Of a stretch of 64,000 nt of DNA, positions 1 through 64,000 are shown piece by piece; position 1 is the stretch's first letter, and each line of letters opens with the position of its first letter. Both the position numbers and the translations under genes were made by a program. The DNA comes from Marinobacter sp. MDS2 (GTDB lineage: Bacteria; Pseudomonadota; Gammaproteobacteria; Pseudomonadales; Oleiphilaceae): positions 1,426,001-1,490,000 of the forward strand of contig NZ_JAVAJF010000001.1 of the NCBI RefSeq assembly GCF_030718085.1, given 5' to 3'. The notes under the pieces are model-generated. The model did not search any database, was not told the origin of the DNA, and saw nothing but the letters and a program-made list of their open reading frames with translations.

Positions 1-156
1 GACGAAGCCCAGCGCATTCGCGAAGCCGGAGCCAACGAGGCCTACCTCACCATGAGCGAAACCGGGGTGGCCCTAGCAAGCCACTTGCAGCAAATAGCCC
101 CGGAAGTCCCTGAGCCGGAGGCAACGCTTTCCGACCCCAAGCAGCCATCAACTTAA
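1..156 (+). CDS. C-terminal fragment of an unidentified protein
   Basis: This is an open frame from the window edge to a TAA at 154-156. It encodes 51 residues that begin inside a longer protein and include REAGANEAYLTMSETG, followed by a Pro/Glu-rich acidic tail typical of a cytosolic C-terminus. The 'AGANE' pattern is reminiscent of the end of an RCK/TrkA-N nucleotide-binding domain of cation/proton antiporters, but too little is visible to name it. Its stop overlaps the 3' end of the convergent EgtB-like gene by 9 nt. Confidence 0.5.
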   Translation, partial: DEAQRIREAGANEAYLTMSETGVALASHLQQIAPEVPEPEATLSDPKQPST

Positions 157-1464
157 CGCGCAGGTACGAAACCCGGTAAACACATCGTTTCTCTGAGGCA
201 AGTACGCCTGCCGGTAGGTGCCACGAATCAAACTCGACGTTGTGGCACAACTGCCGCCGCGAGTCACCTTATGGTCACCAAACTGCAGGGTGGACATAAA
301 CGGATACATATCCACCTTGAAACCGTCGTACGGCAGAAACTGATCGCTGGTCCATTCCCACACCGAACCCAACATCTGCCGGCAGCCAAACGGACTCTCA
401 CCCGCCGGGTAATCAAACACCGGGTTCTGCGCCATGGATCGACCATTCATATCCACACGAGATGCATCTGGCGAGTCATTCCCCCACGGAAAACGCCGAA
501 AAACCTCACACGGCCGATTCCCTAGCGCAGCCGCCTCCCACTCATACTCCGTCGGCAACCGCCGCCCGGCCCACCGACACCAAGCCTCAGCCTCCCAATA
601 GGAGACATGAGTCACTGGCGCGTCCGGATTCAGCGGCAACCAACGATCAAACAACCGCACCTGCCACTGCCCCTCCTGACACCGCCAATACACTGGGTGC
701 CCTGAAGCCAACTCCAGCCACTGCTGCCCGCCAAACGACCACAACTCCGGCCGCTGATAACCGTCGTCCTCAACAAACGCCAAAAACTCCCGATTCGTCA
801 CCAACGCCCGACTAATCGCAAACCCCGGCAACTGCACCTCAAACCGCGGTTTCTCCGCATCAAACGCAAAATCCTCTCCCGCAAACGCCTCCGAAGCCCC
901 CGGCATCCCAATCACCCAACGTCCGGCCGGCACCTCTACATCCCCGGCAACCGCCTCACCCGGCGCCGGCCGATCACCGACAAAATCCGCCGGAGCGGGA
1001 TAACCCACCGTCTGGCGACACCAGATCAGAGACTCAATGTGCATGTTCTGGTGAAAAATCGCATAGCGGTAGAGATACAACTCCCGATCGCTCAACTCAC
1101 AGCGGCGAATACGCTCCGCCACCCGGTCATAAACCGTATGGAAATACGCCAGCGTCTCCTCACGCCCGGGAAACAAATCCCGGCGCCAACGATCCCGATG
1201 CTGAACATGAAACGAATCCCAGAGATCGTCCATCGCCGGGTTATAACTCTCCGAGCCATCCAGCAGCTTAAAAACAAACACCTCATAGAAAAACGCAGAA
1301 TGCCCCATCTCCCAAAGTGGCGGATTCACACCTGGGTGATACGGAACATCCAGTTGGGTGTCCGATAACGAATTAATGAGTTGTTCTGTTCGAGTTCGAG
1401 CGAGCGCCAACTCATCAAGCAACTGGGCTTTCATTTCAAGAACAGACATCGAGTTTGGCTTCAC
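148..1464 (-). CDS. EgtB/SenA-like DinB-SUMF1 non-haem iron enzyme
   Basis: The protein (about 438 aa) has an N-terminal DinB_2-like four-helix domain and a C-terminal FGE/SUMF1 domain, the layout of EgtB sulfoxide synthases and of SenA selenoneine synthase. Probable iron ligands are a His near residue 55 (WEMGHSAF) and the HxxxH pair in FHQNMHIE near residues 138-142. The stretch CRQTVGYPAP resembles the EgtB-related/SenA branch more than classical EgtB, as far as I recall the families. No egtD, senB or senC partner is nearby, so the substrate is unknown. A longer frame starts at 1530 but lies inside the hairpin element. A GTG at 1464 with AGGGAG nine bases upstream is preferred; an ATG at 1449 is the alternative. 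Confidence 0.75.
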   Translation of the reverse strand: MKPNSMSVLEMKAQLLDELALARTRTEQLINSLSDTQLDVPYHPGVNPPLWEMGHSAFFYEVFVFKLLDGSESYNPAMDDLWDSFHVQHRDRWRRDLFPGREETLAYFHTVYDRVAERIRRCELSDRELYLYRYAIFHQNMHIESLIWCRQTVGYPAPADFVGDRPAPGEAVAGDVEVPAGRWVIGMPGASEAFAGEDFAFDAEKPRFEVQLPGFAISRALVTNREFLAFVEDDGYQRPELWSFGGQQWLELASGHPVYWRCQEGQWQVRLFDRWLPLNPDAPVTHVSYWEAEAWCRWAGRRLPTEYEWEAAALGNRPCEVFRRFPWGNDSPDASRVDMNGRSMAQNPVFDYPAGESPFGCRQMLGSVWEWTSDQFLPYDGFKVDMYPFMSTLQFGDHKVTRGGSCATTSSLIRGTYRQAYLPQRNDVFTGFRTCALS

Positions 1465-1491
1465 GGAAAGTATCTCCCTGCGTCTGGGAAT

Positions 1492-1600
1492 CGGCAGAGG
1501 GGAGGCGCTTCCAAAAATGTGCGTAGCCATGGATGGCGAAGCAGAAGCGCCACATGGATGTGCCGAAGGAGCGTTTTTTGGAAGCGCCTCCCCTCTGCCG
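1492..1600. repeat. Long perfect inverted repeat element (26-bp arms)
   Basis: Two perfect 26-bp complementary arms (1492-1517 and 1575-1600), each containing GGAGGCGCTTCC or its complement, flank a 57-bp centre. The centre holds two near-palindromes that share the core CATGGATG: GCCATGGATGGC (1526-1537) and CACATGGATGTG (1551-1562). The element sits between the RND operon terminator and the EgtB-like gene. It has no transposase. It looks like a REP/MITE-type extragenic element, but the copy number cannot be judged from this window. Confidence 0.85.
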
Positions 1601-1623
1601 GTTCATGCTCCCAAACAGCATAA

Positions 1624-1662
1624 CAACAAAAAACCGCCGAGGGCAGAAACCCAAGGCGGTTC
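1624..1662 (-). terminator. Rho-independent terminator of the RND operon
   Basis: On the minus strand a stem AACCGCC/GGCGGTT (1655-1661 with 1632-1638) is followed by a run of T residues. It lies about 40 bp after the stop of the RND permease gene. Confidence 0.85.
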
Positions 1663-1703
1663 AATGACATTCACAAAGAGCCGACCGAAGTCAGCTCTAA
1701 TGG

Positions 1704-4700
1704 TCAGGCCTTCTTACGCTGCTTGCGCCAATCCCCGAAGTCCTCAATCAACTTATAGAACAAAGGCACAAAAAACAGCGCCAAGGTACTGGCCGCCAGC
1801 ATACCGCCAACCACCACCGTACCAATTTCCTGACGACTCACCGCACCCGCCCCGGAACTGAAGGCTAGCGGCAACGACCCCACAATAAAGGTCAACGCCG
1901 TCATCATAATCGCCCGGAAACGCTGACGCGCCGCCGCACTGGCCGCCTCAAACGAATTCATTCCCGACTTCCGGTTCTGCGCCGCAAACTCCACAATCAG
2001 AATCGCGTTCTTCGCCGCCAGCCCGATCAACACCAATAGCCCTACCTGGAAATAAATATCGTTCGGAAAGCCTCGCCACAAAGACGCCAAAGCCGCCCCA
2101 AACACCCCAAACGGAACCGCCGTCGCCACCGCAACCGGCAATCCCCAACGCTCATACTGGGCCGCCAGAATCAGGAACACCAGCAACAAACCCATGCCAA
2201 ACGCCATGGCTCCAGAGTCGGCAGAATCCTGCAACTGATAGGCTTCACCGGTCCAGCCAACCAACGTATCCCGGTCAAATTGCTCAGCCGCAACCGCCTC
2301 CAGCGCTGCCAGCGCCGCACCGGTGGTATAACCCGCGCCGGGATCTGCCAGCAGCTTGGCCGCCGGATACACGTTAAACCGGTTCAGAATATCTGGCCCA
2401 CTGGTACGCTCCAACTCAACCAGCGAACTGAGCGGAATCATCTCGCCATAATTGGAGCGCACAAACACCTTACGCAAATCCCCCGGATGGCTACGGAACT
2501 CGCCTTCCGACTGAAGGTTCACCTGCCAGTTGCGGCCCTCCAGCGTAAAATCGTTCACATACAAACCACCAAAGGTGCTCTGCATCGTGGTAAAGATCTG
2601 GTCAATAGGCACACCGGCCGCCTGAGCCTTCTCACGGTCCACGATCGCCTTGTAACGAGGAATACCCGTATCCAGAGTCACCCGCACGTTGGTCAGCTCC
2701 GGGCGAGCGTTCGCGGCCTGAGTGAACTTGTCTGCCATCGCTTTGATCTCGGCCGGGGTACGGCCACCGCGAGCCTGAATGTAGCCTTCCACACCACCTG
2801 TAGTCGATAAGCCTTGAATCGGTGGCGGCGTAAAGGCAATCACGAACGCTTCCGGCATGCCAAAGCCAATCCCCATGATTTTCTTGGCAATATCGGCCGC
2901 TCCCTGACCCTCGGCCTCACGCTCAGCCCAATCTTCAAGCGTCACAAACGCCACACCGCTGTTGGTGCGCAGCGCACTGGATATGATATCGAAACCGGCA
3001 AAGGCCACCACGTCTTTCACTTCTGGCAGGCTCTTCATCTTCGCCGCCAATTCATCCCGGGCATCTTCCGTGCGACTCATGGCCGACACCGGGGGCAATG
3101 CATAGGCCGCCAGCACAAAGCCCTGATCTTCCTGCGGCACCAAACCCGAAGGCATCTTATTCATCAGGAACACCACACTGCCCAGCATGGCCGCAAACAA
3201 CAGCACACCCACAACCGCGTGTTTCAGCAGCCAGTCCACCACACCCGAGAAACCGGCTGTTAACTTATCGAAACCGGCATCAAACCAGCGGAACACTGTC
3301 AGCTGCTTCGTCTCTTTCCCCAGCAGCATGGCGCACATGGCCGGTGTCAGGGTCAGAGCCACAACGCCGGAAATGACCACCGATACGGCAATGGTGATTG
3401 CGAACTGCCGGTACAACTCACCACTGAGCCCGCCCAAAAATGCGACTGGCGCAAACACCGCTACCAGCACCAGCGTGGATGAAACCACCGCGCCGGAAAC
3501 CTGGCCGATGGTGGTCACCGCGGCGTCGTAGGCGGTCATGCCTTTTTCTTTAATCAGCCGCTCGGCGTTTTCCATAATAATGATGGCGTTATCCACCACC
3601 ACCCCGATCGCCAGTATTAGCCCGAACAGCGTCAGCAAGTTCACCGAGAAACCCAGCGCCTGCATGCCCGCAAAGGTACCGATCAGCGACACCGGAATGG
3701 CCATCAGCGGTATCAGGGTGGCACTGAGGTTTTGCAAGAACAGAAAGGTCACCAGAACGACCAGCACAACCGCCATAATGAAGGTGCTGAACACCTCCTG
3801 AATGGAGATGTCGATAAAGCGGGTTGTATCATACGGAACGCTGAACTCTAGCCCTTCCGGGAAACGGTCCGAAATTTCCGCCATGGCCTTGTTCACCGCT
3901 TCCGCGGCATCCAGGGCGTTGGCTCCCGGTTGCAGGTAAATCCCCATGGGCACCGTCGCGCTGCCGTTGTAGATCGCCGCAAAGTCGTAGTTCAGAGCGC
4001 CCAGTTCAATGCGCGCAACGTCTTTCAGGCGCAGAGAGGCACCCTGCTCATCACTGCGCAAAATCACTTCGCCAAACTCTTCGGGACTGGTCAGGCGGCC
4101 GGGGGCCGACACACTGAAAGTGAATGCCTGCCCTTTCGGAGCCGGTTCCGCACCAATTCGACCCGCCGCAAACTGAGCGTTCTGGGCACGCAATGCGTTG
4201 GCTACATCGCCCGGGGTCAGCTCGTACTGAGCGAGCTTGTCCGGCCGGAGCCAGATTCGCATCGAGTAATCCTGCGCTCCGAACAACGAGGCGTTACCAA
4301 TACCCGGCAAACGCACCAATTCATCGAGCACGTTCAACAGGGCGTAGTTGGATATCTCCACCACGTCCATGGAATTATCCGGAGACGACAGGGCAATAAC
4401 CTGCAGAATCGACGTGGAACGGGCCTCTACTTTCAGGCCTTGGTTGCGAACGGATTGAGGCAGTCGCGCCAGCGCCTGCTGTACCCGGTTGTTGACGTTG
4501 ATGGTGGCCTGATCCGGATCTGTTCCGATTTCGAACGACACCGAGATCCGGAAACTGCCAGAGTCGGTTGCGCTCGATTCCAGATAGATCATGTCATCCA
4601 CGCCGTTGATCTCCTGTTCCAGCGGTGCCACCACTGAATCGGAAATCACATCGGCACTGGCGCCGGGGAATCGTCCGTCCACCACGACTTGCGGCGGCAC

Positions 4701-4814
4701 CACGTTCGGGTATTGCTCCACAGGCAATCCGAGCAGCGCCAAGGCACCGCCCAAGGTAATAATGATCGAGATAACCGTCGCGAAAATCGGCCGGTCGATG
4801 AATGTGCGCAACAT
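1704..4814 (-). CDS. RND multidrug efflux permease (HAE-1 family, MexF-like)
   Basis: This is an inner-membrane drug/proton antiporter of 1036 aa, the standard HAE-1 length. It has the usual layout: an N-terminal TM helix with FIDRPIFATV, a large periplasmic porter loop, TM2-6, a second loop and TM8-12. The early porter sequence (PNVVPPQVVV, EINGVDDMIYL) resembles the MexF branch. The TM4 proton-relay motif reads VVVDNAIIIMEN near residue 405, so the second Asp of the usual Asp-Asp pair is Asn. The gene follows the adaptor gene with a one-base TGATG overlap and is probably controlled by the divergent AcrR-like repressor. No outer-membrane channel gene is adjacent. Confidence 0.93.
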   Translation of the reverse strand: MLRTFIDRPIFATVISIIITLGGALALLGLPVEQYPNVVPPQVVVDGRFPGASADVISDSVVAPLEQEINGVDDMIYLESSATDSGSFRISVSFEIGTDPDQATINVNNRVQQALARLPQSVRNQGLKVEARSTSILQVIALSSPDNSMDVVEISNYALLNVLDELVRLPGIGNASLFGAQDYSMRIWLRPDKLAQYELTPGDVANALRAQNAQFAAGRIGAEPAPKGQAFTFSVSAPGRLTSPEEFGEVILRSDEQGASLRLKDVARIELGALNYDFAAIYNGSATVPMGIYLQPGANALDAAEAVNKAMAEISDRFPEGLEFSVPYDTTRFIDISIQEVFSTFIMAVVLVVLVTFLFLQNLSATLIPLMAIPVSLIGTFAGMQALGFSVNLLTLFGLILAIGVVVDNAIIIMENAERLIKEKGMTAYDAAVTTIGQVSGAVVSSTLVLVAVFAPVAFLGGLSGELYRQFAITIAVSVVISGVVALTLTPAMCAMLLGKETKQLTVFRWFDAGFDKLTAGFSGVVDWLLKHAVVGVLLFAAMLGSVVFLMNKMPSGLVPQEDQGFVLAAYALPPVSAMSRTEDARDELAAKMKSLPEVKDVVAFAGFDIISSALRTNSGVAFVTLEDWAEREAEGQGAADIAKKIMGIGFGMPEAFVIAFTPPPIQGLSTTGGVEGYIQARGGRTPAEIKAMADKFTQAANARPELTNVRVTLDTGIPRYKAIVDREKAQAAGVPIDQIFTTMQSTFGGLYVNDFTLEGRNWQVNLQSEGEFRSHPGDLRKVFVRSNYGEMIPLSSLVELERTSGPDILNRFNVYPAAKLLADPGAGYTTGAALAALEAVAAEQFDRDTLVGWTGEAYQLQDSADSGAMAFGMGLLLVFLILAAQYERWGLPVAVATAVPFGVFGAALASLWRGFPNDIYFQVGLLVLIGLAAKNAILIVEFAAQNRKSGMNSFEAASAAARQRFRAIMMTALTFIVGSLPLAFSSGAGAVSRQEIGTVVVGGMLAASTLALFFVPLFYKLIEDFGDWRKQRKKA

Positions 4815-5986
4815 CAGTTCGCACCCTCCCCGGCATTCTCATTCATAATGTTCACCGGTGAACCCGGGCGAAGGTTGGTCAGGCCACTGACGATGAAACG
4901 CTCACCGGCGTCCAATCCTTTCAGGATAATCTGGCTGCCATTGGTCACAGGCCCCAACTCAACGCCGCGCGCCTGGGCTTTGCCCTCGCCGTCAACCACG
5001 TACACCATCGGTCCTTTGGGGCCCTCTGCAACGGCCGCTTCCGGCACCAGGATCACGTTCTCGAAGCTCTGTAGCTCAACCCGCACCCGTACAAACTGGC
5101 CCGGCACAATCACATGCTCCGGATTCGGGAATACGGCCCGCGCCGACACAGATCCGGTGCGCGGGTCGAGCGTGGACGCCGTGAAATCAATCCGGCCTTC
5201 TAACGGGTATTCTTCGCCATTTGCCAACACCAACCGGGCGGATACGTCCTGAACCTCATCAGAGCGCGCCATGCCTTCCGCCGCGGCACGGCGAATACTG
5301 GCGTCGTTTTCCGGCAACGCGAAACGCACATGAACCGGGTCCAGCTGCACAATCGTCGTCAGTAACGTGCCCGCGTCCACCAGACTGCCTTCTGGCAAAT
5401 CCTCAAGACTCGTCACACCACTCAGCGGTGCGGTCACTTGAGTGTACCCAAGGTTCAGCTCCGATTTGGTCATACCCGCCTCGGCAACCGCCAAATTAGC
5501 CTTGGCCAGCTCCAAAGCCGATTCTGCAGAATCACGATCCCGTTCGCTCACCGCTTTACGCTTGTACAAGGAAGAGATCCGGGCCCATTCCCGTTCTGAC
5601 TGACGCAAATTTGCTTCGGCAACCTGACGCTGTGCCTTGGCCTGCTGGTATGCCGCCTCGGCTGGCTTAGGGTCGATACGGAACAGAGAATCGCCTTCCC
5701 GCACCATTTGCCCTTCGGCATAAAGCCGCTCTTCAAGCACCCCGTTGACTCGTGCCCGCACTTGCACTTCTCGAGCGCCCCGTGCCCGCCCGGCATAGTC
5801 CTGGCGAACGGTGGCGTTGCTCAGCTCTGCCGTTGCCACCGTCACCGCGGCCGGAGGGAAACCGCCTCCGCCCTGCTGACCGGCACTGTCTTCACTGCTA
5901 CAGCCAGCTAACATCAACAACATCGATAAGCTTGCAATAATCAGCCCGGCGCGGGCAGCTGGGCGATGAGATAATTCCATGGTCAT
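4814..5986 (-). CDS. RND periplasmic adaptor lipoprotein (MFP)
   Basis: This is the membrane fusion protein that links the RND permease to an outer-membrane channel. From the ATG at 5986 (AGGAG seven bases upstream) it has about 390 aa. It has an N-terminal lipoprotein signal (LLMLAGCSSED, lipobox LAGC), a biotinyl-lipoyl-like beta domain (QVRARVNGVLEER), an alpha-hairpin rich in Ala/Glu/Gln, a barrel region (PVHVRFALPE) and a C-terminal membrane-proximal domain. It is the first gene of the two-gene operon and shares the regulatory interval with the TetR-type gene. Confidence 0.92.
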   Translation of the reverse strand: MTMELSHRPAARAGLIIASLSMLLMLAGCSSEDSAGQQGGGGFPPAAVTVATAELSNATVRQDYAGRARGAREVQVRARVNGVLEERLYAEGQMVREGDSLFRIDPKPAEAAYQQAKAQRQVAEANLRQSEREWARISSLYKRKAVSERDRDSAESALELAKANLAVAEAGMTKSELNLGYTQVTAPLSGVTSLEDLPEGSLVDAGTLLTTIVQLDPVHVRFALPENDASIRRAAAEGMARSDEVQDVSARLVLANGEEYPLEGRIDFTASTLDPRTGSVSARAVFPNPEHVIVPGQFVRVRVELQSFENVILVPEAAVAEGPKGPMVYVVDGEGKAQARGVELGPVTNGSQIILKGLDAGERFIVSGLTNLRPGSPVNIMNENAGEGAN

Positions 5987-6064
5987 GTGCGTTCTCCTGA
6001 ACACGAGACAAAATCAATCCGGGTAGACAAGCAGGGTAGAACGGCCTGCAAAATTAGCACGCTA

Positions 6065-6090
6065 ACATACATTCATTCGTGTATGTATGT
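6065..6090. promoter_or_regulatory. AcrR-type operator in the divergent efflux/repressor promoter
   Basis: A near-perfect inverted repeat with outer arms ACATACAT and ATGTATGT around a short centre lies between the adaptor gene and the TetR-family gene. It closely resembles the palindrome bound by AcrR upstream of acrAB in E. coli (TACATACATT and its mirror). It is placed to repress both divergent promoters. Confidence 0.8.
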
Positions 6091-6143
6091 AAACAATTCT
6101 CCGCTATACTGACGGTTTATACCGACACTATAGTTACGGGATC

Positions 6144-6746
6144 ATGGCACGGAAAACGAAAGCAGAAGCCGCAGCCACTCGCGAGTCCATTCTCGATGCC
6201 GCCGAACAGGTGTTTATCGACAAAGGCGTTGCTCGCGGCTCGCTCGAACAAATTGCTCACACCGCCGGTGTCACCCGCGGTGCAATCTATTGGCACTTCC
6301 TCAATAAGCAGGACATTCTCGACGCCATGCTTGAACGGGTGCGCGCGCCCCTAGGGGAAATGCTGGCGAGCGCCCGCGAAGGAGGTGACAACCTTGAGAA
6401 CCTGAAAGCGGTGTGTATTTTGGCGCTGAGAAAGCTGGCTGAAGACGAACGCTACTTTCGGGTTCACTACATTCTGCTGCACCGCAACGAATCCGATCAG
6501 GCGTTGAACCGTCATCGTGAACTGTCCGCCAGTGCCATCAGCCAACTGGTCGAGATTATGGCCCTGGCCGAAAACCGAAAGCGGCTTCGCCCTCACCTGA
6601 CACCGGAGCAGGCCGCGTATTTGTTACACACACAGATGCTCGGTTTATTTTTCCACTGGTTGACCGCACCCGACCAGTGGCCACTGTATGACATGGCCCC
6701 CACACTGGTCGAAACCGTGTTTTACGGCCTGCTCGTGGATAACTAG
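6144..6746 (+). CDS. AcrR-like TetR-family repressor of the efflux operon
   Basis: A 200-aa TetR/AcrR regulator. The N-terminal helix-turn-helix is clear (SILDAAEQVFIDKGV, then GVTRGAIYWHFLNKQDI, residues about 10-60), followed by the all-helical ligand domain of the AcrR_C type. It is transcribed away from the RND adaptor gene, and an acrAB-like operator lies in the 157-bp interval, so it very likely represses the pump until a ligand binds. The gene ends with a 4-nt overlap with the convergent SLC13 permease gene. Confidence 0.92.
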   Translation: MARKTKAEAAATRESILDAAEQVFIDKGVARGSLEQIAHTAGVTRGAIYWHFLNKQDILDAMLERVRAPLGEMLASAREGGDNLENLKAVCILALRKLAEDERYFRVHYILLHRNESDQALNRHRELSASAISQLVEIMALAENRKRLRPHLTPEQAAYLLHTQMLGLFFHWLTAPDQWPLYDMAPTLVETVFYGLLVDN

Positions 6747-8581
6747 GACCACATCCAAAGAATTACAGGCACAGCCACGATGACAACCACCACAGAAAGC
6801 GGTAGGCCCAACCGCCAATAATCACCAAACCGATAACCGCCCGGCTCCATCACCAAGGCATTGGATTGGTGACCGATGGGTGTCAGAAAGGCACAGGACG
6901 TTCCCACGGCAACCCCCATCAACGCGGCATCTGCCGACAACCCCAATTGAACAGACAAACCCAGAGCAATGGGTGCCACCAGTACCGCGGCCGCTGCGTT
7001 ATTCACGACATTAGACAACACCATAGAGCCGATCAGAATAATGGTGAGCGCCACCCAGTTTGGCTGCCCCTGCGCCACGCCCAGAATTTGTGCGGCAATC
7101 AGATCTGCCCCGCCGGTTGCCTCCAGTGCCTGGCCAACCGGAATCATGGCGGCGAGCAACACAATCACAGACCAATCAATCGCCTGGTAGGCTTCGCTTG
7201 CATCGAGTAGCTGGAACACCACCATCGCCACCGCACAGCCAACCAAGGCCACTGGCGGCGCCAGCAGGCCCGACAAAACCAGTCCTATGGCACCAAGGAA
7301 CAAACCACCCGCCAACCAAAGGCTCTTCTGACGCCCCAGTGACAGCTCACGCTCCGCCAAGGGCAGGCAGCCGAGCGTTTGCAGCGTCGTCATCAAGTTA
7401 CTTTCGTAGGCCTGAACCAGAAGAATATCGCCGGAGCGAAACCGGATGTCCGACACCCGCTGCGTCAAACGGTGTCCCTGACGAGCAATGGCCACCACGT
7501 TCAAGCCGTACCGCTCTCGCAGGTTCAAGCGGTTGGTTGTCAGTCCGATGAGCCGGGATGACGGTGTAATCACCGCTTCCATAAGCCGGACATCGCCGGT
7601 GGCAATATCGTCCTCCCGCTCCACCCGGGCCTGCTTTATCCGCGCCTGTTTTGCTTCACTATCGTCTTCATCGTTGACTTCGTCGTTGTCTTCAACGGTA
7701 TTCGCCAACGTTAGCCCGGTTTTTTCGACTAATTCCTGCAGGCTTTCGGTATCCGCCTGCACCAACAAAACATCATCTTCCCTTAGCACCTGGTATGGGG
7801 ATGGCGCCGGTGAGCTTTGCTCGTTTCGAATGAGGGCCAATACCGCCACACTTTTCTCTTCCTCACCCGAAGTCAGCAGATTATGCAGGGTGCTTCCGGC
7901 ATAGCCGTTGCCCTCTGGCACCCGGAGCTCGGTCACATAATCTCCCACATTGAATAATGGCTCGTCATCGGCAGGATTGATTCGCCAAGGCGTGAAGCGC
8001 CATCCGACCAGCCCGATAAAGACAATCCCGGCAACCGTAATGGCCAGTCCCGCAGGTGCAAAATCAAACAAACCGAAGGAGCCACCCTCGCGGTAGCTGG
8101 CAATGATAATATTTGGCGGAGTGCCAATAAGGGTGATGGTGCCTCCCAGCAGCGACCCGAATGCCAGAGGCATCAGCAGGAACGACGGTGAGCGACCAGA
8201 CTTTCGCGACATCCAGATCGCCACCGGCATCAGCAAAGCCAACGCCCCTACGTTGTTGATAAACGCCGAACACAGGGCCACAACGCCCGTTAACGTCACC
8301 ACTTGCAGTACCGGGTTGTGACCTATTCTGGCCAGATAACGGGCAATCGCATCAACCACCCCACCGCTGACCAACCCCTGGCTGATCACCAGCACCGCCG
8401 CGACGGTGATCACCGCAGGGTGGCCAAATCCGGCAAAAAGATCGCCGGCAGGCACCAGCCCTGCAACCGCGACCGCCAACAACGCCAGCATGGCCACCAC
8501 ATCGAAACGCAGGCGGTTCCATACAAACAGAATCAGCGTGACACCCAGCACTAAAAAGACCGTGCCTTGCTCAACGTTCAA
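6743..8581 (-). CDS. SLC13-family permease with TrkA-C domains
   Basis: An integral membrane protein of about 612 aa: five or so N-terminal TM helices, a cytosolic insert with two TrkA-C (RCK_C) modules at about residues 200-390 separated by a strongly acidic linker, then the second TM half. This is the layout of DASS/SLC13 Na+-coupled carboxylate or sulfate carriers; the substrate is not shown. A longer frame reaches 8734, but the extra N-terminus is basic and Cys-rich. A TTG at 8581 with AAAGGAG seven bases upstream gives the normal N-terminus (LNVEQGTVFLVLG). Confidence 0.85.
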   Translation of the reverse strand: MNVEQGTVFLVLGVTLILFVWNRLRFDVVAMLALLAVAVAGLVPAGDLFAGFGHPAVITVAAVLVISQGLVSGGVVDAIARYLARIGHNPVLQVVTLTGVVALCSAFINNVGALALLMPVAIWMSRKSGRSPSFLLMPLAFGSLLGGTITLIGTPPNIIIASYREGGSFGLFDFAPAGLAITVAGIVFIGLVGWRFTPWRINPADDEPLFNVGDYVTELRVPEGNGYAGSTLHNLLTSGEEEKSVAVLALIRNEQSSPAPSPYQVLREDDVLLVQADTESLQELVEKTGLTLANTVEDNDEVNDEDDSEAKQARIKQARVEREDDIATGDVRLMEAVITPSSRLIGLTTNRLNLRERYGLNVVAIARQGHRLTQRVSDIRFRSGDILLVQAYESNLMTTLQTLGCLPLAERELSLGRQKSLWLAGGLFLGAIGLVLSGLLAPPVALVGCAVAMVVFQLLDASEAYQAIDWSVIVLLAAMIPVGQALEATGGADLIAAQILGVAQGQPNWVALTIILIGSMVLSNVVNNAAAAVLVAPIALGLSVQLGLSADAALMGVAVGTSCAFLTPIGHQSNALVMEPGGYRFGDYWRLGLPLSVVVVIVAVPVILWMWS

Positions 8582-8735
8582 TAGCGCACTCCTTTTTCCG
8601 GCCTTCTTGCAGCATACAACAAAGCGCCAAAAACGAGAGATTCGCACCCAAAACGTCAAGCATTTATACACCTTCCGATACCGCGCTAATCGGCTGCACT
8701 TGCAACCCGCTGTATCAAATTGGTTAACCGCCATC

Positions 8736-8751
8736 TGGCACGCAATCTGCC
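8736..8751 (+). promoter_or_regulatory. Sigma54-type -24/-12 promoter candidate
   Basis: TGGCAC at 8736-8741, five bases, then CTGC at 8747-8750 gives the invariant GG-N10-GC spacing of sigma54 promoters (consensus TGGCAC-N5-TTGC). It lies about 160 bp upstream of the regulator gene and points towards it. A second match precedes the DNS-repeat gene of the same locus. Confidence 0.5.
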
Positions 8752-8780
8752 CAATGTCGTTATAGGCGGGATAGTTACAG

Positions 8781-8796
8781 CGACAGATATCTGTCG
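8781..8796. promoter_or_regulatory. 16-bp perfect palindrome, probable operator
   Basis: CGACAGAT followed directly by its complement ATCTGTCG. It lies about 30 bp after the sigma54-like -12 element and 114 bp before the probable ATG of the regulator. Such a site could bind the Fis-type HTH of the regulator encoded next to it (inference). Confidence 0.5.
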
Positions 8797-8909
8797 TAGC
8801 GGGTCACACAGGATAGTGGCCGGAGCTTGAGCCGTACCGGCGAAGCAGTCTTCCCCTGCACGACTGGCAGTCCTATTTCCAAGGCATGCTCCGGCGGAGA
8901 ATCGTCCTT

Positions 8910-10304
8910 ATGGAAAAGCGACCGCTTGTTTGGTTATCAGCGGCACACAGCAGCGCGCCCATTCGGGGCATGCTAGAAACACTCTGGAGCCTGATCGATT
9001 TTGATTTTGGCCAACCGCTTTCGCTGTTTCCGAACATTCCCGATGCTGCCAAAGTAGGCGTACTGGCGCTCCCTGAAAATGTCGAAGCTGACCTGCCTCA
9101 GCTGGAAAAGTGGCTTGAGGCCCTCGGCATGATCTACTGGGTCGCCATTGCCCCTCAAAAGCCACATAACCGAACCGCCACCGCCACCGCCAACCTGATC
9201 GTTCGCTATTGTTCTGATTTTCACACCCAACCGGTGGACGGCGAACGCTTGAACACTGTGCTCGGCCATCTTTGGGGCATGGCATCCATAAAAGAAGCCA
9301 GCAGCCATGCCAATCTGCATGACTACGGCGACCTGGCGCTGCTTGGGAGCTCGTCGGCCATTCAAAACGTGCACGGTCTTTTACGGCGTTTCTCAGCCAC
9401 ACTGGAGCCGGTTCTGATTACGGGTGAAAGCAGCACGGGCAAAGACGCAAGCGCCCGGTTCATCCACAACAACTCCATACGCGCCAACGGGCCACTGATC
9501 TTTGTTAATTGCGCTGCCCTGCCCAGCACCCTTACCCAAAGCGAACTGTTCGGCTATGAAAAAGGGGCGTTCACCAGCGCACAACAGTCTCATCCGGGCC
9601 GACTAGAACAGGCAAACGGCGGCACTCTGGTGTTTTCTGGCATCAACGAGCTGCACCTCGAGCAGCAATCCGCATTGCTGCGCTTTCTGCAAGAAGGCGA
9701 GGTTCAGCGAGTGGGCAGCAATACCCGCATTTCGGCAAACGGCCGGGTGATTGCAACAACCACCCAACCCTTGCAAGAACTGGTGGCCGTAGGGTTATTT
9801 CGGAGTGATGTGTATTTTCGCCTGGGCAACCTTGAGGTCATCCTCCCGCCACTAAGGGAGCGTTGCGAGGACATTCCCACTCTCGCTCACGCCCTGCTTG
9901 ACGCATCGCTCCCGGGCATGGAGCAAAAGCGCCTCAGCAGCGCCGCCATGCATTGCTTAATTAACCATTCCTGGCCCGGCAACCTGCAAGAGCTGCAAAA
10001 CCGTTTGCGTCGTGGTGTCTTGCTTAGTGAGCGACCCAAAATCGAACCCGGCGATTTGGGGCTACGCCCCCCGGGCGCCGGCCGCGCGCAGCCGTCTAAC
10101 CTGAGCCTTCAGGCGTTTCGAGATCAGGCCGACCACCAAGCACTCCTGTGCAGTCTTCGTTTGTCGAACAACAACCTGTCTGAGGCCGCGCGGGTTCTGA
10201 AAATATCTCGTGCGTCCTTCTACCGTCTGCTTGAAAAGCACACCGACCACTCATCCAGCAAGAACGCTCATCAAAAGCCGGCCTCCAAGGGAGACACCAC
10301 ATGA
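8910..10304 (+). CDS. Degenerate sigma54-type enhancer-binding regulator (VpsR-like)
   Basis: About 464 aa: an N-terminal receiver-like region without clear phospho-acceptor motifs (1-140), an AAA+ sigma54-activator domain (about 145-375), and a C-terminal Fis-type HTH (NNLSEAARVLKISRASFYRL). Walker A is kept as GESSTGKD (about 172-179). The sigma54-contact loop reads GAFTSA instead of GAFTGA, and the Walker B segment reads GGTLVFSGINEL where GGTLFLDEIGEL is expected, so both acidic residues are gone. It should be unable to hydrolyse ATP normally. VpsR of Vibrio is a family precedent for a bEBP-like protein that works without sigma54. The start is taken at the second ATG (GGAG ten bases upstream); 8886 is the alternative. 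It overlaps the next gene by 4 nt. Confidence 0.82.
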   Translation: MEKRPLVWLSAAHSSAPIRGMLETLWSLIDFDFGQPLSLFPNIPDAAKVGVLALPENVEADLPQLEKWLEALGMIYWVAIAPQKPHNRTATATANLIVRYCSDFHTQPVDGERLNTVLGHLWGMASIKEASSHANLHDYGDLALLGSSSAIQNVHGLLRRFSATLEPVLITGESSTGKDASARFIHNNSIRANGPLIFVNCAALPSTLTQSELFGYEKGAFTSAQQSHPGRLEQANGGTLVFSGINELHLEQQSALLRFLQEGEVQRVGSNTRISANGRVIATTTQPLQELVAVGLFRSDVYFRLGNLEVILPPLRERCEDIPTLAHALLDASLPGMEQKRLSSAAMHCLINHSWPGNLQELQNRLRRGVLLSERPKIEPGDLGLRPPGAGRAQPSNLSLQAFRDQADHQALLCSLRLSNNNLSEAARVLKISRASFYRLLEKHTDHSSSKNAHQKPASKGDTT

Positions 10305-11374
10305 AACGCAAAACCGGATACCTACTCGCGCTCAGCCTCTGCCTTTCACCGGCAAACGCCCTTGCAAAGCCCGAGCACCAAATGCGCCCCGGCGCGGTCA
10401 GTGAAGCCAGACAAAAAGCCGCAGAGGCAAAGGAACATGCTTCGGATATTGCCTCGATCACTGCCGACCGAGGCATCGTCACCAAACCCGGCCGGTTTAT
10501 CATCGAACCCGCCATCTCTCATGCCCACAGCAACTCCACGCTGGTTGCGATAGAAGGCTACACCGTTATACCTGCCCTGCTGATTGGCCTGATCAACATT
10601 TCCGAGGTTCAACGGGATATCTTCGTGGGAGCGGTCTCGTTCAAATATGGCTTTACCAGTCGCCTGGAAACGTCTTTGCGCATTCCATACTTAAACATCA
10701 ACGAAGACATCCGAGAGCGCGAAGTGTTTGAAGGTACGCCCGTTGATACCCTTAGAGAATCTTCGGGCAAGGGGCTGGGCGACATCGAACTTGCTGTGCG
10801 CTACCAACTCAACGATGGTCTCGAAGGATGGCCCTATGTCATTGGCTCGCTCAGAGTCAAAGCGCCCACCGGTGACAGCCCTTACGATGTTGATCAGGAG
10901 GTCATTACTGACAGTCAGGGCAACCCGATCGGCGTTGAACTTGCTGATCGCCCCACCGGCTCGGGTTTTTGGTCGCTCGAACCGGGCTTGTCGTTTATTT
11001 ATCCTTCAGACCCGGCGGTTCTGTACGGCAACGTGAGTTATGTGTACACCCTGAAAGACGACAAAGGTTTTGAGAACGGAAACACCATCGATCCGGGGGA
11101 CGTTCTGCGTTTTGGTTTCGGCATGGGGTTCGCGTTTAACGAACGTACCTCGTTCAGTATTGGCTATGACCAGTCGATCATTGGAGACACTTCATACGAA
11201 CGTGACGTTGACCTGTTTGCCGCCAACTTTGACCGCATTCAGATTGGGTCACTGTCGTTCGGGCTTTCGCAAAGAGTGAGGTCAAACGCCACCCTGAGTC
11301 TTACGGTCAATATTGGCGTTACGGAAACCGCGCCCGACACTGAAATCACCTTAAAACTGCCAATCAGCCTCTAG
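10301..11374 (+). CDS. Outer-membrane beta-barrel protein, FapF/MetA-like
   Basis: A 357-aa exported protein. The signal peptide ends near PANALA (residues 1-22). A short helical, Ala/Lys/Glu-rich segment follows (VSEARQKAAEAKEHASDIAS, residues about 31-50), then about twelve amphipathic beta strands ending in a hydrophobic C-terminal strand (ITLKLPISL). This matches the Phenol_MetA_deg-type barrels that include FapF, the amyloid-export pore of Pseudomonas, which also has a coiled-coil plug before its barrel. Translation is coupled to the regulator gene by an ATGA overlap. The facing operon encodes secreted repeat and small proteins, so export of those products is the likely role (inference). 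Confidence 0.72.
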   Translation: MKRKTGYLLALSLCLSPANALAKPEHQMRPGAVSEARQKAAEAKEHASDIASITADRGIVTKPGRFIIEPAISHAHSNSTLVAIEGYTVIPALLIGLINISEVQRDIFVGAVSFKYGFTSRLETSLRIPYLNINEDIREREVFEGTPVDTLRESSGKGLGDIELAVRYQLNDGLEGWPYVIGSLRVKAPTGDSPYDVDQEVITDSQGNPIGVELADRPTGSGFWSLEPGLSFIYPSDPAVLYGNVSYVYTLKDDKGFENGNTIDPGDVLRFGFGMGFAFNERTSFSIGYDQSIIGDTSYERDVDLFAANFDRIQIGSLSFGLSQRVRSNATLSLTVNIGVTETAPDTEITLKLPISL

Positions 11375-11404
11375 CACCGCTTGAAGCTGTTTCGCCCCGG
11401 AAAA

Positions 11405-11896
11405 CTAACGCCCTAAAAACGGAAGGGCCGGGTTCTTCACGTGATCAGGAAGGCCATAGCCGCCACCCAGATTTCTTAATTCGATATTAAGCTGACGCAC
11501 ATTCTGAATAACTGAGCCATTCAGATCATTCTGGATTAACGTCAGCCAACCTCCCGAAGCCGAGGATGCAGATACCAGTGCCTGCCCGCTCTGAGTGGAA
11601 TCCATCAGGCCGAGCATGGTCTCGACTTGGTGCGGCACCACGCTGCCGCTCCCCATTTGGTTGAGGTTGGGAATCGTCAAACGGTTCACCGCAAGGGTAT
11701 CTCCATTCACCGAAATAACCTGCTCAAGCCCGATCGAAATCTCAAGGTTGTCGAGAATGAAGCCGCCACGTTGCCCGGCAAGCTCGAAATCGGTCAACGG
11801 TTGTGCAATGAACAGGCTTTCCGCGCTGGCAGCCAAGGACCCCGTAGCTAATCCGGCAACAAACCCGACCATCAAAAATCCGTGTCGCCTTTTCAT
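11405..11896 (-). CDS. Sec-exported small protein with double-glycine-type site and QN/VxQ motif
   Basis: 163 aa from the ATG at 11896 (GGAG ten bases upstream); the longer frame overlaps the peptidase gene and is rejected. The signal peptide ends at SLAASA. Shortly after comes LTDFELAGQRGG, a full match to the double-glycine leader pattern LSxxELxxIxGG cut by C39 peptidases. The mature part has amphipathic beta character (LEISIGLEQVISVNG). Near the C-terminus, GGWLTLIQNDLNGSVIQ matches a signature found in the two other secreted proteins of this operon. It is the last gene of the operon, four bases after the C39 peptidase gene. The family is unknown; a minor fibre subunit or chaperone is possible. 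Confidence 0.75.
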   Translation of the reverse strand: MKRRHGFLMVGFVAGLATGSLAASAESLFIAQPLTDFELAGQRGGFILDNLEISIGLEQVISVNGDTLAVNRLTIPNLNQMGSGSVVPHQVETMLGLMDSTQSGQALVSASSASGGWLTLIQNDLNGSVIQNVRQLNIELRNLGGGYGLPDHVKNPALPFLGR

Positions 11897-11900
11897 GGTG

Positions 11901-12593
11901 CTACCACTCCCTAGTTGATGGCCAATAAGGCAAGGTGTGGCCAAGTGACGGACCGTCCTGTCCTTTTTCAAGGGGCGCCCGAACCACCTGGGGCCAGTCT
12001 CCCGCCGCCAGGAAGGTGCTGCGCCCTTGTTTGACATGGCTACGGATAACAAACGCCGCACCATCCCAGTAACCTTCAAATTCAGCCCGAGGATAAGCTT
12101 TTAAACCACGAGCAGGATCACCCACTAGCACCTCATCGTCGCTGATTCCTTTAATGACAACAAAGTGACGGAAGCCCTCAAGGTTCATCAGCACAATCAC
12201 CGGCAAACTCACTTGTTCCCGTATACCGGCTAGAGGCATGCGAAAACCGTCGGCCTGATAGCCTTTCGATGCCAGAAACCGTTTCATATCCAGCATCGAG
12301 AAACCGTCTTTGCGCACCTTCGCCGGATCCGCCAACTCGAACATGCCGGAGAACACTTCCTGTTCCGAAACCTCGTGGCTGTAATGGTAGGAAAGCAATG
12401 AGGCAACAGCGGCCGAACCACAACTAAAGTCATACTGCTGTTGCATCACCGAGCTGAAGCGCTGTTCTTTGAAGCTGCTTACCTGAACCTGCAAGCCACC
12501 CGCCAGCCCTGGCAAGGTAACCGTGCCGGCAAACGCGGTGGACCAAAGAACCACAGTGCTGGCTAAACTTACGACAAGCAGCTGCTTAACCAT
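11901..12593 (-). CDS. Periplasmic C39-family cysteine peptidase (FapD-like)
   Basis: 230 aa with an N-terminal signal peptide (ending near STAFA) and a single C39 peptidase domain. The catalytic Cys is in QQQYDFSCGSAA (C58), the His in GFRHFVVIKG (H143) and the Asp in VGDPARG (D159); the oxyanion Gln precedes the Cys. No ABC-transporter domains are fused, so this is a stand-alone periplasmic enzyme like FapD of the Pseudomonas Fap amyloid system. The RBS AGGAGG lies six bases from the ATG. The genes on both sides encode exported proteins with double-glycine-type sites, the likely substrates (inference). Confidence 0.88.
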   Translation of the reverse strand: MVKQLLVVSLASTVVLWSTAFAGTVTLPGLAGGLQVQVSSFKEQRFSSVMQQQYDFSCGSAAVASLLSYHYSHEVSEQEVFSGMFELADPAKVRKDGFSMLDMKRFLASKGYQADGFRMPLAGIREQVSLPVIVLMNLEGFRHFVVIKGISDDEVLVGDPARGLKAYPRAEFEGYWDGAAFVIRSHVKQGRSTFLAAGDWPQVVRAPLEKGQDGPSLGHTLPYWPSTREW

Positions 12594-12606
12594 GGCCCAC
12601 CTCCTG

Positions 12607-12942
12607 TCAGCGGTTGATCAGAATGTTCACCTGAGTACTGTCCTGGATCACCACTTGGTTTCCGCTATTCTGGATCACCGTTGCGATACCGGTCATGTTG
12701 TCGAAGGCGTGGTCGGAAATGCTGTTTGCTCCGGTCACCACATTGCCTTGGAGACGGTTGCCAGTCACCGTCGCCATCTGGTCTGTCTCGTTAAACTGCA
12801 ACTGTAACGGAACACCCTGACGGCCACTGGTCTCAGCTAACTGATCCGGCGACAGAGGCTCTACGTTCAGGAATCCCTCTGCATGAACCAAACCGCACCC
12901 TGCCAATGCCAGTACACAGATCACCCTTTTGATGTATCCCAT
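12607..12942 (-). CDS. Small Sec-exported protein with curlin-like QN/VxQ motif
   Basis: 111 aa from the ATG at 12942 (GGAGG seven bases upstream). The signal peptide ends near GLVHA. LSPDQLAETSG follows within about ten residues, a variant of the double-glycine leader pattern. The C-terminal half carries TGIATVIQNSGNQVVIQ and ends NILINR. The same 17-column pattern occurs in the DNS-repeat protein upstream and in the last gene of the operon. It is rich in Asn, Gln, Thr and Val. It is possibly a nucleator or minor subunit of a secreted fibre, in the way FapB serves FapC; this role is inferred from arrangement only. Confidence 0.75.
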   Translation of the reverse strand: MGYIKRVICVLALAGCGLVHAEGFLNVEPLSPDQLAETSGRQGVPLQLQFNETDQMATVTGNRLQGNVVTGANSISDHAFDNMTGIATVIQNSGNQVVIQDSTQVNILINR

Positions 12943-12998
12943 GACGGTTCCTCCCGGAACGCACGGTCGCACCGTTATTCCGGTGCGACCGGTCCTCC

Positions 12999-14210
12999 TC
13001 AGTTACCGCCGGTGGTCAGGTTAGACATCACGCTGACGTTCGCCTGCGTGACACTGCCATGCCCGGTGTTCTGGGAAATTGCGCCTACACCGGTAAAGTT
13101 AGCGGAACCACCGGAGATTTCATTGTGGTTCATAACGTCAGTGTAAGAGCCTTCACCATTGGCGTCGCCATAGGTAACGCTGGTGCCGCTCACTGTACCT
13201 GCCAGGTCCGCGTTGTTCAGGAACACATGCAGGTTCAGGTTTGCAGTGCTGTTGTCGGAGTTATCGGAGTTATTCGAATTGTCGTTGTTGCTGTTAGCGA
13301 CGTTATTCGAGTTATTGGTACTGTTATCAGAGTTATCAGAGTTGTCTGAATTATCAGAGTTATCGGAATTGTCGGAATTATCCGAGTTGTCCGAATTATC
13401 TGAGTTGTCGTTATTGCTGTCTGCTACGTTGTTGGAGTTACGGGTACTGTTATCCGAGTTGTCAGAGTTATCGGAATTATCCGAGTTGTCTGAACTGTCG
13501 TTATTGCTGTTCGCGGTGTTGTTCGAATTGTTGGTGCTGTTGTTCGAACTGTCTGAGTTGTCAGAGTTATCTGAATTGTCTGAGTTGTCTGAGTTGTCTG
13601 AGTTATCCGACGCATCCGAGTTGTCCGAATTGTCATTACCGCTGTCGGCGATCTTGAACGAATCGGTCACATTGGTGCTGTTGTCCGAGCTGTCGGAATT
13701 GTCAGAGTTATCCGAATTGTCGGAGTTGTCTGAATTATCCGAATTATCCGAGTTATCCGACATATCATTACCACTGTCAGCAACCTTGAACGAATCGGTC
13801 GCAGTGGCGCTGTTATCGGAGTTATTCGAGTTGTCTGAATTATCCGAGTTATCGGAGTTGTCCGAGTTATTCGAAGCATCGGAGTTGTCCGAGTTGTCAT
13901 TGCCGCTGTCCGCTATTTTGAACGAGTCAGTGGCAGTGGCACTGTTGTCCGAGTTATTCGAATTATCGGAATTGTCGGAATTATTCGAATTGTCGGAGTT
14001 GTCGGAATTATCCGAGTTGTTTGAGCTGTCCGGGTAATTCGAGTTATCATTGCCCGAATTGGTATTTCCGGAATTGTCATTGTTAGCCGTCGCGTTATCG
14101 ACAGCGTTGGTGTTCGGGTCACCGTCCCCACCCACATCTGCATAGGCCACACCTGACAGGCCCAGACCTAATGCAACAGCAATCGCTAGCAAGCTTTTTT
14201 GAGTTTTCAT
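12999..14210 (-). CDS. Secreted (DNS)n tripeptide-repeat protein, candidate fibre subunit
   Basis: 403 aa from the ATG at 14210 (AAGGAAG seven bases upstream). The signal peptide ends at VAYA. Residues about 50-315 are almost only Asp, Asn and Ser in tripeptide runs (DNS, NNS, DNS). These are broken into a higher-order repeat: three units ending in a TDSFKIADSGND-type spacer, then three ending in a TNNSNNVANSNND-type spacer. A non-repetitive C-terminal domain of about 85 residues contains TGVGAISQNTGHGSVTQ, matching the two small secreted proteins downstream. The repeat region is strongly acidic and should be disordered or calcium-binding. It is the first gene of the four-gene operon and is preceded by a GG-N10-GC promoter match. 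No known family recognised. Confidence 0.85.
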   Translation of the reverse strand: MKTQKSLLAIAVALGLGLSGVAYADVGGDGDPNTNAVDNATANNDNSGNTNSGNDNSNYPDSSNNSDNSDNSDNSNNSDNSDNSNNSDNSATATDSFKIADSGNDNSDNSDASNNSDNSDNSDNSDNSNNSDNSATATDSFKVADSGNDMSDNSDNSDNSDNSDNSDNSDNSDSSDNSTNVTDSFKIADSGNDNSDNSDASDNSDNSDNSDNSDNSDNSDSSNNSTNNSNNTANSNNDSSDNSDNSDNSDNSDNSTRNSNNVADSNNDNSDNSDNSDNSDNSDNSDNSDNSDNSDNSTNNSNNVANSNNDNSNNSDNSDNSTANLNLHVFLNNADLAGTVSGTSVTYGDANGEGSYTDVMNHNEISGGSANFTGVGAISQNTGHGSVTQANVSVMSNLTTGGN

Positions 14211-14533
14211 GATATCGCTTCCTTCTAACATCATTGCACTTCTCTTTTTGGCCCGTCCCGCTCGACTACCGTTTACTGCTATCTGAATAGGTCAGACCCT
14301 CGGAAACACAGTAGCGATTAACGTGCCACATCGTTAGAAAACAAGCTCAACCATCTGATTTTAAATAACAAAAATAGAGTATGGGCGAACAGTTAAGCTT
14401 CACCCCCCCGCAAAAACTGTTTCAGATCTGGTACAACAACACCGCACAAGTCAGCGCTACAATGAAATACCCTCTAACTTTCAGGGCGTTACCTTTTAAA
14501 CACTTGTCAGCCTTCCTTACGCTACTCCAGACA
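14211..14533. other. Intergenic region upstream of the fibre-like operon
   Basis: About 320 bp between the DNS-repeat gene and the isocitrate lyase terminator. It contains the sigma54-like promoter match and an A/T-rich stretch around 14360-14390. No convincing gene was seen. Confidence 0.6.
14314..14328 (-). promoter_or_regulatory. Sigma54-type -24/-12 promoter candidate for the fibre-like operon
   Basis: On the minus strand TGGCAC, five bases, TCGC gives GG-N10-GC, about 105 bp upstream of the DNS-repeat ATG. The -24 half is a perfect consensus match; the -12 half has one change (TCGC for TTGC). It points into the operon. Confidence 0.5.
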
Positions 14534-14563
14534 CAAAAAAAGCGGCCCCGTTTCCGGGGCCGC
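14534..14563 (-). terminator. aceA: Strong terminator of isocitrate lyase
   Basis: On the minus strand GCGGCCCCG pairs with CGGGGCCGC around a four-base loop and is followed by seven T residues. Confidence 0.93.
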
Positions 14564-14590
14564 CTTTAAACACTTTTTAGATCGTCGAGA

Positions 14591-16189
14591 TTAGATGTTC
14601 TCGAACTGACCCATAGTGTTGTCTTTACCGCCAGCCTTCAGCGCAGCTTCACCTGCGAAGAATTCTTTGTGGTCGTCACCGATGTTAGAACCAGCCATGT
14701 CCTGGTGCTTAACAGTGGCGATGCCCTGACGGATTTCCTTACGCTGTACACCCGCGACGTAGGCGAGCATGCCTTCGTCACCGAAGTAGCCTTTCGCCAG
14801 GTTGTCAGTAGACAGTGCCGCAGTGTGGTAAGTCGGCAGAGTGATCAAGTGATGGAACACACCCGCTTCACGTGACGCGTCACGCTGGAAGTTACGAGTC
14901 CACTCGTCAGCCAGCTCAGCCAGCTCGGTGCCATCGTAGTCAGCGCTCATCAGACGGTCGCGATCGTAGGCAGATACGTCTTTACCTTCTTCCTTCATGG
15001 CGTCGAACACCTGCTGACGGAAGTTCAGAGTCCAGTTGAAGGACGGGCTGTTGTTGTAAACCAGCTTGGCATCGGGAACAACTTCCTTGATGCGGTTTAC
15101 CATGCCAGCGATCTGACCAACGTGAGGCTTCTCGGTTTCGATCCACAGCATGTCTGCGCCGTTCTGCAGGGAAGTGATGCAGTCCAGAACAACACGGTCT
15201 TCACCAGAACCCGGCTTGAACTGGAACAGGCCAGAAGCCAGACGCTTCGGCTTCAGCAGCTTGCCGTTAGACTTGATAACAACGTCGCCGTTCTCGATCT
15301 GAGAAGCGTCTTCGATGTATTCGCCGTCCAGGAAGCTGTTGTACTGGTCGCCCAGGTCACCCGGCTCGTTGGTTACAGCGATCTGCTTGGTCAGGCCAGC
15401 ACCCAGAGAGTCGGTACGAGCAACGATAACACCGTCGTCTACACCCAGCTCAAGGAACGCCAGACGAACAGCGTTGATCTTGGACAGGAAGTCGGCGTGA
15501 GGAACGGTTACTTTACCGTCCTGGTGGCCACACTGCTTCTCGTCAGAAACCTGGTTTTCGATCTGGATGCAGCACGCACCGGCTTCGATCATCTGCTTGG
15601 CCAACAGGTAAGTCGCTTCAGCGTTACCGAAACCAGCGTCGATGTCAGCAATGATCGGTACAACGTGAGTTTCGTGGTTGTCGATCTGCTTGATCAGCTC
15701 TTCAGCTTTCGCAGTGTCGCCAGCTTTTTCAGCGGCTTCCAGGTCACGGAACAAGTGGTTCAGTTCCCAGGCATCAGCTTGACGCAGGAAGGTGTACAGC
15801 TCTTCGATCAGGCCAGATACAGAAGTCTTCTCGTGCATGGACTGGTCAGGCAGAGGACCGAACTCCGAACGCAGAGCGGCAACCATCCAGCCAGACAGGT
15901 ACAGGTAACGACGCTTGGTGCTACCGAAGTGCTTCTTGATAGAGATCAGCTTCTGCTGACCAATGAAACCGTGCCAGCAACCCAGAGACTGAGTGTACTT
16001 GGAAGTGTCGGCATCGTAAGCGGCCATGTCTTCACGCATGATCTTCGCGGTGTACTTAGCGATGTCCAGACCAGTCTTGAATTTGTTCTGGGCGCGCATG
16101 CGGGCAGCGTGCTTAGGGTTGATGGCGTTCCAAGTCGGGTTTTGCTTGACGATGGAAGCGATCTGATCAACGTCTTGTGAGTAGGGCAT
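14591..16189 (-). CDS. aceA: Isocitrate lyase
   Basis: Splits isocitrate to glyoxylate and succinate in the glyoxylate shunt, needed for growth on acetate, fatty acids or alkanes. 532 aa from the ATG at 16189 (AAAGGA eight bases upstream), the length of the large Pseudomonas-type ICL rather than the 434-aa enterobacterial type. The catalytic Cys loop reads SDEKQCGHQDGK near residue 220, and the substrate-binding segments DIDAGFGN and SFNWT are present. The frame extends upstream to 16315, but that part is not family-like. It is monocistronic with its own terminator. Confidence 0.95.
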   Translation of the reverse strand: MPYSQDVDQIASIVKQNPTWNAINPKHAARMRAQNKFKTGLDIAKYTAKIMREDMAAYDADTSKYTQSLGCWHGFIGQQKLISIKKHFGSTKRRYLYLSGWMVAALRSEFGPLPDQSMHEKTSVSGLIEELYTFLRQADAWELNHLFRDLEAAEKAGDTAKAEELIKQIDNHETHVVPIIADIDAGFGNAEATYLLAKQMIEAGACCIQIENQVSDEKQCGHQDGKVTVPHADFLSKINAVRLAFLELGVDDGVIVARTDSLGAGLTKQIAVTNEPGDLGDQYNSFLDGEYIEDASQIENGDVVIKSNGKLLKPKRLASGLFQFKPGSGEDRVVLDCITSLQNGADMLWIETEKPHVGQIAGMVNRIKEVVPDAKLVYNNSPSFNWTLNFRQQVFDAMKEEGKDVSAYDRDRLMSADYDGTELAELADEWTRNFQRDASREAGVFHHLITLPTYHTAALSTDNLAKGYFGDEGMLAYVAGVQRKEIRQGIATVKHQDMAGSNIGDDHKEFFAGEAALKAGGKDNTMGQFENI

Positions 16190-16434
16190 GATCTCTATCC
16201 TTTCTACGTTTGTGTTCAAAAGGTAAGGGCTAGTGCTGCCAGGCACCAACCGTTGCCAACCTGTCCCTGGAAAACGGGTGACGGTTGACGTTGGACGACA
16301 CTTTACTGCGTCCAATCTTATAATTGAAATTTATATTATGTATTTCCAGCATTTTTCTGGTGAATGGCGCCCTGAACCACTTTTACCTCAAACACTTGCA
16401 CTTCTCATACACTCACGAATGAATGGAGCCCTAC

Positions 16435-18381
16435 TCAGGCTCGACACATCACAAGAAGCTGATCGCCCTTCCGAAGATCCAGGTATTGCTTCCGCGGCAG
16501 GTTCATTTGCAGGTGGCGGCCACGGTCATCCGCAGCTTCGCGGCGAACGCCCAGCGCGACTTCTCCTCTGGTCGCCAGCGTTTTCTCGAGAAACTGAAAA
16601 TCCGCACTGGCAGGCAGGGGGTAATCTTCAGGATCACGGAACTGAATTTCAGCGCCACCCACGGTAAACAGCTCGTCGAGCACCACCCTCAGCTCCCTGC
16701 GCAACGCGACTTGCGCCAGAACATGGCTCAGAATCATCGGGCTGATCAGCATCTCGCTCTGATGACCGTAGATCAGGTGACGGTTGTCCGGATCACTTAA
16801 TTCAAGCATGACTTGCGGCCTGACCGGCGCCTCCGAAAGCACATCTTCCAGTTGCAGATAGCCCACCATCGCACGCGCATCAGCTTCTTCGTCCGAGCCA
16901 ATCCGGTCGCTGCTTAACAACATCACGGTATGGTAGGAAGCCGGGTCAAGCTTTCGGAGTTCGTCTTCCACCATGTAGTCGGCCTCCAGCAAACGTCCGT
17001 TCACGCTGGCCAGATCAACACCGTAGCCGGACATCTCGCGTTGCCGATCTTGCAGGGGGGTAGCCGACACCATATCCAACTCGAACTCCCGGTCAGAGTA
17101 GCTGCCGAACTCTTCCGCCAAACCCGGCACCCGGCGGTTCCAGCCCAGCACCAACACTCGATGCTTGCCTCTTGCCACGGGAATACTGGTTTGGGCCGGC
17201 ATGCGTTCGACGCGCGGCAACGGTTCCAGTTTCGGATCCGGGCCTGTATGCGCATAATCTCCCGCAAGCAGCACCACCCGGTCGTCATTTCGGATAACGG
17301 TATCAGAGGGCGCCAGCAGATTGACCGTCCAACCGCCAGCCTGAGCCGGATGCAACAGCCCCAACACAATCGCATTTGGCCTTTGCGAGGCCAGCTCACC
17401 CAGCGTTAGCCCCTCGGCAGTTTCACCACCACGGACGAAAATCTCGCTGCCCTCACCGGCCGTCAGAAGCTCGTTATACACTTCTGAAAGATTCGGATGC
17501 AGGACGTTTTGCACCATCAAGCGGCTGATGGTGGAATCACCCGCAACCACCTCAACAGCCCCGGGATAGGCCCGTTCGATCACTGATAATTTCCGCATGT
17601 CCTGAATTTCGGCCACCACAAACGGCAGCGACACTCCGAAATGGCGAGCCTGGGCCGCAATCGACAACAACGCTTTGACGGTTTCCACATCGGAAGTCAC
17701 CGGGCTATCTGCATCGTAACCCTGGCTCGGCACAATCACCGCGGCCGCATCCAGGCAGGCTACCCGGTGCAAGGCATCCGGCTGAATCGCCGAGCCACTG
17801 CGCAGAATCACCTCGCGGGCACGGCGGCCCACACCCGGCTCGTTACGCAGTTCGTATACTTGTTCAACGCTGGCCTGTGCCGCCAGCACCACAAGCCGCA
17901 AGCGCTGAGTATCGTGTTTCTCCAGGAAACGCCGCATCCGCCCCGATGAGCCGAACAGCTCGGCCACAAGAGGCGGGGTTTGCGCGGTCCAGCCGAGCAC
18001 CACCACATGGTTTCTCAGCGTGACGGGCGTAAGACCCAGCTCCAGATCGGTCATTTTGGCAATCAACCAGCGGGTCAGAATCGCCACCAGCGTACCCATG
18101 AACACCACATAACCCAGGATGGTCAGTAGCGTTGAAACAATACGCTGCCAGGTACCCACATCATCACCCAGATACCCCGGATCGGTCAGGCGCAGAAACG
18201 CCCACCAGATCGCGGCCCCCGGATCCTCGAACTCCCCCCCTTGAGGGACTACCAACAGGCCGCCAATTAGCGAGATCAGGCCGATAAAAAGCCCGACCAC
18301 CAATAGCTGAAAACCTGCGCCTTTAAGTAATTGGCGCTCTAGAACAAATTTGACTCGATCGATAATTCGAAATGGCAGCAT
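16435..18381 (-). CDS. CASTOR/POLLUX-type ion channel with twin RCK-like domains
   Basis: A 648-aa inner-membrane protein of the CASTOR/POLLUX/SYM8 channel family. Two N-terminal TM helices (about 20-45 and 80-110) flank a pore loop containing LTDPGYLGDD in the selectivity-filter position. Two long cytosolic Rossmann (TrkA-N/RCK) domains follow, beginning at HVVVLGWT and HRVLVLGWN. In plants these channels move Ca2+ or K+; bacterial roles are poorly known. It is transcribed after dauA with 23 bp between them, so the two may form an operon of ion/anion transport genes. Confidence 0.87.
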   Translation of the reverse strand: MLPFRIIDRVKFVLERQLLKGAGFQLLVVGLFIGLISLIGGLLVVPQGGEFEDPGAAIWWAFLRLTDPGYLGDDVGTWQRIVSTLLTILGYVVFMGTLVAILTRWLIAKMTDLELGLTPVTLRNHVVVLGWTAQTPPLVAELFGSSGRMRRFLEKHDTQRLRLVVLAAQASVEQVYELRNEPGVGRRAREVILRSGSAIQPDALHRVACLDAAAVIVPSQGYDADSPVTSDVETVKALLSIAAQARHFGVSLPFVVAEIQDMRKLSVIERAYPGAVEVVAGDSTISRLMVQNVLHPNLSEVYNELLTAGEGSEIFVRGGETAEGLTLGELASQRPNAIVLGLLHPAQAGGWTVNLLAPSDTVIRNDDRVVLLAGDYAHTGPDPKLEPLPRVERMPAQTSIPVARGKHRVLVLGWNRRVPGLAEEFGSYSDREFELDMVSATPLQDRQREMSGYGVDLASVNGRLLEADYMVEDELRKLDPASYHTVMLLSSDRIGSDEEADARAMVGYLQLEDVLSEAPVRPQVMLELSDPDNRHLIYGHQSEMLISPMILSHVLAQVALRRELRVVLDELFTVGGAEIQFRDPEDYPLPASADFQFLEKTLATRGEVALGVRREAADDRGRHLQMNLPRKQYLDLRKGDQLLVMCRA

Positions 18382-18404
18382 GATGACCCTCTTTTGAGGG
18401 CAGT

Positions 18405-20147
18405 TTAACGTAGATTCTCCGGAGAGCCAGAAGAGGCTGCCTCCAAAGCCGCTGCCAATGTCGGGTAGAAATGGCTAACCCCCGGCTCCGGCTGCACACC
18501 GGCGCGAGCCAAAGTACGCAGTGGCTGAAACTGCAGATCCGCAATCAACACCTGAGTATGGGCTTCGCGACAACTCGCAATCAGTTTATTCAGCGCCGAC
18601 AAGCCGCCGGCATCGAGAACGGTCACGCCATCCATATACAGCACAATGCCCCGCGCTTGCCGGGACAGGCCTGCCAACTCTCCAAATATCCGATCGGCTG
18701 CGGCAAAGAACAGCGGGCCATTGATTTTGAACACCTGCCAGTCTTCCGATAAGCCGAACGGCTTTACCCGCTTACTGCCGGAAATGTCGGTGACCTTGGT
18801 CATCTGCGCCATTTCCTGCATGAATAACACCGCAGCCAGCAGTACTCCGGCGGTTATGGCAATCACCATGTCCAGCACAACCGTCAGGCTGAAACAGGTC
18901 AAAAAGACCAGCACATCCATGCGCGGCGCGGTTTTCAGAAGGTGAACAGCTTTAGGGGCCTCACTCATGTTCCAGGCCACCATGATCAGCAAAGCCGCCA
19001 TGGCTGGCATAGGCAGATAGGCAAGTACGCCAGCCAGAGACACCAGCGCCAACAAAACCACCAGCGCATGAATGAGTGCCGCCACCGGCGACTCCGCGCC
19101 AGCCCGATAGTTGGCGGCAGAACGGGCAATAGCGGCGGTAGCCGTAATACCACCAAAGAACGGCACCACAATGTTGCCAATGCCCTGCCCCATCAACTCG
19201 CTGTTCGCGCTGTGACGCTTGCCAGTCATGCCATCCAGCACTACCGCACACAAAAGGGATTCAATCGCGCCCAACATGGCAATGGCAAACGCTGCCGGTA
19301 ACAACTCCTGGAGCATTGCCCAAGACAAACCCACCGGCTCGCCTTGTGCATTCAACTGCTGCCATGGCCAGGTGAATTCAGGCAAGAACGGGGGAATACC
19401 CGCGCCTGTGCTGCCGTCTGGCAACAGGTAGCTGAAGCGGGAACCGATGGTTTCGATCGCCGCACCGTTCGAGTTGAACCAAAGTGCCAACAGGCTACCA
19501 ATCACCACCGCTGGAAGGTGCGGAGGCACCGGTGTTTTCAACCTTGGCCACAGCAGCATAACCGCCAAGGTTGTTCCCGCCACCAGCGTGCTCGTGCCAT
19601 CCATCGCCGGCATCTGCTGAGCCAGCACCGCCAGCTTGTCCCAATAATGCTCGGGCATACTTTCAACCGACAACCCGAAGAAGTCTTTGACCTGTAAGGT
19701 CGCAATCACCACTGCAATGCCGCCGGTAAACCCCAGCGTCACCGACTCGGGGATATACTCGATAAAACGCCCTAAGCGCATCAGGGCCATCAACACCAGC
19801 AACATTCCTGACATCAGCGTGGCGAGCAGCAAGCCGCCTAACCCATAGCTCTGGGCAATGGGGTATAAAATGACGACAAAGGCAGCGGTGGGGCCAGAGA
19901 TACTGAACCGGCTACCGCCCAACAACGCGATAATAAAACCGGCAATGAACGCGGTATACAAACCGTATTGGGGCGCCACGCCACTGGCAATGGCCAACGC
20001 CATGGCTAAAGGGATGGCGATGATGCCGACGGTAACGCCCGCCATCAAATCCTTCAAAAACCGGGCTCGGGTGTACCGCTCATCAATGCAGGCTTCGCGA
20101 AGAGCGTGGGCAAACCTCAAGGAAAAAAGATGAGCGCGATGCGGCAT
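18405..20147 (-). CDS. dauA: SulP-family transporter, DauA-like
   Basis: 580 aa: a SulP membrane domain of 12-14 helices (residues about 30-430) and a C-terminal cytosolic STAS domain (about 455-560). The sequence is very close to what I know of E. coli DauA (YchM), for example GITVGIIAIPLAMALAI-type, FSISGPTAAFVVILYP and LLCAVVLDGMTGKRH segments. DauA is an aerobic C4-dicarboxylate (succinate) transporter, so the substrate here is more likely a dicarboxylate than sulfate. The STAS Asp-Gly-Val-Thr-Val-Leu-Asp-Ala-Gly motif is intact. It is divergent from the CopG-type gene. Confidence 0.87.
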   Translation of the reverse strand: MPHRAHLFSLRFAHALREACIDERYTRARFLKDLMAGVTVGIIAIPLAMALAIASGVAPQYGLYTAFIAGFIIALLGGSRFSISGPTAAFVVILYPIAQSYGLGGLLLATLMSGMLLVLMALMRLGRFIEYIPESVTLGFTGGIAVVIATLQVKDFFGLSVESMPEHYWDKLAVLAQQMPAMDGTSTLVAGTTLAVMLLWPRLKTPVPPHLPAVVIGSLLALWFNSNGAAIETIGSRFSYLLPDGSTGAGIPPFLPEFTWPWQQLNAQGEPVGLSWAMLQELLPAAFAIAMLGAIESLLCAVVLDGMTGKRHSANSELMGQGIGNIVVPFFGGITATAAIARSAANYRAGAESPVAALIHALVVLLALVSLAGVLAYLPMPAMAALLIMVAWNMSEAPKAVHLLKTAPRMDVLVFLTCFSLTVVLDMVIAITAGVLLAAVLFMQEMAQMTKVTDISGSKRVKPFGLSEDWQVFKINGPLFFAAADRIFGELAGLSRQARGIVLYMDGVTVLDAGGLSALNKLIASCREAHTQVLIADLQFQPLRTLARAGVQPEPGVSHFYPTLAAALEAASSGSPENLR

Positions 20148-20208
20148 GAGCGAACCCCCGGTTGCGAAGACAAGCTCACAATTATATGCTCACCCCGATA
20201 ACATTCAA

Positions 20209-20225
20209 TGTTAACCTGATTAACA
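20209..20225. promoter_or_regulatory. Inverted-repeat operator candidate upstream of the CopG gene
   Basis: TGTTAA and TTAACA around a five-base centre, 19 bp before the ATG of the ribbon-helix-helix gene. The placement suits autoregulation of that gene. Confidence 0.5.
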
Positions 20226-20244
20226 TATAAGGCATTTCCAAGTC

Positions 20245-20433
20245 ATGACAAAAGAAAACCGCACCGCCCGCCTGACCCTGCTGATCGATCCGGATAAAAA
20301 AGCCGTGTTCGAGGAACTCTGCAAACAGGATGATGTCACCCCCTCTCAGAAGGTCCGGCAATTCATCCGCGAGTACGTAGAGCAAAAACTGGGGGAAGAC
20401 TGGCGTGAACAGCGTAACAAAAACCTCGACTAA
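20245..20433 (+). CDS. Ribbon-helix-helix (CopG-like) DNA-binding protein
   Basis: 62 aa. The beta strand TARLTLLIDPDKKAVFEELC and the two following helices (SQKVRQFIREYVEQKL) fit a MetJ/Arc/CopG-type fold. No toxin gene is adjacent: the next gene, 18 bp downstream, is a ChaN-type lipoprotein, so this is more likely a small regulator than an antitoxin. A TGTTAA/TTAACA inverted repeat sits just upstream. Confidence 0.75.
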   Translation: MTKENRTARLTLLIDPDKKAVFEELCKQDDVTPSQKVRQFIREYVEQKLGEDWREQRNKNLD

Positions 20434-20451
20434 ACAAGGCGCCCTGGGTCT

Positions 20452-21465
20452 GTGATAAAGCTCTCACTTGCTCTGTTGATCACGGTGGGCGTGCTCATCG
20501 GGTCGGGCTGCGCATTGACTCAGCCTCACTCCAGTTCGAGCTGGTCTGCACCGGCAACGCTTTACGAAAGCCTCGTTATAGACACAAACTCACGCCAGCC
20601 GGTCTCGCTTGAAGAAACCGTAAAAACACTGTCCAAGGCCGACGTCGTGGTTATTGGCGAGTATCACGGGCACCAAGCCTCTCACCTTCTTCAGACCCGA
20701 GTGCTGCACCTCCTGCACGCTCTTAACCCACACATCATCCTGAGCATGGAGCATTTCAACCTGGACCATCAGGACGATCTAGATGACTACCTCGCTGGCC
20801 ATACCGGTGAAGCGGAGATGATCAAAGACGCCAATGCCTGGAACCATTATCGCGGCTCATACAGACCCATGGTTGAATACGCGCGCAACCACAAGCTTCC
20901 AGTGATCGCCGCCAATGCGCCCGCTCAGACGGTCCGCTGTGTTGGCCGGGTCGGGCCAGACTACATCAATGAGTTACCAGAAGATCAACGGCAACGATTA
21001 CCCGCGCAACCCTTTCTGGATACACCGGCTTACCGGGAAAAGTTTATTGGCGCCATTTCCGGCAGCCACGGCTCGAACGATCCGGCAATCTCAGAGCGAA
21101 TGGCCAACATCTACAAGGCCCAACTATTACGCGATAACACCATGGCCAGCCGTATTTTGCAGGCGAGGAACAACAATCCGGAGCATCAGATACTGCACGT
21201 GACCGGCACTTTTCACAGCGAGGAGAAGCTCGGCACCGTCGCTCTCCTGCAAAAACGCGCACCGGCACTGTCTGTGGCAGTCCTGAGCCCGGTGTTCTGG
21301 GCTGCGGATCAAGCTTCCCCACCTCTGGCAGAACACTGGGGCAAAGGTGACTTTTTGTACCTGATCCAGCCATTGCCACCGGAATTCAGAGATCACGACC
21401 GGCGACAGAAAGCCATGAAAGAACGATTCAAAGGCCGCTCAAACACCGATTGCGATGTGGAGTAG
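20452..21465 (+). CDS. ChaN-family haem-binding lipoprotein
   Basis: 337 aa with a lipoprotein signal (GVLIGSGCALTQ, lipid Cys near residue 21). The ChaN/DUF399 domain follows, starting DVVVIGEYHGHQASHLLQ, with the conserved His and Glu residues and LSMEHF. Characterised ChaN members bind haem as a dimer and are linked to iron uptake. GTG start at 20452. It is probably co-transcribed with the CopG-like gene. No haem transporter is nearby. Confidence 0.83.
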   Translation: MIKLSLALLITVGVLIGSGCALTQPHSSSSWSAPATLYESLVIDTNSRQPVSLEETVKTLSKADVVVIGEYHGHQASHLLQTRVLHLLHALNPHIILSMEHFNLDHQDDLDDYLAGHTGEAEMIKDANAWNHYRGSYRPMVEYARNHKLPVIAANAPAQTVRCVGRVGPDYINELPEDQRQRLPAQPFLDTPAYREKFIGAISGSHGSNDPAISERMANIYKAQLLRDNTMASRILQARNNNPEHQILHVTGTFHSEEKLGTVALLQKRAPALSVAVLSPVFWAADQASPPLAEHWGKGDFLYLIQPLPPEFRDHDRRQKAMKERFKGRSNTDCDVE

Positions 21466-21467
21466 TC

Positions 21468-22535
21468 TCACTGGGTTTGCACCATCTCGTCGGTCACCAG
21501 ATAGTCACCGGAGAGCCAGCGCATAATTTCGCTGGCAGCCGGGTGGTCGAAAGCATCATAGGTATGCGCCAGGGCCTGCTTGCGCTCGTGGCTCAAACGC
21601 CACAACCCGGCATCCTGAAGGCTCAACAAATCCCGCTGAATCTGATTGGCCAAGGCCTCCCCCAACAGCTCCCTGGCAGCATGGTGAAACGCTTGCCCGT
21701 ATTGATAGTCCGGGCCCTGTCGGTAGGATTCCAGCAACGTCAGCGCGGGTATCGCCGTCAACGTGGGCTGCAAGGCCGGATTGATGGCATGGCCTGCCAG
21801 GTGCGCAGCGTTCGCGGCCGGTCGGCCGGTGAAGGCTCTCAGGTGCAGGTGACGGGACATTCGGTCGCCGTCGTTCACCGGGTAGTTGTCCCAAAGCACC
21901 GGCTTTCGCCCCAGCCGATCGCCCACGTGCTTCAAATGCCCCGGAGAGATTTCCCGGGAGCAAACTTCCTCACCGGTCCAGAAAACCCGCACGTCCTTAT
22001 CGAGCTCGGCGCCCAGCGTTTCCAGGTAATCTGACGGCCGCTCTCCAAATACCCTGTCCAACACCGGGTCATCGGAATAATAAGTCGGGCAGATACTGAA
22101 CATGGCGGCGGCGCTGTGGGCTTTCACCCAGCGCATAATTTCAGCCTGAGTGCTGGCCAGCGACGGCGTTTCCGAACGCATATCGTCAAACAGAATAGCC
22201 AGCTCCTGCACGCCGATTCGATCCAGCGCTTTCAGTTTCGCAGCCAGCGCGTGGCGCGCGCTCTCGTCGAACCGGTTAAAGATCTCGAACGGGCTCAACC
22301 CGACGCCAAACCGAACCCCCTCGTGTTCGCACAGTTCGGCAAAGTCTGCCAATGCTGCAAACTCTGCCGCCGGATGCGGCTCCTGCCAACGCCTCCGCAA
22401 ATAGGGGTCCGCCTTGGGCGCGTACAGGTAAAAGCCATAACCATGCTTTGCCAGCGTTTTTAGCAACTTGCGCCGCTCGGCCCAGCTCCACATGGGGCCA
22501 TAAAACCCCTCAATCACACCGAGTTCAACTGTCAT
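21468..22535 (-). CDS. GH84-like beta-N-acetylglucosaminidase
   Basis: 355 aa from the ATG at 22535; the upstream GTG frame is not needed. A TIM-barrel beta-N-acetylglucosaminidase domain is evident: GVIEGFYGPMWSWAERRKL at the N-terminus, YLYAPKADPYLRRRW, and the catalytic Asp pair in ELAILFDDM near residue 117, followed by the CPTYYSDDP and VLWDNYPVND segments. This is the O-GlcNAcase/hyaluronidase (GH84) fold. There is no signal peptide, so it acts in the cytosol. It is convergent with chaN, 2 bp apart. Confidence 0.82.
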   Translation of the reverse strand: MTVELGVIEGFYGPMWSWAERRKLLKTLAKHGYGFYLYAPKADPYLRRRWQEPHPAAEFAALADFAELCEHEGVRFGVGLSPFEIFNRFDESARHALAAKLKALDRIGVQELAILFDDMRSETPSLASTQAEIMRWVKAHSAAAMFSICPTYYSDDPVLDRVFGERPSDYLETLGAELDKDVRVFWTGEEVCSREISPGHLKHVGDRLGRKPVLWDNYPVNDGDRMSRHLHLRAFTGRPAANAAHLAGHAINPALQPTLTAIPALTLLESYRQGPDYQYGQAFHHAARELLGEALANQIQRDLLSLQDAGLWRLSHERKQALAHTYDAFDHPAASEIMRWLSGDYLVTDEMVQTQ

Positions 22536-22707
22536 ACCTTGCTTGCTCCCTAACACTGGCTTTCAGTCATCTTACACCCGTTCTGAAACACGCTCAGACC
22601 CGGCAACCATGAACAGATGGTCAGCTCGGGGCAACCGAATCGTATACCTGCCCCGGCCACAAGCCGGCTATGATGGACCGACATCGTCATTGGAACGCAT
22701 CAACGCT

Positions 22708-23751
22708 ATGCAAAACAACCAAAGTCGCCTGACAGCCTTGGATGCACTTCGCGGTATCGCCGCGCTTGGCGTTGTTCTGTTCCATTACCTGCCCTACTAC
22801 AACGAGCTGTATGGCCACAGTTTTGACAGCCCATCCTTTCTCGAGTTCGGGCGCTATGGCGTGCATCTGTTTTTCATGCTCAGCGGTTTCGTCATTTTTA
22901 TGACTCTGGAGCGCACCCCAACCGCCGGCTGGTTCGGCCTTGCCCGAGCATTCCGGCTGTTACCCGCTTTGTGGGCGGGCATCGCGCTGACCTTTCTTTC
23001 CGTGTATTGGCTTGGGCCTGAAGACCGCGCCGTTGAACCCGCGTCAGCACTATTGAACATGACACTGCTGCACGAGTATCTGGAGCACCCGCATGTTGAT
23101 GGTGCTTATTGGAGTCTGGTGATTGAAGCCAACTTTTATCTCTGGATTGCCCTACTCTTTTACGGGCTGAAGAGCTGGCAACGGCTGCGCCCGGCACTCT
23201 GGTTGTGGGCTGCGGCCAGCTACATAGGCGTGCTTTGGTGGAAGGCGATTCCGGATTCGCTGGATTTTGTGGTGAAAGATCTGTTGTTCGTGCGTTATGC
23301 ACCTTTGTTCATCAGCGGCATGCTGCTCTTTCGCTGGCATAAATACGGCAAACCACCCACCGCTGATATTATCTTGTTGGCTCTGACCATCGGTCACTGC
23401 CTGATCGCCTACAAAGCCCCCTACAATCTGTTTGTTCTGGCCTGCTACAGCGTTTTCATTCTGGCCGCAAGCGGTCGTCTGAATGTACTGTCCCGGCCCG
23501 GGCTGCTTTGGTTGGGCAGCATTTCTTACACGCTCTACCTGATTCATCAGAACATCGGCTATGGGCTGATCGCCCTATTCTACACGTGGGGGCTACCCGG
23601 CCCAGTGGGTGTTGCATTGGCCCTTTGCGGGGTAGTGGCTTTGGCGTCCGCCCTGCACTATGGCGTTGAGAAACCCGCCTTGAGCGCCTTTCGTCAGTGG
23701 CGGAAATACCGCGCCAAAGCCACCGCTGCCATCCCCGGAGAAGGTGCCTGA
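22708..23751 (+). CDS. Acyltransferase 3 family membrane protein (OafA-like)
   Basis: 347 aa from the ATG at 22708; a longer frame from 22543 lacks family similarity. About ten TM helices. The N-terminal LTALDALRGIAALGVVLFHY carries the conserved Arg and the catalytic-type His of acyltransferase 3 proteins, which O-acetylate polysaccharides, peptidoglycan or lipids. The acceptor is unknown and no glycan gene cluster is adjacent. Single gene. Confidence 0.83.
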   Translation: MQNNQSRLTALDALRGIAALGVVLFHYLPYYNELYGHSFDSPSFLEFGRYGVHLFFMLSGFVIFMTLERTPTAGWFGLARAFRLLPALWAGIALTFLSVYWLGPEDRAVEPASALLNMTLLHEYLEHPHVDGAYWSLVIEANFYLWIALLFYGLKSWQRLRPALWLWAAASYIGVLWWKAIPDSLDFVVKDLLFVRYAPLFISGMLLFRWHKYGKPPTADIILLALTIGHCLIAYKAPYNLFVLACYSVFILAASGRLNVLSRPGLLWLGSISYTLYLIHQNIGYGLIALFYTWGLPGPVGVALALCGVVALASALHYGVEKPALSAFRQWRKYRAKATAAIPGEGA

Positions 23752-23838
23752 GCGCATTTTTTACACCTCGCCAAGCACCTAGACATATGTCGTAAATCGC
23801 CTATTTTTTGCTGCACATCCTCCGCCAAGTATGCAAAC

Positions 23839-23856
23839 CTGAACTAAACTGTTCAG
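23839..23856. promoter_or_regulatory. Inverted repeat upstream of the TRAP operon
   Basis: CTGAAC and GTTCAG around six bases, about 65 bp before the substrate-binding protein gene. A possible operator; no cognate regulator is encoded nearby. Confidence 0.35.
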
Positions 23857-23920
23857 CAGTACCCGCTGGCACAACAGCCCAGCTCCCCGACACACAATTA
23901 AAACAAAACAACAGGCTGGA

Positions 23921-25003
23921 ATGACCATGAACATCCGCTCCTTTATATCGGCGACCGTGCTCGCCGTGGCCACCACGTTTTCTGCTTCACAGGCTTTGGC
24001 TCAGGAAAAGTTCACTCTGAAACTTGCCGAAACCTGGGGCCCCAACTTCCCCATCTTTGGCGACACCACCAAGCGTTTTGCCGAAACGGTTGAGAAAATG
24101 TCCGATGGGCGTCTGCGCATCCGCATTGACTCGGCCAACAAACACAAAGCCCCGCTGGGCGTATTCGACATGGTGAAGGCGGGCCAGTACGACATGGGCC
24201 ACTCCGCCTCTTATTATTGGAAGGGTAAGGTACCCGAAACCCTGTTCTTCACCAGCATGCCGTTCGGCATGAACGCCATGGAACAATACGCCTGGTTCTA
24301 CCACGGTGGTGGCATGGAGCTGATGCAGGAAGTGTATGAGCCTCACAACATGCTGTCGTTCCCGGGCGGCAACACCGGCATCCAAATGGGCGGCTGGTTC
24401 CGTGAAGAAATCAAATCGCTGGACGACCTGAAAGGCCTGAAGATGCGGATTCCGGGCTTTGCCGGCGAAGTCTTCGCCGAAGTGGGTGTCAACCCCACCA
24501 ACATCGCTCCGGGCGAGCTGTACACCGCACTTGAGCGCAACACCATCGACGCCGTTGAGTGGGTGGGCCCGGCACTGGATTTGCGCCTTGGCTTTCAGCA
24601 AATCGCGGATTACTACTACACCGGCTGGCACGAGCCTGCGACCGAGCTGCAGTTCCTGATCAACAAACGCGTGTGGAACAAACTTCCGGCCGATCTGCAA
24701 GAAATCATGCGCGTAGCCATGCGCACCGCATCCTACGACATGCTGGTGCACTCTCAGCACGCCAACGCGGAAGCCTGGGCGAACATCAAGCAAGAATACC
24801 CCAACGTGCAGATCAAGCAGTTCCCGGCTGACATTTTCCAGGCCATGTACGATGCCAATAAAAAGCTGCTGAAAGAAACCGCTGAAGAGAGCCCGATGGC
24901 CAAAAAGATCATCGACTCTCAGCTGAGCTACCAGAAGCAAAGTCGCGCCTATACCGAAATTTCTGAGCGTGCCTACCTCAACACCATGGGAGAAGTTCAG
25001 TAG
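23921..25003 (+). CDS. dctP: TRAP transporter substrate-binding protein (DctP family, TakP-like)
   Basis: 360 aa with a signal peptide ending SQALA. A DctP-family periplasmic receptor. The segments KMRIPGFAGEVFAEVGV, ALERNTIDAVEWVGP and DYYYTGWHEPATELQ match the TakP-like group that binds 2-oxo acids or related monocarboxylates, usually with a cation, so such a ligand is likely here. The conserved Arg of DctP receptors is in KMRIPG. ATG at 23921 or 23927. First gene of the TRAP operon, separated from the permease genes by an attenuator-like hairpin. Confidence 0.9.
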   Translation: MTMNIRSFISATVLAVATTFSASQALAQEKFTLKLAETWGPNFPIFGDTTKRFAETVEKMSDGRLRIRIDSANKHKAPLGVFDMVKAGQYDMGHSASYYWKGKVPETLFFTSMPFGMNAMEQYAWFYHGGGMELMQEVYEPHNMLSFPGGNTGIQMGGWFREEIKSLDDLKGLKMRIPGFAGEVFAEVGVNPTNIAPGELYTALERNTIDAVEWVGPALDLRLGFQQIADYYYTGWHEPATELQFLINKRVWNKLPADLQEIMRVAMRTASYDMLVHSQHANAEAWANIKQEYPNVQIKQFPADIFQAMYDANKKLLKETAEESPMAKKIIDSQLSYQKQSRAYTEISERAYLNTMGEVQ

Positions 25004-25025
25004 ACTCTAGGCCATACTGAACCAG

Positions 25026-25062
25026 AGCCGGGATCGCTCTTGAAAGTGATGCCGGCTTTTTT
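25026..25062 (+). terminator. Intercistronic attenuator hairpin between dctP and dctQ
   Basis: AGCCGG pairs with CCGGCT around an inner ATC/GAT pairing and is followed by TTTTTT. It lies 22 bp after the receptor stop and 48 bp before dctQ, where partial termination would give more receptor than permease. Confidence 0.75.
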
Positions 25063-25109
25063 CATTAAAAAGCCACACAAAACATCCGCTCAGCGGAGGA
25101 AGAGGTTTA

Positions 25110-25655
25110 ATGCGCTGGATTATCAGACTGGATGAGGGCCTGGCCTGGCTCTCGAAACTTTGCGGCTGGATCGCCTGCCTGGCCATGATCCTGATGGCTG
25201 CCAACGTGTTCTACGACGTGGTTACCCGCTACGTGTTCAACGATGTGTCGATTGGCATGCAGGAGATGGAATGGCACCTGTATTCGGTGGTCTTCCTGAT
25301 GGGCATCCCCTACGCCCTGCGCACAGACGGCCACGTTCGAGTGGATGTGTTCTACACCAACTGGCAGCAAAAGACCAAAGCCTGGATCAACCTCATCGGC
25401 GCTCTGATCTTTGTCATCCCATTCGCGTATCTGATCGGCGTGTATGGCTACAGCTTTGCTATTGATGCCTACGAAATGGGCGAGGGCAGTGGCGATCCGG
25501 GCGGTTTGCCCCATCGCTGGATCATCAAATCGGTCATCCCGGTCAGCGCTTTCTTTATTGGCACCGCCGGGTTGAACATGATCACCTACGCCATCCGCGT
25601 ACTGGCCGGTGAAAAATCCTACGAGAACGAGCACAGTGCAGGAGGTTTGGCATGA
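25110..25655 (+). CDS. dctQ: TRAP transporter small permease
   Basis: 181 aa with four TM helices (about 15-40, 55-75, 93-113, 140-160) and the DctQ-family pattern MQEMEWHLYSVVFLMGIPYALRTDGHVRVDVFY. It forms the membrane complex with the large subunit encoded next, whose ATG overlaps this stop by 4 nt. The C-terminus is an acidic cytosolic tail. Confidence 0.92.
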   Translation: MRWIIRLDEGLAWLSKLCGWIACLAMILMAANVFYDVVTRYVFNDVSIGMQEMEWHLYSVVFLMGIPYALRTDGHVRVDVFYTNWQQKTKAWINLIGALIFVIPFAYLIGVYGYSFAIDAYEMGEGSGDPGGLPHRWIIKSVIPVSAFFIGTAGLNMITYAIRVLAGEKSYENEHSAGGLA

Positions 25656-26947
25656 TCGGTATGATTATGTTCCTCGTGGCCCTGTTCATGCTGATGCTCG
25701 GTTTCCCCGTCGCCTTTACCTTCGGTGGTGTGGCGCTGTTTTTTGGCATCTTCGCAGAAGGCATGGACCTGTTCGCCTTCATGCCGTATCGCATCATGAG
25801 CGTGATGCAAAACACTGTACTGATGGCCGTGCCGCTGTTCATCTTCATGGGCGTGATTCTGCAACGCACCAAGTTGGCTGAGCAATTGCTGACCTCGATG
25901 GGCCGGCTGTTCGGCGGTTTGCCGGGTGGTCTGGCCATTTCCACCATTCTGGTGGGCGCGCTGTTAGCCGCTTCTACCGGCGTGGTTGGCGCCAGTGTGG
26001 TGGCCATGGGTTTGATTTCCCTGCCTGTGATGCTGGCACACAATTACGACAAGCGTCTGGCCACAGGCACTATCTGCGCCTCCGGAACCTTGGGCCAGAT
26101 TGTGCCCCCGTCGATCATCCTGATTATTCTGGGTGACGTACTGGGCTTACCGGTTGGCGATTTGTTCAAAGCCGCCGTCGGGCCCGGCATGGTGCTGATT
26201 GGCCTGTACATTGTGTACATCCTGTTCCTGACCCGATTGAAGCCGCAGACCGCTCCGGCCATGCCGCCCGACGACAGCATCAGCCGCAGCAAGGAAATTC
26301 GCAACGCACTGCTGGCCATCATTCCGCCCTTGGCGCTGATTGTGGTCGTCCTCGGCTCCATCTTCACGGGCATTGCTACCCCGACCGAATCATCAGCATT
26401 GGGCGGTGTGGGTGCAGTCGTTCTGGCCATCATCTACCGCCAGTTCAGCTTTAAAATGGTGTGGGACGCGTCCAAAGACACCGTGAAAGTCACGGCCATG
26501 GTCTTTGCCATTCTCATCGGTGCGACCGCCTTCTCCATGGTGTTCAGCTATACCGGCGGCGATTACCTGCTGGAAGAATGGCTGATGATGCTGCCAGGCG
26601 AACAGTGGGGCTTCATCATTCTAGCGATGGTGGTGATTCTGGTACTGGGTTTCTTCATCGACTTCGTGGAAATTTCGTTCATCATCGTGCCGATTTTGGC
26701 GCCAGTAGCGGAAGCCATGGGCATCAACATGCTCTGGTTTGCCATCCTGATTGCCATGAACCTGCAAACCAGCTTCCTGACCCCCCCCTTCGGATTCTCA
26801 TTGTTTTACCTAAAAGGTGTGGCGCCTGCGGAGGTGAAAACAACCGACATCTACAAGGGGATCATTCCGTTCATTCTCATCCAGATTCTGGTGTTGGCGA
26901 TGATCGTCATCTTCCCGGAATGGTTCGGGATGAGCTCTACCTACTAG
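25652..26947 (+). CDS. dctM: TRAP transporter large permease
   Basis: 431 aa with about twelve TM helices, the Na+-coupled transport subunit. Family motifs include FPVAFTFGGVALFFG, the GASVVAMGLISLPVML region, GTLGQIVPPSIILIILGD and the near C-terminal NLQTSFLTPPFGFSLFYLKG. It completes the dctPQM set; translation is coupled to dctQ. Confidence 0.95.
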   Translation: MIGMIMFLVALFMLMLGFPVAFTFGGVALFFGIFAEGMDLFAFMPYRIMSVMQNTVLMAVPLFIFMGVILQRTKLAEQLLTSMGRLFGGLPGGLAISTILVGALLAASTGVVGASVVAMGLISLPVMLAHNYDKRLATGTICASGTLGQIVPPSIILIILGDVLGLPVGDLFKAAVGPGMVLIGLYIVYILFLTRLKPQTAPAMPPDDSISRSKEIRNALLAIIPPLALIVVVLGSIFTGIATPTESSALGGVGAVVLAIIYRQFSFKMVWDASKDTVKVTAMVFAILIGATAFSMVFSYTGGDYLLEEWLMMLPGEQWGFIILAMVVILVLGFFIDFVEISFIIVPILAPVAEAMGINMLWFAILIAMNLQTSFLTPPFGFSLFYLKGVAPAEVKTTDIYKGIIPFILIQILVLAMIVIFPEWFGMSSTY

Positions 26948-26961
26948 CTCCCCTCCTGAAA

Positions 26962-26998
26962 GCCAGGCCGGATTGCTTCCGGCCGGGCCTCCTTTCTT
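26962..26998 (+). terminator. Terminator after the TRAP operon
   Basis: GGCCGGA pairs with TCCGGCC (26966-26984), then a T-rich tract (CCTTTCTTTCC). Confidence 0.65.
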
Positions 26999-27006
26999 TC
27001 CTCTGC

Positions 27007-27036
27007 TTGCTCAAATCTGGTCAATTTATATACAAT
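27007..27036 (+). promoter_or_regulatory. Promoter candidate for the methyltransferase/flavoprotein operon
   Basis: TTGCTC at 27007-27012 and TATACAAT at 27029-27036 with 16-18 bp spacing, about 70 bp before the ATG. Confidence 0.4.
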
Positions 27037-27104
27037 CCAGAGAGTGCGACTCTCAGTTCGGCTTTCGGGACCGCCTGGTATTACAACCAACGGGAGCCTG
27101 AATT

Positions 27105-28415
27105 ATGTCTAGCAGTAACGCCCGCAAGGCAGTGCATACTGGCAAGGACGCTCCGCACCTTCTGAGCATTCCTCGGGAGGCCCATCATCCTGATCGGGAA
27201 CCCCACAGCTACGAACGCTGGCTGCTCGAAAAATTCATTCGCCTGGCCGGTTCGCCCCCCATTTGCTTCCAATTATGGAACGGTGACCGGATTGAACCAG
27301 AGGGTCAAGCTGGGCGCTTCACCTTGACGTTGAACGATTCCAAAGCGCTCTATACGCTGGTTACCGACCCAAACCTCGCTATGGGCGACCTGTACAGCTC
27401 ATCCCGTCTCGACATTGACGGTGATCTCTCCGAATTTCTGGAAACCGTGTACCGCTCGGTTCACGCCGCTCGAAAACAGTGGCCGAAATGGCTGGATAAC
27501 CTTTGGAAGAACCCGAATCCACGTGCTTCCGGCCTGTCGCAAGCCAAAGAAAACATCCACCACCATTACGACCTCGGCAACGACTTCTACAAACTGTGGC
27601 TGGACAAGGCTGAAATGCAGTACACCTGCGCCTATTACGAACACCCGAACAACACACTGGAACAAGCCCAGCTGGCCAAGCTGGAACACGTATGCCGAAA
27701 ACTGCGACTGAAACCGGGCATGACCGTGGTGGAAGCCGGCTGTGGCTGGGGCGGCCTGGCCCGCTATATGGCACGCAACTATGGCGTGACTGTTCGCTCC
27801 TACAACATCTCCCGGGAACAACTCGACTACGCCAAAGCGGAAACTCGACGGCAAGGGCTTGACGATCAGATCCAGTACATCGAAGACGACTACCGCAACA
27901 TTCAGGGCGAGTACGACGCGTTTGTGTCGGTGGGGATGCTGGAACACGTGGGCAAAGACAACTACCCCGCTCTATCCGATTTAATTAAACGCAGCCTCAA
28001 GCCCAACGGCATTGCCCTATTGCACAGCATCGGGCGCAACCGGCCAATGCTGATGAACGCCTGGATCGAAAAACGCATTTTCCCCGGCGCCTACCCGCCC
28101 AGCATTGCCGAGTTCATGCAGATCTGCGAGCACAATGATTTCTCGGTACTGGATGTGGAAAACCTGCGTTTGCATTATGCCCAGACCCTGAGCCACTGGC
28201 TGGAAAACTTCACCCGGCTAGAGGACACCGTGACCGCGATGTACGATGAAAGCTTCACCCGGGCCTGGCGATTCTATCTGGCAGGCTCGATCGCTGCCTT
28301 TCGAACCGGCTCGTTACAGCTGTTTCAGGTTGTTTTCAGCCATGGCGATAACAATCAGGTGCCGCGAACCCGTCAGGATTTGTACGCCACACCGACCACA
28401 CCGGAGCACTCATAA
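27105..28415 (+). CDS. Cyclopropane-fatty-acyl-phospholipid synthase family methyltransferase
   Basis: 436 aa. SAM-dependent methyltransferase acting on unsaturated acyl chains of membrane phospholipids. The N-terminal lipid-binding part is followed by NIHHHYDLGNDFYKLWLD, YTCAYY, the SAM motif VVEAGCGWGGLARYMA (near residue 208), EHVGKDNY and the LHSIGRN segment. It is coupled by a one-base overlap (TAATG) to a flavin-dependent reductase gene. In other bacteria CFA-like methyltransferases paired with flavoproteins make methyl-branched or furan fatty acids, so the product may not be a plain cyclopropane. Confidence 0.88.
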   Translation: MSSSNARKAVHTGKDAPHLLSIPREAHHPDREPHSYERWLLEKFIRLAGSPPICFQLWNGDRIEPEGQAGRFTLTLNDSKALYTLVTDPNLAMGDLYSSSRLDIDGDLSEFLETVYRSVHAARKQWPKWLDNLWKNPNPRASGLSQAKENIHHHYDLGNDFYKLWLDKAEMQYTCAYYEHPNNTLEQAQLAKLEHVCRKLRLKPGMTVVEAGCGWGGLARYMARNYGVTVRSYNISREQLDYAKAETRRQGLDDQIQYIEDDYRNIQGEYDAFVSVGMLEHVGKDNYPALSDLIKRSLKPNGIALLHSIGRNRPMLMNAWIEKRIFPGAYPPSIAEFMQICEHNDFSVLDVENLRLHYAQTLSHWLENFTRLEDTVTAMYDESFTRAWRFYLAGSIAAFRTGSLQLFQVVFSHGDNNQVPRTRQDLYATPTTPEHS

Positions 28416-29539
28416 TGGATACCTTCGATGCCATCGTCGTGGGCGCCGGCCCGGCTGGCGCCACCCTAACCCATGCACTGGAAGAGGCCGGCAGGAACGT
28501 TTTGATCATTGATAAAGCGTCGTTTCCCAGAGACAAAACCTGCGCTGGCTGGGTAACACCGGCGGTTCTCGAAAGCCTCAATATTGATATCAACGATTAC
28601 CGTCGTCATCGAACACTGCAATCCATCAGTCGATTCCGAATCGGCATGATGGGCCAGAGCCCGGTGGAAAACTGCCACGGCGGCGTGGTCAGCTACGGCA
28701 TCCGGCGCTGCGAGTTTGATGCCTATCTGCTCGACCGGGTTCAATCCCGCAAGCAACTGGATACTCCGGTGAAATCCATCACCCGGGAGAACGACCTGTG
28801 GCAGGTAAACGAGCAGTGGCAGGCCCCCCTCCTGATCGGCGCTGGCGGGCATTTTTGCCCAGTGGCCAAACAGATCGGCTCAGGCCCGGGGAAACATGAA
28901 ACCGTCGTAGCCGCCAAGGAAGTGGAATTTGAAATGACCGCTGCACAAGCCCAAGCATGCGCAGCACGTGGCGACACGCCGGAACTCTGGTTCTGTCGCG
29001 ATTTAAAAGGCTACGCTTGGGTGTTCCGCAAAGGTAACTTTCTTAATATCGGATTAGGGCGTGAAGACAACCATCAACTGACGGAGCATCTGGAAGCCTT
29101 TGTACAAGGTATGAAACAGTCCGGTCGGATTCCCAACGATCTGCCCGGCCGTTTCAAGGGGCACGCCTATCTCCTGTACGGGCATGCCCAACGGCCACTG
29201 GTTGATGACGGGGTGCTGTTAATTGGTGATGCCGCCGGATTGGCCTACACCCAAAGCGGTGAAGGCATTCGACCCGCCATTGAGTCCGCATTAATTGCCG
29301 CCAAAGTGATTCTGAGCACACCGGATTATTCCGCTTCGTCACTGCAGCGCTATGCTGAGCAAATTTCTAAACGGTTTGGCCACCGGGCCAGCGAACAGGA
29401 GCGCGGGTTCGAAGTGCCCGACTGGCTCAAACAACCCATTGCCAGCACCTTAATGCGGTCACAGTGGTTCACTCAGAAAGTCGTGACTGAAAAGTGGTTC
29501 CTGCATCAAGAGATTCCACCGCTGGATCTTGCCAGCTAG
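28415..29539 (+). CDS. FAD-dependent oxidoreductase, geranylgeranyl-reductase-like
   Basis: 374 aa flavoprotein. The N-terminal FAD-binding motif is VVGAGPAGATLTHALEEAG. KTCAGWVTPAVLESL lies in the substrate region, and LLIGDAAGLAYTQSGEGIRPAIESA is the second FAD motif, as in geranylgeranyl reductase/GGR and related lipid-modifying enzymes. Translationally coupled to the CFA-like methyltransferase, so it most likely acts on the same acyl chains, reducing or oxidising the methylated product (inference). The gene ends at a strong terminator. Confidence 0.85.
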   Translation: MDTFDAIVVGAGPAGATLTHALEEAGRNVLIIDKASFPRDKTCAGWVTPAVLESLNIDINDYRRHRTLQSISRFRIGMMGQSPVENCHGGVVSYGIRRCEFDAYLLDRVQSRKQLDTPVKSITRENDLWQVNEQWQAPLLIGAGGHFCPVAKQIGSGPGKHETVVAAKEVEFEMTAAQAQACAARGDTPELWFCRDLKGYAWVFRKGNFLNIGLGREDNHQLTEHLEAFVQGMKQSGRIPNDLPGRFKGHAYLLYGHAQRPLVDDGVLLIGDAAGLAYTQSGEGIRPAIESALIAAKVILSTPDYSASSLQRYAEQISKRFGHRASEQERGFEVPDWLKQPIASTLMRSQWFTQKVVTEKWFLHQEIPPLDLAS

Positions 29540-29545
29540 AACGCA

Positions 29546-29580
29546 CAAAGGCCGGGCAATGGTGCCCGGCCTTTGTTTTT
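29546..29580 (+). terminator. Strong terminator after the methyltransferase/flavoprotein operon
   Basis: CAAAGGCCGGGCA pairs with TGCCCGGCCTTTG around a four-base loop, followed by TTTTT. Confidence 0.92.
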
Positions 29581-29630
29581 CCTCGCGCCAACCGTTGGCG
29601 TAACCACGGTTAGCGATTTGGAGGTACTGC

Positions 29631-30569
29631 TTAGAACTTCACGCGCATACCGGCCAAAAAGCCCATATCCATGTCATCTTCATCGGTGTCGGCAATTTCA
29701 GCAAACACGCTGACGTTCTTGGCCGTCGGGAACTTGTAGGTCACGTTCGCGTACCAGGCCGTCACGTCGTCACTGTTGTCTTCTTCCTGATTCTGCATGC
29801 CCAGCGCGACAGCGGTGGTGCTGGTCACGTCAATGGTCGCTGCAATGTTGTACAACGTTGTCTCCAGATCCGTGTTGCTGTCATCAGTAACACTGTAGTC
29901 AGCGGCCAGACCAAACAAACCAAACTCGTAACCGGCGCTCAGACCCCAGGTGTCTTTGTCATCCATGCCAATGGGGGTATTACGCTGGTAGGCAGCAGCC
30001 AGTTCCAGGCCGGCAATTTCCGTAGAGGCAAACAAATCAAAGAACTCGCCGGTGATGCCGCCTTTGTCTTCGGCCTCCAGTTCGTAGGAAGCAACCAGGT
30101 AAACGTTGTCCAGTTCTACATCAACGCGGAAAGTATCATCACCATCCGTTTTTACGGCGTCAAACTGATCTTCATCGAGCGGTGATTCATAAGCTTCTTC
30201 AATGCCGAACTCGTCAGACGCAAAGTTTTGCTTACCCATGGATAGCGATGTAACGCCGTACTGGATACCCACGTAGGCTTCTTCAATCGGCTCATCGACA
30301 TCTTTGCCGTTGGCGTGGTCTTTGAAATCAAAATCCAGGCGACCGAAGGCTTTCATATCGTTGCCCAAGTCGTAGCTCACGTAGTTCTTCAGCTCCAGGT
30401 CATCAAAATCTACGTACTCATTGGTGTCGTCACCAATTTTCTTGCGCAACTGAACCTGGAAATCACCGTTCAGCTTGTAAGTAAAACCATCTTTCTCATA
30501 AACCGTCGCAGCATTTACAGAACCAGCAGCAACAGTAGACACAGCAACAGCCAGAAGAAGCTTTTTCAT
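29631..30569 (-). CDS. Acidic trimeric porin
   Basis: 312 aa. Signal peptide (MKKLLLAVAVS... ending SVNA) then a 16-strand porin-like barrel: the opening strand FTYKLNGDFQVQLRKK, SYDLGNDMKAFGRLDFDF, VGIQYGVTSLSMGKQNF, and the C-terminal strand GFLAGMRVKF ending in Phe as needed for BAM assembly. Loops are rich in Asp and Glu, which suggests a marine habitat. GGAG nine bases before the ATG. It resembles the gram-negative general porins of Marinobacter and Vibrio. Confidence 0.9.
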   Translation of the reverse strand: MKKLLLAVAVSTVAAGSVNAATVYEKDGFTYKLNGDFQVQLRKKIGDDTNEYVDFDDLELKNYVSYDLGNDMKAFGRLDFDFKDHANGKDVDEPIEEAYVGIQYGVTSLSMGKQNFASDEFGIEEAYESPLDEDQFDAVKTDGDDTFRVDVELDNVYLVASYELEAEDKGGITGEFFDLFASTEIAGLELAAAYQRNTPIGMDDKDTWGLSAGYEFGLFGLAADYSVTDDSNTDLETTLYNIAATIDVTSTTAVALGMQNQEEDNSDDVTAWYANVTYKFPTAKNVSVFAEIADTDEDDMDMGFLAGMRVKF

Positions 30570-30604
30570 TATTTACAACTCCACGTTCATTTTTGGTTTG
30601 GTGT

Positions 30605-31249
30605 TTATCGGTTGCTGGAATCGACCCAGCTGTCCCACTCTTCTCGAGTTTGTTCGTCAGCTTTCAAATACCAGTAGCGCAGCATCCTGCTGACCATTTC
30701 CTGATCCACATTGGCTTGCGGATCCAGCAGCAACCCTTCCGGGTTCATTTGCAGCTCCGCTCCGGCGTTCTGCGCTTGCACAGCGACGGCCGCAACAGCG
30801 CCGGAACGGTTATAGGCTCCCAGCTCTTGCGGATAGTCCCGCACCAGCTGAAACCCCTCTTTCTCGAGCACGTCGGCAGTGGCCGCCACTGCTCGGCCAC
30901 GCCCATCAATCAGCTGCCAATTGCCCTGCTGATTGAAGCTCTCCATTTCATTGCGGGTATTGATTGCCGGAGCACTCAGCTTCAGCTCGGCATCCTCAGC
31001 GCTGAAACGGATAACAAAGGCATCGCTGGTTTCCCGAATTTCCTCCCGGCCGACTTCGGTGGTGCACTCCACCACCAGCTGTTGTGTGCCATCAGCCAAC
31101 GTGAGGCGCTGGCCTGAGGAGGCGGTCTGTTCGCTGCCCTGCACCGCCTGCACATTCACACAAGCGCCCAGCGTCAGCTGCACCTCAGCGAGAGCCGGCA
31201 GTGGCAGCAGAGCAATCGTCAAACAGGCAATGCGGGTAAATCTCGTCAC
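30605..31249 (-). CDS. YccT (DUF2057) family exported protein
   Basis: 214 aa from a GTG at 31249 (GGA eight bases upstream); the upstream frame to 31393 runs into the neighbouring terminator. The signal peptide ends LPALA. The mature protein follows the DUF2057/UPF0319 pattern (VQLTLGACVNVQAVQG... and a C-terminal RMLRYWYLKADEQTREEWDSW). The Salmonella YccT protein has been described as a periplasmic or secreted inhibitor of curli polymerisation (CsgI). Whether that role applies here is unknown. Confidence 0.75.
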   Translation of the reverse strand: MTRFTRIACLTIALLPLPALAEVQLTLGACVNVQAVQGSEQTASSGQRLTLADGTQQLVVECTTEVGREEIRETSDAFVIRFSAEDAELKLSAPAINTRNEMESFNQQGNWQLIDGRGRAVAATADVLEKEGFQLVRDYPQELGAYNRSGAVAAVAVQAQNAGAELQMNPEGLLLDPQANVDQEMVSRMLRYWYLKADEQTREEWDSWVDSSNR

Positions 31250-31375
31250 GCTTTGAATCCAATTAGTGGTCACCGGTAACGGTGTTGAATCAACTGGAAT
31301 GACACTATGGAGGGGGGGTATGACAGCGCTATTACAACGCGATATGGGCAGGCCGATTTTATTACTCGGTATCCG

Positions 31376-31407
31376 GAAAAAATAAAACCGCACCCGAAGG
31401 CGCGGTT
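31376..31407 (-). terminator. Terminator of the beta-propeller lipoprotein gene
   Basis: On the minus strand AACCGC pairs with GCGGTT and is followed by TTATTTTTT, 26 bp after the stop codon. Confidence 0.85.
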
Positions 31408-31432
31408 CTATTAGCCAATTAAGGCTTAAATA

Positions 31433-33103
31433 TCAGTTTGTTGATGCTCCGGCCACATTAATTCGGTAGAGCGTGGTGGTACCACTTACCTCGTTACCCA
31501 CCGCCAGGATCGGCTGGCTGATCGGACTGTCTTCTGCCCGAATGAACGCCATGCCCTCAGGCCCCAAATCCCCGGCCTTGCCAGCTTCAACGTCAGCTGT
31601 GCTAACAGAGAAATCCCGGTTATTCAGGTACTGCACGAATTGCGGACTCTGAGGGTTGGTCACGTTGTAGACCATAATGCCTCCCACTCGCTCCAATCCG
31701 ATAAACGCATAATTTTGACCCTGAATCTCGCCCACGGCCACGGCCTCAGGTTCCGGCCCCTTATCATCAGAACGGTCATCCACACCGCTCTCATCGTTGG
31801 TTGCATTGAAGCCTTCAGGAATCAGGTTAGCCGTGATGCGTTCGAAGTCGTTGCCGGAATCAAACACTCGCTGCCCCTGCTCGTTCCAGATGGAAAACGA
31901 ACGAGCACCGTAGCTGTACAATTCACCAAACACACAGTCTTTCTCGACATCGGTGGCACTGTTGGCAGGTTCACAGCCGTTGGTCACGCCCATAGTAGAC
32001 GTCACTTTCAAACGGCCCAGATTGGCCTTATCCTGCAGCTCCTTACGCTGCGCCTCGTTACCGAACGCCTCGCCCAGCTGCAGGTCCTTCACCCGGAACT
32101 CTTCACTGAAACCGTCGTAATCCCGCGAGTCACCCTCGTTGGCAGTCACGTAATAGGTCTTGCCGTTGTAGCCATAGCTGGCGATCGCATCTGGCTGATA
32201 CATACCTTTAACGGGCCAGTTCTGCAGATTGATTCCGCCATCCTTGTTACTGGCATCCATCTCATTACCAAGCAGGCGATGATCTTTGAAGCCCAGCGGC
32301 AATACATCGACAATCCGGGCGGCCTCAATATCCAGAACAGCCACCGCGTTGTTCTCCTGCAGGGCCACCCAGGCTCGGGTATTGTCTTGGGACACCGCAA
32401 TGTACTCTGGTTCGAAATCCTGAGCGGCTGAAGCTCCCGGACCGAAAACACGAATACCGGACTCACGCAGTTCCTGCTCACGACCGTTGTAGGCACGGAA
32501 GTCCGCGGTTTTTACCGTAGCGTTTGCAACACCGCTAGAAAGGTCGATCACGCTCACGGAGCCTTCCGGATCCGTGGTGTAGTCGTCGCTCGGCTCGCCC
32601 TCGTTAGCCACCAGGACTTTTTGCCCATCGCGGGTAAAGATCACCATGTCTGGCAGCGCACCCACCGTCACTTCTCCCACTTTAGACAGGTCGGATGCGT
32701 TGTAGAACACGACCTTGCCTTTCGCCTGCTTCACTTTCGCTTCAATGGCTACCGCCACAAGATCCCCATAGACCGCGACACTGTTGGCCGTTGCCCCTTC
32801 CCGGCTGGCGTCAATGGTATCGAGCAGCGCGGGCTCGGCCGGGTTGCGGATATCCAGAACATCCACCGTGGCGGCCTGAGCGTTAACGACAAACAACCGC
32901 TGGCCAGAGGGATCGTGCGCTATGATTTCCGCGGCGCTTTCATCGAACACATCCCCTTTTGGTACATAGCTACCCAGCACGCTCAACTCAATCAGCCCGG
33001 GCACTGCCGTGTTAAACCGAGAATCAGTGTCTACCGCACAAGCAGCAAGGCTGCCCGCAGCTACAAGAATGGCGGAAGTCAGGAGAGTACGTTGAATAAT
33101 CAT
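31433..33103 (-). CDS. Choice-of-anchor I family beta-propeller lipoprotein
   Basis: 556 aa. Lipoprotein-type signal (AAGSLAACAVDTD, Cys near 22) followed by a long beta-propeller of the choice-of-anchor I / LVIVD type. Repeated blades include RLFVVNAQAATVDVLDIRNPAEP, VLVANEGEPSDDYTTDPEGSVSVIDL and YYVTANEGDSRDYDGFSEE. Such proteins are surface-associated; several are annotated near alkaline phosphatases, but no catalytic activity can be claimed. RBS AGAGG five bases from the ATG. A Pho box lies 38-55 bp upstream, so expression under phosphate limitation is likely. Own terminator; monocistronic. Confidence 0.83.
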   Translation of the reverse strand: MIIQRTLLTSAILVAAGSLAACAVDTDSRFNTAVPGLIELSVLGSYVPKGDVFDESAAEIIAHDPSGQRLFVVNAQAATVDVLDIRNPAEPALLDTIDASREGATANSVAVYGDLVAVAIEAKVKQAKGKVVFYNASDLSKVGEVTVGALPDMVIFTRDGQKVLVANEGEPSDDYTTDPEGSVSVIDLSSGVANATVKTADFRAYNGREQELRESGIRVFGPGASAAQDFEPEYIAVSQDNTRAWVALQENNAVAVLDIEAARIVDVLPLGFKDHRLLGNEMDASNKDGGINLQNWPVKGMYQPDAIASYGYNGKTYYVTANEGDSRDYDGFSEEFRVKDLQLGEAFGNEAQRKELQDKANLGRLKVTSTMGVTNGCEPANSATDVEKDCVFGELYSYGARSFSIWNEQGQRVFDSGNDFERITANLIPEGFNATNDESGVDDRSDDKGPEPEAVAVGEIQGQNYAFIGLERVGGIMVYNVTNPQSPQFVQYLNNRDFSVSTADVEAGKAGDLGPEGMAFIRAEDSPISQPILAVGNEVSGTTTLYRINVAGASTN

Positions 33104-33140
33104 GTTTACCTCTGCTTGGCATCGACGTTGTGTAAATGAC

Positions 33141-33158
33141 GCCTCACCCTATGGCAAA
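33141..33158 (-). promoter_or_regulatory. Pho box upstream of the beta-propeller lipoprotein gene
   Basis: On the minus strand CTGTCAT, four bases, TTGCCAT: two direct 7-mers with the 11-bp pitch of PhoB sites (consensus CTGTCAT-N4-CTGTCAT). Confidence 0.7.
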
Positions 33159-33204
33159 CAGATGACAGAAAAGGGGCACAAATAAGACAGGTTGAAGACT
33201 CGGA

Positions 33205-33237
33205 TAAAAAAATGGCGACTCCAAGAGCCGCCATTTC
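33205..33237 (-). terminator. Terminator of the dps gene
   Basis: On the minus strand AATGGCG pairs with CGCCATT with a central loop and is followed by TTTTTTT. Confidence 0.87.
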
Positions 33238-33259
33238 AGATGTCATCGCTTCGCCAGGT

Positions 33260-33733
33260 TCAGTGGCCCAGGTAGCTTCGGTACATCCAGACCGTCTTTT
33301 CCTGCTCTGAAATGTAATCGCTCATCAGTGCCGACGTACCTTCGTCGTCGGCTTCGCCGGCAAGACTCAGGATCTCGCGCTGTTTGCTGATCAGCTTGCT
33401 GAAGCTGTCGACAATATTGGTGACTGCTTCTTTGCCGTCAGAAACGTTCTTTCGCTCGACCACTTCCGACCGCTCGATGTAGGTGCTGTAGGCGTGGGCG
33501 GGTACATGGCCCAGAGTCAGAACACGTTCGGCAATCTCGTCAATCTTGAGTAGCAGATCATCGTACAATTCTTCGAACTTCGCGTGCAGCTCGAAGAAAT
33601 TCTCGCCCTTGATGTTCCAGTGGTAACCGCGAACGTTCATGTAAAAAATCTGGTAGTTCGCCAGAAGCCCGTTCAACGAGTCCGCCAGCTTCTGAGTTTG
33701 TTCCGTATCAAGACCGATAAAATTCTTACCCAT
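33260..33733 (-). CDS. dps: Dps-family ferritin-like protein
   Basis: 157 aa from the ATG at 33733 (GGAGG six bases upstream). Four-helix Dps/miniferritin. The ferroxidase-site residues of the family are visible in YHWNIKGENFFELHAKFEELYDDLLLKIDEIAERV (His, Asp, Glu pattern; residues about 37-70). It protects DNA by oxidising and storing iron with H2O2. The N-terminus is short with few basic residues, so DNA binding is uncertain. Monocistronic with its own terminator. Confidence 0.9.
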   Translation of the reverse strand: MGKNFIGLDTEQTQKLADSLNGLLANYQIFYMNVRGYHWNIKGENFFELHAKFEELYDDLLLKIDEIAERVLTLGHVPAHAYSTYIERSEVVERKNVSDGKEAVTNIVDSFSKLISKQREILSLAGEADDEGTSALMSDYISEQEKTVWMYRSYLGH

Positions 33734-33957
33734 GATGAACCTCCTGGTTTTATTTTGGGCTTGGGATAGATCAAACAATAAGCCCATTGGTTTCCGTATT
33801 GAAGTTTAGTTCTCCAATCGCATCGATAGCGTTTACTTATACCTCAAAAGCAAAACCCATAGAAACACACTATCACATTCACTAAAACACTCTATTTGCG
33901 AAAGCTTCTCATTTGCTGCGTAATGACTCTATCAACATCATCCTCGCGGAGACAGTC

Positions 33958-34233
33958 ATGAGCGCGCTGAAACACTATGTTCACAATCATGGTCAACACG
34001 TTGACCAATCGCTGCTGAAAACCATCACTTTTGCGGTCACTCACTTTACCGTCGCTTTCTCGGTCGCTTATATGCTGACTGGCGACTTGTTGATCGGCGG
34101 ACTGATTGCCATGGTAGAACCGGCGATCAACACGGTTGCTTACTTCTTCCATGAGAAGATTTGGGCACGCCATACCCAAAATTCAACCGCCAGAACGGAA
34201 GACGGCGCTCAGCCCGTACCCCAACCCGCATGA
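33958..34233 (+). CDS. DUF2061 small membrane protein
   Basis: 91 aa from the ATG at 33958 (GCGGAG six bases upstream). Two TM segments and the DUF2061 pattern: HFTVAFSVAYMLTGDLLIGGLIAMVEPAINTVAYFFHEKIW, here with the HEKxW end motif. Function unknown. Single gene between dps and the convergent flavoprotein gene. Confidence 0.8.
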   Translation: MSALKHYVHNHGQHVDQSLLKTITFAVTHFTVAFSVAYMLTGDLLIGGLIAMVEPAINTVAYFFHEKIWARHTQNSTARTEDGAQPVPQPA

Positions 34234-34247
34234 ACCCGTGGCTCGGG

Positions 34248-35687
34248 CTAACTGCCCGGGCCACAGTCCATGCACTCATCGACCGCTTGCGGCCCTTCCT
34301 CCAGATTGTAGTGAAGGTCTTTCAATGCCGTTCGCAGGCCTTCTTCAATAACCGGGTGATAAAACGGCATGGCCAGCATCTCACTGACGCTCATCCGCTT
34401 TTGAGCGCACCATGCCAATAAATGCGCGATGTGTTCCGCCGCAGGGCCAAGCATCTCGGCACCAAGAAACAAACCGGTTCCATGTTCGCCGTAAAGCCGC
34501 AACAACCCCCTGTTCTTGCCGATGACTTTACTGCGGCCCTGATCTTCAAAACTGACCTCTCCGACCGCAAAACAACCCTGACACTTTTTATCGACGTCCT
34601 GAATACTCAGGCCGACTGAAGCAATCTGCGGATCGGAAAACACCACTCCCATCGCCGCTTTTCGCGTAACCACGCGCACATCCGGCCAGCTACCGGCGTT
34701 GTCTCCGGCAATGCGGCCTTCGTCCGCGGCTTCATGCAGTAGCGGGCGCTCGTTGTTGACATCGCCGACCAGAAAAATATGGCTATCACCGCAGCGCATG
34801 GTGTTGGGGTCTACGTCTGGCATGCCACGGTCATCCAGATCGATACCGGCATTCTGGATATCAAGATTGTCGATATTCGGCCGGCGCCCGGTCGCCGCCA
34901 ACAGATACTCAAACGACTCCTTATGCTCTTGCCCGTCTTCTACCCACGTAATCTGCACACCCTGCTCGGTGCGCTCGATGCGTTTGGTCTCAGCTTGCGC
35001 GCTTAAAGGAAATTCATCACCGAAAGTTTTCAACGCATAGTCGCGAATCTTTTCATCGCGAATGCCGCCAATTCCACCACGAACACCAAACATTCGCATA
35101 CGAACGCCCAGCCGGCTCAATGCCTGACCTAACTCCAACCCAATGATGCCGGGACCAAACACCGCAACCGATTCCGGCAAATCGTCCCAGCTGAAGATGT
35201 CGTCGTTTACCACCAAGCGATCTTTCGCATCGTTAAACATCTTGGGAACATTCGGCCGAGAGCCCGTCGCGATTACGATGCGATCTGCGATGACCTCGGT
35301 GTGCTCACCCACCACCAGCCGGTGCGGGCCCACGAAGCGGGCGTGCCCCATCAAACGCTGCGCGTCCGGTTGACTCTCCATGGACCGGACCACCGACTGC
35401 ACAAACCGGTCACGCTCTGTGCGCACCCGCTCCATCACTTGCCGACCATCGATATGGATATCACCCACCTGCACCCCGAACTGGCCAGCCCGCCCGACGT
35501 TGTGAGCACTTTCGGCAGCGGCAATCAGCAACTTGCTGGGCATGCAGCCCACGCGCGCACAGGTGGTGCCATATTGCTTGCCTTCAATCAGCACCACCTT
35601 GTCCGTTTTCTTTCGTGCCCGTTGGTAAGCCACCATACCTGCGGTGCCAGCACCGATAATGGCCACATCGACTTCACGCTTTTCCAT
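34248..35687 (-). CDS. Dihydrolipoamide dehydrogenase-like flavoprotein
   Basis: 479 aa class-I pyridine nucleotide-disulfide oxidoreductase. FAD motif AIIGAGTAGMVAYQRA, redox-active Cys pair in CARVGCMPSK (residues about 43-48), NAD motif FGPGIIGLELGQALSRLG, second FAD motif FLVGDVNNERPLLHEA, and the C-terminal His-Glu dyad in MPFYHPVIEEGLRTA. It is called dihydrolipoyl dehydrogenase by family, but it is not in a 2-oxoacid dehydrogenase operon and ends with an unusual CMDCGPGS tail. A stand-alone lipoamide or other disulfide reductase role is possible. RBS AGGAGG just upstream. Confidence 0.85.
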   Translation of the reverse strand: MEKREVDVAIIGAGTAGMVAYQRARKKTDKVVLIEGKQYGTTCARVGCMPSKLLIAAAESAHNVGRAGQFGVQVGDIHIDGRQVMERVRTERDRFVQSVVRSMESQPDAQRLMGHARFVGPHRLVVGEHTEVIADRIVIATGSRPNVPKMFNDAKDRLVVNDDIFSWDDLPESVAVFGPGIIGLELGQALSRLGVRMRMFGVRGGIGGIRDEKIRDYALKTFGDEFPLSAQAETKRIERTEQGVQITWVEDGQEHKESFEYLLAATGRRPNIDNLDIQNAGIDLDDRGMPDVDPNTMRCGDSHIFLVGDVNNERPLLHEAADEGRIAGDNAGSWPDVRVVTRKAAMGVVFSDPQIASVGLSIQDVDKKCQGCFAVGEVSFEDQGRSKVIGKNRGLLRLYGEHGTGLFLGAEMLGPAAEHIAHLLAWCAQKRMSVSEMLAMPFYHPVIEEGLRTALKDLHYNLEEGPQAVDECMDCGPGS

Positions 35688-35823
35688 CAGGCCTCCTCAC
35701 ACAACATTTCGCTGATTTTTCGACAACTTACGCTTCGAGTATAGAAGCTTATTGACTCATGACAGGTGAAAACGCTAAAAAATCCGCCTATGCTTTCGGC
35801 TTTCACTAAGATGGGGACAACAG

Positions 35824-36495
35824 GTGCAGAACTACTGGCTGGAATTTCTTACCGTGGCGTTAATTCACCTGTTGGCCGTCGCCAGCCCCGGGCCGGATTT
35901 CGCGGTGATGCTGCGCCAGGCGATCACCCAGACGCGCCGAAATGCGCTGCTCAGCGCTGTAGGTATCGGGCTGGGGATTTTGTTGCACGTAGGCTATTCG
36001 CTACTGGGCATCGGGCTGATCATCCAGCAATCGGTGATGCTGTTTACCGTACTAAAGGTCATTGGTGCTCTGTATTTGTTGTGGATTGCCTGGCATTGTC
36101 TACGGGCCAAGCCCGGTGGCATTCACGTAGAAACGAAGAATGGAAAGGTGCAGTCAGGCTGGGCTGCGTTTCGCCTCGGTTTTCTGACCAATGTGCTTAA
36201 CCCGAAAGCGACACTGTTTTTCGTGTCATTGTTCTCGGTGGTCATCAACCCAGAGACGCCGGTGCTGCTTCAGGCCGGCTACGGCTTTTACATGGCGGTG
36301 GCCACCGGCTTGTGGTTTACCCTGGTCGCGCTGTTCTTCACCCACCCCCGTGTCCGCCGGGGCTTCAACCGGTTCGGACACTGGCTCGACAGGGTCATGG
36401 GCGGCGTTCTGGTGCTGCTGGCCGGGCAGCTTTTGTTCTCTACAGTGAGCGGATCAGAGCCTCTGTCTGCTCCCAGCCCAGGCACGGGTCAGTAA
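35824..36495 (+). CDS. LysE/RhtB-family amino acid exporter
   Basis: 223 aa with six TM helices. The family signature VASPGPDFAVMLRQAI is near residue 20 and LTNVLNPKATLFFVSLFS near residue 120. It exports amino acids or homoserine-like metabolites. The start is GTG at 35824 (GGGGA six bases upstream). Its last 56 bp overlap the end of the convergent DAHP synthase gene. Confidence 0.9.
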   Translation: MQNYWLEFLTVALIHLLAVASPGPDFAVMLRQAITQTRRNALLSAVGIGLGILLHVGYSLLGIGLIIQQSVMLFTVLKVIGALYLLWIAWHCLRAKPGGIHVETKNGKVQSGWAAFRLGFLTNVLNPKATLFFVSLFSVVINPETPVLLQAGYGFYMAVATGLWFTLVALFFTHPRVRRGFNRFGHWLDRVMGGVLVLLAGQLLFSTVSGSEPLSAPSPGTGQ

Positions 36496-37492
36496 TAGAG
36501 CAGCCGTAAACCAGGTCTTCGCCGTCGTCCTGGCGGCCGAAGGCCAGGAAGCTTTCCAGCATCAGGCCTTTGATGTGGGTATTGCCGTTGCGCTTCTGAG
36601 CCATCACTTCTTGAGCAATCTCGACTTGCCGTTCCGCCTGTTTGCAGGCGTTATCGTGACTGCAATCCACCATCACCGACGCTGACACCCCGGCGCTCTG
36701 CAATTGCTTCACCGCCCGAGCAATACTCGCCTCGTCGTAATTCGTCACGCCCCGGCCACCACGCAGCACCAGATGGGTATCGGGGTTTCCAGAGGTGGTA
36801 ATCATCGCTGGCGCTCCCGAACGGGAAATGCCCATGTGATGATGGGAATGCGCCGCCGATTTCATGGCATTGATGGCCACATCAACGCCACCGTCGGTGC
36901 CGTTTTTGAAACCGGTAGGCATCGGCAAACCGCTGACCAGTTCGCGGTGAATCTGCGATTCCGTGGTGCGGGCACCAATGGCTGTCCAGCTTACCAAATC
37001 TCCGAGGTAATCCATCATGAACGGGCTCAATGCTTCAGTAGCCAGCGGCAAACCCAGCTCGGACAGAGCCAACAGCAACTTGCGGGAACGCACCAGGCCC
37101 TGATTCAAATCCCCTTCACCGGTTCGGGCAGGGTCGTACAACAGGCCTTTCCAGCCCACCGTTGTCCGAGGTTTTTCAAGGTAGGCACGCATCACAATCA
37201 GGAACCGGTCACTGACCTCATCCGACAATGCTTTCAGCTTGGTGCCGTAATCCAGCGCGGCTTGTTCATCGTGAATCGAGCAAGGCCCGATAACGATCAG
37301 CGTGCGCGGGTCTTGGCCGTTCAGCACGTTGCGAATCTGCTCTCGGTAGCCGGCGATGGCCCGGGTCAGTGGCTCACCGGCAGGAAACTGTTGGCGCAGC
37401 TCATTGGAGGTCGGCAGCTTCGCTTCGTGGCGAGGCTGGCAAGTGGTCGACGATACCGTGTCCAACGTTTCAGTTTTCAGAGGCATGTTCAT
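36440..37492 (-). CDS. aroG: 3-deoxy-7-phosphoheptulonate (DAHP) synthase, AroF/G/H type
   Basis: 350 aa. It condenses phosphoenolpyruvate and erythrose 4-phosphate in the first step of aromatic amino acid synthesis. Class I-alpha features: IVIGPCSIHDEQAALDYGTKL, MRAYLEKPRTTVGWKGL, the GARTTESQIHRELVSGL segment, SHHHMGISRSG, and VMVDCSHDNACK with metal-binding Cys, His and acidic residues. Which of the three feedback types it is cannot be told from motifs alone. The gene is preceded by an aromatic-rich leader peptide and a terminator/antiterminator, so it is probably controlled by attenuation. Its 3' end overlaps the lysE-type gene. Confidence 0.93.
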   Translation of the reverse strand: MNMPLKTETLDTVSSTTCQPRHEAKLPTSNELRQQFPAGEPLTRAIAGYREQIRNVLNGQDPRTLIVIGPCSIHDEQAALDYGTKLKALSDEVSDRFLIVMRAYLEKPRTTVGWKGLLYDPARTGEGDLNQGLVRSRKLLLALSELGLPLATEALSPFMMDYLGDLVSWTAIGARTTESQIHRELVSGLPMPTGFKNGTDGGVDVAINAMKSAAHSHHHMGISRSGAPAMITTSGNPDTHLVLRGGRGVTNYDEASIARAVKQLQSAGVSASVMVDCSHDNACKQAERQVEIAQEVMAQKRNGNTHIKGLMLESFLAFGRQDDGEDLVYGCSITDPCLGWEQTEALIRSL

Positions 37493-37524
37493 ATCCGTGT
37501 TCCCGTTTTCCCTAAGTCAGAATC

Positions 37525-37561
37525 AAAAAAGCCCCGGCTGGGCTACCAGTCGGGGCTTTTT
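37525..37561 (-). terminator. Attenuator terminator in the aroG leader
   Basis: On the minus strand AAAAAGCCCCG...CTGG pairs with CCAG.CGGGGC and is followed by TTTTTT, about 33 bp before the aroG start. A terminator this close upstream of a gene start points to attenuation. Confidence 0.9.
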
Positions 37562-37641
37562 GAGTCCGGTGGCAGCCTGGGTTGCTTGCCGGGCTGCCTT
37601 CCTCGCTAAATTCGGTCGATGAAGATCTTATGGGCGGCCCG
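37541..37641 (-). promoter_or_regulatory. aroG leader: alternative RNA pairings of an attenuator
   Basis: Segments on the minus-strand RNA, in order: R0 CGGGCCGCC (37633-37641, inside the end of the leader ORF), S1 GGCAGCCCG (37590-37598), S2 GGCTGCCA (37570-37577), S3 TGGTAGCC (37541-37548), then the terminator's 3' arm. R0 can pair with S1 (8 of 9), S1 with S2 (7 bp), S2 with S3 (8 bp, one G-U), and S3's region with the terminator arm. Stalling on aromatic codons would free R0 to hold S1, leaving S2 to pair with S3 and break the terminator. Confidence 0.75.
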
Positions 37642-37687
37642 AGCTCTGGCTAAAATAAAAGCCATAACCACACCACCAAAAATACAC
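37628..37687 (-). CDS. Aromatic-rich leader peptide of the DAHP synthase gene
   Basis: From a GTG at 37687 (AGG seven bases upstream) the frame reads MYFWWCGYGFYFSQSSGRP and stops at TAA 37628-37630. Eight of the first twelve residues are Tyr, Phe or Trp, covering all three end products of the pathway that aroG starts. The same frame continues upstream to an ATG at 37765, giving 45 aa. But a promoter match (TTGCCA 37797-37802, TATAGT 37773-37778) would place transcription start right at that ATG, which favours the shorter version. It is followed by alternative stems and a terminator. Confidence 0.75.
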   Translation of the reverse strand: MYFWWCGYGFYFSQSSGRP

Positions 37688-37772
37688 AGCAGAACCTGCG
37701 GCCTTCAGGTTTTCACCGAAAGCTTTCAGAACATTCAATTGACAGGCTGCGTGTAGTGTCTTCATGCTTTTT

Positions 37773-37802
37773 ACTATATACCCACGGTTTTAGGGTTGGC
37801 AA
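37773..37802 (-). promoter_or_regulatory. Promoter candidate for the aroG leader transcript
   Basis: TTGCCA at 37797-37802 and TATAGT or TATATA at 37773-37780 on the minus strand, spacing 16-18 bp. Confidence 0.5.
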
Positions 37803-37860
37803 CCGGCAATTCTGATTATTTGGTCGGCAGCTGTCGAAACAATGGATAGTGGAGCTTTGC

Positions 37861-38664
37861 ATGAATATCGTAAAATTGAACCGGCTTGCCCGCTTGTCAG
37901 CACTCGGCACCGCCCTCCTGTTGGCCTTGTCAGTGTTTGCCTCCAGTGTTAAGGCGGAACCCGAAGCCCGCATTTACCAACTCCAAAACCGCACCGCTGA
38001 AGACGTCTCGCAGCAGATCCGGGCGCTCTACCAACAAGCCCCCGTTACCGTCACAGCTAGGGGCCTGCAGTTGGTGGTTCGGGGCGAACCGGCGTTACTC
38101 GATGAAATCGGCACACTGGTCAACACCCTGGACGTGCCACCGGTTCAAATGCGCATCAGCGTGCGCAACCGGCAAGACATCGGAGGCAAACAAACCGGAG
38201 CCGGCGTCAGCATTAGCAACAACACAGCCAATGCCAGCGTGCAAAGCCGCACCTACAGCACAAACTCAAACACAGTACGCCAACTGGTTGTTCAGGACGG
38301 CCAATCCGCACACATCACCTCGGGCAACGTTCGCAGCTTGCCATTCGCCGTTCAGAGTGGCCGAAATCCGGCAGTGATTCTTGAAAAGGTGGAGACTCGC
38401 AGCGGCTTCGTGGTGAGCCCACAAGCTATATCGGATCAAGCCATCGAGTTGAATATTGTTTCTTTCGAGGAAGACCCGGCCGCTCTGGAAGGCTATGAAA
38501 CCGAAGCACTGATGACCATACGGCGCGTTCAACCCGGGCAATGGGTATCACTCGGCGGCACCCGAACTCAGGAAACCCGGCAACAGGACGGCATTCTGTA
38601 CCGGGTTAACGGCAAGCAAGACAACAACCTGTCAATTGACGTGAAAGTGGACGTTCTACCCTGA
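37861..38664 (+). CDS. Exported secretin-N-domain protein without secretin barrel
   Basis: 267 aa from the ATG at 37861 (GGAG six bases upstream). The signal peptide ends SSVKA. Residues about 30-95 form a secretin_N/N1-type module (ARIYQLQNRTAEDVSQQIRALYQQ... RGEPALLDEIGTLVNTLDVPP). A Ser/Thr/Asn-rich linker and a beta-rich part resembling the start of a secretin core follow, but the protein ends long before a gated barrel could form. No type II or IV secretion genes are nearby. It may be a periplasmic assembly or binding protein. Confidence 0.7.
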   Translation: MNIVKLNRLARLSALGTALLLALSVFASSVKAEPEARIYQLQNRTAEDVSQQIRALYQQAPVTVTARGLQLVVRGEPALLDEIGTLVNTLDVPPVQMRISVRNRQDIGGKQTGAGVSISNNTANASVQSRTYSTNSNTVRQLVVQDGQSAHITSGNVRSLPFAVQSGRNPAVILEKVETRSGFVVSPQAISDQAIELNIVSFEEDPAALEGYETEALMTIRRVQPGQWVSLGGTRTQETRQQDGILYRVNGKQDNNLSIDVKVDVLP

Positions 38665-38665
38665 T

Positions 38666-39181
38666 TCACACGCCACGTTTGCCGATCAACAGATCGCGGG
38701 CCTCGTTCAGTTTGGCGGCCAGATAATCGTTACCACCGCGATCCGGATGCAGTTTCTGCATCAGCTTCCGGTGAGCAGCAACAACCTCATCCCGTGAGCA
38801 TCCCGGCTGCACACCCAGTATGTCGCAGGCTTCTTGTTCGGACATCGTGCCCCCGGCCGAAGCACTTTGCCCGGACGACGAACCATTCTGGCCCGAAGCG
38901 CCATCGCTCCGCCGCCCAGACGAATCCCCCATCATTTTACGGAACAAAGGCGCATATCGGAGCAGCGCGGGCAGCTTACGCAACAAAGGGACCAGCGCGG
39001 CCACCGCCGCTGTCAGAACGTGCACTCGCCCGGTCAGTACCATAAACAACAGCATCGCGCCGCCAGCCACCAACACAATTTTCCAGATGGCGGCCTTCTG
39101 CCCCTGAGGAGACAAAGCACCCCACTTTTTAAGCACAACGAATACTGCGATGGCCAGAGCCAGGCCAAGTACCAGCTGCAT
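38666..39181 (-). CDS. Membrane-anchored J-domain protein
   Basis: 171 aa. Two N-terminal TM helices (about 1-18 and 33-50), a Gly/Ser-rich linker, and a C-terminal short J-domain of the DjlA/Tim14 type. The HPD motif is in [10 protein letters not shown] near residue 145. It should stimulate DnaK at the membrane. The substrate is unknown. Single gene convergent with the secretin-N gene. Confidence 0.82.
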
Positions 39182-39539
39182 AATTCAATATTCTCCTATC
39201 ACGGCTCGGGGATCATCACGCCAACGGTTGACAGCCAATGTACTGCGTTCAGCGGTGTCACGCACGAATCAAATTCAGCCGTCTGCCCCCAAATTACTTA
39301 ATTACACCTACTATTGATGAAACTGGCGTTAATTTGCACAAAAAATGGTCTTATAAAGCAACCAAGTTAATGACAAAACCGTACAACTTTTGTAGCATGC
39401 TACGCGCTACGCTTACTGACCATTTGCGTCTGTTTTAAATGCAAACGTCATCAGCTCTGAGCTCGCCATAACAAGCTTCCGCTTTTCATAGTCTTGGCGA
39501 CGGAATACGCATCAGGAAACCAGCCCCAGGAACTCATCT
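39182..39539. other. 358-bp intergenic region upstream of the second RND operon
   Basis: A/T-richer than its surroundings. It holds a 12-bp perfect palindrome GTAGCATGCTAC near 39392-39403, a possible operator for the RND operon downstream. No regulator gene is adjacent and no RNA gene was recognised. Confidence 0.5.
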
Positions 39540-40637
39540 ATGCGCACCGCATCCCGTTTTGTCATCGCCATTATTTTTCTAGGTGTCGTGCTCGGCGGCA
39601 TCTTCGGCTACAAGTTCATGCAATTTGGCCAACTGAAAGAGATGCTGTCACAGCCACAACCGCCGGCCCTCATCTCTGTCACTCAATCAACAACCGAGAA
39701 CTGGCAGCCATCTATCAAGGCCGTAGGCAGCATCGAAGCTGTAAACGGCATTGCAGTTTCCAACGAAGTGCCCGGAGTGATCAAAACCATCAACTTCGAA
39801 TCTGGCGACACCGTTAAAAAAGGCGATGTACTGATTGAGCTGGACGCCGCTATTGACGAGGCTGCGTTACGCACCCGCAAAGCAGAAGCAAGCCTGGCCG
39901 ATCAGGAATTCAAGCGTATTTCCGATCTTCTGCCCAAGCGCGCTGTGTCCCAGTCTCAATACGATACCGCGAAAGCAAACTACGACGCTGCTCATGCCCG
40001 CGTCAACGAAGCACAAGCACAGCGCGACAAGAAGATCATTCGGGCGCCGTTTGACGGCACACTCGGCATTCGCATGGTTAACCAGGGTGAATACCTCCCT
40101 ACCGGCAGCCCGATTGTCGAAGTCAACATGCTGAATCCCATCTACGTAGACTACACCTTGTCCGAGAAGCATCTGGCAAATGTTGACCGTGGCTACCCGG
40201 TGTCGGTCACGGTTGCGGCCGTACCTGAGCAAAAGTTTGAAGGAACAGTCAGCGCCATCAACACCTCGGTCAGCCCGGAAACCCGCACCGTGCGAATTCG
40301 CGCCACACTGAACAATGATGAGCACCTGCTGCGCCCGGGCATGTTCGCGACCATTCAGACCGGCCAGCCCAGAGAAAATAAGGTCGTTACGCTTCCTCGT
40401 ACGGCGATCTCCTACAACACCTACGGCAACTTCGTGTTTGTGGTGACCGAAAACGACAACGGCGAGCAGATCGTCGAGCGTCGCACGGTCACCACCGGTG
40501 AAGTTCGCAATGGCCGCACCGCAATCACCTCAGGCCTGGAAGCGGGTGAAACCGTAGTATCCAAAGGCTTGCTGAGACTGCGCGCCGGCCAGCGCGTCAA
40601 GATTCAGGACGAATCCGACAAGGAGGCGTCTGAATAA
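39540..40637 (+). CDS. RND periplasmic adaptor protein (second system)
   Basis: 365 aa membrane fusion protein. A single N-terminal TM/uncleaved signal anchor (FVIAIIFLGVVLGGIFGY) is followed by the lipoyl-like domain (VSNEVPGVIKTINFESGDTVKKGD), an alpha-hairpin (residues about 100-145), a beta barrel (PIYVDYTLSEKHL) and the membrane-proximal domain. Unlike the first adaptor it has no lipobox. The ATG of the permease overlaps this stop (TAATG). It resembles the MexH/VexA-like adaptors. Confidence 0.92.
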   Translation: MRTASRFVIAIIFLGVVLGGIFGYKFMQFGQLKEMLSQPQPPALISVTQSTTENWQPSIKAVGSIEAVNGIAVSNEVPGVIKTINFESGDTVKKGDVLIELDAAIDEAALRTRKAEASLADQEFKRISDLLPKRAVSQSQYDTAKANYDAAHARVNEAQAQRDKKIIRAPFDGTLGIRMVNQGEYLPTGSPIVEVNMLNPIYVDYTLSEKHLANVDRGYPVSVTVAAVPEQKFEGTVSAINTSVSPETRTVRIRATLNNDEHLLRPGMFATIQTGQPRENKVVTLPRTAISYNTYGNFVFVVTENDNGEQIVERRTVTTGEVRNGRTAITSGLEAGETVVSKGLLRLRAGQRVKIQDESDKEASE

Positions 40638-43600
40638 TGCGTTTCACCGACATATTCGTCCATCGGCCGGTTCTCGCCACAGTGGTCAGCTTGCTGATCC
40701 TGTTGGTGGGTGCCCGGGCCGCCATGGAAATGGAAATCCGCCAGTACCCGAAACTGGAAAGCACCACGGTAACCGTCACCACGTCCTACCCCGGTGCCAG
40801 CTCGGATCTGATCAAGGGCTTCATCACCACGCCCCTGCAGCAGGCCATTGCGGAAGCCAGTGGCATCGATTACCTGACCTCCACCAGCTCGCAAAGCGTG
40901 TCTACCATTCAGGCCAAAATGGAGCTGAACTACGACGCTAATGACGCGCTGGCGGAAATTCAGGCCAAGGTCGCCAGTCAGCGTAACGTGCTGCCGGCAG
41001 AAGCTCAGGACCCGGTGATTACTTCAACCACCGGTGACAGCACCGCGCTGATGTACATCGCGTTCTACAGCACCGAGCTGGATGTCCCGCAAATTACCGA
41101 TTACCTGACCCGTGTGGTGCAGCCGAAACTGCAGGCGCTGCCCGGTGTGGGTAAAGCCCAGCTGCTGGGCCGAACCTTCGCGTTGCGGGTTTGGCTGGAC
41201 CCTGAGCGTCTGGCTGCGGTGGATCTGACGCCAACCGAAGTCGCCGCCAAGCTCAGAGCCAACAACTATCAGGCCGCTGTGGGCAAAACCCGCGGCAAAT
41301 ACACCGAGATCAGCCTGACCAGTGATACCGACATTGCCGACCCGGATGCGTTCCGCAATCTGGTGGTCAAGCAGTCCAACGGCACCCTGATTCGCCTGCA
41401 GGACATCGCCCGGGTCGAACTCGGCTCCCAGACCTACGACAAGATTGCACTGTATAAAGGTCAGCCGGCGACCTACGTGGCCATCGAAATTGCGCCGGGC
41501 GCCAACCCGCTCACCGTTGCCGATCTGGTAAAAACCGAACTGCCGGATATTGAAAGCCAACTGCCCAGCGGTATGGGCGTGCGCCTTGCGTACGATGCCT
41601 CGGACTTCATCGAAGACTCCATCAATGAGGTGGTACGCACTCTGATTGAAGCCATGATCATCGTACTGGTAGTGGTGTTCCTGTGTCTGGGATCGATCCG
41701 CGCCTCAGTGGTGCCATCCGTTGCCGTTCCGCTGTCCTTGATCGGTGGCGCGTTCATCATGCTGATGTTCGGTTTCACTCTGAACCTGCTAACCCTGCTG
41801 TCGATGGTTCTGGCGATCGGTCTGGTGGTGGATGACGCCATCATCATGGTGGAAAACGTGCACCGACACATCGAGCAAGGTGAGTCCCGGTTTGAAGCCG
41901 CCATTAACGGCGCCCGCGAAATGGCCACCCCCATCATTGCCATGACCACCACCTTGGTGGCCGTATACGTGCCCATCGGTTTCATGGGCGGGCTGGTTGG
42001 CTCGCTGTTCACCGAATTCGCGTTCACCCTGGCCGGCACTGTGGTGATTTCCGGTATCGTCGCACTGACCCTTTCACCGATGTTGTCCGCCAAGGTATTG
42101 AAGCCCCACGGCGAACCCGGAAAGTTCGAGCAGCTGGTCGAGAAGTTCTTCAACGGCATCGCCAATGGCTACAAAGCAGCGCTGTCGTCGCTGATGGAAA
42201 CCAAATCTGTTGTCGTGTTCTTCGCGCTGGTGGTGCTGGGCTCGATCTACTTCATGCAAATGATGAGTCAGAGCGAACTGGCCCCGACCGAAGATCAGGG
42301 CATCCTGTTCCATCAGGGCCTGGGCCCCGAAACATCCACCTTGGACTACCTGCTTGAACACGGTCAGGAAGTACAAGAACGGATGACAGAACTGCCGGGC
42401 TACAAAGAAGACTTCATGATCATCGGCATCACCAGCCCGAACGCCGTCTTTGGCGGCTTCAAAATGGCGCCCTGGAGTGAACGTGAGGTCAGCCAGTTTG
42501 AGGTTCAGCCAAAACTGGACGCCGAACTGAAAAAGGTCACCGGCCTGCAGACAGCGGTATTCCCGCTGCCTTCATTGCCGGGTTCCGGCGGCGGCCTGCC
42601 GTTCCAGTTCGTGATCAGTACCGGCGGTACCTACGAACAGCTGGATCAGGTAGCCGACGAAATACTCGGCAAGGCGATGCAGAGCGGCAACTTCATGTTC
42701 CTGAAGAAGTCGATCAACTTCGACAAACCGGTCACCAAAATTCACATTGATCGTGACCGTGTCGCGGATCTGGGCCTGTCGATGCAGGAAGTCGGGCAAT
42801 CGCTGTCCAGCATGCTCAGCGGTGGCTACATCAACCGCTTTAACATGGAAGGCCGCTCCTACCAGGTGATTCCACAGGTTGACGATCAGTTCCGCCCCAG
42901 CAAGGAATCGCTGGACGACTACTACATTCGCACCGGCAGCGGCGAACTGGTGCCCTTATCCAGTGTCGCCAGCTTCACCGAAGAAGTCGAACCGTCTAAC
43001 CGCACCCAGTTCAACCAGCAAAATTCACTGACGCTGGAAGGCGTGGTGATGCCGGGTGTTGCCGCCGGCACCGCGATGGAGTTCATCGAGAAGACCGCGG
43101 AAGAAGTGTTCCCGCAAGGCTTCAGCTTTGACTACACCGGGGCCTCACGCCAGCTGGCAAACCAGGGCAGTGCTCTGGTGGTGACCTTCTTCCTGTCGCT
43201 GCTGGTGATTTACCTGGTACTGGCAGCGCAGTTTGAAAGCTGGCGCGACCCGATCATCATTCTGGTTTCTGTCCCCATGTCGGTGGCCGGGGCCATGGTG
43301 TTTATCGTGCTCGGCTTTGCCACCATGAACATCTACACCCAGGTGGGACTGATTACGCTGATCGGGGTGGTGTCCAAAAACGGTATCTTGATCGTGGAAT
43401 TCGCCAACCAGCTGCAAAAAGAGCGTGGCCTGAACAAAGTCGATGCCGTGGTCGAAGCTGCCGCCATTCGTTTGCGCCCGATCATCATGACCTCACTGGC
43501 CCTGATCTTTGCGATGGTGCCGCTGCTGATCGCCGTGGGCCCCGGGGCAGAAAGCCGGTTCGCCATTGGCCTGACCATCAGTGCCGGTCTGGGCATTGGT

Positions 43601-43717
43601 ACCTTGTTCACTGTGTTCGTGCTGCCAGCGTTCTACATCCTGCTGGCCCGTGATCATCACGGCGAGGCCGGTGACGAATACAAGAATGAAAAAGAGGTCG
43701 CCAAGAGCACTAGCTGA
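40637..43717 (+). CDS. RND efflux permease (second system)
   Basis: 1026 aa HAE-1 family drug/proton antiporter, 12 TM helices and two porter loops. The N-terminus is FTDIFVHRPVLATVVSLLI. The TM4 relay is canonical, AIGLVVDDAIIMVENVHRHIE near residue 400, with both Asp residues. The later Lys of TM10 lies in the VVSKNGILIVEFANQ region. It forms a pump with the adaptor gene just upstream; the outer-membrane partner must be encoded elsewhere. It is closer to MexI/VexB-type than the first pump in this window. Confidence 0.93.
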   Translation: MRFTDIFVHRPVLATVVSLLILLVGARAAMEMEIRQYPKLESTTVTVTTSYPGASSDLIKGFITTPLQQAIAEASGIDYLTSTSSQSVSTIQAKMELNYDANDALAEIQAKVASQRNVLPAEAQDPVITSTTGDSTALMYIAFYSTELDVPQITDYLTRVVQPKLQALPGVGKAQLLGRTFALRVWLDPERLAAVDLTPTEVAAKLRANNYQAAVGKTRGKYTEISLTSDTDIADPDAFRNLVVKQSNGTLIRLQDIARVELGSQTYDKIALYKGQPATYVAIEIAPGANPLTVADLVKTELPDIESQLPSGMGVRLAYDASDFIEDSINEVVRTLIEAMIIVLVVVFLCLGSIRASVVPSVAVPLSLIGGAFIMLMFGFTLNLLTLLSMVLAIGLVVDDAIIMVENVHRHIEQGESRFEAAINGAREMATPIIAMTTTLVAVYVPIGFMGGLVGSLFTEFAFTLAGTVVISGIVALTLSPMLSAKVLKPHGEPGKFEQLVEKFFNGIANGYKAALSSLMETKSVVVFFALVVLGSIYFMQMMSQSELAPTEDQGILFHQGLGPETSTLDYLLEHGQEVQERMTELPGYKEDFMIIGITSPNAVFGGFKMAPWSEREVSQFEVQPKLDAELKKVTGLQTAVFPLPSLPGSGGGLPFQFVISTGGTYEQLDQVADEILGKAMQSGNFMFLKKSINFDKPVTKIHIDRDRVADLGLSMQEVGQSLSSMLSGGYINRFNMEGRSYQVIPQVDDQFRPSKESLDDYYIRTGSGELVPLSSVASFTEEVEPSNRTQFNQQNSLTLEGVVMPGVAAGTAMEFIEKTAEEVFPQGFSFDYTGASRQLANQGSALVVTFFLSLLVIYLVLAAQFESWRDPIIILVSVPMSVAGAMVFIVLGFATMNIYTQVGLITLIGVVSKNGILIVEFANQLQKERGLNKVDAVVEAAAIRLRPIIMTSLALIFAMVPLLIAVGPGAESRFAIGLTISAGLGIGTLFTVFVLPAFYILLARDHHGEAGDEYKNEKEVAKSTS

Positions 43718-43721
43718 CCGG

Positions 43722-43767
43722 ATATTTGGCCGCCACCCAAGCTGATTGCTTCGGGTGGCGGCCAAAC
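43722..43767. terminator. Long hairpin after the second RND operon
   Basis: TTTGGCCGCCACCC pairs with GGGTGGCGGCCAAA around a 13-14 base loop, directly after the RND stop. It has no T-run, so termination is not certain. Confidence 0.6.
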
Positions 43768-43872
43768 GCCTTCCCCCGCAACAATTCCCCGAACCGGCTC
43801 AATAAGGTAGTCTGGCGCTTTACCGGCTTAATTGACCGTTCACCCCAAACCACCAACAGGGCCGCCAGCACT

Positions 43873-44184
43873 TTGACACTCGGAACCCTCTTCTGGCTTT
43901 TCACCGCAGGTTTCGCAGCCTGGTATTGGTGGCAAGCCAAAGCCATCAAAGACTTTGTACTCGATGCCGCGCGCCGCTACTGCAAAACCATGGACGTTAT
44001 GCTGCTGGACGACGCCGTGTTTCTCAGAGGTCTCTGGTTCAAGCGTGATGACACTGGCAGCGTTCGGGTCTGGCGCCGGTTTCTGTTTGACTTCACCACC
44101 ACCGGTGAAGAACGCTACACCGGCCGGATCATCATGCTCGGTCGCAAGATCATCCAGATGGAGCTAGAACCCCACAAGTTCTGA
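43873..44184 (+). CDS. DUF3301 membrane-anchored protein
   Basis: 103 aa. One N-terminal TM helix (FWLFTAGFAAWYWWQAK) followed by the DUF3301 pattern: AARRYCKTMDVMLLDDAVFLRGLWFKRDDTG, RRFLFDFTTTGEERYTGRIIMLG. Function unknown; common in marine Gammaproteobacteria. An in-frame upstream extension to 43726 begins inside the hairpin and is not family-like, so a TTG at 43873 is chosen. The start is uncertain. Confidence 0.65.
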   Translation: MTLGTLFWLFTAGFAAWYWWQAKAIKDFVLDAARRYCKTMDVMLLDDAVFLRGLWFKRDDTGSVRVWRRFLFDFTTTGEERYTGRIIMLGRKIIQMELEPHKF

Positions 44185-44198
44185 TACCTGCAACATAA

Positions 44199-44226
44199 AT
44201 GTCACATTTCTGTAGCATCCTGTCTC
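44199..44226 (+). promoter_or_regulatory. Pho-box-like direct repeats
   Basis: TGTCAC (44200), TGTAGC (44211) and TGTCTC (44221) recur at 11 and 10 bp, the pitch of PhoB-binding repeats, 32-58 bp before a gene for a phosphate-binding-like protein. The match is weaker than the Pho box at 33141-33158. Confidence 0.45.
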
Positions 44227-44257
44227 TATAGCAACTGTTCTTCAGGGATGTTCTTAA

Positions 44258-45574
44258 ATGGCTGTTTCTAATCGAATTCCTTTCCTCCTTTTTCTGATCT
44301 GTTCAGTGCTCGCGTTCCCCGCACTGGTATCTGCCCATGAACTTGAAATTCATGGTTCCAATACCGTCGGTGCTTCTCTGGCTCCCTCACTCGTTGAAGG
44401 TTATCTGGAGCAGCTGGGCGACGATCAGGTGTTCCGCCAACCGGTATCCCGCGAAAACGAGCAGATTCTGGTTACCCGTCAACACGGCAAAAAACTGTCG
44501 GTATTGGTTGCCGCCCACGGCTCCAGCACGGGCTTTCGCACGCTGGCAAATGGTCAGGCCGACATTTGGGCATCTTCCCGGCCGGCACGCCCCGGCGAAG
44601 TGGCACAGGTCAGCGACACCGCAGACCTCACAGGACTTGCCAGTGAACACGTGATCGCCATCGACGGCCTTGCCATTCTGGTTCATCAATCAAACCCGAT
44701 CAGCCAGATGAGCATCGAAACACTCCGAAAAGTGTTCAGTGGCGAAATCCGAAACTGGTCAGAACTGGGCGGCCGCGACAATCCCATTCGCCTGTACGCA
44801 CGAGACGAGCGATCGGGCACCTGGGACACCTTCAAAACATTGGTGCTCAACAAATCCGCGCCCTTACACGCCTCTGCACTGCGCTACGAATCCAACGACC
44901 TGTTGTCGGACGACGTATCCCGAGATCCCTACAGCATTGGTTTTACCGGACTGGCGTCGGTCCGCAACAGCAAACTGCTCGCCATTTCTGAAGGTAACGC
45001 CCCGGCTTTGAAACCCAACCAACTCACCGTTGCCAGCGAGGACTACCCGTTGTCCCGGCGACTGTTCATGTACACCCTGGGCGAGCAAACACCAGAGCTG
45101 GCCAAGGGATTGATCGAATATGCGCTGAGCTCGGAAGGTCAGGCTCGGGTGGCCAGTTCCGGATTCGTATCCCAGAACCCGATCGCCGTAAAACCCGAGC
45201 TTGACACTTCAGTGCCCGAAAGCTTCAAGCGCCTGACTCGCAGTTACCAGCGTTTGACCGTCAACTTCCGGTTTTCGGAGGGCCGCACCAAACTGGACAA
45301 CAAAGCGCACCGCGACCTGCTGCGGGTGAAACACTTTCTCCAGCAACACAATCGCTCTGCCGACGACCTGCTGCTCATCGGCTTTGCCGATGCCCAGAGC
45401 GATGAGCTGCGCGCACAGATGATCTCCGAACTGAGGGCGTTATCGGTTCGACGCGCTTTGAACCATGTAGGCGTTCGATATGTTTCCTACACCGGCTATG
45501 GCGATTACATGCCCGTTGGCGGTTCGGGCAACCAACGCAATGGGCGTGTGGAAGTGTGGATAAAGTCCCGGTAG
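44258..45574 (+). CDS. PstS-like periplasmic binding domain fused to OmpA domain
   Basis: 438 aa. Signal peptide (ending LVSA). A PBP_like_2/PstS-type binding domain (residues about 27-300) begins EIHGSNTVGASLAPSLVEGY and contains QADIWASSRPA, FSGEIRNWSELGG and ARDERSGTWDTF, the phosphate-contact regions of the family. A C-terminal OmpA peptidoglycan-binding domain (about 330-438) follows: VNFRFSEGRTKLDN, LIGFADAQSDE and GSGNQRNGRVEVWIKS. It should hold phosphate or another oxyanion near the cell wall. No pst transporter genes are adjacent. Confidence 0.87.
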   Translation: MAVSNRIPFLLFLICSVLAFPALVSAHELEIHGSNTVGASLAPSLVEGYLEQLGDDQVFRQPVSRENEQILVTRQHGKKLSVLVAAHGSSTGFRTLANGQADIWASSRPARPGEVAQVSDTADLTGLASEHVIAIDGLAILVHQSNPISQMSIETLRKVFSGEIRNWSELGGRDNPIRLYARDERSGTWDTFKTLVLNKSAPLHASALRYESNDLLSDDVSRDPYSIGFTGLASVRNSKLLAISEGNAPALKPNQLTVASEDYPLSRRLFMYTLGEQTPELAKGLIEYALSSEGQARVASSGFVSQNPIAVKPELDTSVPESFKRLTRSYQRLTVNFRFSEGRTKLDNKAHRDLLRVKHFLQQHNRSADDLLLIGFADAQSDELRAQMISELRALSVRRALNHVGVRYVSYTGYGDYMPVGGSGNQRNGRVEVWIKSR

Positions 45575-45683
45575 CGAATACCTTCCCAGCAGCGTAGCGG
45601 GAAATCCCTACGCTCAGGCCGAACACAGGCTCGCACAGCGGGCCTATACTGCCATTGTCACCACCAACCAATAGACAGGGACA

Positions 45684-46979
45684 ATGGACATAAAAAGCGA
45701 TCACCGTTACGCGATAAACCTGAACGTTCGAGGCATTCAACCCTCCGCAACGCTTCGTATTAACGAGCAGAGCAACCAGCTGCGCGCTGAAGGCAAAGAC
45801 ATCATCAAACTGGGTCTGGGGCAGTCGCCGTTTCCGGTGCCAGAGCGAGTGGTTGAAGCACTGAAAGAACACGCCCACGAGAAAGACTACCTTCCGGTGA
45901 AGGGCCTTAAAGGTCTGCGTGAAGCCATCTCCGGCTACATCAATCGCAATGAGCGCATGCGCTCCAGCTGGGAAGACGTACTGATCGGCCCCGGCTCCAA
46001 GGAACTGCTGTTCATTCTCCAGCTCGCTTACTACGGCGATTTGCTGATCCCGCGCCCGAGCTGGGTGTCTTATGCACCTCAGGCCCGTATCATCGGCCGC
46101 TCGGTTCATTGGCTGCCAACCCATGCCGAAAACAACTGGCAACTGACCGCCGAAGAGCTGGATATTATCTGCCGGGACGACCCGTCACGGCCGCGCATCC
46201 TGATTCTGAACTACCCGTCCAATCCGACCGGTTGCACCTACACCGATGACCAGTTGCTGGCCATCGCCAACGTGGCGCGCAAGTACAACCTGATTCTGCT
46301 CTCGGATGAAATCTACGGCGAAGTGCACTTCGAAGGCCGGCATAAGTCCATTGCCCGCTACTACCCGGAAGGCACCATTATCAGCACCGGCATGAGCAAA
46401 TGGCTGGGTGCCGGTGGCTGGCGCCTGGGCACCTTCATCTTCCCGCCCGAACTGCGTCCGTTGCAGGAAGCCATGGCGATCATTGCCAGCGAGACCTTCA
46501 CCTCAACGGCGGCGCCTATCCAGTATGCCGCCATCACAGCCTTCAACGGCGGTGAAGACATCAACACCTATCTGAATGACTCACGGCGGGTACTCAAAGT
46601 GGTGGGTGAATACGTTCACCGTCGCCTGAGTGACATGGGTGCGGTCGTGCGCAAGCCGGAGGGTGCGTTCTACGTCTTCCCGGAATTCTCGAGCTTTAGC
46701 GAACGCTTGGCCAATCGGGACATCAAAACCTCGCAGGCGTTCTGTTCCGCGCTGCTGGAACACACCGGCGTAGCCATCCTGCCGGCCAGTGACTTCGGTT
46801 TTGTGCCGGATCACATGGGTGCTCGTCTGGCGTTTGTCGATTTTGACGGTGCACAGGCACTGGCGTTGGCCGCTGGCGATTACGCCGGTCAGGAACTGGC
46901 GGATGACTTTGTTCATCAGGCGTGTCCGCGCATTGTGCTGGCCATGGACCAGATGGAGAAGTGGCTGAACAGCCTGTAA
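45684..46979 (+). CDS. PLP-dependent aminotransferase, class I/II
   Basis: 431 aa fold-type I aminotransferase. Substrate and cofactor motifs: GQSPFPVPERVVEAL, LIGPGSKELLFIL, NYPSNPTGCTYTDDQL (Asn for PLP), LLSDEIYGEVHF and the Schiff-base Lys in STGMSKWLGAGGWRLG. The branch is the aspartate/aromatic aminotransferase-like superfamily; the substrate is not defined. Single gene, 50 bp upstream of the inositol monophosphatase gene. Confidence 0.87.
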   Translation: MDIKSDHRYAINLNVRGIQPSATLRINEQSNQLRAEGKDIIKLGLGQSPFPVPERVVEALKEHAHEKDYLPVKGLKGLREAISGYINRNERMRSSWEDVLIGPGSKELLFILQLAYYGDLLIPRPSWVSYAPQARIIGRSVHWLPTHAENNWQLTAEELDIICRDDPSRPRILILNYPSNPTGCTYTDDQLLAIANVARKYNLILLSDEIYGEVHFEGRHKSIARYYPEGTIISTGMSKWLGAGGWRLGTFIFPPELRPLQEAMAIIASETFTSTAAPIQYAAITAFNGGEDINTYLNDSRRVLKVVGEYVHRRLSDMGAVVRKPEGAFYVFPEFSSFSERLANRDIKTSQAFCSALLEHTGVAILPASDFGFVPDHMGARLAFVDFDGAQALALAAGDYAGQELADDFVHQACPRIVLAMDQMEKWLNSL

Positions 46980-47000
46980 CACTCCGGCATGTTAGACTGG

Positions 47001-47028
47001 CACCCTCACTTATTCATCACGAGGGTGC
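47001..47028. promoter_or_regulatory. Hairpin covering the ribosome-binding site of the IMPase gene
   Basis: CACCCTC (47001-47007) pairs perfectly with GAGGGTG (47021-47027) just before the ATG at 47030; the 3' arm contains the Shine-Dalgarno sequence. It could limit translation or act as a thermosensor (inference). Confidence 0.5.
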
Positions 47029-47029
47029 C

Positions 47030-47854
47030 ATGTCTGATTCGCTGTCTCTGCACGACATAACCGATTTCGCCGAAGCACTGGCCAAAGAGGCTGGAGAGCT
47101 GGTCCGCCGAGAACGGGAAGAAAGCACTCTCCGCACCGATTACAAAGACCAGACCGAACTGGTCACCCACGCCGACGTTCTGGCTGATGAGTTCATCACC
47201 AACGCCATTCGCGAACGCTTCCCCAACCACCGCATCTTGTCGGAAGAAACCATGCCGGACCTGACTCAGGCCGAGCATCTGGATACCCCGCTGTGGATCA
47301 TCGACCCCATCGACGGCACCGTGAACTACGCTTACGGGCACCCGCAGGTAGCCGTGTCCATTGCTTACGCCGAACGCGGGCAGGTGCAAGTGGGCGTGGT
47401 GCATGCGCCCTTCCCCGGTGAAACCTTCCGGGCCACCAAAGGCGAAGGCGCCACATTAAACGGTAAGCCCATCCAGCACAGCGGCGCCACGTCACCAAGG
47501 CAGTCCCTGTTCGCCACCGGCTTTCCGTACACCAAAGACCATCTGGAACCTCTGATCAAACGGCTGGATGCCATGATTCACCAGTGTCGCGACCTGCGCC
47601 GAATTGGCTCTGCCGCACTGGATATTTGCTGGGTGGCCTGCGGCCGGCTGGATATTTACTACGAAAACGTCAGCCCGTGGGATTTCGCGGCGGCGCGCCT
47701 GATCGCCTGGGAAGCGGGCGCAACCGTAGGCCATTTCGGCGAGGTACCGGCAGACTACCCGGCCGATCTCTGGGGCCGGGACATTCTCATCTCGGCACCC
47801 GAGGTGTGGCAGCCGGTACGGTCAATTCTTCGCACCGCCTCCGGCTACGAGTAA
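47030..47854 (+). CDS. Inositol monophosphatase family protein
   Basis: 274 aa Mg2+-dependent sugar phosphatase. Metal and substrate motifs: ILSEETMP (Glu), WIIDPIDGTVNYAYGHP (DPIDGT), GSAALDICWVACGRLDIYYE and WDFAAARLIAWEAGATVG (WD). It may act on inositol phosphates, fructose bisphosphate or related substrates; not the SuhB length or context. The longer frame from 46922 overlaps the aminotransferase gene; the ATG at 47030 with GAGGGTG is chosen. Confidence 0.88.
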   Translation: MSDSLSLHDITDFAEALAKEAGELVRREREESTLRTDYKDQTELVTHADVLADEFITNAIRERFPNHRILSEETMPDLTQAEHLDTPLWIIDPIDGTVNYAYGHPQVAVSIAYAERGQVQVGVVHAPFPGETFRATKGEGATLNGKPIQHSGATSPRQSLFATGFPYTKDHLEPLIKRLDAMIHQCRDLRRIGSAALDICWVACGRLDIYYENVSPWDFAAARLIAWEAGATVGHFGEVPADYPADLWGRDILISAPEVWQPVRSILRTASGYE

Positions 47855-47866
47855 GCCGGGGCGGGA

Positions 47867-48454
47867 TCAGCCCCAGATAGACTCAGCGACCAAGGCCCAG
47901 GCTTCGTCGAAGTCTGCGCTGGGAAGTCGGGAGAACGACGAACGCACAAAGCGTTGAATGCGCCCTTCCAGAAACACCATCACAAAATCAGCGCCGCGGG
48001 CCGCACTGGTGCGCGGGCGCAAGCCCTGCCGGATTTCCCCTTCCTTCAGCGACTGGCGCAACTGGGTTTCCAGCCGCTCAAAAAACTGGGACGCGCGCTT
48101 GCGCAGTGACTCGTCTTCGCCCATCAAAGCATCGCCGGTCAGCACACAACACAGGCCCGGGTTCCGTTCCGAGAACACCAGCACCAGATGCACAATCTGC
48201 TGCAGGCGCACACGCACATCGTCCTGCTCCTGCAGGACCACCTGACAACGGGAAAACACCGCGTCTTCCGCAAACTCGATCAAGGCCTCGAACATCTTCC
48301 GTTTGCTGGGAAAATGCCGGTACAAGGCCGCCTCGGTCACGCCGACGGATTTCGCCAAGCCGGCTGTGGTAATGCGGGCACCCGGATCTTTTTGCAGCAA
48401 TTCAACAAGAGCCTGCAGGATGGTCTCCCGCCGGCTGGGTTTTGGTTTGGTCAT
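47867..48454 (-). CDS. slmA: Nucleoid occlusion factor SlmA
   Basis: 195 aa TetR-family DNA-binding protein. The HTH is RITTAGLAKSVGVTEAALYRHFPSKRKMFEALIEF, which closely matches SlmA. SlmA binds chromosomal SBS sites and blocks FtsZ ring assembly over unsegregated DNA, rather than regulating a neighbouring gene. Here it lies downstream of thiG, not in the dut/coaBC/pyrE region of E. coli, so the call rests on sequence. Confidence 0.85.
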   Translation of the reverse strand: MTKPKPSRRETILQALVELLQKDPGARITTAGLAKSVGVTEAALYRHFPSKRKMFEALIEFAEDAVFSRCQVVLQEQDDVRVRLQQIVHLVLVFSERNPGLCCVLTGDALMGEDESLRKRASQFFERLETQLRQSLKEGEIRQGLRPRTSAARGADFVMVFLEGRIQRFVRSSFSRLPSADFDEAWALVAESIWG

Positions 48455-48498
48455 ATCGGGATTACAGCGCTCTGGAAATCTGTTTTTAATTTTATACG

Positions 48499-48521
48499 CC
48501 CTCTCCTCGAACGGGAGAGGG
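48499..48521. terminator. Hairpin between thiG and slmA
   Basis: CCCTCTCC pairs with GGAGAGGG around a short loop, about 17 bp after the thiG stop. No T-run follows; on the minus strand it precedes TATAAAATT, a possible -10 region for slmA. Confidence 0.5.
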
Positions 48522-48537
48522 TCGTGAAAGACAAGGC

Positions 48538-49347
48538 TTAGAAGAAAGTGCCGTCAATCGGTGACGACGCACTGGCGTACAGCTTCTTCGGCATACGGCC
48601 TGCCAGATACGCCTCGCGGCCGGATTCGATGGCCAAACGCATGGCGTTTGCCATTCTGATCGGATCTTTGGCCTGGGCGATGGCGGTGTTCATCAACACA
48701 CCGTCACAACCCAGCTCCATCGCGATGGTGGCATCCGAAGCCGTTCCGACACCGGCATCAACCAGTACCGGCACCTTGGCGTTTTCCACAATCAAACGAA
48801 TGTTGTAGCGATTCTGAATGCCCAACCCGGAGCCAATCGGCGCACCCAGCGGCATGATAGCCACACAGCCCATTTCCTCCAGACGCATCGCCAGCAGCGG
48901 GTCATCCGAGCAATACACCATCACCTTGAAGCCGTCTTTGATCAGCTCTTCGGCGGCGGCCAGGGTTTCCGGCATGTTCGGGTACAGGGTTTTGTGCTCA
49001 CCCAGGACTTCCAGCTTCACCAGATCGCGGCCATCGAGCAGTTCACGGGCCAGCTTGCAGGTGCGCACGGCGTCTTTCGCGGTGTAGCAACCGGCGGTGT
49101 TCGGCAAAATGGTGTAGCTGTCTGGCGAAATCACATCCAGCAGATTCGGCTCATCCGGATTCTGCCCGAGATTGGTACGACGCACGGCCACCGTCACAAT
49201 CTCTGCCCCACTGGTCTCAATGGCGTGACCAGTTTCCATCAGGTCGTTGTACTTTCCTGTCCCCACCAATAGACGGGACTGGTATACCTTGCCTGCAATT
49301 TCCAGAGGCTTATCTTCGGGGAGCTGGATTTCCGGTGTATCTGTCAT
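48538..49347 (-). CDS. thiG: Thiazole synthase ThiG
   Basis: 269 aa TIM-barrel enzyme that joins deoxyxylulose phosphate, dehydroglycine and the ThiS thiocarboxylate into the thiazole moiety of thiamin. [30 protein letters not shown], the phosphate-binding [13 protein letters not shown] and [26 protein letters not shown] are typical, as is the catalytic Lys region of LVKLEVLGE. It follows thiS by 81 bp. No TPP riboswitch was recognised in the gap. Confidence 0.95.
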
Positions 49348-49428
49348 AACCTACCTGAGTTGTATGAAAAAAGAAGGGGCGTTCACGGTTCGTGAACCTG
49401 GCGGGGGCTGACCACATTGGTGGTGGAA

Positions 49429-49629
49429 TCAACCACCACCAATGGCATGCACAAGCTCTACCCGATCGTTTTCAGTGAGGGCAAATTCCGCATGCTTGCT
49501 ACGAGGCACGATGTCCTCGTTCACCTCAACTGCGACCCGTTTTCCGGTCAGCGCAAGGTGTTCAATCAAAGCCGAAATGGTCACTCCGCTGGGGAGCTCC
49601 ATCACTTCTCCATTAACCTGAACCTGCAT
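49429..49629 (-). CDS. thiS: Sulfur carrier protein ThiS
   Basis: 66 aa from the ATG at 49629; the longer frame overlaps the DUF423 gene and is rejected. Ubiquitin-like beta-grasp carrier: MQVQVNGEVMELPSGVTISALIEHLAL, VAVEVNEDIVPRS, then the C-terminal Gly tail VHAIGGG whose last Gly is adenylated and loaded with sulfur. It feeds thiG just downstream. Confidence 0.9.
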   Translation of the reverse strand: MQVQVNGEVMELPSGVTISALIEHLALTGKRVAVEVNEDIVPRSKHAEFALTENDRVELVHAIGGG

Positions 49630-49646
49630 AGCTCTGCTCGTCTCCA

Positions 49647-50045
49647 TCATCGTTTCAACGCTGCTGCAGCCAGCAGCGCCCAACCAATCATCAGGCACAC
49701 CCCGCCCATCGGAGTGACCGGCCCCAGCCAATGGGCACCGGTCAGCACCAACAGGTACAGGCTGCCGCTAAACAGAAAAATGCCTGCCAACCAAAAACCA
49801 CAGGCAATGGTCAGCAAGCGGTGATTCAGGCGTAGCGCGGGCATCAAACTCGCAACCACTAACGCCAACGCGTGGTACATCTGATAACTGACGGCGGTCT
49901 GGAACACTTCCAACCCACGCTCGCTGACAACATGGCGCAGGCCATGAGCACCAAACGCACCCGCCATCACCGCCAACAAGCCTGCAAAGGCACCGGCCAC
50001 CAAGGCCCAGCGCAACACAATGGTTTTAGGGCTAACTGCAATCAC
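49647..50045 (-). CDS. DUF423 membrane protein
   Basis: 132 aa with four TM helices and the DUF423 pattern (AVMAGAFGAHGLRHVVSERGLEVFQTAVSYQMYHALALV, GFWLAGIFLFSGSLYLLVLTG). Function unknown; widely conserved. GTG start at 50045, inside the end of apaH (14-nt overlap), so it is in the lptD-surA-pdxA-rsmA-apaH transcript. Confidence 0.87.
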   Translation of the reverse strand: MIAVSPKTIVLRWALVAGAFAGLLAVMAGAFGAHGLRHVVSERGLEVFQTAVSYQMYHALALVVASLMPALRLNHRLLTIACGFWLAGIFLFSGSLYLLVLTGAHWLGPVTPMGGVCLMIGWALLAAAALKR

Positions 50046-50835
50046 AGTGCACTTTCTCCCCGGTATTGAGGTTCATCAGCGTCAGGGCTCCGCCCCACAC
50101 ACAACCGGTATCCAGCCCGATAAAGCGGTCACTACCAGTATCGCCTTCAATGGCCGCCCAGTGGCCGAAGATCACCTGCACATCATCCTGCCGAGGGTAG
50201 CTGAACCAGGGCGCGTACCCTTCCGGTGCGGTGTCCGCCGATTCTTTCGCCGTTAGCTCCAGGCTACCGTCCTGCGCAATAAAACGCATACGGGTGAAGT
50301 AGTTAGTAATCACTCGCCAACGGTCCATGCCAGAGAGGGTATCACACCAGCGCTCGGGCTTATTGCCATACATTTGGCTGAAGTACTCGCCGGCATCACT
50401 GCCCTGAATAACCGCTTCCACTTCACGGGCATAGGCCACCGCCTGTTCAACACCCCAAATATGGGGCAAGCCGGCGTGAGTCATGACCAGGTTTCGGTCG
50501 GCATCGTGAACACACAAAGGCTGTTGTCTGAGCCACTGCACCAAGCGATCACAAGCCGGCGCATCCAGAATGTCGTGCAGCGTGTCTTTTTTCTTCGGGC
50601 TATGGCCACCCAAAGCCACCGCCAGCAGATGCAGGTCGTGGTTGCCCAGCACCACCTTGGTGGCATCACCCAAACCTTCGAGGTATCGCAAAGTGGCCAG
50701 CGAGGAAGGCCCGCGATTGATCAAATCCCCGGCTACCCACAGCCGGTCCCGCGAGGGCGAGAAATCGACCGTGGCCAACACATCCCGCAATCGCTCATAG
50801 CAACCCTGAATATCGCCAATGGCGTAGTCAGTCAT
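50032..50835 (-). CDS. apaH: Symmetrical bis(5'-nucleosyl)-tetraphosphatase ApaH
   Basis: 267 aa PPP-superfamily metallophosphatase that cleaves Ap4A to two ADP. The signature metal motifs are present: [59 protein letters not shown] and FGHWAA. It overlaps the end of rsmA by 8 nt. The apaG gene that usually lies between them is absent. Confidence 0.95.
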
Positions 50836-51658
50836 TACTTACCTCTTCTGAATTGCCGTTCGACGATTTCGAATCCGCCAGCAGGTCAGCAATACGCACG
50901 TAATCGGCCAGGCTCAGGTTCTCCGGGCGCAAGCCGTCGTTGATATCCAGCGACTGCAATTGCTCGACCGTTACCATCGCCCCCAGCGCCTTACGCAGGG
51001 TTTTACGGCGGGCATTGAACGCCGTGCGAACCACCGACTGAAGGGTTTTCAAATCCTTGGCCGGGTGTGGCAGCTCTTTGTGGGGCACCAGCCGAACAAT
51101 CGCGGAATCCACCTTCGGAGCCGGCCGGAAGGCGCCCGGCCCCACTTCAAACAACGGCTGCACTTTGCAGAAATACTGGGCCATGATGCCCAAGCGGCCG
51201 TAGTTGTTGTCACCCGGCACCGCGGCCAGGCGCTGCACCACTTCTTTTTGCAGCATGAAGTGCATGTCTTGCACCACGCCGGCCTGAGCCAACAAGTGGA
51301 AAATCAGCGGGGTCGAAATGTTGTATGGCAAGTTACCCACAATACGCAACGGGCGGTCGGTTGCCAGCTGGCCGAAATCAAAGCTGAGCGCGTCAGCTTC
51401 GTGGATCTTGAAATCCGGGTAGTTGAAAAACTTGGTCCGCAGTACCGGAATCAAATCACGGTCGAGCTCAACCACCTGCAAGCGCGGGTTGATCGCCAGA
51501 ATTTCTTCGGTAATCGCACCCAAACCCGGGCCAATCTCAACGATCACGTCTTCGGGCTTCGGGTTGATCGAGCGGACGATCTTTTCGATCACGCCCGGAT
51601 CGTGCAAAAAGTTCTGGCCGAAGCGTTTGCGGGCCTTGTGGCCATGTTGGTTACTCAT
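50828..51658 (-). CDS. rsmA: 16S rRNA dimethyladenosine transferase RsmA (KsgA)
   Basis: 276 aa SAM-dependent rRNA N6-dimethyltransferase acting on the two adjacent adenosines near the 3' end of 16S rRNA. Motifs: [35 protein letters not shown] (SAM), [27 protein letters not shown] (NLPY) and the C-terminal small domain. ATGA coupling with pdxA. Confidence 0.96.
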
Positions 51659-52665
51659 TCATGCTCTCCGGCTGAAGCTGCCTGACGGCAACGGGCCATG
51701 TGTTCACCCACGCGAATGGCTGTGTGCAGGCTGCCAGCATCGGCATTTCCGGTGCCCGCCAGGTCCAGAGCGGTGCCGTGGTCTACCGAGGTGCGCACAA
51801 TCGGCAGCCCCAAGGTAATGTTGACGGCACGGCCAAAGCCCTGATATTTCAGCACCGGCAGGCCCTGATCGTGGTACATGGCAAGTACCGCATCGGCATC
51901 GTTCAACCAATGCGGTGTGAATAAGGTATCTGCCGGCAGCGGGCCGGTCAGTTGAATGTTTTCCTGGCGTAGCTGATCCAGCGTGGGCTCAATCACGTCA
52001 ATTTCTTCCCGGCCCAGATGGCCGCCTTCGCCGGCATGGGGGTTCAGCCCGGTGACCAGAATGCGAGGCTGCTCAATCCCGAAGAAGGTTTTCAGATCGG
52101 CGTTCAGAATGCGCGTTACCTGCGTCAAACGTTCCGGGGTAATTGCCGCCGATACGTCTTTCAGAGGTAAGTGAGTGGTTACCAGAGCAACCCGGAGCTC
52201 TTCCGTGGCCAGCATCATCACCACCCGCTCAACGCCGCATAATTCCTGCAGGAATTCGGTATGGCCACTGAACGCAATACCGGCTTCGTTGATCACGCCT
52301 TTATGCACCGGCGCGGTCACCATGCCGTCAAAATCGCCGTTCAGGCAACCTTGGGCTGCCAGCGTCAGCGTATCCAGCACATACTGACTGTTGCCCGTGT
52401 TCAGCACGCCAGCTTGCGTATGTTCGCAACCCTCTACATGGCACACCGACAAGTGGCCTGCGCGAGTTTCCGGCAGCATACCCGGCTGCCATTCGTGCAA
52501 CTGCACCGCAAGACCCAGTTGCCGGGCACGCTGCTCCATCAGGTTTTTCCCGGCGATCACCACAATGCCGGCAGCCCGGTTTTCACCCACCAGCTGCAAG
52601 CACAGCTCCGGCCCGATTCCGGCCGGCTCGCCGGCGGTCAGTGCCAGAATGACCGGTTTCGTCAT
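51655..52665 (-). CDS. pdxA: 4-hydroxythreonine-4-phosphate dehydrogenase PdxA
   Basis: 336 aa NAD-dependent enzyme of pyridoxal 5'-phosphate synthesis. Features: [10 protein letters not shown] near the start, [41 protein letters not shown] (metal His), [44 protein letters not shown]. Overlaps surA and rsmA by 4 nt on each side. Confidence 0.96.
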
Positions 52666-54005
52666 GATGCCTCTTCTGCCTCGCTGCTTTCGTTCATATC
52701 AGCGTACTCGCCTTTGAATTCAATAAAGGCTTCGTCGCGAATCTCCCGCAACCAGTTCTGCAACTCGGTTTCGAACTTGCGCATGTAAATCGCCTGACGC
52801 GCTTTCGACGCACGACTCTCTGCCGTCACGTCCTGATTCCGGCGCTCTTCCACCAAAATCAGGTGCCAGCCAAACTGCGAACGAACCGGGCCGTACACTT
52901 CGCCAATCTCGGCGTCGATCATGCCCTTCTCAAATTCGGGTACCATCTGGCCGGGGCTGACCCAGCCCAGATTCCCGCCGTCAGACCCGGACACCGGGTC
53001 ATCGGATTCTTTACGCGCCAGCTCTTCAAAATCGGCGCCGTTCTGCAGCTGCTGGTAGATGTCGCGAACCTTGCGCTCGGCTTCCGCTTCGGTCACGGCC
53101 TCGGAAGGGCGAATCAGAATATGGCGGGCTTTATGCTGTTCAATAAAGGTTTGCTGCTCTCCACCGCGCTTGTCCATCACCATCACCAGATGGAAGCCGC
53201 TGTTGTTTTCCAGCACGTCAGAGGGCGCCCCGACTTCCAGATTCGGTACCACCGGAGCCACCAGTGAAGGCAGCTGGCTTTCGGCGCGCCAGCCCATGTC
53301 ACCACCCTCAAGGGCGTTGCTGGCGTCAGATTCCGCAACCGCTACTTCCCGGAAGTCCCGGCCATTCACGATTTGCTGGCGCAATCGCTGAGCCGTATCA
53401 CGGGCTTCGCTTACCGAGGCTTCGTTACCGGGATCGTCCACCTGAATAAAGATGTACGCCAACCGGTATTCAGCCCCTTGGCTGCCGGACGCTTTCTGGG
53501 CCTGCAGGTAGTTTTCCACTTCGCGGTCGGTAATCCGAATACGGTTACCCACCCGGCTTTGCTGCACGCGGCTGGTCAGCATTTCATTACGAATCTGTTC
53601 CCGAGCCTGGCGGTAGGTAACCCCTTCTTCCGCCAGCTGCTCCTCAAACTGGGCCAGCGTCAGGCCGTTGCTGGCTGCAATGTTTCGCAGGGTTTCGTTC
53701 AGCTCGTTATCGCTGATCCGCATGCCCATCTTGTCGGCCATTTGTAGCTGAACCGACTCTACAATCAACTGTTCAAGCACTCGCTCTTCCAGCATCTTGC
53801 GAGGCGGCAAGCCTGTGCCCTGAGTGCTCAAACGGCCGATGATGGTGTTCAATCGTGCTTCCAGCTCGGTTTGCAGAATCACACCGTCATCGACAATGGC
53901 TACCACACGATCCAATACTTTTCGTTCCGCTTGGGCTGCCACCGACAAGGCCATCATGGTCAGTGCCAACAGCAGAGTCAGTCCGTGGCGTACAGTCGCC
54001 TTCAT
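52662..54005 (-). CDS. surA: Periplasmic chaperone/peptidyl-prolyl isomerase SurA
   Basis: 447 aa from the ATG at 54005 (AGAGG just upstream; a GTG at 54011 is too close to that RBS). The signal peptide ends AAQA. N-terminal chaperone domain (VLDRVVAIVDDGVILQTELEARL...), two parvulin domains (about 175-275 and 285-385), and a C-terminal helix. It escorts outer-membrane proteins, LptD among them, to BAM. It lies 68 bp downstream of lptD in the same operon. Confidence 0.95.
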   Translation of the reverse strand: MKATVRHGLTLLLALTMMALSVAAQAERKVLDRVVAIVDDGVILQTELEARLNTIIGRLSTQGTGLPPRKMLEERVLEQLIVESVQLQMADKMGMRISDNELNETLRNIAASNGLTLAQFEEQLAEEGVTYRQAREQIRNEMLTSRVQQSRVGNRIRITDREVENYLQAQKASGSQGAEYRLAYIFIQVDDPGNEASVSEARDTAQRLRQQIVNGRDFREVAVAESDASNALEGGDMGWRAESQLPSLVAPVVPNLEVGAPSDVLENNSGFHLVMVMDKRGGEQQTFIEQHKARHILIRPSEAVTEAEAERKVRDIYQQLQNGADFEELARKESDDPVSGSDGGNLGWVSPGQMVPEFEKGMIDAEIGEVYGPVRSQFGWHLILVEERRNQDVTAESRASKARQAIYMRKFETELQNWLREIRDEAFIEFKGEYADMNESSEAEEAS

Positions 54006-54073
54006 AGTCACCTCTTGGTTTATAGATTCTCAGCCGCCCCGGCGTGCGTCAGGGTTAACAGCCTTAGTTCGTT

Positions 54074-56461
54074 TTAACGGTACGTAGTTCCAAAACGGCG
54101 CCGTTCGCGCTCGTCATAACCGTAAATCGCATCACCGATGCTGTCAGATGCACCGCCGCTGCCGCCAAGCCCTTTCAGCTCAATGCGGAACAGCAAGCGG
54201 GTATCCAGTTGTTGGTCATCGGTCAGGTAGTTCTGGTGCACCACCTGGAAACTCCAGCAGCAGTTGTTATATTCGAGACCCGCCAACGACCCCACCGTGC
54301 GGTCGAGTTCCGAGTCCCACACCCAGCGGCCAATGGCGCTGAGTTTATTGGTTACCGGGAATACCGTGCCAATATCGGTTTGTTCAAGTTCATCCGGGCG
54401 GCTGTAGGTATGCCCCAAGGTGGCCAGGTAACGATAATCCTCGGAATGGAAGATCAGCTGGCTACGCCCCTCTTCGGTTTTCTGGGTGTCGTGGTCCCAC
54501 AGACCCGAAGTGCGAATTTCCAGATTATCCAACGGGTTCAATACCAACTCGCCCGCCAGCGGCGAATTAGCACGATCCGACGCACCCTCGCCAAACAAAT
54601 TCACTTCCCGGTCATCAAAGTAGCGAATCTGGCCGATACTGATCCGTGCGCGCTCGGCACCGGTGACCAGATCGTTGAAGCGGCTGGTCAGGGCCACGGT
54701 CAGCTGGTTCGCGTCGCCTACCCGGTCGCCGCCGTTAAAGCGGTTGCGCTCGAACAACTGATCAAAGCGAAAACTTTTCACATCGGAATCGAAATCCGGG
54801 AGGTCATTCTGATCCGCGTCGGCATCGGCCCAAGCGTAGTACAGGCGCGGCTCCAGCGTTTGATTGTAAGGAATATCGAACAAGCTCGAGCGGCGATCAA
54901 AATACAACCCGTTATCCCACTCGAACACCGGCACCGTGCGGTCGATACTGCTGTCCGCCAGAGTGTAATCTTCCAGCTCATAACGGGTGTAGTCGAGGCT
55001 CACCGAGGGCCGGCTGAAACCCCACAGCGCTCGCATTGGCAACGCCAGTTCGGGAATGGCCCGCAGGCGGTGACCGTTGGCCTTATCCAGGCCGGTCAGG
55101 CTGTCGTTATCCCGGTAGAACCAGGTGTACTGGCTCTCGATTCCGGTCTGAAACGCGCCCACATCGACCGCTCCTGCGTACAGCACTTCCGGTAACTGAG
55201 CGTAGGGTTTGTTCACGTCAGCAATGCGTTCGGCCACGGTTTGATAATCGTTCAGATAGGCATCGAAATATTGGTACTGATCGGAATAACTCACCCCGCC
55301 ACGGCGCTGCAGGTGAGTGGTTTGGTCAATTTCCAGCGAGCGGTTCAAATCACTCAGATAATCATCATCCGACACCACAGAGAAATCGCCGTAGCCCCGC
55401 CAACCGCCACCGAAACTGGCACGGGTGGAAAAATCCAGCGCCCAGCGTTCACCGTCGGCACCGGCAACTTCGTCTTGGTAGGCGGAATCCTCATTGATGT
55501 AACCCAGCTGCAGGACCGACTCGCCATACCGGCTCAGGTAACGGCCTTCTGCCTCGGTGAACAGGCCGCGGCCATGAATATACTGAGGCGTGAGCGTCGC
55601 GTCGTAATGAGGCGCCAGATTCAGGTAATAAGGCAGCGCGAAGAAGGCACCGCTGCCCGCGCTTGACGAACCGAATTGCGGGTACAGAAAACCGGTCTTG
55701 CGGCGATCATCGATGGGGAACGTAATGTAAGGCCAATAAAACACCGGCGCATCCAGCACTTCGAGCCTCACGTGCTTTGCCGTGCCAAAGCCTTCGGCCT
55801 GATCCAGCTCGATATCGGAAGCCACTATGGCCCAATCGTTCTCACCCGGACCGCAAGTGGTGATCAAACCATCGGTGATCACCACCTGATTCTCACCCAC
55901 CCGCGACAACGAAGACGCCTCGCCACGCAACTCAGACTGGTGCAACAAAAAGGTAGCGGTGTTGATATCCAGTTGGCCGGAATCGGCCGAATAATGAGCG
56001 TTCTCACCGGTCAGCAAAAAACCTTCGCCGCGACTGACCATGGGGCCTTGCAAACTCAACTGGCCGGATTGAGTGTTATAGCGGGCCTCCGAGCCTGAGG
56101 CCTGAAAACTGCCTTGGCGCAGGCGCACATCGCCTTTCAGATACAGTTCGGTATCCACCTCGTAACGGGCATCCAGTGCGCTGGCTTCCAGAGGCTGGTC
56201 GGCCACCGCACCGCCCGGCAACATCGGCATCTGGCTACTCGCAGTGGTAGACGGAAGATAACCGCCGGCGCAAAACACCGGAACTTGAGCCTGAACTTCC
56301 GGGGGCAGCTCGCTTCTGGGGCGCCAATCCATCTCGGCCGCGCTCGGCGCTTGGCCGCCCTGCTCTTCTGCGATAGAGGCCACTGGCGCAACAACCATTG
56401 CCAGCAAAAGCCCGGTTAAACGGGGCTTAAACCACAACTGCTGACGGTAACGGCTGGGCAC
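54074..56461 (-). CDS. lptD: LPS-assembly outer-membrane protein LptD
   Basis: 795 aa from a GTG at 56461 (AGGAAG nine bases upstream); the longer frame from 56554 is Cys-rich and lacks a signal-peptide order. N-terminal signal (LLLAMVVAPVASIA), a jellyroll OstA domain (about 110-250: LYLKGDVRLRQGSFQASGSEARYNTQ), then the 26-strand LptD barrel (about 270-795, starting PYITFPIDDRRKTGFLYPQFG). With LptE it inserts LPS in the outer leaflet. Cys residues late in the barrel (NNCCWSF) are part of the essential disulfides. Confidence 0.94.
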   Translation of the reverse strand: MPSRYRQQLWFKPRLTGLLLAMVVAPVASIAEEQGGQAPSAAEMDWRPRSELPPEVQAQVPVFCAGGYLPSTTASSQMPMLPGGAVADQPLEASALDARYEVDTELYLKGDVRLRQGSFQASGSEARYNTQSGQLSLQGPMVSRGEGFLLTGENAHYSADSGQLDINTATFLLHQSELRGEASSLSRVGENQVVITDGLITTCGPGENDWAIVASDIELDQAEGFGTAKHVRLEVLDAPVFYWPYITFPIDDRRKTGFLYPQFGSSSAGSGAFFALPYYLNLAPHYDATLTPQYIHGRGLFTEAEGRYLSRYGESVLQLGYINEDSAYQDEVAGADGERWALDFSTRASFGGGWRGYGDFSVVSDDDYLSDLNRSLEIDQTTHLQRRGGVSYSDQYQYFDAYLNDYQTVAERIADVNKPYAQLPEVLYAGAVDVGAFQTGIESQYTWFYRDNDSLTGLDKANGHRLRAIPELALPMRALWGFSRPSVSLDYTRYELEDYTLADSSIDRTVPVFEWDNGLYFDRRSSLFDIPYNQTLEPRLYYAWADADADQNDLPDFDSDVKSFRFDQLFERNRFNGGDRVGDANQLTVALTSRFNDLVTGAERARISIGQIRYFDDREVNLFGEGASDRANSPLAGELVLNPLDNLEIRTSGLWDHDTQKTEEGRSQLIFHSEDYRYLATLGHTYSRPDELEQTDIGTVFPVTNKLSAIGRWVWDSELDRTVGSLAGLEYNNCCWSFQVVHQNYLTDDQQLDTRLLFRIELKGLGGSGGASDSIGDAIYGYDERERRRFGTTYR

Positions 56462-56637
56462 GACGGCAGGCTTCCTGTTTCTGATGAATGGTGGCTGTTT
56501 TCGAGAACAGCTGCCTAGTTTACACGCGCCCCCCAAGCTTGTTAACGGAAACACCGCTGCAAATCCGTTTTACGCTCTTTATACTCCTCTGCTAACGTTG
56601 CTACACAACAGAACAACTCAGGAATTACCATAAAATC

Positions 56638-57684
56638 ATGGATACCCGTCTGCAGCAGCTGACCGATTGGGTCAGGCAATTCCCCGGCTTTGACAGCGCC
56701 AGCCCGGAACCGGTTTCCGGTGATGCCAGCTTCCGCCGTTACTTCCGGGTATGGCGGGACGCGCCCGGTCAGCCACGCACCCCGTTCATCGTGATGGATG
56801 CACCGCCCGAGCATGAAAACTGCGAGCCGTTTGTGGCCATCGCGAAACACTGGCACCAGCATGGCATCCACGTGCCCGACATCGCCGGCGAAGATCTGAG
56901 CCAGGGTTTCCTGTTGCTGGAAGATTTCGGCGACAACCTGATGCTGAGCGCAACCACGGCAGACAATGCCGACACCTACTACCAGCAGGCACTGGATGAA
57001 CTGGTGCGCATCGCACAGCAAACCGCCCCCGCGGACCACCCGCTGCCGCACTACGACGATGCCATGCTGGACCGGGAAATGGCGCTCTTCCCCGACTGGC
57101 TGCTGGAGCAACATCTGGGGCTGACACTCTGTAACCAGCAGCGCGCCTTGCTGGACACCACCTTCAGCCTGTTAAAAGAAAGCGCCCTGACCGAACCGGA
57201 AGTCACCGTGCACCGCGACTACCACTCCCGCAACCTGCTGATTCGCGATGGCCAAAACGCCCCCGGTGTGATCGATTTTCAGGATGCGGTTATCGGCCCC
57301 GTCACCTACGACGCGGTGTCCTTGCTCAAAGACTGCTACATACGCTGGCCGGAAGAAAAAGTTGTGGAGTGGCTGGAACACTACCGCGTAGCCAGCCTAA
57401 ACGCAGGCTTGCATCGGGCCGACCCGGACACCTTCCGCCAGTGGTTCGAACTGATGGGCATGCAACGCCATCTGAAAGCGGCCGGTATTTTTGCACGGCT
57501 GGCGATTCGCGATGGCAAAACCGGTTATTTGGGAGACATTCCCCGCACCGTCAGCTACCTTCGCGATGCCAGCGCCCGCCAACCGGCACTCCGGCACTTC
57601 CACGAGTGGTTGTGCGGCACTGTCATTCCGGCAATTGAACGCAAGATAGGCCCGGTACCGGCCCCGGAGAAACGCTCATCGTGA
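56638..57684 (+). CDS. amgK: N-acetylmuramate/N-acetylglucosamine kinase AmgK
   Basis: 348 aa aminoglycoside-phosphotransferase-fold sugar kinase. Catalytic loop VTVHRDYHSRNLLIRDG, metal Asp in GVIDFQDAVIGPVTYD, N-terminal GDASFRRYFRVW. With MurU downstream it defines the Pseudomonas-type cell-wall recycling route, in which MurNAc is phosphorylated at C1 and made directly into UDP-MurNAc, bypassing MurA (the fosfomycin target). ATGA overlap with murU. Divergent from lptD. Confidence 0.92.
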   Translation: MDTRLQQLTDWVRQFPGFDSASPEPVSGDASFRRYFRVWRDAPGQPRTPFIVMDAPPEHENCEPFVAIAKHWHQHGIHVPDIAGEDLSQGFLLLEDFGDNLMLSATTADNADTYYQQALDELVRIAQQTAPADHPLPHYDDAMLDREMALFPDWLLEQHLGLTLCNQQRALLDTTFSLLKESALTEPEVTVHRDYHSRNLLIRDGQNAPGVIDFQDAVIGPVTYDAVSLLKDCYIRWPEEKVVEWLEHYRVASLNAGLHRADPDTFRQWFELMGMQRHLKAAGIFARLAIRDGKTGYLGDIPRTVSYLRDASARQPALRHFHEWLCGTVIPAIERKIGPVPAPEKRSS

Positions 57685-58373
57685 AAGCCATGATCCTGGC
57701 CGCCGGCAAAGGCGAGCGTATGCGCCCACTCACGCTGACAACCCCGAAGCCTCTGCTTCGCGCCGGCGGCAAGCCGCTGATTGTGCATCATCTTGAGAAC
57801 CTGAAGCAGGCCGGCTTTCGGGACGTGGTGATTAACCACGCCTGGCTGGGCGAACAAATTGAACACCAGCTCGGCAGCGGCGAATCATTCGGCGTAAACC
57901 TGCACTACTCGCCCGAAGGCGAACCGCTGGAAACCGCCGGCGGCATCGTCCGCGCGATGCCCTTGCTCGCCGAGAACGATGACGAGTGGTTTCTGGTGAT
58001 CAACGGCGACATCTGGACCGACTTTCCACTCCGCCAATTACAGCCACCGGCCGACCCAAACTGCGATGCCGTGCTAGTGCTCACGAGCAACCCCGAACAC
58101 CACCCAACGGGCGATTTCCAGCTATTATCAAATGGCCAGCTATCAGCCGAAGGCGAAAGCAAACTGACCTTCACCGGTATCAGTCTTTTGCGCCGCCGGT
58201 TGTTCAACGGGCTCGACGACACCGCAGGCAAACTCGGCCCGGTGCTTCGCGATGCCATGGCACAACAACGAGTCCGCGGCTTGAAGCATTCGGGCCAATG
58301 GATTGATGTGGGCACCCCGGCCCGGTTGGAACAACTCGACACCTTGCTGACGGAAAACGCACCGCAACCATGA
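57681..58373 (+). CDS. murU: N-acetylmuramate alpha-1-phosphate uridylyltransferase MurU
   Basis: 230 aa nucleotidyltransferase. The pyrophosphorylase motif is AAGKGERMRPLTLTTPKPLL, then GEPLETAGGIVRAMPLL and FLVINGDIWTDFP (metal Asp). It converts MurNAc-1-phosphate from AmgK into UDP-MurNAc. It overlaps amgK and the next gene by 4 nt each. Confidence 0.93.
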   Translation: MKAMILAAGKGERMRPLTLTTPKPLLRAGGKPLIVHHLENLKQAGFRDVVINHAWLGEQIEHQLGSGESFGVNLHYSPEGEPLETAGGIVRAMPLLAENDDEWFLVINGDIWTDFPLRQLQPPADPNCDAVLVLTSNPEHHPTGDFQLLSNGQLSAEGESKLTFTGISLLRRRLFNGLDDTAGKLGPVLRDAMAQQRVRGLKHSGQWIDVGTPARLEQLDTLLTENAPQP

Positions 58374-59119
58374 CCAACGCCAAAGGGCCGTCTTTGCCGG
58401 CAAGCATTGAATCGGTTTTCTCGGATCTGTTGCGCGAACTCTCAAGTTGCGGACATCAGGCCAACACCCTGATCGAACGCGCCCATTTGCCGCGCCGTTG
58501 CCGCAAGCCGCTGTTTTTCTTTTTGGGCTACATCGCCAAAGCCGATGGCCGGGTGATGGAAGGCGACATCCGCTACGCCGAGTTGTTGATGAAAGCCTTG
58601 CGCCTGTCTTCGCGGCAACGCAAAAAGGCCATTGAACACTACCAGCTGGGCAAAGACGCCCGCGGCGTGCCCTTTCACCGCGGGCTCTGGAACCGCGTGG
58701 TCGCCAAAGCAGCCCCCGGCGCAGCCATCAAGATGGCCATGTGCCTGTGCCACGGCGCACAAATCCTCGGCAAACCCAGCAAGGAGCGGCGCTACCGTTG
58801 TGAAGACGCCATCGACAACCTTGGCCTTCCGATGGAAGTAAGCGACGACATATTTGCCAGCTACGCCAGCAAAGTGTGGATACGCTCCGCCAGCACCGCC
58901 GAAAAACCCAAAAACTACGAACAAGCCTGCGAGATCCTCGGCGTTACCCGCAGAGACAGTTTCGAGGCCATCAAACGCACCTACCGCAAGCGCCTGTCCA
59001 CCTGCCATCCGGACAAAATCTCGCAACAAAACCTGTCGGATTACGAACTGGCCGCTGCCAAAGACCAGCTTCTGCGCTATCAACAGGCCTGGGAGCTGAT
59101 CAAACGGCATAACCGTTAA
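58370..59119 (+). CDS. djlA: DjlA-like TerB/J-domain co-chaperone
   Basis: 249 aa. N-terminal TerB-like helical domain (residues about 40-150: FFFLGYIAKADGRVMEGDIRYAELLMKAL) and a C-terminal J-domain (about 182-249; HPD in STCHPDKISQQNL). This is the DjlA layout, except that the N-terminal TM helix of E. coli DjlA is missing and no signal is seen, so it may be cytosolic. It is translationally coupled to murU, a neighbourhood kept in related genera. Confidence 0.85.
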   Translation: MTNAKGPSLPASIESVFSDLLRELSSCGHQANTLIERAHLPRRCRKPLFFFLGYIAKADGRVMEGDIRYAELLMKALRLSSRQRKKAIEHYQLGKDARGVPFHRGLWNRVVAKAAPGAAIKMAMCLCHGAQILGKPSKERRYRCEDAIDNLGLPMEVSDDIFASYASKVWIRSASTAEKPKNYEQACEILGVTRRDSFEAIKRTYRKRLSTCHPDKISQQNLSDYELAAAKDQLLRYQQAWELIKRHNR

Positions 59120-59215
59120 CAAAACCGCCCGCCACGCGCTGCGAAAACCGGCAACAAGCTGATAGACTTACCAGCTAATACAGCTGCCGTAATTCACCTG
59201 ACCGAGAGTGCGCCG

Positions 59216-59902
59216 ATGAACCCATACCTGATTGCTCCGTCTATCCTCTCCGCCGATTTCGCCCGTCTGGGTGAGGAAGTCGATAACGTACTGGCTGCCG
59301 GTGCCGACGTAGTGCACTTCGACGTTATGGACAATCACTACGTGCCCAACCTCACCATTGGCCCCATGGTGTGCGAAGCACTGCGCAAGCACGGCGTGAC
59401 CGCGCCCATCGACGTGCACCTGATGGTGTCCCCGGTGGACGACCTGATCCGCATGTTCATCGACGCCGGCGCCAGCTACATCACCTTCCATCCGGAAGCG
59501 TCCAGCCACATCGACCGCTCGCTGCAATTGATTCGCGACGGCGGCTGTAAAGCGGGCCTGGTGTTTAACCCGGCCACGCCACTGAGCTACATGGATTACG
59601 TGATGGACAAGCTCGACATGATACTGATGATGTCGGTTAACCCGGGCTTCGGCGGCCAGAAGTTCATCCCCGGCACCCTCGACAAGCTGCGGGAAGCCCG
59701 CAAGCGCATCGACGACAGCAACTACAACATCCGTCTGGAAATTGACGGCGGCGTAAAAGTCGACAACATTCGTGAAATTGCAGAAGCCGGTGCCGACACC
59801 TTCGTGGCCGGTTCTGCCATTTTCAACACGCCGGATTACAAGGCCACCATCGACGCCATGCGCGAAGAACTGGAACAGGCCCGCAAGGTGATTGGCGGAT
59901 GA
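59216..59902 (+). CDS. rpe: Ribulose-phosphate 3-epimerase
   Basis: 228 aa TIM-barrel metal enzyme that interconverts ribulose 5-phosphate and xylulose 5-phosphate. [38 protein letters not shown] (metal His/Asp), [22 protein letters not shown] and [12 protein letters not shown] are all present. ATGA coupling with gph. Confidence 0.97.
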
Positions 59903-60591
59903 GCAGCCTGAAAGGCCTGTTCAACCCTCGCTGGCCAGCTGCCGCTCTGTTTGATCTGGACGGCACTCTGGTGGACAGCGCGCCGGATCTGGCCGCGGCC
60001 GTTGACGACATGCTCACCAAACTGGGCCGAAGCCCGGCCGGGCTGGCCAACGTACGCAACTGGGTCGGTAATGGCGCCAGCGTTCTGGTACGCCGCGCAC
60101 TGGCTGGCAAAACCGACTGGGAGCCAGCGTCACCGAAAGACGATGCCCTGCACCCGGATGCGCTGGGCATTTTCTACCAGAGCTACGCCGAACTGAACGG
60201 CCGAAACGCGGTGGTTTTTGACGGTGTATTCGAATGTCTGGATCACCTGAAAGCCAACGGCTGCCGCATGGCGGTGGTCACCAACAAACCCGACCAGTTT
60301 GTGGCACCGCTGTTGAAACAAACCGGATTGGCGCCCTACTTCGACCTGTTCGTGGGCGGCGATACCTTAGCCGTTAAAAAACCGGACCCGGCGCCACTGC
60401 TGCACGCCATGGAAAAACTGGGCAGTACCATCGGCACTACGGTGATGGTGGGCGATTCCGCGGCAGACGTAAACGCGGCTCTGAAAGCAGGCATGCCCTG
60501 CGTGGCCGTGCGCTATGGTTACAACTTCGGCGGCTCCATCGACAGCCTTGGCGCCGATGCGGTGGTAGATTCACTGACCGAGCTTTTATAA
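59899..60591 (+). CDS. gph: Phosphoglycolate phosphatase
   Basis: 230 aa HAD-superfamily phosphatase. Motif [17 protein letters not shown], motif II VVTNKP, motif [21 protein letters not shown] and [11 protein letters not shown]. It removes 2-phosphoglycolate. The cap domain is the helical (type C1) kind. Lies between rpe and trpE, the Pseudomonas/Marinobacter order. Confidence 0.95.
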
Positions 60592-60622
60592 ACACGCAGA
60601 CCCGAATTCAGGAAACGACAAA

Positions 60623-62110
60623 ATGACACCTGAGCACTTCTCCAGACTGGCCCAAGACGGCTACAACCGGATACCGGTGTACCGCGAAGTCCTGGCTGAT
60701 CTGGACACACCTCTGAGCACCTACCTGAAACTGGCCAGTGGCCCGTATTCCTATCTGTTCGAATCCGTTCAGGGTGGTGAGAAGTGGGGCCGTTACTCCA
60801 TCATCGGCCTGCCCTCACGAGAAGTGCTGAAAGTCTACGATCACCGTATCGAAGTCAGCCAAAACGGCAAAGTCGTGGAACAAGCCGATGTGGAAGACCC
60901 GCTCGCCTTTGTTGACGAATACCAGAAGCGCTTCAACGCGCCAGACCTGCCGGAACTGCCTCGTTTTAACGGCGGGCTGGTGGGTTACTTCGGTTACGAC
61001 ACCGTGCGCTACATCGAAAAGCGCCTGCGCAAGAGCTGCCCGCCGGACAAAATCGGCACCCCGGACATCCTGCTGATGGTGTCGAACGAAATCGTGGTAT
61101 TCGACAACCTGCGCGGCAAGCTGCACCTGATCGTACACGTAGATCCGGCGGTTGAAGGCGCCTACGAACAAGCCCAGGCCCGCATCGACGAACTGGAAAA
61201 CCAGCTGCACCGCACCACCGCCGACGCGCCCCGCACACCGGAGCACTTGCGCGGCAAAGAAGTGGACGAAAGCGATTTTGTCTCCGGTTTCTCGCAAGAC
61301 AAATTCGAAGCCGCTGTGGATAAAATCAAAGGCTACGTGTTGGACGGCGACGTGATGCAAACCGTCATCTCCCAGCGCATGTCGATTCCGTTTGAAGCGC
61401 CGCCGCTGAACCTGTACCGGTCACTGCGGGTACTGAACCCATCGCCGTACATGTACTTCCTCGATCTGGACGACTTCCACATTGTCGGTTCATCACCGGA
61501 AATTCTGGCGCGGGTAGAAGACGAGGAAGTCACCGTGCGGCCCATCGCCGGCACCCGTAAACGCGGCGCCACCGATGCCGAAGACAACGCACTAGAAAAA
61601 GAGCTGCTGGCCGACCCGAAAGAAATCGCCGAGCACCTGATGCTGATCGACCTAGGCCGCAACGACGCTGGCCGGGTATCCGAAACCGGCACCGTGCGCC
61701 TGACCGACAAGATGATTGTGGAACGCTATTCCCACGTGATGCACATTGTCTCAAACGTGACCGGCCGTTTGGACAAAGACACCAGCTGCCTGGACGTACT
61801 GCGCGCCACCTTACCTGCAGGCACCCTGAGCGGTGCACCGAAGATCCGCGCAATGGAAATCATTGATGAGCTGGAACCGGTAAAACGGGGTGTATACGGC
61901 GGGGCTGTGGGCTACTTATCGTTCAACGGCAACATGGACACCGCCATCGCGATCCGCACCGCCGTGATCAAAGACAACACCCTGCACATTCAGGCAGGCG
62001 CCGGCGTAGTCGCCGACTCCATTCCGCGTTTGGAATGGAAAGAAACCATGAACAAAGGCCGGGCCATTTTCAAAGCGGTCGCCATGACCTATAACGATTA
62101 CGATCACTAA
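60623..62110 (+). CDS. trpE: Anthranilate synthase component I
   Basis: 495 aa chorismate-utilising enzyme. N-terminal regulatory part with the Trp-binding [20 protein letters not shown] (LxES pattern) and C-terminal chorismate domain: [82 protein letters not shown]. Glutamine amidotransferase TrpG is not in the window. Only 31 bp separate it from gph and no leader peptide fits there, unlike aroG. Confidence 0.96.
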
Positions 62111-62134
62111 AGCTCGGAACGAACCACCTGCCGA

Positions 62135-62512
62135 TCAGTTCGCTGACGGCAGGTTTCCTCCCAACATATTCTCGACCACTGCGGCGTTGTAGAAGGTTTC
62201 CACGGTTTGAATCTTTTCGTCCCGAACCCGGAACCAAACCGCCAACCGCACATCGCCGATCTGCTCGAAGTAGGTCTGGTAATCCAGAATCGCATACACA
62301 TGCTCGCCATCGGCACTGAGCTGACGCAGCACCAGATCCTTCTGAATAGCCACCATGCCAAACTGGTACGACACCATGTCATCCCGGTTCAGAAAACGCA
62401 TATTCGGGCCGACGTACTCAAAGCCCTCTTCAGCCAGCAGCGTTTTTGCTTTCTCCAGGCGCTGAGCACTTACGTCAGCGATAAATTGCGCCACAATCTC
62501 TTTCGGCTGCAT
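62135..62512 (-). CDS. SnoaL/NTF2-like protein
   Basis: 125 aa cone-shaped alpha+beta (NTF2/SnoaL-like) fold: VAQFIADVSAQRLEKAKTLLAEEGFEYVGPN, HVYAILDYQTYFEQIG, LAVWFRVRDEKIQTVETFYN. No catalytic function can be assigned. It lies 20 bp after the truncated haemoglobin gene on the same strand, probably one transcript. Confidence 0.75.
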   Translation of the reverse strand: MQPKEIVAQFIADVSAQRLEKAKTLLAEEGFEYVGPNMRFLNRDDMVSYQFGMVAIQKDLVLRQLSADGEHVYAILDYQTYFEQIGDVRLAVWFRVRDEKIQTVETFYNAAVVENMLGGNLPSAN

Positions 62513-62532
62513 GACTCAAACTCCAACAATGA

Positions 62533-62958
62533 TTAGCGCGAAACGGGTGCGCTACAAACACTTCTGATTCGCTCAGCTGGCACCCACAGCTGTTCGATCA
62601 AGTACGCCTTGAACGACTCATCAAACGGCTGATCGGCCACGGCTTTCTGCATACACAGCATCCAGGCATCGCGATCTTCTTCGCCCACGGGCAAATGCCG
62701 ATGAACCATCGGAATGTTGATACTACCGAAATGTTCCGCATACAACCTTGGCCCGCCTAGCCAGCCCGACAAAAAGTAAGCCAATTTGGTGCGGGATTCG
62801 GTTAAATCCGGCCGGTGCATCGCCAGAATCTGCCGGGCCTCCGGCAGCGTTTCCATGTAATCGTAAAACGCGTTCACCAACCGGGTAATGCCTTCCAATC
62901 CCCCGGCGGCGCGGTACGAGGTGTCCCCGTCGCCGTATTTAGGTACTGCTTTGCTCAT
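62533..62958 (-). CDS. Group II truncated haemoglobin
   Basis: 141 aa 2-on-2 globin. TSYRAAGGLEGITRLVNAFYDYMETLPEAR at the start, the proximal His region GSINIPMVHRHLPVGEEDRDAW (His F8 with a Trp at G8, a group II mark). It binds O2 or NO and usually serves in detoxification or redox sensing. Confidence 0.9.
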   Translation of the reverse strand: MSKAVPKYGDGDTSYRAAGGLEGITRLVNAFYDYMETLPEARQILAMHRPDLTESRTKLAYFLSGWLGGPRLYAEHFGSINIPMVHRHLPVGEEDRDAWMLCMQKAVADQPFDESFKAYLIEQLWVPAERIRSVCSAPVSR

Positions 62959-63041
62959 ATTGCTTTAACTCTAGTGTAAGAAGCTGCCAAGGGCACTCTA
63001 CTACAGTTCTGGCAGGCTTATACACTCGACCATTGAACCTG

Positions 63042-63722
63042 CTACTGAGTAGGCATCAAGGTGATTTCGCGAATGTCGCACCTTGGGTCGGCCGCCATCG
63101 CGTACACAACCGCATCGGCCACATCGCTGGGGTCCAGCTTATCCGGCTTGGCTTCATCGAAAAACGGCGTATTCACCATGCCCGGGCAGATGGTGGTGCA
63201 CCGGCCATTCCACTCCCTCATCTCAGCCGCCAGGTTCTGGCCGAAGCCGTAAGCAAACCACTTAGACGCACCATACACAGAGCCTTTCAGTGTGATCTTG
63301 CCGGCCACGGAACTGGTGATAATAAACTGCCCCTGGGTTTCTTTTAGCGACGGCAGGCTGGCTTTGGCCGTATACAACAGCGCGTTGATGTTCACGTCCA
63401 GCATGGTTTTCCACTCATCGGGATCGCCGTTTTCAATGCCGGGAGAGTTCACGCCGGTACCGGCATTCGCGAACACCACATCGATTCGGCCAAACGCTTC
63501 TTTGGCCTTTTCCACCACATGGGTAATGTCGTCCAGCTTGGAGACATCGGCCGTTACCGCCACGACCTTATCGTCACCCCACTTTTTAACCATTTCATTG
63601 AGCTTATCGGTGCTTCTCGCCGTAATAACAACTTTATGCCCCGCTTCGATCACCTTCTCAACGGTGGCAGCACCAATACCACTGGACGCGCCAGTGATCA
63701 GAACGATTTTTTCATCTTTCAT
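63042..63722 (-). CDS. Short-chain dehydrogenase/reductase (YdfG-like)
   Basis: 226 aa from the ATG at 63722 (GGAG eight bases upstream; the longer frame to 63797 is not family-like). NAD(P)-binding LITGASSGIGAATVEKVIEAG, NAG in FANAGTG, catalytic Ser in IITSSVAGK and YxxxK in VYGASKWFAYG. The closest known branch is the YdfG-type SDR acting on 3-hydroxy acids such as serine or sulfonate derivatives, but the substrate is not certain. Confidence 0.9.
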   Translation of the reverse strand: MKDEKIVLITGASSGIGAATVEKVIEAGHKVVITARSTDKLNEMVKKWGDDKVVAVTADVSKLDDITHVVEKAKEAFGRIDVVFANAGTGVNSPGIENGDPDEWKTMLDVNINALLYTAKASLPSLKETQGQFIITSSVAGKITLKGSVYGASKWFAYGFGQNLAAEMREWNGRCTTICPGMVNTPFFDEAKPDKLDPSDVADAVVYAMAADPRCDIREITLMPTQ

Positions 63723-63790
63723 TGCTGTTACTCCTGATTGAGGCCAAGCTCTTTTAGAACTGCGACATTTAACTCTACTCGCGTGAGACG

Positions 63791-64000
63791 ATGACAACCA
63801 GCTACCTCGAACAAACCACGTTTGCGTTTCTCGATATTGAAACCACCGGCGGAAACTCTTCCCACGATCGGATTACGGAAATAGGAATCCGCTTCTGGCG
63901 CGCCGGAGAGGTTGTGGATGAGTGGCAAACATTACTGAACCCCGGCATGCGGATCTCGCCGTTTATCGAGCAACTGACGGGCATCTCCAACGCCATGGTC
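63791..64000 (+). CDS. DnaQ-like DEDD exonuclease (partial, runs off the window)
   Basis: 70 residues visible from the ATG at 63791. FAFLDIETTGGNSSHDRITEIGI holds the first DEDD motif (DIETTG), followed by WQTLLNPGMRISPFIEQLTGIS. This is the 3'-5' exonuclease domain of Pol III epsilon or of the epsilon/UvrC-type (Cho-like) fusions; the rest is beyond the window. The strand is opposite to the SDR gene, and they share a 68-bp promoter gap. Confidence 0.8.
   Translation, partial: MTTSYLEQTTFAFLDIETTGGNSSHDRITEIGIRFWRAGEVVDEWQTLLNPGMRISPFIEQLTGISNAMV

Follow-up and report, generated by a model that had tools for sequence, protein, structure and literature searches.

A six-gene locus of Marinobacter sp. 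MDS2 as a probable sister branch to Fap, the functional-amyloid secretion system

Gene Content and Conservation of the Locus

The window analysed here is a stretch of 64,000 nucleotides from Marinobacter sp. MDS2 (contig NZ_JAVAJF010000001.1), and six of its genes form two facing units (Table 1). The forward unit carries a sigma54 activator (enhancer-binding protein) and an outer-membrane barrel predicted from sequence, while the reverse unit carries a long repeat protein, a 111-aa subunit (subB), a C39 peptidase and a 163-aa exported protein. The barrel and 163-aa genes are convergent, with 30 bases separating their stops. Export signals of the locus proteins were called by eye and with a regular expression. 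The first-pass annotation had described the open reading frames, the C39 and barrel domains (both matched by Pfam) and a (DNS)n repeat, all of which are confirmed. Its gene list of five parts holds, and had left out the activator, whose gene lies 5' of the barrel gene and is part of the locus.

The locus is a conserved six-gene cluster. A survey of relatives, which would have refuted the first-pass proposal had the barrel, peptidase and repeat genes not co-occurred, found all six genes together in 78 of the 82 loci of the window's family, and the same order and strands in 77 of these 78 complete loci. The activator gene is likewise conserved next to the locus in relatives. Records named as Nitrospira and as beta-, gamma- and deltaproteobacteria contain the core cluster as well. 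Among 24 other loci from named records, subB is followed by the C39 gene in all 24 and the C39 gene by a FapE-like gene in 23, and a FapF barrel is found in 18.

Table 1. Features of the locus, in window coordinates.
Feature	Position	Strand	Remark
Candidate -24/-12 (sigma54) promoter, TGGCACGCAATCTGCC	8736..8751	+	before activator-barrel unit
Sigma54 activator ORF	8886-10304	+	3' end overlaps barrel start by 4 bases
Barrel ORF	10301-11374	+	357 aa
163-aa ORF (FapE-like)	11405-11896	-	ATG in-frame, 4 bases past C39 stop
Double-glycine-type leader of FapE-like protein, LTDFELAGQRGG	11762..11797	-	predicted C39 cut after G45
C39 ORF	11901-12593	-	230 aa
111-aa ORF (subB)	12607-12942	-	ATG in-frame within longer GTG frame
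Leader motif of subB, LSPDQLAETSGR	12820..12855	-	predicted cut after R41; register as in FapE-like leader
Repeat-protein ORF	12999-14210	-	403 aa
Repeat-protein C-terminal module, core NEISGGSANFTGVGAISQNTGHGSVTQANVSVMSNL	13002..13256	-	alignment A2, 48 rows
Candidate -24/-12 promoter, TGGCACGTTAATCGCT	14313..14328	-	four-gene subunit operon, 118 bases before start

The Export Machinery: A FapF-like Barrel and a FapD-like Peptidase

The barrel matches Pfam Phenol_MetA_deg (5.7e-8), the NCBIfam FapF model (4.1e-42, 144.5 bits, with the equivalog cut-off of 700 not reached) and the FapF structure PDB 5o67 (7.8e-33), and contains two PTG motifs, at residues 189 and 218. These matches identify it as a FapF homologue that is predicted to lie in the outer membrane. 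The FapF model is matched only from position 98, which suggests that the barrel lacks the N-terminal coiled coil. The helical plug is only implied by the FapF match. The peptidase matches Pfam Peptidase_C39 (1.6e-20) and the NCBIfam FapD model (1.1e-44, 152.3 bits, with the cut-off of 330 not reached), and its active-site motif D[FY]SCG (Cys58) is kept in 82/82 relatives. Its matches make it a FapD homologue, a stand-alone C39 peptidase of predicted periplasmic location.

In the midpoint-rooted C39 tree, canonical Fap (7 rows, support 100/100) and the locus clade (33 rows, 96/86) are joined on a branch (98/93) that excludes the Fil-type clade. The peptidase of the window falls outside the canonical FapD clade, in a sister clade of its own. 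Loci L120-L122, labelled Fil-type beforehand, are placed outside the Fil-type clade, and one genome (G261) has both kinds (L138 and L145). Taken with the subunits described below, this machinery points to a lineage that is sister to the Fap system of functional-amyloid secretion and has its own subunits, a reading that we consider probable together with the cleavage and fibre mechanism proposed for it.

The same two proteins also match FilB (the peptidase, 1.2e-31) and FilC (the barrel, 1.8e-17) of Fil, a putative pilus system (FilA-F) of Acinetobacter that likewise combines a C39 peptidase, a FapF-like barrel and exported proteins, and whose FilA in locus L154 has a comparable leader by eye (LxxxALxxATGQ). 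It is nevertheless highly improbable that the locus is a member of the Fil group and not of the Fap group, as the FapD and FapF models outscore FilB and FilC, the locus groups with Fap in the C39 tree, and FilA was not matched by either of the two subunits scanned. Furthermore, the same genome carries a separate Fil-like cluster (L116). Fil clusters differ from the window locus in their C39 clade and cargo, and a FadL-like protein, as judged by eye, is encoded in both L116 and L154.

Subunit Leaders and a Candidate Cut Site

The 163-aa protein matches the NCBIfam FapE model at its N-terminus only and far below the cut-off (0.0012 for a 185-aa longer frame, or 0.00075). Its family can be aligned with six canonical FapE proteins with the leader columns in register (alignment A3), and all 46 rows share a hydrophobic residue at -12 and -7, R at -3, G at -2, [GRK] at -1 and [FY] at +1, the six canonical FapE bearing RGR or RGK at this register. 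The alignment suggests that the secreted 163-aa protein is a remote relative of FapE. An AlphaFold2 model of it was too weak to be used (pLDDT 67.1, pTM 0.47), a helix over leader residues 36-42 was discounted, and Foldseek with this model gave no match at E <= 0.001.

The second subunit, subB, is the sole copy in its genome, and neither Pfam nor NCBIfam gave it a family match; a search returned 120 homologous proteins at E <= 0.001, including subB itself. Behind the Sec signal it shares with the FapE-like protein the leader consensus L-x4-L-x4-G-[GRK]. The subB leader is present in its loose form in 78 of 80 relatives and in its strict form in 70, against 33 and 0, respectively, of 562 flanking control ORFs. 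Among 22 distant subB proteins, the leader in the form tested is absent from 7, and the strict form occurs in only 3. No NCBIfam leader model matched the subunit leaders. The consensus offers FapD a concrete candidate cut site.

A canonical double-glycine leader has hydrophobic residues at -12 and -7, [ST] at -11, [EQ] at -8, and glycine at -2 and -1. The leaders of the locus resemble this form, which is that of type 1 (bacteriocin) double-glycine/C39 secretion, and together with the C39 domain they would suit a bacteriocin-like peptide secreted after C39 maturation. To this origin we give the slimmest of chances, given that the leaders stand behind Sec-type signals, that the peptidase is free-standing and predicted to be periplasmic, that none of the six proteins is an ABC transporter by Pfam, and that the locus has a FapF-type barrel and substrates with a conserved QN module.

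Published work on Fap itself bears on the site. A 2017 structure paper reports that Cys38 of FapD is required for FapC secretion, that FapE appears in mass spectra without its N-terminal peptides, and that the FapD target was unclear, the Fap proteins being without canonical C39 sequences (PMC5557850). A 2018 review still left the FapD substrate undetermined (PMC6173800), and a 2025 review names FapD as the presumed processing enzyme of the FapE N-terminus (PMC12822426). Cutting of FapE is thus already suspected in the literature, so the novelty here lies in the candidate site.

The Repeat Protein and the QN-rich Modules

The repeat protein consists of a signal peptide, an acidic (DNS)n spacer and a conserved C-terminal module. 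Tandem Repeats Finder scores of up to 515 place the array far above chance; the middle of the protein is 83% D+N+S with 48 DNS triplets, and the net charge past the signal is -68. The first-pass annotation called this protein enormous; it is long, and that is as far as the description holds. Among the relatives listed, lengths range between 209 aa (L104) and 423 aa (L100). A lower length of 13 aa in the automatic range was a start-picking artefact and was discounted. In most of the distant loci, Gly-rich or other sequence stands in place of (DNS)n, and the C-terminal module is kept. A protein search with the C-terminus returned 6 homologues, far below the genome-survey number, and was not used as a count. 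A match to NCBIfam lipase_YSIRK (2.7e-5) was rejected as low-complexity. On the opposite strand, an (SEL)n open reading frame (13183-14037) is the complement of the repeat array.

The C-terminal module of subB reads TVIQNxGNxVxIQ, and its QN positions are invariant or nearly so over 71 rows (alignment A1). In hhalign, subB matches the FapE-like C-terminal module at 97.6% (E 3.8e-12) and the repeat-protein C-terminus at a probability of 89% (E 2.4e-6). With wider alignments, 0 of 60 column shuffles, a mild control that preserves composition and loses order, matched the score of either pair. On these profile comparisons, the QN-rich modules of subB, the FapE-like protein and the repeat protein are assigned as related, one per subunit. 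An AlphaFold2 model of subB (pLDDT 54.9, pTM 0.19) was also too weak, and its short period-5 strands were discounted.

The link of these modules to the Fap repeats themselves is weak. The subB and repeat-protein modules align with the FapB/C repeats at 44% and 1.5% with the wider alignments and at 47% and 2% in another comparison; the FapE-like C-termini show no link, with 27 of 60 shuffles scoring equally high. The published repeat core (X15GX4NX3GX6NX7) occurs literally in only 7/81 subB and 0/78 repeat-protein C-termini. Neither subB nor the (DNS)n protein matches the FapB or FapC models, which as a positive control do match the FapB and FapC proteins of the canonical loci L135, L138 and L141 (E 1e-26 to 1e-81, with 4 of 5 matches below the model cut-off). 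Three repeats are the rule in FapC and usual in FapB, whereas Vibrio FapB has one (PMC3792158). As each subunit here has a single QN module against three Fap repeats, the cross-beta core is left unexplained.

These properties would also suit a non-amyloid product of the same export machine, in which the (DNS)n protein would be a disordered, acidic brush or spacer on the cell surface, anchored by the small proteins with QN modules and serving hydration, ion binding or adhesion. The composition of the middle and the net charge of the protein favour a brush, as do the exchange of the spacer with retention of the C-terminal module, the single QN module per subunit and the lack of a confident beta-solenoid model. 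We hold it to be rather unlikely, because the near-invariant QN positions of subB fit a stacked core and the FapD-FapF pair studied experimentally exports amyloid (PMC5557850).

Activator and Promoter Candidates

The activator matches Pfam Sigma54_activat (4.5e-53) and VpsR (8.9e-7), the latter indicating a VpsR-like N-terminal domain. VpsR itself binds c-di-GMP. Upstream of its gene, a -24/-12 score of at least 19.5 is reached in 69/78 relatives versus 109/395 random stretches, and a score of at least 21.5 in only 18/78 versus 31/395. For the subunit operon, the best score is at least 21.5 in 62/76 relatives versus 31/395 random stretches, and the best site lies 100-119 bases upstream in 62/76. 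The -12 part of the window site is TCGC, and that of the consensus is TTGC. A scan for sigma70 promoters found 3, with 3.8 expected by chance. The locus is framed by candidate -24/-12 promoters and a putative VpsR-like activator.

Comparison with Fap and Proposed Mechanism

The locus shares with Fap the FapF barrel, the FapD peptidase and, probably, a remote FapE. The gene order (two subunits-D-E-F) is kept, and 5/7 canonical loci have a sigma54-type activator gene within the fetched stretch (one edge-cut). It differs in having the 111-aa subunit and a long low-complexity protein in place of FapB/FapC, and in an inverted fapF that lies behind the activator gene and lacks an N-terminal coiled-coil match. 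None of the six proteins of the locus, those scanned, matched FapA. According to PMC3792158, Fap loci deviate most often by lacking fapA or by having fapF set apart. Curli (csg), with its QN-rich secreted subunits, is an analogy only, as none of the 9 proteins tested matched Curlin_rpt, even with E values of up to 10 allowed.

The proposal of a secreted-fibre locus comparable to Fap is supported as regards its parts, which are conserved as one cluster; fibre formation is what we infer. The suggested check against Fap and curli families returned FapF, FapD and weak FapE matches, and none for FapB, FapC, FapA or curlin. To say that the locus parallels Fap was right and too cautious, in view of the homologies of barrel and peptidase and the probable FapE kinship of the 163-aa protein. 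The subunits were called unrecognisable as Fap proteins, which applies to subB and the repeat protein and not to the probable FapE relative. The gene order and strands were said to differ, which is true of the inverted fapF, the order being otherwise that of Fap. The locus is new as a sister clade with its own subunits, and not as an unrelated system.

In the Fap-type mechanism that we propose, all parts would be exported via Sec. The periplasmic C39 peptidase would cut two of them, subB and the FapE-like protein, directly behind L-x4-L-x4-G-[GRK] and would spare the repeat protein. The unfolded subunits would then pass through the barrel. Outside the cell, the QN-rich modules, related to one another and present once in each subunit, would stack to form a fibre or a mat on the surface, with the acidic (DNS)n stretch jutting out as a hydrated spacer. 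The activator would turn on both units together.

A Possible Wider Secretion Class

Canonical Fap, the locus clade and perhaps Fil may be branches of a widespread secretion class, in which Sec-exported fibre subunits bear a second leader, of double-glycine type, and a free-standing C39 peptidase removes it in the periplasm and thereby licenses export through a FapF-type barrel; we see the chances of this as evenly balanced. If true, FapD gains a definite recognition sequence, and the motif would have been hidden in Pseudomonas because the second glycine became R or K (RGR/RGK). Colocalisation of fapD with fapF homologues in another five phyla, and FapD-FapF pairs beyond Proteobacteria, are already on record in PMC6173800, whose genus figure may include Marinobacter. 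Among the literature matches listed, none deals, by its title or the start of its abstract, with a Fap-type locus from either Marinobacter or Nitrospira. The cargo described here shows what the FapD-FapF pairs of Nitrospira, Geobacteraceae and Betaproteobacteria may export, namely subunits unmatched by the FapB/C models. The locus clade keeps an apparent full double-glycine form where canonical FapE have RGR/RGK, and does so also in a second subunit.

Locus layout and identity of its parts

The five genes claimed in the first-pass annotation are all present where it placed them, as read from the open reading frames of the window, and the repeat array it described is real and far above chance. 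A sixth gene goes with these; it encodes a sigma54-dependent activator that carries a VpsR-like domain, and its final 4 bases overlap the barrel gene. The six genes form two facing units, activator-barrel on one strand and repeat protein-111 aa-C39-163 aa on the other.

Features of the locus and of related C39 clusters
Feature	Position	Strand	Remark
Sigma54-dependent activator	8886-10304	+	
FapF-like barrel	10301-11374	+	
FapE-like protein	11405-11896	-	163 aa
FapD-like C39 peptidase	11901-12593	-	
Secreted subunit	12607-12942	-	111 aa
(DNS)n repeat protein	12999-14210	-	
(SEL)n long open frame	13183-14037	+	faces the repeat and is the array's complement; no sign of a gene seen
Terminator-like hairpin	14567-14538		ahead of the subunit operon; 9 such sites in the stretch vs 6.9 expected
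Second C39 cluster, own genome (L116)	G000:C1:471544-485951		
Third C39 match, own genome (L117)	G000:C2:255278-269655		
Small exported-looking protein	L153:9162-9659	-	adjoins C39 and FapF-like barrel

The identification as a Fap-related export locus is nearly certain. The barrel matches the NCBIfam FapF model at 4.1e-42 (144.5 bits, equivalog cut-off of 700 bits not reached) and the solved FapF structure 5o67 at 7.8e-33, and the peptidase matches FapD at 1.1e-44 (152.3 bits, equivalog cut-off of 330 bits not reached). Scores below cut-off are what distant relatives would give. The 163-aa protein matches FapE weakly (0.0012) and only at its N-terminus, and the 111-aa protein has no match in the family libraries searched. 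The one family match of the repeat protein was set aside as low-complexity only. As a positive control, the same library matched FapA, FapB and FapC in locus L135, FapB and FapC in L138, and FapC in L141; FapA and FapB of L135 exceed the cut-off, and the other four lie below it with E values of 1e-26 to 1e-56.

Place relative to Fap and Fil

In a tree of 54 hand-chosen C39 peptidases, 23 of them from loci of the window's family (Oleiphilaceae), with loci L113-L115 counted separately, the canonical Fap sequences of the Pseudomonas kind form a single clade of 7 rows (100/100), and the locus and its kin form a separate clade of 33 rows (96/86). A branch of 98/93 divides these two clades from all else, including the sequences of Fil type, the 'putative pilus system' of Acinetobacter. 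Because the clades are separate, and because one genome (G261) carries both a canonical locus (L138) and one of the window's kind (L145), the locus is more aptly regarded as a sister system than as a rapidly evolving fap, where 'sister', on this midpoint-rooted tree, is valid if the true root falls outside these 40 rows.

Conservation within the family

The survey covered 163 genomes of the family, own genome included. Any C39 match is found in 148 of them, and a C39 of the locus type (E <= 3.4e-44) in only 83, own genome included, the next matches beginning at 3.3e-32. By C39, the closest relative of the window is G055, at 91% identity. One locus was fetched from each of the 82 other genomes with a locus-type C39; 78 hold all six genes, and 77 of those share the same arrangement of order and strand. 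The remaining one (L050, genome G122) has its subunit unit of repeat, 111-aa, C39 and FapE-like genes tandemly duplicated beside one barrel and one activator. With the queries used, the repeat gene was not found in L112, only barrel and C39 were found in L113, and the repeat and FapE-like genes were not found in L115; a later look detected the FapE-like genes of L113 and L115. L114, also among the 4 incomplete loci, lies on a contig of 3,682 bases. The locus of G037 (L110) is a decaying copy, with a shortened C39 frame, a barrel match in two pieces with an internal stop, and a truncated subunit.

Predicted leader cleavage

The FapE-like alignment holds 46 selected rows, comprising 33 from the window's family, 7 from other families in the clade and 6 canonical FapE, with canonical locus L140 omitted, its FapE not having been located. 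Only R43 and G44 are invariant. Counted from the predicted C39 cut, R-3 and G-2 are present in 46/46 rows, position -1 is G in 40 rows, the remaining 6 having R or K there, and +1 is F or Y in all 46; upstream, -12 is hydrophobic and -7 is L or M in every row, -8 is E in 34, and -11 is S or T in 30. We take this motif to be the double-glycine leader of C39 substrates, here following a Sec signal. In distant loci, RG[GRK] is found in 23/23 FapE-like proteins, 22 of which have F or Y as the next residue, in a set that was found by a profile from the 46 rows and is not independent of the motif; the exception (L218) may be a chance match.

The 111-aa subunit carries the leader in the same register, with GR at the cut. 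Its family copies have the loose form in 78/80 and the strict form in 70/80, against 33/562 and 0/562 of flanking ORFs (9/151 and 0/151 for those with a signal-like start). FapE-like proteins in the automatic scan reach 67/79 and 49/79, a shortfall due partly to automatic start choice, and the leader was found in none of the repeat proteins (0/77), C39 peptidases (0/81) or barrels (0/81); L110 is omitted from these counts. Distant 111-aa subunits have the loose leader in 15/22 (L218 doubtful) and the strict one in 3/22. The leader as tested was not found in the subunits of L214, L217, L220, L221, L224, L229 and L233, some of which show a shifted RG by eye.

In the published Fap study, FapD requires its cysteine, no processing was observed for FapA to FapD, N-terminal peptides of FapE are missing, and a cut in the FapF linker is also considered (PMC5557850). 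The first three of these facts agree with the predicted leader cleavage, and cleavage of the 111-aa and FapE-like proteins at the leader motif by the C39 peptidase of the locus is likely. FapA may be an additional, putative substrate in some lineages, since the FapA-like proteins of L138, L143, L229 and L230 carry an RG motif and, later, an ILWDE motif (by eye).

Modules of the exported proteins

In profile comparison, the 111-aa subunit and the FapE-like protein are related through their C-termini (97.6%, E 3.8e-12), as are the 111-aa subunit and the repeat protein (89%, E 2.4e-6); wider alignments give 96.3% and 75.1%, and 0/60 column shuffles reached either score. The FapE-like C-terminus against the repeat protein gives just 2% (0/60 shuffles as high). 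On these comparisons, one diverged QN-rich module seems to be common to all three exported proteins, with the strongest support for the two small ones. Against the FapB/C repeats, the 111-aa subunit scores 44% (0/60 shuffles as high) and, in a second run, 47% (0/200), which is suggestive of a relationship. The repeat protein scores poorly there, at 1.5% (0/60) and 2% (5/200), and the FapE-like C-terminus shows no link to these repeats (27/60 shuffles as high). The published core G-X4-N-X3-G-X6-N, taken literally, is found in 7/81 111-aa subunits and 0/78 repeat-protein C-termini.

Distribution beyond the family and the exchangeable spacer

The 111-aa subunit was also sought in named genomes, with an alignment (A4) built from 17 remoter rows; at least 117 relatives emerged, and 79 loci were retained. 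Among the 28 kept loci not titled Marinobacter, 24 were examined, L155, L156, L191 and L207 being omitted as their genomes were already covered. The 24 represent Nitrospira, Dechloromonas, Azonexus, Aromatoleum, Hydrogenophilales, Crenobacter, Pusillimonas, Alcaligenaceae, Lysobacteraceae, Chromatiaceae, Crenotrichaceae, Mangrovitalea (which belongs to the window's own family), Geobacteraceae and other bins; many are metagenome bins, and individual taxon assignments may be wrong. C39 comes next after the subunit in 24/24 and a FapE-like gene next after C39 in 23/24. A FapF barrel is present in 18/24; it shares the strand of C39 in 8 of these and lies on the other strand in 10. Of the six loci without one, five are cut short by contig ends, and L230 has no barrel in the stretch examined. 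A sigma54 activator is found at >= 150 bits in 15/24.

The gene before the subunit encodes a longer protein with the same kind of terminal module in 22/22 loci looked at (21 by pattern, L228 by eye). In L217 and L233 this protein is DNS-rich, like its counterparts in Marinobacter, L144 and L148; in 16/22 loci its glycine content is 19-38%. The (DNS)n stretch singled out in the first-pass annotation is thus the exchangeable part, since most distant loci replace it by other sequence and the module stays. The spacer is DNS-rich and acidic in L217, L233, L144 and L148 versus glycine-rich in L206, L211-L213, L223, L231 and L232; conjecturally, this switch may be linked to salt versus freshwater habitat.

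Promoters and nature of the product

Candidate -24/-12 sites were scored with weights that we set ourselves, modelled on the general consensus. Before the repeat gene, the best site scores >= 21.5 in 62/76 relatives versus 31/395 random stretches; its distance upstream of the gene is 100-119 bases in 62/76. The signal before the activator is weaker (>= 19.5 in 69/78 versus 109/395; >= 21.5 in 18/78), and in other lineages 14/25 loci reach 21.5 versus 25/250. The product is more probably an amyloid fibre than a brush.

Other C39 clusters

Eight loci with weaker C39 matches were fetched from family genomes, and in each a barrel match adjoins the C39. In the tree, the Fil-type clade takes in L116, L118, L119, L123 and L124; L121 and L122 have a branch to themselves, and L120 groups with L149. 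L116 is a second cluster of C39 and FapF-like barrel in the window's own genome, and also holds a 544-aa FadL-like protein and a lipoprotein-like one (by eye). Beside the third C39 match of this genome (L117, 5.0e-7), neither a barrel nor a subunit match was found. In L153, the small exported-looking protein has, by eye, a full double-glycine leader (PLTSAQMDGVSAGG) directly after a Sec-like signal.
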